Of a DNA stretch of 40,765 nt, positions 1-40,765 are shown one piece after another. Each line of letters starts with the position of its first letter. Within the stretch, counting starts at the first letter, position 1. Source of the stretch: an uncultured Luminiphilus sp. (GTDB taxonomy: Bacteria; Pseudomonadota; Gammaproteobacteria; Pseudomonadales; Halieaceae); the NCBI GenBank assembly GCA_938091425.1, contig CALKHC010000140.1:1-40765 (forward strand). Reading direction: 5' to 3'. The translations under genes were made by a program, and so were the position numbers. The notes below the pieces were generated by a model, which made no database searches, was not told where the DNA came from, and worked only from the letters and a program-made list of their open reading frames with translations.

Positions 1-404
1 TCCTCGCCCAGTAATTCAATCAGAGGGTCCAGTACGAACCGACGTTCGTGGGCGCGAGGATGGGGTAACACCAGATCTGCGGTGGCTATTTTGAGCCTAT
101 CGTATGTCAGTAAGTCGAGGTCGATGCAGCGCTCACCCCAATGTCGGAGGCGTTTTCTGCCCATCTCGGTTTCTGTAGCCAGCAGCGCTGCCAGCAGTCG
201 CTCAGGGGCCATCGATGTTTGAAGCGATAGCGCCGCATTGTAGAAATCTGGCTGGTCCTGAGGACCATGAGGTGGCGACAGGTAAACGCTGGAGGTCGCC
301 TCTACATCAATTTCTGGATGAGCGGCCAACCGCCGATAGGCGACCGTGAGTTGCGTTAGCGGCTCGTCCATATTGGACCCCATGCCCACCAAAGCCTGGC
401 TCAT
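1..404 (-). CDS. folK: FolK, HPPK (partial, C-terminus outside window)
   Basis: 2-amino-4-hydroxy-6-hydroxymethyldihydropteridine pyrophosphokinase transfers pyrophosphate from ATP to the pterin in folate synthesis, in the cytoplasm. Translating from the ATG at 404-402 gives a protein starting MSQALVGMGSNM, the usual FolK beginning (GxGSN). It continues with the signature RHWGERCIDLDLL and the LPHPRAHERRFVLDPL block that closes the active site. About 134 codons are present before the window edge; the family is about 160 residues, so only the C-terminal end is missing. The start overlaps the pcnB stop as ATGA, so the two are translationally coupled. pcnB-folK is a conserved gammaproteobacterial pair. 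Confidence 0.93.
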   Translation of the reverse strand, partial: MSQALVGMGSNMDEPLTQLTVAYRRLAAHPEIDVEATSSVYLSPPHGPQDQPDFYNAALSLQTSMAPERLLAALLATETEMGRKRLRHWGERCIDLDLLTYDRLKIATADLVLPHPRAHERRFVLDPLIELLGE

Positions 405-1690
405 GAATCGCGGTTTCTGCGTCGGCGGCGGGGGGGGCGCTCACCGCGCTCTTCCTGGCGCGCCCGCGCGCTGCCAACTAGCTCCGGATAACGTTTCTGT
501 TGGTCGGTCCAGAATGCGGAGCAGTCGTCACCGAGCGAGTGAGTTTGCTCCCGCAGCAGACGTAAGTCGAATGACGCGCGGAACCAGCGATGGGCCAAGT
601 GGTCTTTGATTTTCTTTTGCTGCATGCGCTCCAGACGAGGTTGAAGATCCCAGATATCCCGCATCGCCAGAGAGAAGCGTTTGGGGATAGCGAGTTGCTG
701 ACACGCTTGTTGGACAATTTGCTGCCCTGCGCTGTGCATGGCTTGGAGGGGCGACTCGCCGCTCGCCGTAAGCTGTTCTGCGCATGCTTGCACTGCGGGC
801 CAGTAAAGCGCGGCAAGCAGAAAAGCGGGCGTGACAGGCCGCCCGTCGGCAACCCGGCGATCCGTGTTGGTGAGCGCGAGCGCCTGCAACTCGAGCGCGG
901 GCTCTCCCTCTATTGCAAAGGAGGCAGTTTCGCCCATCAGGGGGGCGAGCAGTTCGTAATGCCGCAACAGCCTGAAAGTGGGCGCAGAAGAGCCGTTCAT
1001 GAACAGCTTCAGCCACTCATCAAAGAGGCGCGCGGGCGGGATGTCCCTGAGTAACGTTCGGACTGATGCGATCGCCGACTCGGTATCGGATTCCAGATCA
1101 AACTGCAGACGTGCGGCAAACCGCACCACGCGCAACATGCGGACAGGGTCCTCGCGATACCGTTCTGCCGGATCACCGATGATTCGAATGATGCGGTCGA
1201 TAACGTCTGCCTGACCACCCAACTGATCTATGAATTGGTTTGACGAGGTGTCGTAGTAAAGCGCATTAATGGTGAGGTCGCGGCGGCGGGCGTCTTCCTC
1301 AAGTGATCCGTAAACGTTATCTCGCAGTAGCCGACCAGATTGGCTGGCTCGGGCATCCTGCTCGGAGCGGGCCACATCATGACCGCGTCGAAAGGTAGTG
1401 ACCTCAATGATTTCACCTGCTACCCGAACATGAACGATCTGAAAACGGCGTCCAATGATCCGGGCATTGCGAAAGCACTGTTTGATTTGATCAGGGGTGG
1501 CATTGGTGGCGACGTCAAAGTCCTTGGGGCGCTTCCCGAGAAGCAGATCCCGGACTGCACCCCCGACGACATAGGCATCAAAGCCCTCGTCCTGCAGTTG
1601 TTCGACCACGTGCAAGGCCCCCCGGGAAAAATCCGAGGACTCGAAAACCGGTGGAGCCAGCATCTTCGACGTCAAGGAACTGATATCCAC
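401..1690 (-). CDS. pcnB: Poly(A) polymerase I
   Basis: Adds 3' poly(A) tails to RNA and so promotes degradation of mRNA fragments and small RNAs. The nucleotidyltransferase head is clear: VGGAVRDLLLG at about residues 42-52, then the metal-binding DFD (57-59), the FRNARIIGRRFQIVHV block and EVTTFRRG. The RNA-binding region and a basic C-terminal tail (RRRRRNR) follow, as in the family. About 429 residues, normal. The start is uncertain: a GTG at 1690 and an ATG at 1663 are both in frame, neither has a good Shine-Dalgarno, and the frame is open for a further 18 codons upstream. E. coli pcnB uses a rare AUU start, so weak initiation may be a family trait. It lies about 100 bases downstream of the candidate small RNA. 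Confidence 0.95.
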   Translation of the reverse strand: MDISSLTSKMLAPPVFESSDFSRGALHVVEQLQDEGFDAYVVGGAVRDLLLGKRPKDFDVATNATPDQIKQCFRNARIIGRRFQIVHVRVAGEIIEVTTFRRGHDVARSEQDARASQSGRLLRDNVYGSLEEDARRRDLTINALYYDTSSNQFIDQLGGQADVIDRIIRIIGDPAERYREDPVRMLRVVRFAARLQFDLESDTESAIASVRTLLRDIPPARLFDEWLKLFMNGSSAPTFRLLRHYELLAPLMGETASFAIEGEPALELQALALTNTDRRVADGRPVTPAFLLAALYWPAVQACAEQLTASGESPLQAMHSAGQQIVQQACQQLAIPKRFSLAMRDIWDLQPRLERMQQKKIKDHLAHRWFRASFDLRLLREQTHSLGDDCSAFWTDQQKRYPELVGSARARQEERGERPPRRRRRNRDS

Positions 1691-1784
1691 TGTGATACGG
1701 GAGTTCGAGGAATACGTCGCTGCCGTCCAGCGAACGTCGCATCAAGGGAAGCTAGCGGGAAAAAAGAAGTAGGTGGCCCAGAAA

Positions 1785-1869
1785 GAAACATGGGGAAGTT
1801 TCCTTCCCCACCCAGGTCCGTTATGACATCATTTTTTTTATTCGGCCGATTATTATTATTCCGACTCTG
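1785..1869 (-). ncRNA. Candidate CrcZ-like Hfq-sequestering small RNA
   Basis: In Pseudomonas the cbrB-pcnB gap encodes CrcZ, a CbrB/sigma54-driven RNA that titrates Hfq/Crc through A-rich AANAANAA motifs and relieves carbon catabolite repression. Here the same gap holds, in order on the minus strand, activator half-sites, a sigma54 promoter (1895-1880), then a predicted RNA of roughly 80-90 nt. It contains AATAATAATAAT at 1860-1849 and AATAAAAAAAAT at 1842-1831. Both fit the (ARN)n pattern bound by the Hfq distal face and the AANAANAA motif. The RNA would end with the GAAA-loop hairpin at 1809-1792. It is far shorter than Pseudomonas CrcZ (several hundred nt). Start and end are inferred from motif spacing, and transcription is not shown. 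Confidence 0.6.
1792..1809 (-). terminator. GAAA-tetraloop hairpin, candidate terminator
   Basis: On the minus strand a perfect 7-bp stem GGGGAAG/CTTCCCC encloses a GAAA loop and is followed by the U-rich but interrupted stretch ATGTTTCTTTCT. It could end the small RNA, or the cbrB transcript, before pcnB. The U-tract is imperfect, so read-through into pcnB is likely. Confidence 0.5.
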
Positions 1870-1879
1870 ATGTAATAAC

Positions 1880-1895
1880 TGCAGGTCACATGCCA
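1880..1895 (-). promoter_or_regulatory. Sigma54 (-24/-12) promoter
   Basis: Read on the minus strand the sequence is TGGCATGTGACCTGCA. Against the sigma54 consensus TGGCACG-N4-TTGCA it differs at two positions and keeps the essential GG-N10-GC (GG at 1894-1893, GC at 1882-1881). Transcription would start near 1869. The gene just upstream encodes a sigma54 activator, which makes a chance match less likely. Confidence 0.75.
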
Positions 1896-1939
1896 TATTC
1901 AAAAAAGTGTTAAAAAACATTGCGTTGTCCAGTTTTTGA

Positions 1940-1951
1940 CCGGATATCCGG
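1940..1951. promoter_or_regulatory. 12-bp perfect palindrome, possible operator
   Basis: CCGGATATCCGG is a perfect palindrome lying between the GTTAC half-sites (1969-1996) and the sigma54 promoter (1880-1895). It could bind a dimeric regulator or be chance. No known operator is recognised. Confidence 0.25.
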
Positions 1952-1968
1952 GCCGCTAAGACCGGGGA

Positions 1969-1996
1969 GTGTTACGTAACTGCACCACAGTGTTAC
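1969..1996 (-). promoter_or_regulatory. Candidate upstream activator sites (GTTAC half-sites)
   Basis: Contains the perfect palindrome GTTACGTAAC (1971-1980) and a second half-site. The 7-mer GTGTTAC occurs at 1969-1975 and again at 1990-1996, 21 bases apart, i.e. two helical turns on the same face. They lie about 75-100 bases upstream of the -24 element, the normal distance for an enhancer-binding protein, and just after the cbrB stop. GTGTTAC also occurs upstream of cbrB on the minus strand (3442-3436). Assignment to CbrB is inference. Confidence 0.5.
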
Positions 1997-2020
1997 AAAT
2001 TCTCACTAAAAACGAAATGG

Positions 2021-3370
2021 TCAAGCGGATTTTTGCTTTTGGCGGGGTATGCCAAACCGTTGTCGCCGCTCCCACAGACACTTGCGACTGATGCCGAGTT
2101 TTTGTGCCAGTTCCGTCTCATTCATTGCGTCCTGATGCTGCAGCACAAATCGCTGAAAGTAGTCCTCCAGCGACAGCTCGCCGCTGGCGTCATCCGGCGA
2201 CACTCCTACAACGGGCAGGTCATTCGAGCTCTGCTGGCTTGTTTGTGATGAAGCGGTCGCAGACAACGAAATATGTAGCTCTGCGCCGTGGGACATTACC
2301 AGACTGCGCTCGATCACATTTTGCAATTCGCGAACATTTCCTGGCCAGAGATGTGCCGCCAGAGCGTTGCGGCTGTGTTCAGATAGCGGCTTGGCTGGGA
2401 CACCCAGTTTGGCCGCCTGTTTTTCGATAAACCAATTCGCCATGGCGACAACATCGCCCTCACGCTCGCGCAGCGGAGGAATGTCGAGTCTCAGTACATC
2501 GATCCGATAGAACAGGTCCTCCCGAAACTCGCTTTGCGCTGCCAGTTCTGCAAGGTTACGGTGGGTGGCGCAGATGAGACGGACATCGACTCGCTTGCTG
2601 GTTACTGAGCCGATTCTGCGAATCTCTCCCTCCTGCATAAACCGTAGCAACCGGGCTTGAGCAGCGAGTGGTAATTCACCGATTTCATCCAAAAACAGGG
2701 TGCCGCCGTCAGCAGCCTCAATCAAACCAAGCCGATTAGCGGTTGCACCCGTGAAAGCCCCTTTCTCGTAGCCGAACAATTCCGATTCAATGAGCGTTTC
2801 GGGAATAGCGGCGCAGTTGACCGTGACGATAGGTTTGTCACCCCGCAAACTGATGCGATGTACTTGCCTCGCAGCCAGTTCCTTGCCAGTCCCTGTCTCC
2901 CCCACTATCAGTACCGTAGAGTCTGTCCGCGCGACACGATCAATCGTGTCCTCAAGCGTCCGCATCACCGAACAGTCTTCACTGGAAAAGTAGTCGTTTT
3001 GCCCGGCTTTGGCGTGAAATGTTTTATGCTCGGCGCACAAATGCGAGACCCAATCGGTAAGCTGCGGGACGTCCGCCCCACGATCGCAGACATCAACCAC
3101 GCCGGAGCGGGCTGCCCTTAACACGTTTTGCGGGTGTGATACGGGCAACAGGGCGGCAAGCGGGATGGGCCACACCGTTCGATTCACCGCTGCTAGGTCG
3201 GCAAAAGCGGGGTGCTGTCCTGCAATCACCAGGTCGCATTTCGGTTGCCATTGAGCGAGTCCTCGCTCGTCTGCGGGGATATCAGTTAGCACCGCGACCC
3301 CGGCGCGATGACAGGCTTCCTTCAAATCATCCAGCAATGCCGGATCTTTCTCGATTAGTTGGATTCGCAT
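2021..3370 (-). CDS. cbrB: CbrB-like sigma54 activator with degenerate receiver
   Basis: Sigma54-dependent transcriptional activator of the NtrC type, about 449 residues from the ATG at 3370 (an upstream GTG at 3442 is also in frame). Residues 1-115 form a receiver-like domain. The AAA+ domain has Walker A GETGTGKE (157-164), the sigma54-contacting GAFTGA (204-209) and Walker B LFLDE (225-229), and a Fis-type helix-turn-helix ends [17 protein letters not shown]. That ending and the place between gluQ and pcnB match CbrB of Pseudomonas, the carbon/nitrogen-balance regulator that drives crcZ. The receiver is abnormal: after DLV the expected acceptor Asp is replaced (DLVIAGQHP, Gly at about 51), and the usual Lys is not seen. 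The partner kinase gene cbrA is absent. An alternative is another orphan NtrC-family activator, but the context favours CbrB. Confidence 0.82.
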
Positions 3371-3461
3371 GGGATCTCGCGCTGTCCTCGGGATCGGCAA
3401 TGTTACCGCCGGCAGGCTGTCTTGCGAGTTAAAAAGTAACACATTTCCTGTTAGGTGTTGA

Positions 3462-4302
3462 TTATCTTCTCATGGACCAGTTTTCGGTAGCGTGCTCGAG
3501 AATCTCGGGCACACGGCGCGCGGTGCTGGGTGGCGCCTGCTGCTGCAAGTGCTGCAAGACGTGGCGAAGGTTTTGCTCTGGTTGGTGAATGTCCAGCGGT
3601 GGGGCACCGGTTTGCTTACTGAGCTTGTTGCCCGCCTGGTCCATCAAAACAGCCACATGGGCGTAAGAAGGTGACTCCAGGCCGAGGAGGTGCTGCAGCC
3701 AGCGCTGCCGATGTGTGGATTCCAGCAAGTCTGCGCCCCTAACCACGTGAGTGAAGAGAGGTTGGGCATCATCGATCGCTGCGGCAAGTTGATAGGCGTA
3801 GAGACCATCGCGACGCTTCACAATGAAGTCCTGTGCCGCATTCTTGATGTGCGCAAGCTGCTCCCCTAAAAACCGGTCGTTAAACCCTCTCATCCTCTCA
3901 GGCTCTGCTCTGACCCGGAGACTATGCGGCGTCTCACCACTGATGTTTTGGTCTTGGCAGCGCTGCCCGCAACCGCCGTCGGCGGAGAGCGTAGCCCGGG
4001 TACACAGGCATCGAAACAGCCACCCTGATGACATCAGTTGATCAATTGCGCTGTCGTAGTGTGGCGAGGATTCGGATTGGTAAATCACCGGGCCGTCCCA
4101 AATCAGCCCGTGAGCACTCAGGGCCTCTGTGATGGCGTCGATGCTCCCCGCGACGGCTCTGGGAGGATCGATGTCGTCGACTCGCAGCTGCCACTGTCCA
4201 TTATGGTGCCGGGCATCGAGGAAGCTGGCTAATGCAGCGACCAAAGAACCCGCATGGAGCGGTCCGGTCGGAGAGGGCGCAAAGCGCCCGCGATAGGGTC
4301 AT
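3462..4302 (-). CDS. gluQ: GluQ, glutamyl-Q tRNA(Asp) synthetase, frame break at start
   Basis: Attaches glutamate to queuosine in the anticodon of tRNA(Asp). It is a truncated GluRS paralogue without the anticodon-binding part. The HIGH-type motif region [13 protein letters not shown], the zinc-site segment [18 protein letters not shown] and the KMSKS-like KLSKQ are all present. The N-terminal motif is encoded in frame only after a TGA: the frame runs TGA-CCC-TAT-CGC-GGG-CGC-TTT with no start codon before the motif. The ATG at 4302-4300 is in the next frame. Removing one C from the CCC at 4298-4296 would give [13 protein letters not shown], a perfect family start. A TTG at 4244 is the first in-frame start codon but would delete the catalytic motif. 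So there is a one-base insertion (assembly error, mutation or slippage). It lies 25 bases after dksA. Confidence 0.88.
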
Positions 4303-4327
4303 AAGTCAGTGTCTTCTGGCGAGTCGT

Positions 4328-5119
4328 TCAACCCAGCTCCTGCCGCTCCTTGATCTCAGCCAGAGTCTTACAGTCGATGCACATGGTCGCTGTGGGTCTC
4401 GCCTCGAGCCGCTGAATACCAATCTCGATACCACAGGCATCACAATAGCCGTAGTCGTCGTTTTGCAATCGGTCCAGCGTGGAGTCGATCTTCTTGATTA
4501 ACTTTCGCTCGCGGTCTCGCGTGCGCAACTCGAGACTGAATTCCTCTTCCTGCGTGGCACGATCGGCTGGATCTGGGAAGTTGGCGGCCTCATCTTTCAT
4601 GTGCGAAACGGTGCGCGTGACCTCATCAACCAATTCGCCGCGCCAATTGAGCAAAATACCTCTGAAGTGCTCGATTTGCTCATCGTTCATGTAGCTCTCG
4701 CCGCGACCCGGCTTGTAGGGCTTGAAGTCGTCAAATTTCTGGAGTTCTCCCACAGCCCGCGCCACTTTCCCCGGGCTTTTCTTATTGGCCACTTTTTTTG
4801 CAGGTGCCTTTTTCTTGGCAGGTGCTTTTTTGGCTACCGCCTTTTTCTTGGCAGGTACTTTTTTGGCTACCGCCTTTTTCTTGACGGGTGCCTTTTTAGC
4901 TAAGGCCTTTTTCTTGGCAGGTGCCTTTTTAGCTACGGCCTTTTTCTTGGCAGGTGCCTTTTTAGCTACGGCCTTTTTCTTGGCAGGTGCCTTTTTAGCT
5001 ACGGCTTTTTTCTTCGCAGGTGCCTTTTTGGCTACGACCTTTTTCTTGGCGGGTACTTTTTTAGCGGCGGCTTTTTTCTTCGCAGGTGCCTTTTTGGCAG
5101 CAGATTTTCGACTGGCCAT
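4328..5119 (-). CDS. dksA: DksA with histone H1-like lysine-rich N-terminal repeats
   Basis: RNA polymerase secondary-channel factor that works with ppGpp in stringent control. The C-terminal ~150 residues are a normal DksA. Conserved blocks include [14 protein letters not shown], the coiled-coil tip DPADRA with its Asp/Ala residues, [21 protein letters not shown], and the zinc ribbon with CDAC and CIDC. What is unusual is an N-terminal extension of about 115 residues made of nine 11-residue units of the type [11 protein letters not shown] (residues 8-106). It resembles the tails of bacterial histone H1-like and AlgP proteins and would bind DNA or RNA. Start chosen at the ATG 5119 ([10 protein letters not shown]), with AGGAA about 10 bases upstream; a longer in-frame start at 5167 lacks support. 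About 263 residues against about 150 for E. coli DksA. Divergent from sfsA. Confidence 0.95.
4802..5098 (-). repeat. Nine 33-bp coding tandem repeats in dksA
   Basis: Nine in-frame 33-base units encode variants of [11 protein letters not shown]. Units in the middle are nearly identical at the DNA level (blocks around 4900-5010), and outer units have diverged. The repeat number could change by slippage without breaking the frame. Confidence 0.9.
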
Positions 5120-5284
5120 GGTGATGTCGTTCCTCTTAAATGTCCCGGCAGCCAATGCCGTGGTCAATTGGGCTCGGGAAGCTATCAGACTTCACCGGTT
5201 GGTGCTACCGCTGATTTTGCCCTGACTTAAGTGCATTGCGGGGGCATTGGCGAGTTTGGTGATGATCATGACGAGACAAATGGT

Positions 5285-5986
5285 ATGAATTTTCCACCGC
5301 TGAGGCGCGCTAGCTTGGTGAGGCGTTATAAGCGCTTCCTCGCAGACGTGATGCTGCCAGAGGACGACACGCCGGTCTGCGCACACTGCCCAAATACCGG
5401 CGCCATGAGCGGCTGTCAGACTGCTGAATCGGTGGTTTGGCTGTCTTACCACGAAAACCCTAAGCGCAAGCTGCCCTGGACCTGGGAGTTGGTGGAGACG
5501 GAGACGGGGCTTGCTTGCATTCACTCGGCGCGGGCCAATGATATTGTCGAGGAGGCCCTGCGACAGGGTTACTTCCCGTCACTGTTTGCTGGCGGCGCCG
5601 AATTGCAACGTGAGGTTAAGATTGCCGAGGGATCAAGAGCCGACTTTTTCATCCCGGCAGATAGCGGCCTCTATGTGGAGGTCAAATCCGTCACATTGCA
5701 CCGAGGTGAAGGTTCGGGTGCCTTCCCCGATGCGGTTAGCGCTCGGGCGACCAGGCATCTTGTTGAACTGCAGGCAGCGATGCAACGCGGCCATCGCGCT
5801 GCTTTGGTCTTTGCCGTGTTGCACGCCGGTATCAGCCGCGTGGCACCCGCAGGGGACATTGATCCTGCCTATGCATCGGCTTTGCGGCGGGCGATAGCCA
5901 GCGGGTTAGAGGTGTATACGCTACTCAATGACATTACCGTCGGCGGGATCTATCCTGTGACGGCACACAGGTGGGATACGCGGTAG
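5285..5986 (+). CDS. sfsA: SfsA family protein
   Basis: Homologue of E. coli SfsA (sugar fermentation stimulation protein), a nucleic-acid-binding protein with a nuclease-like fold whose exact role is unclear. About 233 residues, as in the family. Recognisable blocks are RYKRFLADV near the N-terminus, HCPNTGAMSGC, and RADFF followed by YVEVKSVTL, which carries the PD-(D/E)xK-type acidic/Lys residues, then FPDAVSARATRHL. Start chosen at the ATG 5285 (MNFPPLRRASLV), which aligns with known SfsA starts; a GTG at 5231 is in frame but adds an unlike sequence. In E. coli sfsA is just upstream of dksA on the same strand; here it is divergent. It is followed after 2 bases by the M15 peptidase. Confidence 0.93.
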   Translation: MNFPPLRRASLVRRYKRFLADVMLPEDDTPVCAHCPNTGAMSGCQTAESVVWLSYHENPKRKLPWTWELVETETGLACIHSARANDIVEEALRQGYFPSLFAGGAELQREVKIAEGSRADFFIPADSGLYVEVKSVTLHRGEGSGAFPDAVSARATRHLVELQAAMQRGHRAALVFAVLHAGISRVAPAGDIDPAYASALRRAIASGLEVYTLLNDITVGGIYPVTAHRWDTR

Positions 5987-5988
5987 CT

Positions 5989-6690
5989 ATGCAGCAGTCT
6001 TTGATTGCTTTTGGCCTCTCTAGGGAGCATCTCGTCTCCATAGCACCCGATCTTTGGGCAGAGGGCGAGACAGCAAGCGCCTTTCAGGTACTGCGGCGCC
6101 GAGCCGCAGAGCAGGGGTTTGACCTTCGTATTGCGTCGGCTTTTCGAGACTATGACCGGCAGGTGCGCATCATTAACGACAAGTGGACTGGTGATCGGCC
6201 CGTCGCCGACGGAGAAGACCGATTGCTTGATCGCGCCCGATACGATGATGACCAGTGGCTGAATCTCATTTTGCGATTTTCTGCGCTGCCCGGCACGTCT
6301 CGACACCACTGGGGCACGGATCTGGATATCTGGGATGCGTCGGCAGTAGACGAGGACTACCGTCTGCAGTTGGAGCCATCCGAGTACGGCCCCTCGGGTC
6401 CTTTTTCCAAGATGACACGGTGGTTGAATGAATTGATGGCTGCTGATGATGCCGAAGGCTTCTTCAAGCCCTACGCGGAAGACCGCGGAGGTATTGCGCC
6501 GGAGGCATGGCACATCAGTTACCGGCCTGCCGCTCTGAAGTATCAGGATGCGGTGTCAGCCGAGTTGCTGATTCCCTTATGGCGAGGCGAAGCCGATGCC
6601 TGCGGCAACGTCCATGAGCCACTGGCGATGTTGGAGTTGATCGAGCCCCAAGTGGATTACCTGATGGAGCGCTTCGTTGCAGTCCAATAG
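5989..6690 (+). CDS. M15 family D-alanyl-D-alanine carboxypeptidase
   Basis: VanY/M15-type zinc carboxypeptidase acting on peptidoglycan peptides. The motif SRHHWGTDLDIWD matches the family's SxHxxGxAxD zinc/catalytic signature. The second zinc His lies in EAWHISYRP, near the C-terminus, with the catalytic Glu just before. IASAFRDYDRQ is the usual upstream Arg-containing block. About 233 residues. No signal peptide is evident at the ATG start (MQQSLIAFGL), so export is unclear. A GTG at 5971 overlapping sfsA is an alternative start. The 2-base spacing suggests co-transcription with sfsA. Confidence 0.85.
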   Translation: MQQSLIAFGLSREHLVSIAPDLWAEGETASAFQVLRRRAAEQGFDLRIASAFRDYDRQVRIINDKWTGDRPVADGEDRLLDRARYDDDQWLNLILRFSALPGTSRHHWGTDLDIWDASAVDEDYRLQLEPSEYGPSGPFSKMTRWLNELMAADDAEGFFKPYAEDRGGIAPEAWHISYRPAALKYQDAVSAELLIPLWRGEADACGNVHEPLAMLELIEPQVDYLMERFVAVQ

Positions 6691-6775
6691 TCGCAACCCC
6701 TTAACAGCGTCTTAGGTCGCCGCGAGACTTTTACTGATACCGCGCATCGACCGATTGCGCGCAAATAAGCTGGGG

Positions 6776-8035
6776 CTAGTCAGACCATGCTTTGCAGCGT
6801 CGGGGAACGAGCACTTTTTTGAGCCGGGTGTAGCGCGGCATGCCTTTTTGATAGTCGGGGTAGGCCTCGCCGGCAATCAGCGGCTCGAAATAGGATCGCC
6901 CCGCGGCTGTCACACCAAAGCCGTCTTTACTGATAAAGCGGCGTGGCATTTTTTTTTCGCGATTGGCAACCCGATGAAGCGGTGCGGTGCCAATGGTCCA
7001 GCGATAGGGCTTGGTCGAACGTCGCTCGACGATTGGCATTACGGCATTGGCGCCCTCCAGAGCCAGCTCCACCGCCGCTTTACCCAATGCGAAAGCCTGA
7101 TCAACGTCTGTTTGGCTGGCAATGTGCCGCGCAGCCCGCTGCAGGTAATCCGCGACGGCCCAATGGTGCTTATATCCCAGTTTGTCTTTGACCATACCAG
7201 CCAGCAGTGGCGCCAAACCACCCAGCTGAGCGTGCCCAAAGGCGTCGCGCTCACCCTGATCTGACAGGAGTCGGCCATCTGCAGTGCTGGTTCCTTCAGA
7301 GGCGACGACGACGCAATAACCGTGGCGATCTACACATTGGGCGACTTTGCTCAGAAACCTTTCCTCATCGAATGCAATTTCGGGGAACAAAATAATGTGT
7401 GGCGCATCGCCACGTTCGTTCGCAGCCAGTGCACTGGCGCCCGCGATCCACCCGGCGTGTCGGCCCATAACCTCTAGAATGAAGACCTTGGTTGACGTCG
7501 CACACATCGACTCGATATCGAGTGCCGCCTCGCGGGTTGAAATCGCCACATATTTCGCCACAGAACCAAAGCCGGGGCAGTTATCGGTGAGCGGCAGGTC
7601 GTTATCAATGGTTTTTGGCACGTGAATCGCCTGAATGGGATAGCCCATCTGCTCACTGATTTGGGAGACTTTCAGGCAGGTGTCCGCCGAGTCGCCGCCC
7701 CCGTTGTAGAGAAAGTAGGCGATATTGTGGGCGCGGAATACCTCAATCAGCCGCTCATACTCGGCACGATTCTCGTCGAAGCCTTTGAGCTTGTATCGGC
7801 AAGAACCGAAGGCGCCGCCGGGGGTGGTCATGAGTCCTTCGATGGCTCGGCGGCTTTCTCGGGAAGTATCGATGAGTTCCTCTTTCAGTGCGCCGACAAT
7901 CCCGTTTTGTCCCGCGAGGACTTTACCAAAGTGTTTCGGATGCGCTCGGGCTGTTTCAATGACCCCCGCGGCCGAGGCGTTGATGACTGGTGTGACGCCG
8001 CCGGATTGAGCGTAGAAGAGATTGCGTTGACTCAT
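6776..8035 (-). CDS. PPi-type 6-phosphofructokinase
   Basis: Phosphofructokinase of the pyrophosphate-dependent group, which makes the fructose-6-phosphate/fructose-1,6-bisphosphate step reversible. The catalytic loop reads PKTIDNDL, where Lys replaces the Gly of ATP-dependent enzymes (PGTIDND). The phosphate-binding loop is YNGGGDSADT, with Asp where ATP enzymes carry Gly. MGRHAGW and SEGT blocks are also present. 419 residues, normal for this subgroup. It is divergent from mpl with about 100 bases between starts, and no other glycolytic gene is nearby. Phosphoryl donor is predicted from these residues only. Confidence 0.92.
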   Translation of the reverse strand: MSQRNLFYAQSGGVTPVINASAAGVIETARAHPKHFGKVLAGQNGIVGALKEELIDTSRESRRAIEGLMTTPGGAFGSCRYKLKGFDENRAEYERLIEVFRAHNIAYFLYNGGGDSADTCLKVSQISEQMGYPIQAIHVPKTIDNDLPLTDNCPGFGSVAKYVAISTREAALDIESMCATSTKVFILEVMGRHAGWIAGASALAANERGDAPHIILFPEIAFDEERFLSKVAQCVDRHGYCVVVASEGTSTADGRLLSDQGERDAFGHAQLGGLAPLLAGMVKDKLGYKHHWAVADYLQRAARHIASQTDVDQAFALGKAAVELALEGANAVMPIVERRSTKPYRWTIGTAPLHRVANREKKMPRRFISKDGFGVTAAGRSYFEPLIAGEAYPDYQKGMPRYTRLKKVLVPRRCKAWSD

Positions 8036-8138
8036 GCTGAACTGCTTGGGTGGCTTGTCGGGAAGTGCGTACCGTAGACCTCGCAGGAGCCATTGGCAAA
8101 CCGCCCGTGATAATCTCTGCCCAGCGCGGAGAGCCTCC

Positions 8139-9515
8139 TTGTCTGATCACATTCACATTCTTGGTATTTGTGGCACGTTTATGGGCGGTTTGGCGTTGCT
8201 GGCGCGCGAATCCGGTTTTTCGGTCACGGGCTCTGACCGCAATATCTATCCGCCGATGAGCACTCAACTCCTCAGTAGCGGTATCCCGCTTATCGACGGC
8301 TACGGTGCCGATCAACTGTCGCCCGCTCCAGATTGTGTGGTGGTGGGCAATGCGCTGTCCCGCGGTCAGCCGGTCGTCGAGGCCATGCTGAATGACGGCA
8401 TCCCCTATACCTCGGGTCCGGAATGGCTGGGCAGCCATATTCTGCAGGGTCAATGGGTGCTCGCCGTATCGGGTACCCATGGGAAAACCAGTACGGCAAG
8501 TATGCTGGCATGGATTCTGGAGCACGCCGGACTTCAACCTGGGTTTTTGATTGGTGGGATCCCCAGCAATTTTGGTCTGTCCGCTCGGCTGGGTGGCGGG
8601 GAATATTTTGTGGTCGAGGCAGATGAGTATGACGCTGCCTTTTTCGATAAGCGGTCGAAGTTTGTTCATTACCGTCCAAAAACGGTGGTGATCAACAATC
8701 TCGAATTTGACCACGCAGATATTTTTCCCGACCTTGCTGCGATCGAGACCCAGTTTCATCATCTGGTGAGATGTATTCCCGGCGAGGGGCTGATTGTGCG
8801 TGGTGACGGCGCGGCAATCGACCGCGTGCTCAAGAGGGGCTGTTGGACGCCCGTCGATAAAGTAGCGAGCGCTCATGATGAGCAGGCTGATGGTTGGACT
8901 TGGCGGGCGCTATCGTCGGCTGCAGACGCATTACAGATTTTCGCGCCTGACGGTACAGAGGCCTCACTGGAGTGGGGGCTTATCGGTTCGCACAATGCTG
9001 CCAATGCAACTGCCGCTATTGCTGCGGCGCACCACGTCGGAGTGTCCTTGGATGTCTCGGTCAAGGCGTTGGAGGCCTTTACGGGTGTGAAGCGCCGGCT
9101 CGAATTATTGGGAAAACCCGCTGATGTAGCGGTTTATGATGATTTCGCTCACCATCCCACCGCGATTGAAGGCACGCTGAACGCGCTGCGACCAAAAGTC
9201 GAGGCAGGAAAGCTGATCGCGATCATAGAGCCGCGGTCTAATACCATGCGTTTGGGAGAACACAAAGGCGAGTTGGCGAGGTGTGCCGAGGCGGCCGACT
9301 ACGCACTGTGGTTTACGCCGCCCGATCTTCAATGGGATTTGGCTAGTATTGTGACCGCCGACGGACAGGAGGCCCTAGACAGTACTGAGGCGCTGATTAA
9401 GCGCGCACTGGCTGTTGTAGCGCCCGGAGATAGCATTGTCATCATGAGTAACGGTGGATTTGATGGTCTGCATGGTCGCTTGATGGCGGCGCTGGAAGAG
9501 CGAGCTCAGTCGTGA
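8139..9515 (+). CDS. mpl: Mpl, UDP-MurNAc:tripeptide ligase
   Basis: Murein-peptide ligase: re-attaches recycled L-Ala-gamma-D-Glu-meso-DAP to UDP-MurNAc in peptidoglycan recycling. It starts HIHILGICGTFMGGLALLA, the family signature, and has the ATP loop GTHGKTS (about 112-118), the VVEADEYDAAFFDKRSKF block, NNLEFDHADIF and DDFAHHPTAI. Start chosen at the TTG 8139, because GGAGAG at 8128-8133 sits 5 bases upstream and the 458-residue product matches E. coli Mpl. The frame is open back to 8034 but that part overlaps the pfk start and is unlike Mpl. Its stop overlaps the next gene as GTGA. Confidence 0.95.
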   Translation: MSDHIHILGICGTFMGGLALLARESGFSVTGSDRNIYPPMSTQLLSSGIPLIDGYGADQLSPAPDCVVVGNALSRGQPVVEAMLNDGIPYTSGPEWLGSHILQGQWVLAVSGTHGKTSTASMLAWILEHAGLQPGFLIGGIPSNFGLSARLGGGEYFVVEADEYDAAFFDKRSKFVHYRPKTVVINNLEFDHADIFPDLAAIETQFHHLVRCIPGEGLIVRGDGAAIDRVLKRGCWTPVDKVASAHDEQADGWTWRALSSAADALQIFAPDGTEASLEWGLIGSHNAANATAAIAAAHHVGVSLDVSVKALEAFTGVKRRLELLGKPADVAVYDDFAHHPTAIEGTLNALRPKVEAGKLIAIIEPRSNTMRLGEHKGELARCAEAADYALWFTPPDLQWDLASIVTADGQEALDSTEALIKRALAVVAPGDSIVIMSNGGFDGLHGRLMAALEERAQS

Positions 9516-12040
9516 CCCGCGTCGAGCGATTTTATGCGCTGATTTTGCGCAAACCGGCTTGGGTGCTGTTGTGTTTCGCATTGGTGATTGGCGCAGCTTT
9601 GCTGCAGCTTCCCAAGCTGCGGCTGGATGCTTCTTCTGACTCTTTGCTGCTGCAGGGTGACCCTGATCTCGCCTACTTTCGCGAGTCCGCCGAGAAATAC
9701 GCAGGTGACGAGTTTCTCATACTGACCTGGGAGCCCGGGGTCCCGCTCCTCTCTGATGACTCGCTTCAACCACTGGCGGCAATGGTTGACGAGCTCGAGC
9801 GACTGCGAGGCGTGGCGAGCGTGACCACGGTGCTCGATGTGCCGTTGCTTGAGAGTCCGCCGTTGTCTCTGACTGATTTGGCTCGCGCCGACAGTATTGC
9901 CACGTTGCGTGACCCCGACATTGACCGAGAGCTCGCGCTGATAGAGCTGACCACGAGCCCTATTTATCGCAACCTGCTGGTCAGCGAGAGTGGAGACCTC
10001 ACAGCGGTACAGGTTTCTCTGCAGGCTGACGAGCTGGCTGAGGCACTCCTTGATGAGCGGGAGGCCTTGCGCACTCAGGAGCGTCAGGGGACTCTGGATA
10101 CCGAAAAGGCAGCGCGATTGGCGGAGGTGGAGGCGGATTACGATCAGGCGCTGGCAAGAATCGGAGCCGAGCGGGACCGTATGGTGGCTGCTGTACGCGA
10201 TGTCGCCGAACGCTTTCGCCCCTACGCCAGGATTTTTGTCGGGGGCGTACCCATGATCGCCGCCGACATGATGGCCTTTGTGCGTTCTGATTTGGTCACC
10301 TTTGGTACGGCAATTCTGGCGGTCATGGCGCTGATGTTATGGCTGATTTTTCGCAGCTGGAAGTGGGTATTCATCCCTTTGATCACCTGCAGCGCGACCG
10401 CAACCTTGTTACTCGGTGTTTTGGCGGGAACCGACTGGCGCATGACGGTCATCTCATCGAATTCGGTTGCGGTTTTGTTGATTGTGACGCTGTCGCTGTC
10501 GATTCACCTCGTGGTGCGATATCGCGAGTTGCAGCGACAGCATCCGGACGCGCCGCGCGAGCAGTTGTCCACCGGCGCAGCAAAACTGATGATGGTGCCG
10601 TGTCTGTACACGGCCATGACCACCATCGTGGCATTCACATCGCTGGTGGTGGCGGGCCTGCAACCGGTGATCGATTTTGGCTGGATGATGACCACCGGCA
10701 TCGTTTTAGGTTTTTGTTCCGCGTTTACCGTGGTGCCGGCCCTGATGGTGATTATCCCCGACAAGCTGTTGACCACAGCGGGTCAGGCGGAGAAGCCTTT
10801 CACCATTCGCTTTGCGCGCGTGGTGCTTCAGCATGGTCGGCTGGTGGTTGCGGCCACCATTGGCTTGATGATGTTGTCAGTGGCTGGCGTCCGGGCTCTG
10901 GAAGTTGAAAATCGGTTCATTGATTACTTCAAGGAGCACACCGAAATCTACCAGGGGATGGAGCTTCTGGACTCCCGTCTGGGCGGCACGATTCCGCTTG
11001 ATGTCATTCTTAAAGCCCCTGCTGAGGAACCTGAAGTCCCAGCAGAGGCACCTCAGTCTGATGAGGAAGGCTGGGACGACGACGAGGACGGTTTTTTTGA
11101 CGACGTGTTCGACATTGATTTCGGCTTTGGCGCGGACGAAACGCAGGCAGCGAGCTATTGGTTCTCTGTACCAGGGCGCCAACTGGTCGATCAGGTTCAC
11201 GCCATTATCGAGAGCCGGGCCGAGTCTGGAAAGGTGCTGTCGCTATCCACCGCATTTGAAGTCATGGACGGTCTTTACGGTGGCAAGCTGGGCGGCGTCG
11301 AGCTGGCGCTGGTGGAGAACAGTTTGCCTGACGATGTCAACGATGCCCTTGTGACGCCTTTTTATTTTGCTGAGGAGCAGGAGGCTCGACTGAGTGTCAG
11401 GGTCATGGAGACCAGCGAGTCCCTGCGACGTGATGCGTATCTGAAGGAGTTGCGTGAGCAGATTTTGCAAGAGACAGGCATTGAACCGGAGCGCCTGCAG
11501 TTCACTTCGTTGCTGGTTTTGTACAACAACGTACTCCAAAGTCTGTTTAAGTCCCAGATTATGACGCTCGGCGCCGTTTTCATCGCCATCGGGCTGATGT
11601 TCTGGATACTGTTCCGATCGCTGTCGCTAGCGCTATTAGCGCTGGCACCCAATGTTCTTGCAGCAGCGCTGGTGCTAGGGCTAATGGGTCTTGCCGGCAT
11701 ACCCCTGGACATTATGACGATTACGATCGCGGCGATTGTGGTGGGGATCGGGGTCGACGACTGTATCCACTATCTCCATCGTTTTCGGGACGAAATTGCA
11801 GTGGACCAGAATTATCGCGCAGCGATGTTGCGCAGTCACAGCAGTATTGGTCGGGCCATGTACTACACCACGCTGACAGTGGTGGTGGGATTTGCCATGC
11901 TGACGCTGTCTAACTTTACGCCCAGTCTTTACTTTGGCGTGTTGACGGTGGTCGCCATGATCGCCGCTGTTGCGGGTGCACTGCTGCTACTGCCTCAGCT
12001 GATCATGATCTTTAGGCCCTTTGGCCCGGATCACGGCTGA
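9512..12040 (+). CDS. RND/MMPL-type exporter
   Basis: Large inner-membrane protein of the RND superfamily (COG1033/MMPL type), 842 residues. One membrane helix lies near residues 13-32, then a long periplasmic domain, a block of five helices at roughly 260-430, a second periplasmic domain, and five more helices to the end. The second block carries GIGVDDCIHYLHRFRDE, the usual acidic transmembrane motif region. Such proteins are proton-driven exporters of lipids or hydrophobic molecules; the substrate cannot be told here. No membrane-fusion or outer-membrane partner is nearby. An unusual acidic stretch at about residues 508-546 (EEGWDDDEDGFFDDVFDIDF) sits in the second periplasmic loop. The GTG start overlaps the mpl stop. 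Confidence 0.88.
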   Translation: MTRVERFYALILRKPAWVLLCFALVIGAALLQLPKLRLDASSDSLLLQGDPDLAYFRESAEKYAGDEFLILTWEPGVPLLSDDSLQPLAAMVDELERLRGVASVTTVLDVPLLESPPLSLTDLARADSIATLRDPDIDRELALIELTTSPIYRNLLVSESGDLTAVQVSLQADELAEALLDEREALRTQERQGTLDTEKAARLAEVEADYDQALARIGAERDRMVAAVRDVAERFRPYARIFVGGVPMIAADMMAFVRSDLVTFGTAILAVMALMLWLIFRSWKWVFIPLITCSATATLLLGVLAGTDWRMTVISSNSVAVLLIVTLSLSIHLVVRYRELQRQHPDAPREQLSTGAAKLMMVPCLYTAMTTIVAFTSLVVAGLQPVIDFGWMMTTGIVLGFCSAFTVVPALMVIIPDKLLTTAGQAEKPFTIRFARVVLQHGRLVVAATIGLMMLSVAGVRALEVENRFIDYFKEHTEIYQGMELLDSRLGGTIPLDVILKAPAEEPEVPAEAPQSDEEGWDDDEDGFFDDVFDIDFGFGADETQAASYWFSVPGRQLVDQVHAIIESRAESGKVLSLSTAFEVMDGLYGGKLGGVELALVENSLPDDVNDALVTPFYFAEEQEARLSVRVMETSESLRRDAYLKELREQILQETGIEPERLQFTSLLVLYNNVLQSLFKSQIMTLGAVFIAIGLMFWILFRSLSLALLALAPNVLAAALVLGLMGLAGIPLDIMTITIAAIVVGIGVDDCIHYLHRFRDEIAVDQNYRAAMLRSHSSIGRAMYYTTLTVVVGFAMLTLSNFTPSLYFGVLTVVAMIAAVAGALLLLPQLIMIFRPFGPDHG

Positions 12041-12294
12041 TGGAGTGTCGGCCACAGTGCGGCGCTTGCTGTATCGCGCCCGCCATTCTGCAACCCTTTT
12101 GGGGCATGCCCGAGGGCAAGCCGGCCGGCGTGCCCTGTTTACATTTATTGGATAACGCGCAGTGCGATTTGTACGGTGATCCTCGGCGTCCCGCAGTCTG
12201 CGCCCAGTTCAAACCCGAGCCAGCTGTCTGTGGTGAGAGTCGCGCTGAGGCGCTGGCACTTTTGAGTGCCTTAGAACAAGAGACGGCGGGCTGA
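12040..12294 (+). CDS. YkgJ-like cysteine-cluster protein
   Basis: Small protein (84 residues) with a CxxxCxxCC cluster at residues 3-11 (CRPQCGACC) and further Cys at about 33, 42, 53 and 63, the pattern of the YkgJ family thought to bind zinc or iron-sulfur. RPAVCAQFKPEP near the end is typical. Function is not known. The start codon shares one base with the exporter stop (TGATG), so the two are likely translated together, and the next gene follows after 3 bases. Confidence 0.85.
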   Translation: MECRPQCGACCIAPAILQPFWGMPEGKPAGVPCLHLLDNAQCDLYGDPRRPAVCAQFKPEPAVCGESRAEALALLSALEQETAG

Positions 12295-12297
12295 CAG

Positions 12298-12909
12298 ATG
12301 TCCGAGATTGCCTTATTCCCCCTCTCATCGGTGTTGTTGTCATCGGGCCGCATGTCGCTGCAGATCTTTGAGCAGCGCTACCTCGATTTGGTGGCTCACT
12401 GCATGCGTGAAAACGAGGGATTCGGCGTCGTCTGGCTCCAGCAGGGGTCGGAGGTGTCGGGTGGATCACTCGATACCCCCAATGTGGGTGAGTACGGTAC
12501 CTATGCCCGGATTGTCGACTGGGATCAGCTCCCTAATGGCTTGCTCGGCATCACGATTGAGGGCCATGAGCCCTTCGATGTGCAATCGGTATGGCGGGAG
12601 CCTAGCGGCTTGGTCAAGTCAAAGGTGGTGTGGCGTGACATACCCGAAACTATTCAACTGCCCGATAGTCACGTAAGCCTTGCCGAGGTGTTGGAGGGGT
12701 TGTTACGGCATCCTCAGATCCAGCGGCTACAACTGGACAGTGACCTCACAGATGGCTGGCGTGTCGGGGCGCAGCTGGCTCAATTGTTGCCCATTGATGA
12801 AGGGCTCAAGTATCAGCTTCAGGGACTGACTTCGGTGGAGCAGTTACTGGAAGAAATGGATAACATTCTGGTAGAGCTTAGCGGGGAGTCAGATCAGGCA
12901 GATCGCTGA
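12298..12909 (+). CDS. Lon N-terminal (substrate-binding) domain protein
   Basis: 203-residue cytoplasmic protein consisting of the PUA-like domain found at the N-terminus of Lon protease, without ATPase or protease parts. IALFPLSSVLLSSGRMSLQIFEQRYLDLV is the diagnostic beginning (LFPL..V..PG..L.L.IFE.RY, with Ser-Gly in place of the usual Pro-Gly). FGVV and GTYARIVDW follow as in the family. Such stand-alone LON-domain proteins are common in gammaproteobacteria and their role is not established. It is the last gene of the mpl unit, and the next gene has its own strong ribosome site after a 49-base gap. Confidence 0.88.
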   Translation: MSEIALFPLSSVLLSSGRMSLQIFEQRYLDLVAHCMRENEGFGVVWLQQGSEVSGGSLDTPNVGEYGTYARIVDWDQLPNGLLGITIEGHEPFDVQSVWREPSGLVKSKVVWRDIPETIQLPDSHVSLAEVLEGLLRHPQIQRLQLDSDLTDGWRVGAQLAQLLPIDEGLKYQLQGLTSVEQLLEEMDNILVELSGESDQADR

Positions 12910-12958
12910 AGCGCTGCAAGGTAATAGGTTGCGCCCTGATGGGCAGGAGAAATGGTGA

Positions 12959-14719
12959 ATGTTTGATCTCAAGATTACCGGCGGGTTAGTGGTGGATGGT
13001 ACAGGCACACCCGGGAAAGTGATGGACATCGGCATTGTCGGGGACCGTATCGTTGCGTTGGGTGATCTGGCGGAGGCTGGAGCGGAGGAAATTGACGCAA
13101 CGGGGCGGGTAGTCGCTCCCGGGTTTGTGGATATCCATACGCACTATGACGGGCAGGCCACCTGGGATCAGGAAATGGCGCCCTCATCGTGGCACGGGGT
13201 GACCACCGTAGTGATGGGTAACTGCGGCGTTGGCTTTGCGCCCGCGGCTCCTGAGCGACAGGAGTGGCTGGTGGGCCTGATGGAAGGGGTGGAAGACATT
13301 CCCGGCAGCGCTCTGACCGAGGGGATGACCTGGAATTGGGAGTCGTTCCCGGAATACCTCGACGCCCTTGAAGGGCTCGATCGCACCGTTGATGTGGCTG
13401 CTCAGGTCCCCCACGGAGCAGTGCGTGCTTATGTCATGGGTGACCGCGGGGCGGCAAATGAAGAGCCAACAGAGACTGAAATTGCCCGGATGTCGGCCAT
13501 TGTGGAAGAGGGACTTCGAGCCGGCGCGGTAGGCTTCTCCACTTCGCGGACCATCCTGCATAAATCGATTGACGGAGAGCTGGTCCCCGGCACCACGGCG
13601 ACAAAAGAGGAGCTGCTGGGCATCGGTCGTGCGCTGAAGCGAGCGGGCCACGGCGTTTTCGAGATGGCGAGCGATCTGTTGCCTGAGTGGAATGAGTTCG
13701 AGTGGATGGGTGACCTCAGCCGGGAGACCGGCGCACCCGTGACGTTCACCGCGCTTGAATCGCCCATCAAGAGCCTGCCTTTCAAGGACCAGCTGGGGGA
13801 TATGCGTGCCCAGAACGCCAAAGGTGGGAACATTGTCGCCCAGATCTCGATGCGGGGCACCGGCTTGATTCTGGGTTGGCGCGCCACTTTTCATCCGTTT
13901 TCGCAGCGCCCGAGCTGGAAGGCGATTGCAGACGCGCCCTGGTCTGAGCAGTGGCAACACCTTCAGGACTCGACTTTTCGTAGCCGGCTGCTTTCCGAGC
14001 AGGGAGAGCCTACTGGCAGCGATCTGCAGTTGATCGCTGATTTGATGGAGACCGCCTTCTCGATGCAGTACGAAATGCTGCCGGGCTTCAATTATGAGCC
14101 CACTGCAAAGCAGTCCATCGAGCAGCGAGCCTTGGCGACGGGTGTGACGGCGGCGGAATATGCCTACGATTTCATGATGCGCGATGAGGGCACAGGCATG
14201 ATTTACTTCCCGCTGCTGAATTACGCTAACGGGAATCTTGATTTTCTGGAAGAGGCGCTGGACTCAGATGATTGCGTAAATTCGCTATCGGACGGCGGTG
14301 CCCACTGTGGAACGATATGCGATGCCGCGGCGACCACCTTTATGCTTCAGCACTGGGTGCGCGATCGGGAAGGGCGCCGCATGCCACTTGAGCGCGCTAT
14401 CAAGCGCCAGTGCCATGACACCGCCCGACTGTACGGCTTTGAAGATCGAGGCGTGCTGGCACCGGGCCTGCTCGCGGACCTCAATGTGATCGACCTTGAT
14501 TCATTGCAGCTGAATTTGCCGACAGTGGCGTTCGACCTGCCCGCGGGAGGACGCCGCCTGCTTCAGACAGCTTCAGGTTACGACTGCACGATCAAGTCCG
14601 GGCGGGTCACTTTCCGTGGCGGTGCTGCGACGGGAGAGTACCCGGGGCGCGTCATTCGGGGTCCTCAGCCGGTGCCGGAGTCGTCCAACCCCCCAGCGAC
14701 TGCCAGCGATTCACGATAA
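12959..14719 (+). CDS. N-acyl-D-amino-acid deacylase-like amidohydrolase
   Basis: Metal-dependent amidohydrolase of the D-aminoacylase (N-acyl-D-amino-acid deacylase) family, 586 residues. The beta-barrel metal site shows as [11 protein letters not shown], the later catalytic Asp region as [14 protein letters not shown], and the C-terminal sandwich domain as [27 protein letters not shown] is characteristic of the family. Exact substrate is unknown; members also act on other N-acyl or cyclic amides. Start ATG 12959 has AGGAGA at 12945-12950. The last 68 bases overlap the end of rnt on the opposite strand, covering a Pro/Ser-rich tail that may be dispensable. Confidence 0.87.
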
Positions 14720-15347
14720 GGCAGAATAGCTCAGCGGTTTTGGTCGCATCGTACTGGGCCGAGTGTGCTTCGTTGTTGTCAAAGGGAATGTCCGCCAGCG
14801 CGCAGGCCCGTGCCAATACCGTGTGGCCTACTGCGAGGCCGGCGAGAGTGGCGGTGTCGAAGTGGGAGAAGGGGTGAAACGGGTTGCGTTTGAGTCCTAG
14901 CCGCTCCGTCGCGGCATTCAGGAACCCGGCATCAAAGTGGGCGTTGTGACCCACCAGAATGGCCCGGTTACACTGGCTCGACTTGACCGCCTGGCGCACC
15001 ACAGCGAACAGTTCTCCAAGGGCAATGTCCTCAGGCACCGCACCACGTAGAGGATTCTCAGGATCGATGCCAGTGAATTCCAGCGCGGAGGGTTCAAGGT
15101 TTGCGCCCTCAAACGGCTCGACGTTACGACTGTGGGTCTCGGCGATCTGTAAGTGGCCATGTTCATCCATGATGAGCAGGGTCACGGCGATCTCTAGTAT
15201 GGCGTCTGTCTGAGAATTGAAGCCGCCGGTTTCGATGTCCACCACGACCGGCAGAAACCCGCGGAATCGGTCGCGCATTGTCGGGCCTGCCGCGGCCGTG
15301 ACGATCTCGTTGTCATCGGCACCTGCTGGGTGCGTGAAATCAGTCAT
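14652..15347 (-). CDS. rnt: Ribonuclease T
   Basis: DEDD-family 3'-5' exoribonuclease that trims the 3' ends of tRNAs and other stable RNAs. Exo I is VVDIETGGF, exo [12 protein letters not shown] and exo [17 protein letters not shown], giving the full Asp-Glu-Asp-His-Asp set. 231 residues, slightly longer than E. coli (215) because of an N-terminal stretch of about 23 residues before [14 protein letters not shown]. The start at 15347 overlaps the pyrC stop (ATGA). A later ATG before RDRFRGF would give a product of usual length and cannot be excluded. Confidence 0.93.
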
Positions 15348-16387
15348 CGCAGCTGGCGAGACACTGTCCAGCCCACACTGTCACCAGCTCGTATAGGCAC
15401 GACCTCGCTGTCACCGAGACGGAACGCTTCGGGTATGGACTGAGTGTCTTTGGTGAGCGTAATAGAGCCGTTGTTGCGCGGTAAGCGGTAGAAGTCCGGT
15501 CCATTGAAGCTCGCAAACGCCTCGAGCTGATCGAGCGCGTTTTCTTCGTTAAAGACTTCCGCATACAGCTCGAGTGCGGCATGGGCCGTGTAGCAGCCTG
15601 CGCAGCCACAGCTGGATTCCTTATCCCCCCGGGCATGGGGTGCGGAGTCTGTGCCGAGGAAGAATCGCGGGTGGCCCGATGTCACCGCTCGGCGCAGCGC
15701 CGATTGATGCTGATCCCGCTTCAGTACAGGCAAACAGAACAGATGCGGCCGGATACCTCCTACCAGCAAATCATTGCGGTTGTAGAGCAAATGATGTGCG
15801 GTCACTGTTGCGGCGACATGGTCCCCAGATGCCTCAACGAACTGCACAGCATCGGCGGTGGTGATGTGCTCAAACACGACCCGGAGCGCCGGGAAAGCGC
15901 CTACGATAGGGATGAGCGCCGAGTCGATGAAGGCCTTCTCACGATCAAAAATATCCACATGATGATCGGTGACTTCACCGTGTATCAGCAGGGGCAAATC
16001 ATGCCGTTCCATCGCCTCGAAAACGGGATAGAGAGCCTCGATGCCCGTGACGCCGGCGTCTGAATTGGTGGTCGCGCCGGCCGGATACAGCTTGATGCCC
16101 TGTATATGCGGGCTCTCGGTCGCCTCGATCACCGTCTCAGGGGTAGTGGCGTCGGTGAGATACAAGACCATAAGCGGGTCGAAGTCATGACCCTCGGGGA
16201 CATGAGCCAGGATACGCTCCCGATAACTCAGTGCATCTGAAACACTCAAGATGGGCGGCGTGAGGTTGGGCATCACGATGGCGCGGCCTGCCCAACGGGC
16301 CACATCAGGCACTGTGGTGGCGAGGGCTACCCCGTCCCGCAGGTGGATGTGCCAGTCATCCGGTAATGTCAGCGCTAACGAGGTCAT
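15344..16387 (-). CDS. pyrC: Dihydroorotase (type II)
   Basis: Third step of pyrimidine synthesis: cyclises carbamoyl-aspartate to dihydroorotate. Zinc ligands are in [10 protein letters not shown], the carboxylated Lys in [13 protein letters not shown], then LLIHGE, the FEHIT histidine and LGTDSAPH with the catalytic Asp. 347 residues from the ATG at 16387 ([19 protein letters not shown]), which matches the E. coli PyrC start. An upstream in-frame start at 16435 would add unlike sequence. It is divergent from argG and coupled to rnt, as in other gammaproteobacteria. Confidence 0.96.
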
Positions 16388-16515
16388 GATCAAAGGTACC
16401 CGCTCGGTGCGGCCAGTGTAGCAGAGGTCGGCCACTGTTAACTCTCGCCGAGCCCTATGTGGCGCGCAGCCAGTCGCGGACGTACACTACGCTCCCGTTT
16501 TTTTTAGGCATGGTT

Positions 16516-17736
16516 ATGGCAACGGCGAATAAGGTTGTGCTGGCGTATTCTGGGGGGTTGGATACCTCCGTGATCGTGCGCTGGTTGCAGGAAACCTATC
16601 AGTGCGAAGTGGTGACGTTCACTGCGGATATTGGCCAGGGCGAGGAAGTCGAGCCGGCTCGCGCCAAGGCGCAGGCGCTCGGTGTGGAGGAGATTTACAT
16701 TGAAGATCTCCGCGAGTCTTTTGTGCGCGACTTCGTGTTTCCCATGTTTCACGCCAATACCGTGTATGAGGGTGAGTACCTGCTGGGCACCTCTATCGCC
16801 CGACCGTTGATCGCGCAGCGACTGGTCGAAATTGCCAACGAGACCGGTGCTGATGCCATCGCCCATGGTGCAACTGGTAAGGGGAACGACCAGGTTCGCT
16901 TTGAGCTGGGCGCCTATGCCCTCAAACCCGGTATACAAGTGATAGCCCCCTGGCGAGAGTGGGACTTGAACTCCCGCGAGGCACTTATGGCCTATTGTGA
17001 GCAGCACAATATCCCCGTTGATTTTGCCAAGGCGCAAAAGAAATCTCCTTACTCGATGGATGCCAATCTGCTGCACATCTCCTATGAGGGTGATGTGCTG
17101 GAGGACCCCTGGATCCCGCCGGAAGAAGATATGTGGCGTTGGACGGTGAGCCCTGAAGCCGCTCCCGATCAGGCGGAAGAATTGATCCTGACTTTTGAAC
17201 GCGGTGACGTGGTGGCCATTGACGGTGAGGTGCTGAACGCCGCGGAGGTACTGGCAAAGTTAAACGAGCGAGGCGGGGCTAACGGAATTGGTCGCGCCGA
17301 TATTGTCGAAAACCGCTATGTGGGGATGAAATCCCGCGGCTGCTACGAGACGCCCGGTGGCAGCATTTTGCTGCGGGCGCATCGCGCCATTGAGTCCATC
17401 ACGCTGGATAGAGAGGTGGCTCATTTAAAGGATGAGCTGATGCCGCGCTACGCCAAGCTGATTTACAACGGCTACTGGTGGTCTCCCGAGCGCCATGCAT
17501 TGCAGGCAGCCATCGATCAGACACAGGCGGTGGTGAATGGCGACGTGCGGGTGTCACTTTACAAGGGCAATGTCACCGTCACCGGTCGGCGGTCCAGCGA
17601 TTCTCTGTTTGATGAGAATATTGCAACGTTTGAGGCGGATGGCGGCGCCTACGATCAAGCCGATGCGGAAGGTTTTATCAAGCTCAATGCACTGCGTCTG
17701 CGCATTGCCGCCACCAAAGGCCGCCAGCATCAGTAG
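16516..17736 (+). CDS. argG: Argininosuccinate synthase
   Basis: Condenses citrulline and aspartate with ATP in arginine synthesis. The PP-loop AYSGGLDTS is at the N-terminus, followed by [21 protein letters not shown] and the [16 protein letters not shown] block. About 406 residues, normal for the non-E. coli (type I) form. Two close in-frame starts exist, ATG 16510 and ATG 16516; the second ([14 protein letters not shown]) resembles the family better and has AGG about 9 bases upstream. TACACT at about 16483-16488 might be a -10 element, but no clear -35 is seen. Confidence 0.96.
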
Positions 17737-17932
17737 TCACGCTGCCCGAAACCGCTGATTTTTTGTGGCCTGTGCCATCGCGACGCCCGCGAGACGCTGG
17801 TCTTTTGAAAAGAGTGTAAAGTGGTGACGTGCCACAGAGCGCCATGTTGCTGTGACCCTGTCGGGTATGCAAAGTAAGGCCCGCTCTTCGGCCTATAAGG
17901 TTGCCGGCAGGGACTCGCAAGGAAAAAAGGTT

Positions 17933-19471
17933 ATGAATTCGACGGTTGATATCCCCCCAGTGCAAGAGATGGACGCGGAGGCATTCGACGCCATCATCAT
18001 CGGTGCGGGCTTGTCAGGCATTGGCACGGCGGTGCGGCTTCAGCGCGATTGCCCGGATCGCGACTTCATCTTGTTGGAGCGACGCGACGCGATTGGAGGC
18101 ACATGGGATCTGTTTCGCTATCCCGGCATTCGCTCTGACAGTGATATGCACACCCTAGGATACGATTTCAAACCTTGGGAAGCGGAAAAAACAATTGCTG
18201 ATGGCCCTTCGATTCTGAGCTATGTGAACGAGACTGCTGATGAGCACCGTATCCGCGAGCGAATTCGTTTTGGTCAGAAGCTGGTCGGCGCCGATTGGTG
18301 CAGCGAGCGTGGCCAGTGGCAACTGACGGTCGACACTCCAGAGGGTGTCCGGCGCTATCGCTGCGGCTTCTTGATGATGTGTGCGGGGTACTACAGCTAC
18401 GATCAGGGCTACGAGCCAGAGTTTGAGGGCAAGGTAGCTTTCAGGGGGGAGTGGGTGCATCCCCAATTTTGGCCGGACAGCCTTGATCACGCAGACAAGA
18501 AAGTCGTGGTGATCGGTTCAGGCGCTACGGCGATGACGCTGGTACCCAATATGTCTAGACAAGCCGAGCATGTCACGATGCTGCAGCGGTCCCCGACGTA
18601 TGTGATCTCAAGACCCTCCATTGATGGCCTTGCCAATTGGTTGCGTCGCGTTTTACCCCCGAAGATGGCCTATGACCTCGTCCGATGGCGAAACACGGTT
18701 TGGCAACAGTGGATGTACAAGCTGACTCGGGTAGCCCCCGGAGTCGTAAAGCGCTCGCTGCTGAAAAAAGTGCGTGCAGAAATCGGCGAATTGGTCGATG
18801 TTGAGAAGCACTTCACCCCGCGTTACAACCCCTGGGATCAGCGTCTGTGTCTGGTCCCGGATGACGATCTGTTCCGCGCGATTCAGTCAGGTAAGGCCTC
18901 GGTGGTGACTGATCAGATTGAGAAGATCACAGAAAACGGTGTGCAACTGGTCTCTGGTGCGCATCTCGACGCCGACATTATTGTCTGTGCCACGGGGCTG
19001 GAATTAGTCGTTCTGGGCGGCGCTGAATTTACCCTCGACGGCGAGGCGATCGACTTTGCCAACGAGTGGACCTACAAGGGCATGATGTGCTCCAACATCC
19101 CCAATATGGTGCACACCTTCGGTTATATCAACGCTTCTTGGACCCTGCGCGCGGATCTAATTGCGACCTGGGTCTGTCGTTTGCTGAATCACATGCGCAC
19201 GACAGGTATGACTACGGCAACGCCGCGCATTGCGGATGAGGTGGCCGACTCCATGAGCCAGCGTTTCTGGATTGATGATTTCTCTGCCGGGTACATGCAA
19301 CGGGTTATGCACCGCTTCCCCAAGCAGGGCGATCAGATGCCCTGGATGAACCCGCAGAACTATCGCAAGGACCGCAAAATGTTCCGCGATGACCCCCTTC
19401 AGGATGACGAACTGGTGCTTGAACGTGCAGACGTGCTTGCCGAGGCTGCGGTGCTGCAGGAGGCCAGCTAG
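17933..19471 (+). CDS. Flavin-dependent (Baeyer-Villiger type) monooxygenase
   Basis: FAD/NADPH monooxygenase of the class B group, about 512 residues. The FAD-binding Rossmann motif GAGLSG is at 24-29, followed by LLERRDAIGGTWDLFRYPG. The NADPH motif GSGATA is at 195-200. Just before it is FRGEWVHPQFWP (170-181), which fits the Baeyer-Villiger fingerprint FxGxxxHxxxWP. The natural substrate (ketone or other carbonyl) cannot be read from sequence. Start chosen at the ATG 17933, with AAGGAAAAAAGG just upstream; the frame is open to 17852. The next gene follows after only 6 bases. Confidence 0.87.
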   Translation: MNSTVDIPPVQEMDAEAFDAIIIGAGLSGIGTAVRLQRDCPDRDFILLERRDAIGGTWDLFRYPGIRSDSDMHTLGYDFKPWEAEKTIADGPSILSYVNETADEHRIRERIRFGQKLVGADWCSERGQWQLTVDTPEGVRRYRCGFLMMCAGYYSYDQGYEPEFEGKVAFRGEWVHPQFWPDSLDHADKKVVVIGSGATAMTLVPNMSRQAEHVTMLQRSPTYVISRPSIDGLANWLRRVLPPKMAYDLVRWRNTVWQQWMYKLTRVAPGVVKRSLLKKVRAEIGELVDVEKHFTPRYNPWDQRLCLVPDDDLFRAIQSGKASVVTDQIEKITENGVQLVSGAHLDADIIVCATGLELVVLGGAEFTLDGEAIDFANEWTYKGMMCSNIPNMVHTFGYINASWTLRADLIATWVCRLLNHMRTTGMTTATPRIADEVADSMSQRFWIDDFSAGYMQRVMHRFPKQGDQMPWMNPQNYRKDRKMFRDDPLQDDELVLERADVLAEAAVLQEAS

Positions 19472-19477
19472 TCACCC

Positions 19478-19675
19478 ATGACTGCTCCCGGGCTGCAGGA
19501 GAGCAGTATTTATTGCCCCTACTGCGGCGAGTCGATTGAGGTGCTGTTGAACCCTGAAGACGTGGGCGCGGAGTACGTAGAGGATTGTCAGGTGTGCTGC
19601 CGGCCAATTGAGTTTTTTCTGCGTGAGGATGCGGGGGGGTGGCTTGAAGCCGAGGTCCGATCCGACGTTGAGTAG
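19478..19675 (+). CDS. CPxCG cysteine-rich zinc-ribbon protein
   Basis: 65-residue protein with CPYCG at residues 13-17 and a second pair in DCQVCCRPIEF (about 37-41), the layout of the CPxCG-type family of small zinc ribbons. The linker ESIEVLLNPEDVGAEYVEDC is typical. Function is unknown. It starts 6 bases after the monooxygenase and ends about 80 bases from the end of dnaE2 on the other strand. No terminator is seen in that gap. Confidence 0.85.
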   Translation: MTAPGLQESSIYCPYCGESIEVLLNPEDVGAEYVEDCQVCCRPIEFFLREDAGGWLEAEVRSDVE

Positions 19676-19754
19676 CGCGTACCGCTAACGTTTTGAAGGT
19701 TTTACTTTGGTTTTGAAGCGCTGCGTTTAAGGCGTTGGCAGTGAAGGCGCGCAG

Positions 19755-22700
19755 TTAGTGAAAATCCCGGGATTGCACAGCCAAAGCGCTCAAGCGATCG
19801 CTGCAGTCCTCCAGCGTGCCGGCGATCACATGCGTCACACCGTCGCGAGATTCCACCGTACCTTTGACTAACAGTAATCGAGCGGTCATCAGGCTCTGTC
19901 GGTGGCGTTCCTGAATCGCTGGCCAGACGATCACGTTGATATTGCCTGTCTCATCCTCAAGGGTCAGAAACACCACGCCTGAAGCGGTGCCCGGGCGTTG
20001 TCGACAGGTGACCAGCCCGGCTACCCGCACAAAGCGGTGATTGCCCAGTGTCTCAAGCTCTGTTTGCCGCCGACACCGGTCAAAGGGCTGCTGGTGGCGC
20101 AGTAAAGCTAGCGGATGTGACCTGAGTGTCAGCCCGGTGCTCTGATAATCAGCGATGACTTCCTCAGGGAGCGTGGGCGCTGCCGTGACGGCCTCTTCGT
20201 CCTGAGTGCGGCGCACTGCACTATCACTCGGTAGCAAGGGGCGGTGATCTTCCAGAGCCATGGTTTGCCAGTGGGATTGATAACGATTGCCACTGATGCC
20301 CGATAGTGCATCGGCGGCAGCGAGCGCTTCCATATCACCGCGATCGAGGCAGGCGCGTTGGCGCAGGTCAGCGACATTGGTAAAGGCGCGCAGACGCTGT
20401 GCCGCATGGATACGTTGGCCTGCTGTTTCGTTAAGACCTTTGATCAGTCTCAATCCTAGCCTGATGGGTGGCTGTTGTTGGTCTGCCGCAGACAGGATCT
20501 GGTGGTCCCAACTGCTGTGATTCACATCAACGGGCAAGACCATGATGTGGTGCCGCCGCGCGTCCTGTATTAGTTGTGATGGTGAGTAAAAGCCCATCGG
20601 TTGACTGTTGAGCAGCCCGACATAGAAAGCCGCGGGATGATGGCACTTGAGCCAGGCAGAGACATAGGCGAGCAGTGCGAAGCTCGCTGAGTGCGACTCT
20701 GGAAAACCATAACCGCCAAATCCTTTGATCTGATTGAACAGCCGGTCTGCAAAGTCGGCGGTGTAGCCCTTGTTGATCATGCCCTGTTTGAGCTTGTGCT
20801 CGAAGGTGAGGAGCTTGCTGTTCTTGCCCCAGTTGCTGATAGCGCGCCTCAGGGCATCGGCTTCCCCTCCGGTGAATCCCGCAGCCACCATGGCCAGACG
20901 AATTACCTGCTCCTGAAAAATTGGCACACCCAGTGTGCGCGACAGGACCGCCTCAATGTCCTTGTTGGGATAGCTGATTGCCTCTAGGCCGGCCTTGCGA
21001 CGTAGGTAGGGGTGAACCATATCGCCCTGAATCGGTCCGGGTCTAACAATGGCGATCTCGATTACCAAGTCGTAAAAACAGGCGGGTTTCAGTCGCGGCA
21101 GCATCGACATTTGCGCGCGCGATTCGATCTGAAAGACACCCAGAGAGTCGGCCTTTTGTAGCATTCTGTAAGTGGCGGCATCTTCTCTGGGAATATCCTG
21201 TATCCGGCGAATATCAGGGTGGTCCCGACTGATCATTTCGAGTGTTTTACGTATGGCTGACAGCATGCCGAGGGCGAGAATATCGACCTTCAGGAGCCCC
21301 AGTGCCTCAATATCTTCTTTATCCCATTGAATAACGGTGCGGTCAGGCATGCTGGCATTTTCGACAGGTACCAGATTCGAAATCGGCCCACGGCTGATGA
21401 CAAACCCACCCACATGCTGTGAGAGATGGCGCGGAAAACCCAGAATTTCCTGAACCCTCGCCATAAAGTGTTCTGCCAGTTGCCCAGAGCGTGCCAGACC
21501 CTGTTGCTGAAAGCGGTTGGTCAGCTCTCGCTCCCGATTCCACCAGGCCAAAGAGCTCGCCAGTTCGTCGATAAAGTTGGTATCAAATCCCATGGCTTTG
21601 CCGACATCGCGGACCGCGCTGCGCGACCGATAGGTGATCACCGTTGCGGCCAGCGCCGCGCGGCGACGGCTGTACTTTTCATAAATGTACTGAATCACTT
21701 CCTCGCGCCGTTCATGCTCGAAGTCCACATCAATATCAGGTGGCTCATCCCGCTCCCGCGAGATAAATCGTTCGAACAGTAGCGAGACCTGCTCCGGGGA
21801 GACTTCGGTGATATGCAGGCAGTAGCAAACCACGGAGTTGGCAGCAGAGCCTCTGCCCTGACAGAGGATATGGCGTGACTTGGCAAACTGGACAATGTCG
21901 TAGACGGTCAAAAAGTAGTACTCGTAGGAAAGCTCGGTAATCAGATCGAGTTCCTGGTGGATGCGCGTCTGGACAGCCTCGGGTATGCCGTCTGGCCAGC
22001 GTAACCTAGCGCCGGCCGCAACTTCCTGTCGCAGGTAACTGTTGGCAGTGTGATGTGACGGTACGACTTCTTCGGGATACTCATAGCGCAGTTCATCAAG
22101 ACTGAACTGGCAGCGGTCAGCGATATGACGCGTCTCGCCGATGAGTGTTTCGGGGTAGAGCGAGTGCACGGTATCCAGTGTGCGCAGATGCTGCTGGCTA
22201 TTGATCAGCCGGCGATGTCCCAGTTGCTGCACGGGAGTTTGTAGTCTGATCGCCGTCAGCACATCATGTAGCGCCTTGCGTTTGGCGCTGTGCATTTGCA
22301 CCTCGCCACAGGCCACCATGGGCACTTGAAGGTTTTGTGCCATGTGATAGCGATGCTTGAAGCGGCGCCATTCGTCGTTCCCCAGCAGCCTGCTCATGCC
22401 GATCCAGACCCGCCCTTTGCACCGCCTTGCCAGTTGCTGGAAATGAACGGCCTGGTTGTCGGTGTCATCCGGCAACAGGATGAGCAGGCAGCGTTTGAGA
22501 TGGAAAATTACATCGCGTAGATGAACACGATATTCGCCTTTGCCGCTACGGCGGCGCGCGCGACTGATGAGGCCTGAGAGTTCCCCATACGCCTCGCGAC
22601 TGGGTACCAGTGCGACCAGACGAATACCTTCGGTCAGGGTGAACTCGCTGCCAACAATCAACTTAAGCCCCAACTCTTTGGCGGCGACGTGCGCTTTGAC

Positions 22701-22838
22701 GACGCCTGCCAGCGAGCATTCGTCGGTAATGGCCAGGGCGTGATAACCACAGCTGGCTGCGCGCCCGGCGAGTTCCTCAGGTGCCGATGCGCCGCGCAAA
22801 AAACTGTAGTGGGTCAGGCAATGAAGTTCGGCGTACAC
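19755..22838 (-). CDS. dnaE2: Error-prone DNA polymerase DnaE2 (ImuC)
   Basis: C-family polymerase that carries out SOS mutagenesis together with ImuA and ImuB. 1027 residues, family-typical. It begins with the PHP domain (YAELHCLTHYSFLRGAS), has GRGSAANS, the catalytic acidic motif DIDVDF (Asp at about 368 and 370), the KVDILALGML segment, and ends SRDFH as DnaE2 proteins do. Start GTG 22838. The LexA box at 22845-22864 begins only 7 bases upstream, leaving almost no room for a leader. In most bacteria this gene directly follows imuB; here a lipocalin gene on the other strand lies between. Confidence 0.96.
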   Translation of the reverse strand: MYAELHCLTHYSFLRGASAPEELAGRAASCGYHALAITDECSLAGVVKAHVAAKELGLKLIVGSEFTLTEGIRLVALVPSREAYGELSGLISRARRRSGKGEYRVHLRDVIFHLKRCLLILLPDDTDNQAVHFQQLARRCKGRVWIGMSRLLGNDEWRRFKHRYHMAQNLQVPMVACGEVQMHSAKRKALHDVLTAIRLQTPVQQLGHRRLINSQQHLRTLDTVHSLYPETLIGETRHIADRCQFSLDELRYEYPEEVVPSHHTANSYLRQEVAAGARLRWPDGIPEAVQTRIHQELDLITELSYEYYFLTVYDIVQFAKSRHILCQGRGSAANSVVCYCLHITEVSPEQVSLLFERFISRERDEPPDIDVDFEHERREEVIQYIYEKYSRRRAALAATVITYRSRSAVRDVGKAMGFDTNFIDELASSLAWWNRERELTNRFQQQGLARSGQLAEHFMARVQEILGFPRHLSQHVGGFVISRGPISNLVPVENASMPDRTVIQWDKEDIEALGLLKVDILALGMLSAIRKTLEMISRDHPDIRRIQDIPREDAATYRMLQKADSLGVFQIESRAQMSMLPRLKPACFYDLVIEIAIVRPGPIQGDMVHPYLRRKAGLEAISYPNKDIEAVLSRTLGVPIFQEQVIRLAMVAAGFTGGEADALRRAISNWGKNSKLLTFEHKLKQGMINKGYTADFADRLFNQIKGFGGYGFPESHSASFALLAYVSAWLKCHHPAAFYVGLLNSQPMGFYSPSQLIQDARRHHIMVLPVDVNHSSWDHQILSAADQQQPPIRLGLRLIKGLNETAGQRIHAAQRLRAFTNVADLRQRACLDRGDMEALAAADALSGISGNRYQSHWQTMALEDHRPLLPSDSAVRRTQDEEAVTAAPTLPEEVIADYQSTGLTLRSHPLALLRHQQPFDRCRRQTELETLGNHRFVRVAGLVTCRQRPGTASGVVFLTLEDETGNINVIVWPAIQERHRQSLMTARLLLVKGTVESRDGVTHVIAGTLEDCSDRLSALAVQSRDFH

Positions 22839-22844
22839 GACAAA

Positions 22845-22864
22845 TACTGTATAAATAAACAGTA
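22845..22864. promoter_or_regulatory. LexA (SOS) box of dnaE2
   Basis: TACTGTATAAATAAACAGTA matches CTGT-N8-ACAG exactly and is flanked by AT-rich sequence. It lies directly before dnaE2 (start 22838) and about 155 bases before the divergent lipocalin gene. Confidence 0.93.
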
Positions 22865-22925
22865 TTCTAACGTGGTGCGGACTGTCCTGAAAAGCGTCGC
22901 GGTGAAATAGCGTAGACTGTTTTTC

Positions 22926-22963
22926 ATAGGCGCCGCTGACGGAGCGAAGGCCGCCCTATTTTT
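22926..22963 (+). terminator. Hairpin plus T-run upstream of lipocalin gene
   Basis: ATAGG (22926-22930) pairs with CCTAT (22955-22959), with inner GCC/GGC and GCT/AGC pairs, and a run of five T follows. It could end plus-strand transcription that starts at the LexA-box promoter. The stem is interrupted. Confidence 0.3.
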
Positions 22964-23019
22964 GACGGTCCCGAGCTCCGGGGTAGCCAGCAAAGGGTGA
23001 GCAGACACAGGAGTGGAGT

Positions 23020-23577
23020 ATGAAAGTGATTGACCGACGCCGCGGCCAATATGTCCTGATTGGCGCGCTCTCTTTATGGTTGCTGGCTTGTACTGGGGTG
23101 CCCGAGGGGATTGACCCTGTTACGGGGTTTGATCAAAACCGTTATCTCGGTACCTGGTACGAAATTGCTCGGCTGGACCACAGTTTTGAACATGGCCTGA
23201 GCGAAGTCAGCGCAACCTATGACGTTAACCCCGATGGCAGCATTGCGGTTCTGAATCGCGGATTTGATCTCGAGGAAGACGAATGGCGCGAGGCGGAAGG
23301 CGTTGCGCGCTTTGTGCAATCTCCCGACATCGCGCACCTGAAAGTGTCTTTCTTCGGACCCTTCTATGGTAGCTACGTGGTCTTTGAACTGGGGGAGGAC
23401 TACGACTACGCCTTTGTCTCGGGTTTCAGCCGCAGTTACTTATGGTTTCTCGCGCGAACGCCTCAGGTCAGCGAAGCGTTGCGAGCGCAGTTTCTACAGC
23501 GCATCACTGAGCTGGGGTTCGACCCGGCCGAGCTCATCTGGCTGGATAACGCCTCTGAGGCTGTAGCGAGCCGATAG
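23020..23577 (+). CDS. blc: Outer-membrane lipocalin (Blc-like lipoprotein)
   Basis: Bacterial lipocalin that binds lysophospholipids or other lipids, anchored in the outer membrane. A lipoprotein signal with lipobox LLAC places the acylated Cys at residue 24. The lipocalin signature GTWYEIARLDHSFE is at about 44-57, followed by SATYDVNPDGSIAVLNRG, the FGPFYGSYVVFEL strand and SRSYLWFLARTP. 185 residues, as in E. coli Blc. Start ATG 23020 with AGGAG upstream (about 23009-23013). It lies between dnaE2 and imuB on the opposite strand and has no known link to SOS mutagenesis. Confidence 0.93.
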   Translation: MKVIDRRRGQYVLIGALSLWLLACTGVPEGIDPVTGFDQNRYLGTWYEIARLDHSFEHGLSEVSATYDVNPDGSIAVLNRGFDLEEDEWREAEGVARFVQSPDIAHLKVSFFGPFYGSYVVFELGEDYDYAFVSGFSRSYLWFLARTPQVSEALRAQFLQRITELGFDPAELIWLDNASEAVASR

Positions 23578-23619
23578 AGGACTGATCGTCAGCCGGTAAT
23601 AGAACGTTGTGACAGGAGT

Positions 23620-23638
23620 CGCTGAAGTCAGCGCTTTT
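23620..23638 (+). terminator. Rho-independent terminator candidate after lipocalin gene
   Basis: CGCTG (23620-23624), loop AAGT, CAGCG (23629-23633), then CTTTT. Short stem with a short T-run, 40 bases after the lipocalin stop and before the converging imuB end. Confidence 0.45.
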
Positions 23639-23668
23639 GACTGCATGCGACATCAAATTGCGCCGGCG

Positions 23669-25183
23669 TCAGGCAAAAAGCCCATGTAGATACCAGCGGC
23701 GATTGTGCCGGTCTTGATAGATCCAGACGGGTTGTTTCTGGGGTGTTTGGGCGATGTAGTAATCCCGGCTGACAGGGGTGGTCCACCACTGGTCTTCAAT
23801 CCGCTCCGGGCCATAGACCACATCCAGCGGGCCATTCCAATACAGCCGCTCAGTATCCTGGTGGATGGGTTGTGGCGTCGGTAACAACCAGAAAGGGCGC
23901 TGCCCCAAAGGGTCGCTGTCACGGTTTTTCTGGGGGCTCAGCGTATGCGCTTCAAATACGGCATTTTCTGGGAGGTGCTCATAACGGCAGTCGAGGTAGC
24001 CGACAGCTTGTAATCCCAGTCTGCTGCGCAGGCGGTCAACCAGCTCATGCCGGGATGCCGCCGTGACTCCGGCATGAAATAAATCCTGCGGCGCGACAGA
24101 GGCCTCCTGAAGCTGGTCGACGACCAGCGAGATGCCTTCGATATTCTCAGGCAGTGACCACGTGTCCAGTTGTAAACAAGACAGCTCGAACCAGAGCTTC
24201 GCATTGTGTTGTGCGACGTCGGAAAACACCTTGAAAGCAGTAGCCTCTGGTTGTGAATCTCGCAGTGACGCGGGTCTGTCTTCCTGCGGTTGGCGTGATG
24301 GAGGCGGCGTTTGTATTAAGTGTTGTGGTCGTAAATAGCGCCACTCAATGGAGGCAGTGCTGAGTTGTGTGTTTACCAGAAATTGGCAGAAGTGCGCCAG
24401 CAAGCGCTGCATGGCGGGGTGCAGCTCTTGTCGATTCTGGATGTCAAAGCCGAACCACAGCGTGTCCTCAAAGTGCTCGGGCGGCTGATAAGTCACGGCT
24501 GGTTCCTGTTGATGACCTTTCACTTGATTCAGCCAGTTTAAAAAGGTTTCACCGCACCGTTTGCCGAGTGCGGGGAGCGGGATATCCAGTAATTGTTCGA
24601 ATCGCTGTATGCCGGAGCGCTCAAGCCGTCTGATGATTTTGGGAAAGTCGGCCTCAATCAGCTGTAGCGGTAAAGGCGCCAAGCGCTCTGTGAGGGGTCG
24701 TTCGGGGTGACGGGCGGCATCGCGCTCGGCATGGCTCAGTAGCCAGGCTGCGTCACGGGTTTCGGCGGCACCCACGCTGACAGTCAGTCCACGCAGGCTC
24801 ATTTCTGTATCGACCCGCTCCAGAAGCGACTCAAGACTCTGATGCAGGCGCAGACAGCTGCCGATTTCGATTGTCAGGGCATTATCGCGCCAGCGCTCCA
24901 GATGCGGTGACAGACCATAGGCCCAGATAGTGAGTTGCTCGAGCAGGGCATCTTCTGTTTCCGGAGCGCGTTCCAGTAAGCGGTACTCGGTATGAGCGAG
25001 TAGCGCCTGTGCCGTACTGACTGTGTGTGCCGGCATCACACCGGCGAGGCTGGCTGATTCGTCGCAGGCCAGTACGCGTCGCTGAGCGACAACAATCGTC
25101 GCTGTATCACTCGCGTAGCCATGCTGTTTCAGCAGGGCTTCCAGAGGCAATAAATCAAAACGAAGACAGAGCCAGAGCGACAT
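23669..25183 (-). CDS. imuB: ImuB, Y-family polymerase-like mutasome hub
   Basis: Catalytically inactive Y-family polymerase relative that links DnaE2, ImuA and the sliding clamp in SOS translesion synthesis. About 504 residues. It begins SLWLCLRFDLLPLEAL, contains SLRGLTVSVGAAETRDAAWLLS in the palm/fingers region, and ends RRWYLHGLFA, a conserved ImuB ending. The usual polymerase acidic residues are not evident at the N-terminus. Start ATG 25183 (a GTG at 25186 is adjacent). The LexA box begins 11 bases upstream and no Shine-Dalgarno is present, so a leaderless transcript is likely. imuA would normally be directly upstream, but here about 5.1 kb separates them. Confidence 0.94.
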   Translation of the reverse strand: MSLWLCLRFDLLPLEALLKQHGYASDTATIVVAQRRVLACDESASLAGVMPAHTVSTAQALLAHTEYRLLERAPETEDALLEQLTIWAYGLSPHLERWRDNALTIEIGSCLRLHQSLESLLERVDTEMSLRGLTVSVGAAETRDAAWLLSHAERDAARHPERPLTERLAPLPLQLIEADFPKIIRRLERSGIQRFEQLLDIPLPALGKRCGETFLNWLNQVKGHQQEPAVTYQPPEHFEDTLWFGFDIQNRQELHPAMQRLLAHFCQFLVNTQLSTASIEWRYLRPQHLIQTPPPSRQPQEDRPASLRDSQPEATAFKVFSDVAQHNAKLWFELSCLQLDTWSLPENIEGISLVVDQLQEASVAPQDLFHAGVTAASRHELVDRLRSRLGLQAVGYLDCRYEHLPENAVFEAHTLSPQKNRDSDPLGQRPFWLLPTPQPIHQDTERLYWNGPLDVVYGPERIEDQWWTTPVSRDYYIAQTPQKQPVWIYQDRHNRRWYLHGLFA

Positions 25184-25193
25184 CACATCATAA

Positions 25194-25213
25194 TACTGTA
25201 TTTTTATACAGTA
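25194..25213. promoter_or_regulatory. LexA (SOS) box of imuB
   Basis: TACTGTATTTTTATACAGTA, a perfect CTGT-N8-ACAG operator with fully symmetrical arms. The symmetry extends to 13-bp arms around TTTT (25189-25218). It sits 11 bases before imuB and 146 before the divergent DUF885 gene. Confidence 0.95.
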
Positions 25214-25294
25214 TTATGGCGCCATGCCCACCCGTTTGGGAGTATCCCCGAGGCGGATGAATTCTGTGACAATACGCCGTCCTGACGGCCCTCA

Positions 25295-25323
25295 CAGCCC
25301 GTCCATTTCGTCGGGCTGGTTTT
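25295..25323 (+). terminator. Hairpin with T-run before DUF885 gene
   Basis: Perfect 7-bp stem CAGCCCG (25295-25301)/CGGGCTG (25312-25318) followed by GTTTTAT. It sits between the LexA box and the DUF885 start. GACGG (25284-25288) can pair instead with CCGTC (25299-25303), excluding the stem, so an attenuator is possible. Confidence 0.45.
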
Positions 25324-25358
25324 ATAGGGTCACACGCCCTTTCATAAGGAAAGCCCCC

Positions 25359-27242
25359 ATGTTTCGTTTGTATCAAGGAAGATTGCAATCGTTTGCAATG
25401 AGAACTGGCTCCGCCTATCGAGCACTTTGGCTCCTCGTGGCGGTGCTGCTGGTGTCCTGCGACAAGACCGCAGACGAACCCGCGTCGCCGGTTGTTAACG
25501 CGCCACCGATATCCGCCGAGCAGCAGCGACTGGAGGATTTTTTTGCGGCGACCTGGGAGGCTGATCTGGCCCGATACCCGGCCAGCGCCAGCTACCTCGG
25601 CATCAAAGATCAACAGGATCAGTGGAACGACGTATCAGAATCCTTTCAGCTCGAATCACTTGAGCTGACCCGGCAACGTCTGGCATTTCTCGAAGGTATC
25701 GACACCACCCAACTCTCGCCCGCGCGACAGCTTTCCTACCGCCTGTATCGGCTCGACCTAGAGCGCACGTTGGCTGGCGCCGCATTCCGGCACCATCGTT
25801 ATGTGATCCATCAGTTCCGCGGCCCCCATACCAGCCCGATCAGCCTGCTGGTCAATGTGCACACGATTGATTCTGAACAGGATGCCGAGGACTACATCGC
25901 CCGGCTGAACAACCTGCCCGACTATTTTGATGGCGTGATCGAGCAGATCCAGATCCGTATGGATAAAGGTCTGTATTTGGTCGACTGGATGATCCCGCAA
26001 ATTGTGGAGTCCGCCGGCAATGTGCTGGTGGGTGCGCCCTTTGATCAATCGGATTCGCCCTCGGTGATCTGGGCCGACTTCAACGACAAGCTCGCCGCGC
26101 TCAAGGTTGAGCCTGCCATCGCAGACCAATTGCAAGAGGCCGCGCGGCAAGCCTTGTTGACTGCGGTTAAGCCTGCGTACGAGCGCCTGATGGCGGCCGT
26201 TCAATCTCAACAGGCAGCGGCGCCCCGAGAGGACGGGGTGTGGCGATTCCCCGACGGCGATGCTTTTTACGCCAACCGGTTGCGAGATTTCACGACCACT
26301 AATCTGACCCCCGAAGCCATTCATCAAGCCGGGCTTGCCAATGTAGAGCGGCTACATCAGGAGATGCGCGCCGTTATGGCCGAGCTGGGCGAAGAGGGTG
26401 AGTTGTCTGCATTTCTTGATCAGGTCCGCAATGATGAGTCTTTGCGTTACGACAACACAGAGGTGGGACGGTTGGCGTATCTGGACGCTGCCCGCACCGC
26501 AATCGACAGGATGGCGGAGCGCCTACCCGACTATTTTGGTTTGCTGCCGCAATCGGACTTGATCGTCAAACGGGTTGAAGCCTACCGCGAACAATCTGCG
26601 GGAAAAGCGTTCTACCAGAGTCCTCCTCCAGATGGCTCTCGCCCCGGCATTTACTACGCCAATCTCTACGACATGAACTCCATGCCGACTACTGACCTCG
26701 AAGCGCTGGCGTTTCACGAGGGGTTACCGGGGCACCACCTGCAGCTGTCGATTGCAGCAGAGCTGGGCGATGTCCCAGATTTCCAGCGCTACACCCGCTT
26801 TACCGCCTTCAGCGAAGGGTGGGGCCTGTACTCGGAGTATCTCGCGAAAGAAATGGGCTTTTATCAGGACCCTTATTCCAACTTTGGCCGACTGGCGATG
26901 GAATTGTGGCGCGCCGCCCGTCTGGTGGTCGATACTGGTTTGCACCATAAGCAATGGACCCGAGAGCAAGCAGTGGCCTACCTTGTGGCCAATACACCGA
27001 ATGCCGAGTATGACTGCCAGCGAGCGATCGAGCGCTACATCGCGATGCCCGGACAGGCGACAGCCTACATGATCGGCAAATTGCGGATCGTCGAGCTCCG
27101 CGAGATGGCGCAGGAAGCCTTGGGCGAGCAGTTTAATATTCGGGCCTTTCACGACACGGTGCTCGGCTCAGGTGCGGTCCCGCTGGATCAGCTCGAGGCC
27201 AATGTACAGGGTTTGATTCAGCGAACGCTCGCGAGTCGCTGA
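25359..27242 (+). CDS. DUF885 family lipoprotein, predicted metallopeptidase
   Basis: 627-residue DUF885 protein. The lipoprotein signal sequence ends in lipobox LVSC with Cys at residue 34, so it should sit in the cell envelope. The family's zinc motif is FHEGLPGHHLQ (HExxxxH-like, His 453, Glu 454, His 459/460), followed by FSEGWGLYSEYLAKEMG with a further Glu. TPNAEYDCQRAIERYIAMPGQATAYMIGK near the C-terminus is also typical. Substrates of the family are not established; peptide hydrolysis is presumed. Start ATG 25359 has AAGGAA at 25346-25351; the frame is open back to 25224 without a signal-like start. Confidence 0.9.
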   Translation: MFRLYQGRLQSFAMRTGSAYRALWLLVAVLLVSCDKTADEPASPVVNAPPISAEQQRLEDFFAATWEADLARYPASASYLGIKDQQDQWNDVSESFQLESLELTRQRLAFLEGIDTTQLSPARQLSYRLYRLDLERTLAGAAFRHHRYVIHQFRGPHTSPISLLVNVHTIDSEQDAEDYIARLNNLPDYFDGVIEQIQIRMDKGLYLVDWMIPQIVESAGNVLVGAPFDQSDSPSVIWADFNDKLAALKVEPAIADQLQEAARQALLTAVKPAYERLMAAVQSQQAAAPREDGVWRFPDGDAFYANRLRDFTTTNLTPEAIHQAGLANVERLHQEMRAVMAELGEEGELSAFLDQVRNDESLRYDNTEVGRLAYLDAARTAIDRMAERLPDYFGLLPQSDLIVKRVEAYREQSAGKAFYQSPPPDGSRPGIYYANLYDMNSMPTTDLEALAFHEGLPGHHLQLSIAAELGDVPDFQRYTRFTAFSEGWGLYSEYLAKEMGFYQDPYSNFGRLAMELWRAARLVVDTGLHHKQWTREQAVAYLVANTPNAEYDCQRAIERYIAMPGQATAYMIGKLRIVELREMAQEALGEQFNIRAFHDTVLGSGAVPLDQLEANVQGLIQRTLASR

Positions 27243-27462
27243 GCGATCCGTGATCGCCGGCGGAGCTGCCCCCCCGCTGGCACGCAATCCAAGGTCAAAG
27301 CCAGATGCGGCCCTCTGTGCCATGAGGCCTCCGGTTGTTTTCGAGTCGTGACTTTATAAATCGGAAAAAGCGATTGCTTTTACCTAAACAATCAGCTTTC
27401 CAATTTGCGATAGGGGTGAGTAAATGTGGGCTGGAGTAACTGTTTCTAAAGAGGACAGCTCA

Positions 27463-29724
27463 ATGAAATTAACACTATTAAAGACAGCGGTTGCGCACAC
27501 TGCGATGGCGGCGGCCTTGGTGGCGTTGCCTGTGATGGACTCAATGGCGCGTAGCACGCCTAAAAGCACTCAGGCGTGGTGGCCTACCAGCCTGGATCTG
27601 ACGCCCTTGCGTCAAAATGAGCGCAGCACCAACCCGCTCGGAGCGGATTTTGACTACGCGGCAGAGTTCGCGCGGTTGGACCTAGAGGCACTGAAAGCGG
27701 ATATCAATGACACGCTGACCACCTCACAGCCTTGGTGGCCTGCAGACTATGGAAATTACGGTCCGTTTTTTGTTCGCATGGCCTGGCACAGTGCGGGTAC
27801 TTACCGCACCTCGGATGGTCGTGGTGGCGCCGATGGCGGCCAGCAGCGCTTTGAGCCGCTGAACAGCTGGCCTGACAATGGCAACCTCGACAAGGCGCGG
27901 CGGTTGCTGTGGCCAATCAAGCAACAGTATGGCAATCAAATTTCCTGGGCCGATCTAATGGTGCTCGCCGGTAATGTGGCAATGGAAAATATGGGCTTTA
28001 AAACCTTCGGTTTTGCCGGTGGCCGCGCGGACGATTGGGAACCCGAGTGGGTGTACTGGGGTCCCGAGGCTAAGATGCTGGCCGATGAGCGCTATGCCGA
28101 AGGTCGTCAGCTCCGAAACGGCCTCGCGGCGGTGCAGATGGGTTTAATTTACGTAAACCCCGAAGGTCCCAACGGCAACCCTGACCCGGTGCTCGCCGCA
28201 CATGATATTCGCGAGACCTTTGGTCGTATGGCGATGAATGACGAAGAGACGGTAGCGTTGATTGCGGGTGGTCACTCCTTTGGCAAGGCCCACGGTGCGC
28301 ACAAGCCCGGTGACTGTGTCGGTCCTGAGCCGACTGGCGAAGTGATTGGAGAGCAGGGTTTCGGCTGGAAGAATAGCTGTGGCAAAGGCTACGCTGAAGA
28401 CACCGTGACGTCTGGCCTTGAGGGTGCGTGGACCGCAACACCTACTCAGTGGTCGATGATGTATCTGGCGAACTTGTTTGCCTATGAGTGGGAGCAGACT
28501 CGCAGTCCGGCGGGCGCGCTGCAGTGGCAGCCCAAAGACGGGGCAGCGGCGGGTACCGTTCCCGACGCCCATCTTGAGGGAGTGAGCCATGCGCCGGTCA
28601 TGTTTACAACCGACCTGTCGCTCAAGTTTGACCCCAGCTATCGCGAGATCTCCCAGCGATTCCTTCAGAACCCAGAAGAGTTCGAGCTGGCATTTGCCAA
28701 GGCCTGGTTCAAGCTGACTCACCGTGATATGGGTCCGAAGATCCGTTACCTGGGTGATGATGTGCCCGCAGAGACCTTGGCCTGGCAGGATCCGCTCCCC
28801 GAACGAGACTACAAGTTGATCAGCGATCGGGATGTGCGCAAGCTGGAGACGGCGATTGCTGCGAGTGGGCTCACCAACACACAGCTGGTGAGCACCGCGT
28901 GGGCCTCGGCCTCTACGTATCGCGGCACGGATATGCGTGGCGGTGCCAACGGCGCCCGTATTCGTCTGACGCCCCAGAGTCAGTGGGCGATTAACAATCC
29001 TGACGCGCTGGCTGATGCGATAACGGTGCTGGAAGAGGTGCAGGACGAATTCAACAGCGGCTTGTCCCGCGGCAAGGAGGTGTCACTTGCTGATGTCATC
29101 GTGCTCGCTGGTAACGTCGGTGTTGAGCAGGCAGCCGAAGAGTTCGGAGTGGAGGTCTCGATCCCCTTTACACCCGGACGTGTTGATGCAATTGAGGGAT
29201 CCGTGAATGACGCCTCGTGGTCGGTTATGGAGCCGCGTCATGACGGTTTTCGTAACTACATGGCAGACCTCGGCTTCATGACGCCCTCGCAGGCGCTCAT
29301 CGATAAGGCAGACATGCTTAATCTGACGGTGTCTGAAATGACGGTTCTGTTGGGCGGGCTGCGCGCGATGAACGCCAACGCCGACGGCAGTGATCGGGGT
29401 GTGCTGACTGATCGTCCCGGCGTATTGAGTAACGACTTCTTTGTTAACCTGCTCGATATGAACACCGCTTGGGGCCCCTCTTCAGAGGCCTATGTATTTG
29501 AAGGTCGTGATCGCCAGACAGGCGACCTCAAATGGACTGCGACTGAGTTTGATCTGGTATTCGGGTCAAACTCCGAGCTTCGCGCGGTGGTCGAGTTCTA
29601 CGCGTTCGACGAGAGTCGACAGCGGTTTATCAAGGATTTCGCCAGTGCCTGGACCAAGGTGATGGATGCAGATCGCTTTGATATCGAAGATTCTGGCAAT
29701 GTTGTTGTGAGCGTGGCGCAGTAG
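27463..29724 (+). CDS. katG: Catalase-peroxidase with signal peptide (periplasmic-type KatG)
   Basis: Bifunctional haem catalase-peroxidase, about 753 residues in two tandem peroxidase-like halves. From the ATG at 27463 the first 29 residues are a signal peptide ([10 protein letters not shown]..., hydrophobic core, cleavage after SMA), so export to the periplasm is predicted, as for KatP-type enzymes. Distal site [11 protein letters not shown] gives Arg105, Trp108 and His109. The Met-Tyr-Trp cross-link residues are Trp108, Tyr230 (LIYVNPEG) and Met256 (RMAMND), and the proximal His is 271 ([10 protein letters not shown]). All key residues are intact. AAAGAGGA lies 7 bases before this start. 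Another ATG at 27424 also has a good site (AGGGGTG) and would add 13 residues before the signal. OxyR control is plausible but no clear site was found. Confidence 0.95.
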
Positions 29725-29748
29725 CGGTTCGCTCCAAGAGCTACCAGC

Positions 29749-29776
29749 AAAAAGCCCCGCAGATGCGGGGCTTTTT
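29749..29776. terminator. Bidirectional rho-independent terminator
   Basis: Perfect 12-bp inverted repeat AAAAAGCCCCGC / GCGGGGCTTTTT with loop AGAT. It gives a GC stem followed by a T-run on both strands, ending katG (plus) and the OsmC-family gene (minus, stop at 29795). Confidence 0.95.
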
Positions 29777-29794
29777 GGTTTGTGAGGAACCGAT

Positions 29795-30238
29795 TCAGTG
29801 AGATTGACGGGTAATGTCCACGTTGAGTGTCACCGTTGCATTAAGTGAATTGGTGATCAGACAAGCGTCCTCGGCTTTTTTTAGTATCCGCAGCACTCTC
29901 TTTTCTTCCATATCCTCTGGAACGCTAATGCGCACAGCCAATTGGATCGTAGTGAATTGGGTGGCGCGGTCGATGCGCTCCAGTGTGCCTGTGGCATCGC
30001 AGTCGAGTGCGTGCCAGGTAATCTGGGACGGCCCGGCCATCGCTCGAAATGTCAGTACGAAGCAGTCAGCGACTGCGGCGATGAGCAAGGCTTCAGGAGA
30101 CCATTGATCGCCGGGGCCACCGAACTCACGCGGCACATCAGTGGTCAGGTCTTCCAGACCCTGACTGGAAACAAGTACCTGGGATTGGTCCGCATTGGCG
30201 GTAGCGACACAACGATAGTGGTGGGGAAAATCCTGCAT
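29795..30238 (-). CDS. OsmC/Ohr family protein
   Basis: OsmC-family thiol peroxidase or related protein, 147 residues. The two redox Cys are present: Cys59 in SPEALLIAAVADCF and Cys126 in EDACLITNSL, the two signature blocks of the family. These proteins reduce organic hydroperoxides with a catalytic Cys pair in the cytoplasm. Which subfamily (OsmC, Ohr or YhfA-like) is not clear. It converges on katG and shares its terminator, which groups two peroxide-defence genes. It lies 105 bases downstream of imuA on the same strand and might be partly co-transcribed. Confidence 0.9.
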   Translation of the reverse strand: MQDFPHHYRCVATANADQSQVLVSSQGLEDLTTDVPREFGGPGDQWSPEALLIAAVADCFVLTFRAMAGPSQITWHALDCDATGTLERIDRATQFTTIQLAVRISVPEDMEEKRVLRILKKAEDACLITNSLNATVTLNVDITRQSH

Positions 30239-30343
30239 GGCAGCTTTGGGGTAGTCAGAAGCGGGCGCAAGGATAGCCGCTCCGTTATCCGGACGCTATA
30301 CCGAAATCAACGAAGCGCGGATCCGAATGAGTCCCGTGTCAGT

Positions 30344-31120
30344 TCAGGCAGAGGGCCGAAAACCGGGTGATGTCCCGAGGGTTTCTGAGGGTTCCAGCGA
30401 TGTCCAAACCGGTGCGGTATCGGGCAGTGAGTCATCTGTGGGCAGGGAAATGGTCGGGCTCTGACGTCCGCCACGTTGTTTGAGAATCTTGATTTGCCGG
30501 TAACCATCGATATGGATTTTCAGGCTGGCGGGGGAGGCTTGCTCCAGTGTTTCAGAAGAGCGAAACAGAATGGCCGGCGTGCCATGACTGGCTGCTGCCA
30601 GCTGTATTTTGCGCAGCTCCGCATAGCGATAATCCGTGGCACCCAGCCAGGCAAATACGGCACTGCAAGTGCTGCTTTGCAAGGCCTGCTCGGTTGACCA
30701 CAGCACCTCATCGCGACTCTTGGGGTGTACCAGCATGATTTCCTGAAGATCGATCCCTTCGCCCGCGAGGAGTGGGGCGTAGGGGGTATAGGGTGGATCA
30801 ATGAACACCTGCCAACGGCCCTGACCGGATAATTGCTTCATCATGGGCATGAACACGCCCATGGCATCCAGTCCACACTGGTCGCTGATGACTTCGATGC
30901 AGCCGCCGACAGGCCAGCCTCTGTTATACAGTTGTGTATCCAGCACATCGAAACCCGTTCTGACACCGGAAAAGGTGTGGGCATCGCGATTGGCGGCGGT
31001 GGCATCCGGGTGGAGGAAAACACGCTGCTGTTGACCCAGACCAGACGGATCCATACCGTGTTGGTCCATACCTCTCCAGGTGTCGGCGCGACGGAAAATA
31101 TCTTCAAGTAGATAATTCAT
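30344..31120 (-). CDS. imuA: ImuA, SOS translesion synthesis protein
   Basis: RecA/SulA-like protein of the ImuA-ImuB-DnaE2 mutasome, 258 residues. HTFSGVRTGFDVLDTQLYNRGWPVGGCIEVISDQCG is the family's degenerate P-loop region; it lacks a canonical GKT. FIDPPYTPYAPLL and the VFAWLGATDYRYAELRKIQLAA segment also fit. Start ATG 31120 has a good AGGAGT 5 bases upstream (31126-31131). That contrasts with the near-leaderless imuB and dnaE2. The LexA box lies about 84 bases upstream at 31204-31223. The downstream neighbour is the OsmC-family gene rather than imuB. Confidence 0.92.
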   Translation of the reverse strand: MNYLLEDIFRRADTWRGMDQHGMDPSGLGQQQRVFLHPDATAANRDAHTFSGVRTGFDVLDTQLYNRGWPVGGCIEVISDQCGLDAMGVFMPMMKQLSGQGRWQVFIDPPYTPYAPLLAGEGIDLQEIMLVHPKSRDEVLWSTEQALQSSTCSAVFAWLGATDYRYAELRKIQLAAASHGTPAILFRSSETLEQASPASLKIHIDGYRQIKILKQRGGRQSPTISLPTDDSLPDTAPVWTSLEPSETLGTSPGFRPSA

Positions 31121-31203
31121 GATGCACTCCTATTTCATATTGCTGCGCCGAATCACCCTCGCCGACGGTTGGCGTGCTGATGAGAAAGCGGCAGCAGCAA
31201 AAA

Positions 31204-31223
31204 TACTGTATAAATAGACAGTA
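31204..31223. promoter_or_regulatory. LexA (SOS) box between imuA and MFS gene
   Basis: TACTGTATAAATAGACAGTA, exact CTGT-N8-ACAG. It shares 22 of 23 bases around the core with the dnaE2 box. It is 84 bases before imuA and only 8 bases before the ATG of the divergent MFS gene, so it should repress both. Confidence 0.93.
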
Positions 31224-31230
31224 TTTGAGC

Positions 31231-32493
31231 ATGACCAAAAAAGCAAGTGAGGATTTTTCGGACTGTCGTGAAACACGACAGGTCCATCGATCTGCGCTGT
31301 CAGACCCGCGCTTTCGACGCTATTACCCCGCAAGCTGGTTCTCGAGCCTCGGTGCCTGGTTACTCAGATTTTTGCTGGGATGGAGCGCCTGGGATCTGAC
31401 TCACTCCGCCACCTGGGTGGGGATTGTGGGTGCCTTGATGTTGGCACCGGCGCTGTTGTTATCGCCCTGGTTCGGGATTCTGTCTGACAGGGTGAATCCG
31501 CGTGAGGGGCTGCGGTTGTCGATGGTGATTCACAGCGTTATCACGCTGACCGGCACCCTCGCGACCTGGCTGGGTTGGTATGACCGCGCGGCGTTGCTGG
31601 CGCTCGCGGCGACCTTGGGCGTGGCTACCTCACTGCACTCACCAATGCGACTGGCCCTCGTGCCGTTACTGGTGGCGCGCGAGGCGTTACCCAGCGCGGT
31701 GGGATATTCCGCTATGTCTTTCAATGTTGCCCGCATGGTAGGGCCCGCCCTCGGTGCGGCGTTGGTTGCCCAGGTGAACGTCAGCGCTGCCTGGTTGACC
31801 GCAACGTTGATGTTCATGGTGTCGTTTTGGGGTTTGTCCCGATTGACGATCGAGCGGGATACACCTGCGGCGCCACCGAGCTCTTTCGCGGACCAGTTGG
31901 TTGCAGGCTTTCGCCATTTGTTGGGCCGATCTGACCTCAGACTGTTATTGGCACTGACGGCGCTTAATGGCCTGCTGGGCCGCACCATTATCGAGTTGCT
32001 TCCCGCACTCTCAGGGCAGGTGTTGCGTGGTGGATCCGCAGAGCTCGCGGTACTGGTCGCCATGGCAGGTTTGGGTTCTGTGCTGGGTGGCTTGTTAGTC
32101 AGCCGTCAGGCGGCCGATCTGCCGCGCCTGATGGGGCTCGTGTGCGCGGCGATCGCGCTGGCGGGCTTCGCCCTGATCAGTTTGCAGTGGTTTGCGGGCT
32201 TGGTGGGGCTGGCGTTGTGGGTATCAGTGCTCAGTGTCGTCACCACTGTGGCGGGCACCGGTTCGCAAACGCTCATACAGTTGACGGCTAGTCCAGAGTA
32301 TCGCGGTCGTGTGATGAGCGTCTGGACCATGCTGGCCATGGGCGCGCCCGCATTAGGCGCCGCCTTGCTCGGAGCAGGGGTTGATGGGTTTGGATTCAGT
32401 CGCGTCGCGGTATGGACGGGCGGTGTGGGAATTGTTTTGGTTGTCAGTCTCTATGCGCGTCGCTCGCGCGTGCTGGCAGGCAGTGATCCCTGA
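31231..32493 (+). CDS. MFS transporter (DHA3/EntS-like)
   Basis: Major facilitator permease of about 420 residues with 12 predicted helices. DPRFRRYYPASWFSSLGAWLLRFLLGW opens the first helix as in DHA3/EntS-like exporters. ILSDRVNPREGLRLS is the loop 2-3 motif, and EYRGRVMSVWTMLAMGAPALGA matches the conserved C-terminal half. Substrate unknown. Start ATG 31231 (MTKKASEDF) has no Shine-Dalgarno and lies 8 bases after a LexA box, suggesting a leaderless, SOS-controlled message. The frame is open back to 31174 through the box. The last 43 bases overlap the 3' end of holA. Confidence 0.88.
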   Translation: MTKKASEDFSDCRETRQVHRSALSDPRFRRYYPASWFSSLGAWLLRFLLGWSAWDLTHSATWVGIVGALMLAPALLLSPWFGILSDRVNPREGLRLSMVIHSVITLTGTLATWLGWYDRAALLALAATLGVATSLHSPMRLALVPLLVAREALPSAVGYSAMSFNVARMVGPALGAALVAQVNVSAAWLTATLMFMVSFWGLSRLTIERDTPAAPPSSFADQLVAGFRHLLGRSDLRLLLALTALNGLLGRTIIELLPALSGQVLRGGSAELAVLVAMAGLGSVLGGLLVSRQAADLPRLMGLVCAAIALAGFALISLQWFAGLVGLALWVSVLSVVTTVAGTGSQTLIQLTASPEYRGRVMSVWTMLAMGAPALGAALLGAGVDGFGFSRVAVWTGGVGIVLVVSLYARRSRVLAGSDP

Positions 32494-33485
32494 GCCATCA
32501 CGACCACGAGTCGCTCCAATAAACTCCAAGGTTCTCCCTGCATAAAACCTTTGCTGGCCCCATCCGCGTGAAAGCTGAGTGCCTGCATCTCAGCGAGATC
32601 CCGACCGCCCAGCCGGTTCATGGCCGAACGCACCAGCGCCTGCCGATTGCGCCACACGCCACGCTGATTCAGTGCGGTATTGACGGGCGTGCCGCCCGCA
32701 ATTTCCCGCTTTAAATCTGCGAGCAGTCGGACTTCCCGCGAGATGGCCCACAACAACACAGGTGGTTGAATGGCCTCGGCTCGCAGCCCCCGCAATGTTC
32801 GCACGGCTCCCCGACTATCTCCCGACAGCGCCACATCAACCAGCCTGAAGGCGTCGTAGCGAGCGTTATCAGATACGGTGTCTGCTACCAAGTCGGCGGT
32901 GATGGTCTGCTCACCATGGAGCAGGCCCAGTTTCTCGATTTCCTGCGCGGCAGCCAGCAGGTTTCCCTCCAATCGCTCGGCCAGCAGCGTCACGGCATCG
33001 CTGTCTGCAGCGAGTCCAGCAGTTTTCATGCGGGCAGCAATCCAAGCGGGTAACTCAGCCGGAGAGATCGGCCATACGGGAAGGACGACCCCCGCCTGAT
33101 CCAGCGCGACGTGCCATTTGCTCTTCTGCGACTGTTTGTCGATGCGCCCGCTGACGATCAGCAGTACGTCCTCCTGCTCCCCCGCCAGATACTCTTGTAT
33201 GGCCTTGCTACCCTCGGTACCGGGTTTGCCGCTGGGCAGTTGTACCTCGATCAATTTTCGATCGGCAAAAAGCGAAAGCGACCCCGCGGTGTGACCAAGC
33301 TCCAACCAATCGTCTTTGCCAGAGATCGTAATGCGCTGCCGCTCTGAGCAGCCAGCAGCGCGCGCCGCGGCGCGGATGGCATCCGCGCACTCCTGAACAA
33401 TCAGCGGCTCATCGCCTGAAATCAGATAGCAGGGTGCAAGATGTTGTGAGAGATGATCAGCGAGTTGCGGGGGTTTGAGTTGCAT
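32451..33485 (-). CDS. holA: DNA polymerase III subunit delta
   Basis: Clamp-loader delta subunit that opens the beta clamp. About 344 residues, standard. LKPPQLADHLSQHLAPCYLISGDEPLIVQE is the usual N-terminus. LLAAAQEIEKLGLL and ARYDAFRLVDVALSGDSRGAVRTLRGLRAEAIQPPVLLWAISRE are the conserved middle and third domain. Start ATG 33485 overlaps the lptE stop (TGATG). The leuS-lptE-holA order is a gammaproteobacterial constant. The end overlaps the MFS gene on the other strand. Confidence 0.95.
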   Translation of the reverse strand: MQLKPPQLADHLSQHLAPCYLISGDEPLIVQECADAIRAAARAAGCSERQRITISGKDDWLELGHTAGSLSLFADRKLIEVQLPSGKPGTEGSKAIQEYLAGEQEDVLLIVSGRIDKQSQKSKWHVALDQAGVVLPVWPISPAELPAWIAARMKTAGLAADSDAVTLLAERLEGNLLAAAQEIEKLGLLHGEQTITADLVADTVSDNARYDAFRLVDVALSGDSRGAVRTLRGLRAEAIQPPVLLWAISREVRLLADLKREIAGGTPVNTALNQRGVWRNRQALVRSAMNRLGGRDLAEMQALSFHADGASKGFMQGEPWSLLERLVVVMAQGSLPASTRERRA

Positions 33486-34048
33486 CAACGGCCCAGGCTG
33501 TGACTGACGCGACGGGCAATCTGATCGGCGAGATCGCGACGCATCTCTTCGCGAAGTAGGCGGATCTCCTCGGTTTTGCCGACAACGTTTCGGGGGTCAT
33601 TTAGCATCTGACGCGTAACGGTCGCGCGTGCGTCGATCTGATCCGCGTCCGGCTGGTTCAGCGTGAAATCGGCGAACAGCGTGAGTTCGAGTTCTGCCGC
33701 TCTGGCCTGCGCGGTGAGTGAGACATTGCGTTGTGCGAATTGCTCAGGTTGCAGTGTCAGCGTGAGCATGGGGTCGCCTTCTTCCATCAGGGTCAGGCCC
33801 GTGGCGCTCAGCGCTCTGGACACTTCCCGAGTCAGCTCAGATCGGGGCTGGCTGCTGATCAACTGGATAGTCATGCCTTCGAGTTTGGCGCTGCTACTGC
33901 CGGCATCACTCCCTTTGAGTTGGAAGCCGCACCCAACCAGAAACAACAAGCCGGCAAACAAACAGGTCCATTTGGACACGGCTCGGGGGATAGCGCGTGG
34001 GATAACGCTCGGAGTGGTGCTCTGGATAGAGTGGTCGTGGTTGATCAT
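33485..34048 (-). CDS. lptE: LptE, LPS-assembly lipoprotein
   Basis: Outer-membrane lipoprotein that plugs LptD during lipopolysaccharide insertion. Lipobox LVGC with Cys40 is followed by GFQLKG, the family hallmark. The rest is 187 residues of low conservation, including [28 protein letters not shown], which fits LptE. The ATG at 34048 overlaps the leuS stop (ATGA) but gives a long 26-residue segment before the signal core. A GTG at 33979 ([17 protein letters not shown]) would give a more normal signal peptide and may be the real start. Confidence 0.9.
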
Positions 34049-36495
34049 TGCGCGACGATATTCACCAGCTTCTGGGGCACGACAATCACTTTACGGATGG
34101 TCGTATTCGCCAGAAAACGCTGCACGTTCTCCTGACTTTTGGCCATCGCCTCAATTTCTGCATTGTTTGCGGAGGCGGGCACACTAATTTTGCCCCTTAC
34201 CTTACCATTGACCTGTACCACGATCTCCAACTCGTCCCGACTCAGGGCAGTGTTGTCAACCTCGGGCCACTGACTCTCTCTGAACGCTTCGCCTGTCAGG
34301 GCTTGCCACAGGTGTTCGCTGAGGTGTGGCGTAATGGGCCATAGCAACTGCAACACTGCGCGCAAGCCCTCGTCAACGACTGCACGATCACCGCTGTGCT
34401 CAGTCGGGTGGCGCCCGAGCTCATTGCAGAGCTCCATCACCGCGGCCACGGCGGTGTTGAAGGTTTGGCGACGCCCGTAATCATCGCTGATTTTGGCGAT
34501 GGTTTCATGGATTTTGCGGCGCAGATTTTTTTGCTCGCTGTTCAGTGAGTCGGGCAGTGACTCGGTACCGTCGGTGTCAAAGTCATGCACCAGCCGCCAC
34601 AACCGTCTGATAAAGCGATTGGCTCCTTCGACCCCTGAGTCTGACCACTCAAGAGACTGCTCGGGGGGGGCAGCGAACATGCTGAACAGGCGCACGGTAT
34701 CCGCACCGTAGCGGTCAATTAGCGCTTGGGGATCGACCGTGTTACCGCGGGATTTTGACATCTTGGCGCCGTCTTTCAGCACCATGCCCTGAGTCAGCAG
34801 TCGCTTGAAAGGCTCGTCACTACTCACCAATCCGGCATCTCGCATCAGTTTGTGAAAGAAACGGGAATAGAGCAGATGCAAGATGGCGTGTTCAATGCCG
34901 CCTACGTACTGATCCACTGGCAGCCAATAATTCGCTTGAGCGCTATCGATCATGCCATCGGTGTAGTGTGGGCAAGTGAAACGCGCGTAGTACCACGACG
35001 ACTGAACAAACGTGTCGAAGGTGTCGGTTTCGCGCTCGCAGTGCTGCCCCTCAAGCTCAAAGCGACGCCACTGGGGATCCGATTTGATGGGGGATGTGAC
35101 ACCGTCCATTGCCACGTCCTCGGGCAGCAATGAGGGCAGGCGGTCGGCCGGGATGGGTATGTCTCGCCCATCTTCAAGGTTAAGCATGGGGATCGGCGTT
35201 CCCCAGTAGCGTTGGCGCGATACGCCCCAGTCGCGTAATCGGAACTGCGTGGTTGTCTGGCCCATCCCCGCGGCTTCAAGCCGCGCAGCGATTCCTTCAA
35301 AGGCCTCGTCAAAGTGGCTACCATCGAACTCCGCTGACCCGGTCAGCACGCCGTATTCCGTGTAGGCGCTATCCGCGGTATTGGCTGGCTGGCCTTCGGG
35401 ATCACAGACCACCGTTTTCATTGGTAGCGAGTACTTGCGGGCAAACTCCCAATCCCGCTCATCGTGCGCTGGTACCGCCATCACCGCGCCTGAGCCGTAA
35501 TCCATCAGCACATAGTTGGCGACCCAGACAGGGATGGCCTCGCCCGTCAGTGGGTGTGTGGCGCGCAAGCCGGTATCCATACCCAGCTTCTCGGCCTGCG
35601 CCATATCGGCCTCGGCCACGGATGTCTGCTTGCAGGCGGCGATGAATTGGGCGAGTTCAGTATTGCTCTCAGCCAGTGCCAGCGTAATCGGATGTTCCGC
35701 GGCAAGACTCACGTAGGTCACTCCATAGAGCGTATCGGGCCGGGTGGTATAGACCTCGATGCGGTCGAGGTTCGCAACCATTTCATCCAACCCAAACGCC
35801 AGTTCCACGCCGCGACTCTTTCCGATCCAGTTTCGCTGCATGGTGCGCACGGCTTCGGGCCAGCCGTCTAACGTGTCCAAGCCCTCCAGCAATTCTTCCG
35901 CATAGGCAGTAATGCGAATAAACCATTGCGGAATCTCGCGCCTCTCGACGACGGCGCCGGAGCGCCATCCGCGCCCATCGATGACTTGCTCATTGGCCAG
36001 CACTGTCTGGTCCACGGGATCCCAGTTCACCGTGGCCATTTTTTTGTAGACGAGGCCCCGCTCGTAGAGTTGGGTAAAAAACCATTGCTCCCACTGATAA
36101 TACTGCGGGTCGCAGGTCGCGATTTCCCTGTCCCAGTCGTAGGCGTAGCCTAATCGCTGTAATTGGGCGCGCATGTGGTCAATGTTTTCTCGGGTCCACG
36201 CGGCAGGAGCGACCCCGTTGGCAATGGCCGCATTTTCGGCCGGGAGTCCAAACGCGTCCCATCCCATAGGCTGCAGCACGTTTTTGCCTTGCATACGCTG
36301 GTAGCGTGCGATCACGTCGGCGATGGTGTAGTTGCGAACGTGACCCATGTGAAGCTTACCGCTGGGGTAAGGAAACATGGCAAGGCAGTAAAATTTTTCC
36401 CGCGCTTCATCGGGGTGCACGGCGAAACGACCGGACTCAGCCCACTCGGCCTGCAGCGCCAGTTCCAAGGTTTGCGGTGTGTATTCTTGGCTCAT
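34045..36495 (-). CDS. leuS: Leucyl-tRNA synthetase
   Basis: Class I aminoacyl-tRNA synthetase charging tRNA(Leu), 816 residues with connective editing domain. The HIGH motif is HMGH at 49-52 ([13 protein letters not shown]) and KMSKS is at 578-582. The editing-domain [12 protein letters not shown] and the [18 protein letters not shown] block are both clear. Start ATG 36495 with GAGGAA just upstream. Full length with no irregularity. Its stop overlaps lptE. Confidence 0.97.
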
Positions 36496-36591
36496 TGTTC
36501 CTCAATAACAGCAACGGGAAGTGCTGGTTTTGCCCTGATTGTGCTTGTCGTTCTTCGCAGGTCCGACGGAGCCGCGCAGAGTTTACCAGTA

Positions 36592-38064
36592 TTAGGTGCG
36601 ATCCCGACCCAATACGAGGGTGATCAGGGCGAAAACCCAGACGGGCAGGCTGCCGGTCAGGGCAAAGGGGGTGTGTCCAGAGCGCGGTTGCACCGTGCCG
36701 CTGATCATCGCCTCGCTGAACTGGACTGCCGTTGAGGTGACAACGCCCTTGGCTGTGATCAGGGCGCTGACGCCGTCATTGGTTCCCCGGATCAGATCAC
36801 GTCCGAGTTCGACGGCGCGGTAGCGCGCCATTTGGAAGTGCTGCCACGGACCCGCACTTTGACCAAACCAGGTGTCATTGCTGATGGTGATGAGCAATGC
36901 CGCGTCTCGCGCATAGCGTTGCACAAAGTCCGGGTAAACAATCTCGTAGCAGATGAAGGGCGCAACCGACAGGTTGCCGGCGAGGAGAGGGCGCTGGTCG
37001 GTCGCGCCAGCTACGAACTGCGACATGGGTAGGTCGAAAAAAGCGATCACGCCTCTCAGCCAGCTCTCCAGCGGCACATACTCCCCGAAGGGCACCAGCT
37101 TCTGTTTGTGATACGTCCCGGACCCGGCGCCGAAGGCTGCGATGCTGTTAAAGCGCCCCGTTGTATCGCGGGTGGGAATGCCGGTAATAAGCGTGCTATC
37201 CAGCAGTGCGAGCCGCTGGTCGACCGGCTCAATGACATCCAGCAGTCGGTCCCGATAAACGGGCAACGCCGACTCCGGCCAGACGACCAGATCATGTTCT
37301 TGAGCGAGCGCCGCTGAACGCTCGCCAAACTCGGACAGGATTCGGTTGCGGTAACGGGGATCCCATTTTTCTTTTAATGGCACATTGGGTTGAACGATCG
37401 CAACCGTGACCGTCTCGCCAGCAGGTACGGTCCACTCGGCCCCCTGCAACAGTAGACCCGGTATCACCAGCAGGGCGACAAGCCCGCCAGTGCCCACCCA
37501 GCGCCCGGCATCGCGCGGTTGGCTTAGGGCATTGGCGATGAAACAGCCGATCGCGACAAGAAACCAGGAGGCGCCATATACCCCGACTATCGGAATCCAA
37601 CCCGCAAAGGGCGAATCGAGCGCACCATAGCCGGCGTAGAGCCAAGGGAAACCGGTGAGGAGCCAACTCCTAAGCCACTCGAAAAGGACCCATAACGAGG
37701 CAAACTGAACCGCCCGCCATGCCGGATGACGGCTTGCGAGTCGCGCAAATACCATCCCCTGTGCGGTAAAAAGCAGAGCCAGACCGCCGCAGAATAAAGT
37801 CGTGAGCCCAACTGCCAGCCAGACAGCAGTATTGCCGTAGACGTGGATACTGACATAAACCCAAGAGACCCCGGCGCCAAAGAACCCGGCGCCATAGGCA
37901 AATCCTATGCGCCATGCGTGTGTGCGCATGCTGAGGTTGAGCGCGATGTAGAAGAGCCCTGCGCTCAGCGGGATAGCAGGCCAAAAATCAACAGGAGCGA
38001 GACCGAGCGGGAAAAGGATGCCGGCCAATAGCGCGACGCCCCAGTTGGGGAAACGATGTCGCAT
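36592..38064 (-). CDS. lnt: Apolipoprotein N-acyltransferase
   Basis: Inner-membrane enzyme that adds the third acyl chain to lipoproteins. About 490 residues: eight or so membrane segments, then a nitrilase-like periplasmic domain with the Glu-Lys-Cys triad (WPESALP; KLVPFGEYVP; PFICYEIVYP). Start ATG 38064 overlaps the corC stop (TGATG); a TTG at 38067 is adjacent. A closing membrane segment lies at the C-terminus (VFALITLVLG). It likely serves the several lipoproteins of this window (LptE, lipocalin, DUF885). Confidence 0.95.
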   Translation of the reverse strand: MRHRFPNWGVALLAGILFPLGLAPVDFWPAIPLSAGLFYIALNLSMRTHAWRIGFAYGAGFFGAGVSWVYVSIHVYGNTAVWLAVGLTTLFCGGLALLFTAQGMVFARLASRHPAWRAVQFASLWVLFEWLRSWLLTGFPWLYAGYGALDSPFAGWIPIVGVYGASWFLVAIGCFIANALSQPRDAGRWVGTGGLVALLVIPGLLLQGAEWTVPAGETVTVAIVQPNVPLKEKWDPRYRNRILSEFGERSAALAQEHDLVVWPESALPVYRDRLLDVIEPVDQRLALLDSTLITGIPTRDTTGRFNSIAAFGAGSGTYHKQKLVPFGEYVPLESWLRGVIAFFDLPMSQFVAGATDQRPLLAGNLSVAPFICYEIVYPDFVQRYARDAALLITISNDTWFGQSAGPWQHFQMARYRAVELGRDLIRGTNDGVSALITAKGVVTSTAVQFSEAMISGTVQPRSGHTPFALTGSLPVWVFALITLVLGRDRT

Positions 38065-38915
38065 CAACCCGGGACGTCAGTGGCTTCGGTTGTCACACGC
38101 AAACGGGTGAGTCGGCGCTCGTCAGCGTGGATGACCTTGAACTCGAATTGATCAAGTCGAATTGACTGGTTACGGGTAGGCAGTTGTCCGAATGCGTTGA
38201 TCACAAGGCCGCCAATCGTGTCGAACTCCTCGTCGCTGAAAGTGGTGCCAAAGAATTCGTTGAATTCGTCGATCGGTGTTAGGGCCTCGACCATGAATGA
38301 GCTATCGTTGACGGGGCGAATCAGCTGCCCCTCCTCGACATCGGTCTCGTCTTCAATTTCACCGACAATCTCCTCGAGCACATCCTCGATGGTAATCAAA
38401 CCCGCGATACCACCGTACTCGTCGATCACTATCGCCATGTGGTTGCGGTTCTGCCTGAATTCGCGCAGTAACACATTGAGTCTCTTGCTCTCCGGGACGG
38501 CAATAACGGGACGCATCAATTCCGTAATGCTGGGGACGTCGCCGTCACTCTGAATCAGCGGCAGGAGGTCCTTGGCCAGCAAAATGCCGATGACGTCATC
38601 GATGCCGTCGCCGATCACCGGGTAGCGCGAGTGGCCAGCCTGCACAATTTTGGGCAGCGCTTCCTGAAGCGGTTGGTCAGAGTCAATCACAATCATCTGC
38701 GCGCGGGGAATCATGATATCCCGCACCTGCATGTCGGTCACCAGCAGCGCGCCCTCCATGATTTTGCGCGCGTCCTCATCGATGATCTCGTGCTCTTCTG
38801 CTAGTGAGAGCACACCCTCTAGGTCAGATTTGTTTTGGGGTTCGCCGCTGATGAAATGGGTCAGTCGGTCCAGCCAGGATCGCTCTTCAGAGTCTGGCTT
38901 ACGGTCGTCGTTCAC
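38064..38915 (-). CDS. corC: CorC/YbeX, CBS-domain transporter-associated protein
   Basis: 283-residue cytosolic protein with two CBS domains (about 70-190: [15 protein letters not shown] ... [28 protein letters not shown]) and a C-terminal CorC/HlyC domain ([26 protein letters not shown]). Linked to magnesium/cobalt efflux and, by its place beside ybeY, to ribosome function. GTG start overlaps the ybeY stop (GTGA). Confidence 0.94.
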
Positions 38916-39400
38916 GTTGGTGAGCCCTCCGGGGGCTGTTCATGGTCATAGGGGTTGGGAAAGCCCAAGTGCCCGAGCAAATCGATCTCGAGTGCTTCCA
39001 TCTGTGCGGCTTCCGCGGGGATTTGGTGGTCATGGCCCAGTAGATGAAGGACACCATGAATAACGAGGTGCGCCCAGTGAGCCTCCTCGGATTTCTGCTG
39101 TTGCGCGGCCTCAAGCTGCACCAGCGGTGCGCAGATCACCAGATCGCCCAGCAAGCCACAGCGCGTTTCTGCCGGCACATCGGCGGGGAAGGACAGTACG
39201 TTAGTAGGGCCTGCCTTGGCGCGGTAGGTTTGATTTAGATCCGCCGCCTCCTCATTGTCAGTAATGCGGACAGACAGTTCGGGAGTCGGCTCAGGCAGAG
39301 ATGCGGTCTGTGTCAGGGTGTGTCTCACCCAGCCAAAAATAGCCTCGTCGGTGGGTGATGCGACTTCCGTCGCGCGGTCAACGGATAACAGGATATTCAC
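38912..39400 (-). CDS. ybeY: YbeY, endoribonuclease/16S rRNA maturation factor
   Basis: Zinc metalloprotein needed for 16S rRNA 3' processing and 70S quality control. The zinc motif is [12 protein letters not shown] (consensus HGxLHLxGyDH; His for Tyr is common). [28 protein letters not shown] is the other conserved block. 162 residues, normal. GTG start at 39400 overlapping the phoH stop. Confidence 0.96.
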
Positions 39401-40440
39401 GGAGGGCCCTCGCCACGGGGTGACCCGTTGCCCTGCTCAAAAGCGTCGTAGGCGCTCACTACTCTCTGCACCAACGGATGCCGGACCACATCCTTATTAC
39501 CAAATTCGGTGAAGGTGATACCGGCCACCTCGTCCAGAACGGTCATGGCGTGAGTCAGGCCGCTCTGAGTGCCTTTGGGGAGATCAATCTGGCTGGTATC
39601 GCCAGTGACCACCGCCGTGGACCCGAATCCAATCCGGGTCAGGAACATTTTCATTTGTTCTCGGGTGGTGTTCTGCGCCTCGTCGAGAATGATGAACGCA
39701 TGATTGAGCGTGCGGCCGCGCATAAAGGCTAGGGGTGCGACTTCAATGATGTGCCGTTCGATGTATTTGTTGACCGTCTCAAAACCCAGCATTTCATAGA
39801 GTGCGTCGTAGAGTGGCCGCAGATAGGGGTCAACTTTCTGAGACAGGTCGCCGGGCAGGAACCCGAGGCGCTCGCCCGCCTCAACGGCCGGGCGGACCAG
39901 CAGTATGCGTTTGACCTGCTCGTTGAGTAGCGCGCGCACGGCGCAAGCGACAGCCAGATAGGTTTTGCCGGTTCCGGCAGGGCCTACGCCAAAGTTGATA
40001 TCGTGCGTGCTGATGGCCGATACATATTGACGCTGGTTTTGACCCCGCGGTCTTACCGAGAGTCGTTTGGTGCGAATGAGCCCTCCTGTATCGGTAGCCG
40101 CATCCGCAACCTGCGGGTCGCTGAGCAGCTCGAGGTCCGCTTCTTGCAGGCGGAGGTGAATACTCTCGGGACTCAGTTGCGCGCCTTTTTCGATATCCGT
40201 GTAGAGCGATGACAGCAGCGAGGCCGCGATCTGACAGCGCTCGTGCGCCCCCCGAAGTTCAAACTGATTGCTGCGGTTCTGGATCGTGATGTCCAGACGC
40301 TTTTCAATCTGCCGCAGGTGACTGTCCAACTGCCCGCAGAGAGCTGCCAGATTACGCGCGTCGTTCGGTTCGAGGGAGAGGGTGATATGTGAGGCCAGAC
40401 CCGGGGGGGTGACCTCGGGCGCCGATTGCTCTGTGTCCAA
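39397..40440 (-). CDS. phoH: PhoH-like ATPase (YbeZ)
   Basis: P-loop ATPase partner of YbeY, 347 residues. Walker A GPAGTGKT, Walker [11 protein letters not shown], and [12 protein letters not shown] are all intact, with an N-terminal KH-like region before. Start TTG 40440 is forced because a TGA lies three codons upstream. Usual gammaproteobacterial order miaB-phoH-ybeY-corC-lnt. Confidence 0.95.
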
Positions 40441-40519
40441 CGGTTTTCACGCCGCCTCTTTCACATTGGGAACCAAACGATACTCGCCTTGCCGGCTGAG
40501 TCAACTACCGTTTAGGGCA

Positions 40520-40765
40520 TTAAACCGATGCCATATGACGGCCCAGAAGTGAGTTGGTATAGGCCGCCGTGATCTCGACCTCGGCAAACTGGCCAATCAG
40601 GGCGGTGTTTTGACAGGCGAAATTCACCACGCGGTTGTTTTCCGTGCGCCCCGAGAGCTGACCGGGGTCTTTTTTTGCGTAGCCGGTGACCAATATGCGC
40701 TGGGTCGTGCCCACCATCGACTCTGAGATCTGCTGCGCCTGCTGTGCAATGCGCGCCTGAAGAAT
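40520..40765 (-). CDS. miaB: MiaB, tRNA methylthiotransferase (partial, C-terminus)
   Basis: Last 81 codons of MiaB, the radical SAM enzyme that makes ms2i6A37 in tRNA. The visible part is the end of the linker ([16 protein letters not shown]) and the RNA-binding TRAM domain ([35 protein letters not shown]). It continues past the window edge, and 79 bases separate it from phoH. Confidence 0.93.

Follow-up and report, generated by a model that had tools for sequence, protein, structure and literature searches.

The best described RNA of the kind considered here is CrcZ, characterized in PMC4063720 as a 407-nt Hfq decoy with six (ARN)n repeats, n>=4; decoys of the CsrB/RsmZ type resemble it in titrating an RNA-binding protein via repeated motifs, and differ in the protein and in the motif (PMC4063720). 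A review (PMC8871633) presents CbrAB as unique to Pseudomonadaceae and describes the cbrA-cbrB-crcZ arrangement only in Pseudomonas and Azotobacter, and PMC6296734 likewise gives CbrAB as restricted to Pseudomonadaceae. In the open-licence literature we found no report of CrcZ in Marinobacter or Cellvibrio; earlier reports may exist elsewhere. The cbrB-RNA-pcnB unit described below is present across the Halieaceae, a family of marine bacteria, and in other families of the same order, and the origin and the core of the pathway therefore become open to comparative study.

The window analysed here, a stretch of 40,765 nucleotides, is a contig of a 1.69-Mb, 85% complete genome of an uncultured Luminiphilus sp.; throughout, the genus is Luminiphilus (57 genomes) and the family is Halieaceae (140 genomes). 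On the minus strand the genes are ordered dksA, gluQ, a cbrB-like activator gene, a gap and pcnB (Table 1), and the minus-strand ORF after pcnB is presumably folK. Comparison of the CbrB protein with plasmids gave no match above 60% identity. The DksA gene (4328-5167, minus strand) contains long N-terminal Lys/Ala/Pro-rich repeats (4806-5095, 33-bp unit, 8.8 copies), and its product also matches a histone H1-like family with a score below that family's cut-off.

Table 1. Features of the cbrB-pcnB region of the window (positions in the window).
Feature	Position	Strand	Basis or remark
pcnB, downstream neighbour of the RNA	401..1690	-	TIGR01942 above cut-off
Predicted sRNA, ~89 nt	1780..1868	-	boundaries placed from promoter and hairpin
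Terminator-like hairpin GUGGGGAAG-GAAA-CUUCCCCAU, then U-rich tail to ~1780	1790..1811	-	sequence
GGACCTGG / GGACCUGG element, GACCTGG-containing, directly before the hairpin	1812..1819	-	sequence
A-rich motif 2, AATAAAAAAAAT, AAU AAA AAA AAU, four ARN triplets	1831..1842	-	sequence
A-rich motif 1, AATAATAATAAT, (AAU)4, four ARN triplets, Hfq distal-face type	1849..1860	-	sequence
sigma54 -24/-12 promoter TGGCATGTGACCTGCA, exact GG-N10-GC	1880..1895	-	TGGCAY-N6-TGC pattern in 50/50 family gaps
CbrB-type activator subsites	GTAACA 1996-1991 and GTAACA 1975-1970 (21 bp apart); GTTAC 1980-1976 adjoins the second	-	sequence
CbrB-like sigma54 activator gene	2021..3442	-	AAA+ with GAFTGA and CbrB-type HTH kept; no recognisable receiver domain
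gluQ, directly upstream of cbrB; cbrA occupies this slot in related genera	3462..4244	-	gene-order comparison

To place this gap among its relatives, we searched the 140 family genomes with CbrB (129 match at E<=1e-70) and examined the 50 best-scoring loci of these 129 cbrB-bearing genomes, the window included. In all 50, pcnB comes next in the same orientation, with ~290-640 nt between the cbrB and pcnB matches, and the promoter, the ARN runs and the GACCTGG hairpin follow in a fixed order. The distance from TGGCAY-N6-TGC to GACCTGG is 75-85 nt in every gap; the first module contains two ARN runs (>=3 triplets) in 49 loci and three in one, and a second GACCTGG module lies downstream in 11. 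From 49 distinct sequences taken from the 50 loci we built a covariance model, R1, which matches the window (itself one of the building sequences) at 1775-1871 with 8.8e-17. This search of the relatives recovered the element in 131 of the 140 family genomes, including 78/78 of those that are >=90% complete and <=5% contaminated; as many as 49 of the 131 are expected matches, having supplied the sequences of the model. In the other nine of the 140 R1 has no match. The initial annotation had proposed that the gap reproduces the architecture of Pseudomonas crcZ in the same genomic slot, and both the elements and the slot were borne out, with the -24/-12 element (50/50) and the A-rich motifs kept in the gaps examined. 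The RNA is not peculiar to this genome: it occurs throughout the family, and related elements exist elsewhere in the order, in other families. The strong evidence for the element is this conservation rather than chance statistics or fold, and it leaves a candidate compact, CrcZ-like, sigma54-driven RNA in the crcZ slot well supported.

Analysis of the individual elements agrees with this picture. A GTAACA starting 79-90 nt before the sigma54 element is found in 50/50 family loci, and at least two CbrB subsites are present in 38 of them, against 0.2 expected from base-composition shuffles; according to PMC6296734, TGTTAC is the published forward CbrB subsite and GTAACA its reverse. Both half-sites named initially, GTAACA and GTTAC, exist in the window, but the conserved sites are the GTAACA pair, whose members most close relatives have at a distance of 21 bp, and not GTTAC, which at the position listed in Table 1 is absent from the closest relatives (L006-L010). 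The sigma54 promoter, first written as TGGCAT-N6-CTGCA, keeps its exact GG-N10-GC, but has a spacer of N5 instead of N6; the usual 12-nt distance to the promoter puts the predicted start at ~1869-1867. By itself the sigma54 pattern is modestly unusual in the window (1 observed vs 0.20 expected), and two (ARN)4 runs 6 nt apart are rare there (1 observed vs 0.01 expected). The two A-rich motifs of the Hfq/Crc type and the GAAA-loop hairpin were both located as claimed, and the predicted length is in line with the 80-90 nt first proposed for an RNA with two motifs.

In the 3' part of the predicted RNA, GGACCTGG is found in 50/50 family gaps and GGACCUGG is invariant in 49/49 rows of the family alignment; a GACCTGG-like sequence recurs across the order, and GACCTGG is absent from the gap of the Pseudomonas-type locus L055. 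This pattern would fit a base-pairing sRNA in which GGACCUGG is the seed for target mRNAs and the ARN runs merely recruit Hfq. We regard such a function as quite improbable, as two of 12 additional family loci deviate from GGACCUGG (GGATCTGG in L070 and GAACCTGG in L086), it adjoins the terminator stem and may be structural or protein-binding, and both ARN runs are about as conserved as the supposed seed. We note that GGACCUGG, invariant as it is in the alignment, lies outside the hairpin. A small ORF, AUG GAC CUG, seen in two-module relatives, was dropped because the compact clade has ACG in place of AUG.

For the hairpin itself, the four G-C core pairs are kept in 34/34 compact rows. Its inner arms covary across the order: among 106 loci, 6 without a flank were left out and 92 of the remaining 100 have the hairpin pattern (8 do not), with 22 distinct arms; pairing with the own partner reaches 2.95 of 4 against 2.03 for permuted partners, and 0/5000 permutations were as good, a comparison uncorrected for relatedness. 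A hairpin that exposes motif 1 in its loop shows covariation among the 13 members of wider spacing (29/2000 permutations as good) and none among the 37 compact members (1983/2000 as good). The 89-nt RNA as a whole folds no better than shuffles (z -0.91). An extended lower stem, in which CAUAACGGA pairs with the U-rich tail, appears in several folds, and was set aside because its covariation is not beyond shuffles.

Comparison with Rfam places the RNA at some distance from CrcZ. At the gathering threshold nothing in the window matches; in a relaxed search the CrcZ model (RF01675) reaches 11.4 bits, against a gathering score of 95, over model positions 281-373 of 398. A match to sR35 (13.7 bits, above CrcZ in the window and overlapping the RNA) belongs to an unrelated family and was dismissed as a chance hit of a snoRNA model. 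Among 14 chosen family loci, mainly those with long gaps, the CrcZ model hits 13 (E<=5) with 16.9-30.8 bits, seven with the 3' module alone and six with the whole model and large gaps, all far below 95 bits. In 321 genomes of the class a single locus exceeds the cut-off, L055, with 306.8 bits between cbrB and pcnB. Weak matches of 20-30 bits at four loci in other class genomes (L056-L059) were taken as chance because neither cbrB nor pcnB is nearby. Since scores of 20-30 bits thus also occur away from cbrB, kinship to CrcZ rests on the slot and the promoter and not on the score.

On sequence grounds the resemblance to CrcZ comprises the slot between cbrB and pcnB, CbrB subsites ahead of a sigma54 promoter, ARN runs of at least four triplets and a terminal GGGGA hairpin; in the Rfam alignment the 3' module of CrcZ runs from a hairpin with an A-rich loop through a single-stranded A-rich segment to a GGGGA hairpin. 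In contrast to the 407 nt and six ARN runs reported for CrcZ in PMC4063720, the window RNA is predicted, from its promoter and hairpin, to have ~89 nt and two runs, and so lacks the length near 400 nt typical of CrcZ. Unlike CrcZ it also carries GGACCUGG (GACCTGG is absent from the cbrB-pcnB gap of L055), it scores under the Rfam gathering threshold, and it occurs in a genus without a CbrA match. Among Hfq decoys of the CrcZ type, the two-site RNA of Luminiphilus may be close to the smallest.

Outside the family the element mostly keeps its neighbourhood. Across the order R1 matches 64 of 293 genomes, of which 12 belong to this family and 52 lie outside it, and in 49 of these 52 a match lies between cbrB and pcnB, although in one of the 49 the sigma54 element was not found in the gap by pattern. 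Two of the remaining three have it beside cbrB only, near a contig end (G636, G500), and the third (G569) at another site, a 3-kb contig, accompanied by a sigma54 element of its own. Among 321 genomes from across the class, R1 matches only two. The window's own genome accounts for one; the second match, the sole one outside the order (L195 in G302), has neither cbrB nor pcnB near and was rejected. R1 fails to match the true CrcZ in G301 and therefore detects the Pseudomonas form poorly, while G679, of the same family as G301, does match. We also searched a collection of 84,980 species with an independent pattern for the 3' element, GACCTGGRTGGGGAAG-N3-9-CTTCCCC. It is present in 68 stretches, of which 63 have it between cbrB and pcnB, two beside cbrB only, three beside pcnB only and none elsewhere. 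One stretch recorded as Verrucomicrobiaceae (L106, MAG RYN_599) has gluQ, a long kinase-sized frame, cbrB, the RNA and pcnB; it is probably a misassigned contig. Most of the other stretches with the pattern are records of Luminiphilus, Haliea, Halioglobus or Halieaceae.

Such constancy of position raises an explanation in cis, namely that pcnB has in this element a sigma54-controlled 5' leader or attenuator: transcription would begin at the promoter already described, and the hairpin and A-rich sites would, together with Hfq, tune the expression of pcnB, which encodes poly(A) polymerase. The 50 loci and the 63 flanked stretches do all have the element upstream of pcnB and on the same strand as it, and in the window only 100 nt separate the hairpin end from pcnB, with a U-rich tail that is interrupted and hence an imperfect terminator tail. 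Against this, the gap contains a tandem pair of sigma54 elements and RNAs in several other families; four loci (L201, L216, L232 and L233, the last three being short stretches) carry RNA copies that have a sigma54 element and a hairpin of their own and no cbrB or pcnB near, as for free-standing RNAs; and the sequence past the RNA tail varies among relatives. We therefore think a pcnB leader unlikely. Short tandem repeats between the RNA and pcnB were seen by eye in L021 and L013 (cagaccctatt-like and ttaacactttcccggcc-like).

The tandem units are, judging from their sequences, putative CrcZ/CrcY-like genes outside Pseudomonadaceae. Second copies of this type are known as CrcY in P. putida and Azotobacter and as CrcX in P. 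syringae, and among the relatives across the order there are likewise second copies, some in tandem and some dispersed, that have sigma54 elements of their own. Unlike the carriers of CrcY or CrcX, the window's incomplete genome has one R1 match only. At 13 loci (e.g. L203, L209 and L087-L089) we observed at least two sigma54-like elements, placed in the cbrB-pcnB gap or on the downstream side of cbrB, and where the sequence is printed these are mostly followed by A-rich runs and a hairpin.

The proteins with which such an RNA would act are largely present. RpoN is encoded in the window's genome and in 50 of the 57 genus genomes, and Hfq in the window's genome and in 53 of the 57; the Hfq translation has Y25, G29 and K31, the latter two of which we take to be distal-face residues. 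Y25 is given as a distal-face residue in PMC4063720. Proteins of the exonuclease III/Crc fold occur in 138 of the 140 family genomes; in the window's 85%-complete genome no PF03372 protein of the Crc/exonuclease-III type was found. In one genus member (L190) the protein aligns to Crc (4jg3) at 267 bits and to 2jc5, which we take to be a nuclease of Neisseria, at 318. In Crc numbering it keeps K139, R140, R141 and E142, and has E155, P196, A229, A230 and Q231 in place of K155, R196, R229, R230 and F231, the residues compared being those discussed in PMC6422490.

Taken with the conserved elements, these proteins make it probable, in our judgement, that the gap encodes a short CrcZ-like Hfq-decoy RNA whose synthesis depends on sigma54 and on a CbrB that acts independently of phosphorylation. 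From the GTAACA subsites, CbrB would activate sigma54 RNA polymerase, and transcription would proceed for ~89 nt as far as the terminator hairpin. Both (ARN)4 runs, as their motif and the presence of Hfq suggest, would bind the distal face of Hfq and keep it, with or without a Crc-like partner, off A-rich sites near ribosome-binding sites, so that repressed mRNAs would be released through titration of Hfq; transcription, Hfq binding, the decoy action and the connection to carbon are the presumptive parts of this scheme. The initial proposal of a minimal catabolite-repression decoy thus holds as far as a compact CrcZ-like sigma54 RNA supported by conservation is concerned, but the usual wiring cannot be assumed, with CbrA unmatched in the genus, no recognisable receiver domain in the window's CbrB and a Crc-type protein not found in the window's 85%-complete genome.

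The input signal is the least certain step in the genus, from which CbrA, the sensor kinase that controls such RNAs in Pseudomonas, appears to be missing. With CbrA of Seongchinamella unica (L157; HisKA and HATPase in Pfam) as the query and a cut-off of E<=1e-60, we found matches in 75 of the 140 family genomes, all of them outside the window's genus (75 of 83 other family genomes) and 0 in the 57 genus genomes; a much diverged CbrA encoded elsewhere would escape this cut-off. CbrB was aligned from 134 loci, some of which represent the same genome from two collections. Where gluQ and cbrB are more than 2.5 kb apart (16 loci, 15 scored), the acceptor is Asp in SDLRLPG in 15/15. Where gluQ lies within 400 bp of cbrB (55 loci, 48 scored), the normal motif occurs in none, and the position is Gly in 22, Glu in 20 and Asp in an unrelated context in 6. 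A further 63 loci without a known gluQ-cbrB spacing have 42 Asp, 3 Glu and 1 Gly, with 17 unscored. The window's CbrB has Gly at the aligned acceptor position and no match to the PF00072 receiver in Pfam. Compared with CbrB of L055 it shows 13% identity in the N-terminal part, 58% in the AAA domain and 92% in the HTH, and its HTH is 88-100% identical to that of 11 relatives compared.

As CbrA is unmatched and the acceptor motif of CbrB is gone, the activator must work without phosphorylation in the genus, and the level of the RNA therefore probably depends on how much CbrB is present or on some other signal. A kinase-less CbrB is plausible, since CbrB of P. putida is described as barely dependent on phosphorylation (PMC6296734). 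The same two losses, CbrA unmatched in 57/57 genus genomes and the acceptor motif gone, could also mean that the promoter and the RNA are a relic, decaying after the loss of CbrA and of the CbrB receiver. We hold this to be very improbable: the promoter, the ARN runs and the GGACCUGG hairpin are intact in the genus loci examined and the AAA and HTH domains of CbrB are conserved, which looks like purifying selection and not decay.

The phosphorylation-independent, CbrB-driven decoy may be part of something broader, in a reading that is possible and in our estimate falls somewhat short of probable. The CbrB-sigma54-RNA unit would be an order-wide Hfq-titration switch, older and wider than the Pseudomonas CbrAB-Crc system; in Luminiphilus the kinase would have been lost, and CbrB would have exchanged its acceptor Asp for Glu in certain lineages and seen its receiver degenerate in others. 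What is left would be a minimal decoy with two sites whose synthesis depends on an unphosphorylated activator, and the unit would either answer to a new input or give a constant output. The Luminiphilus version, with CbrA unmatched, offers a natural test of CbrB function without phosphorylation. At several loci with no CbrA beside cbrB (L024, L026, L099, L122 and others) the receiver motif of CbrB looks normal apart from a Glu in place of the acceptor Asp. Such a substitution at a phospho-acceptor often mimics phosphorylation. CbrB of HTCC2080, with Glu at the acceptor, still matches the Pfam receiver.
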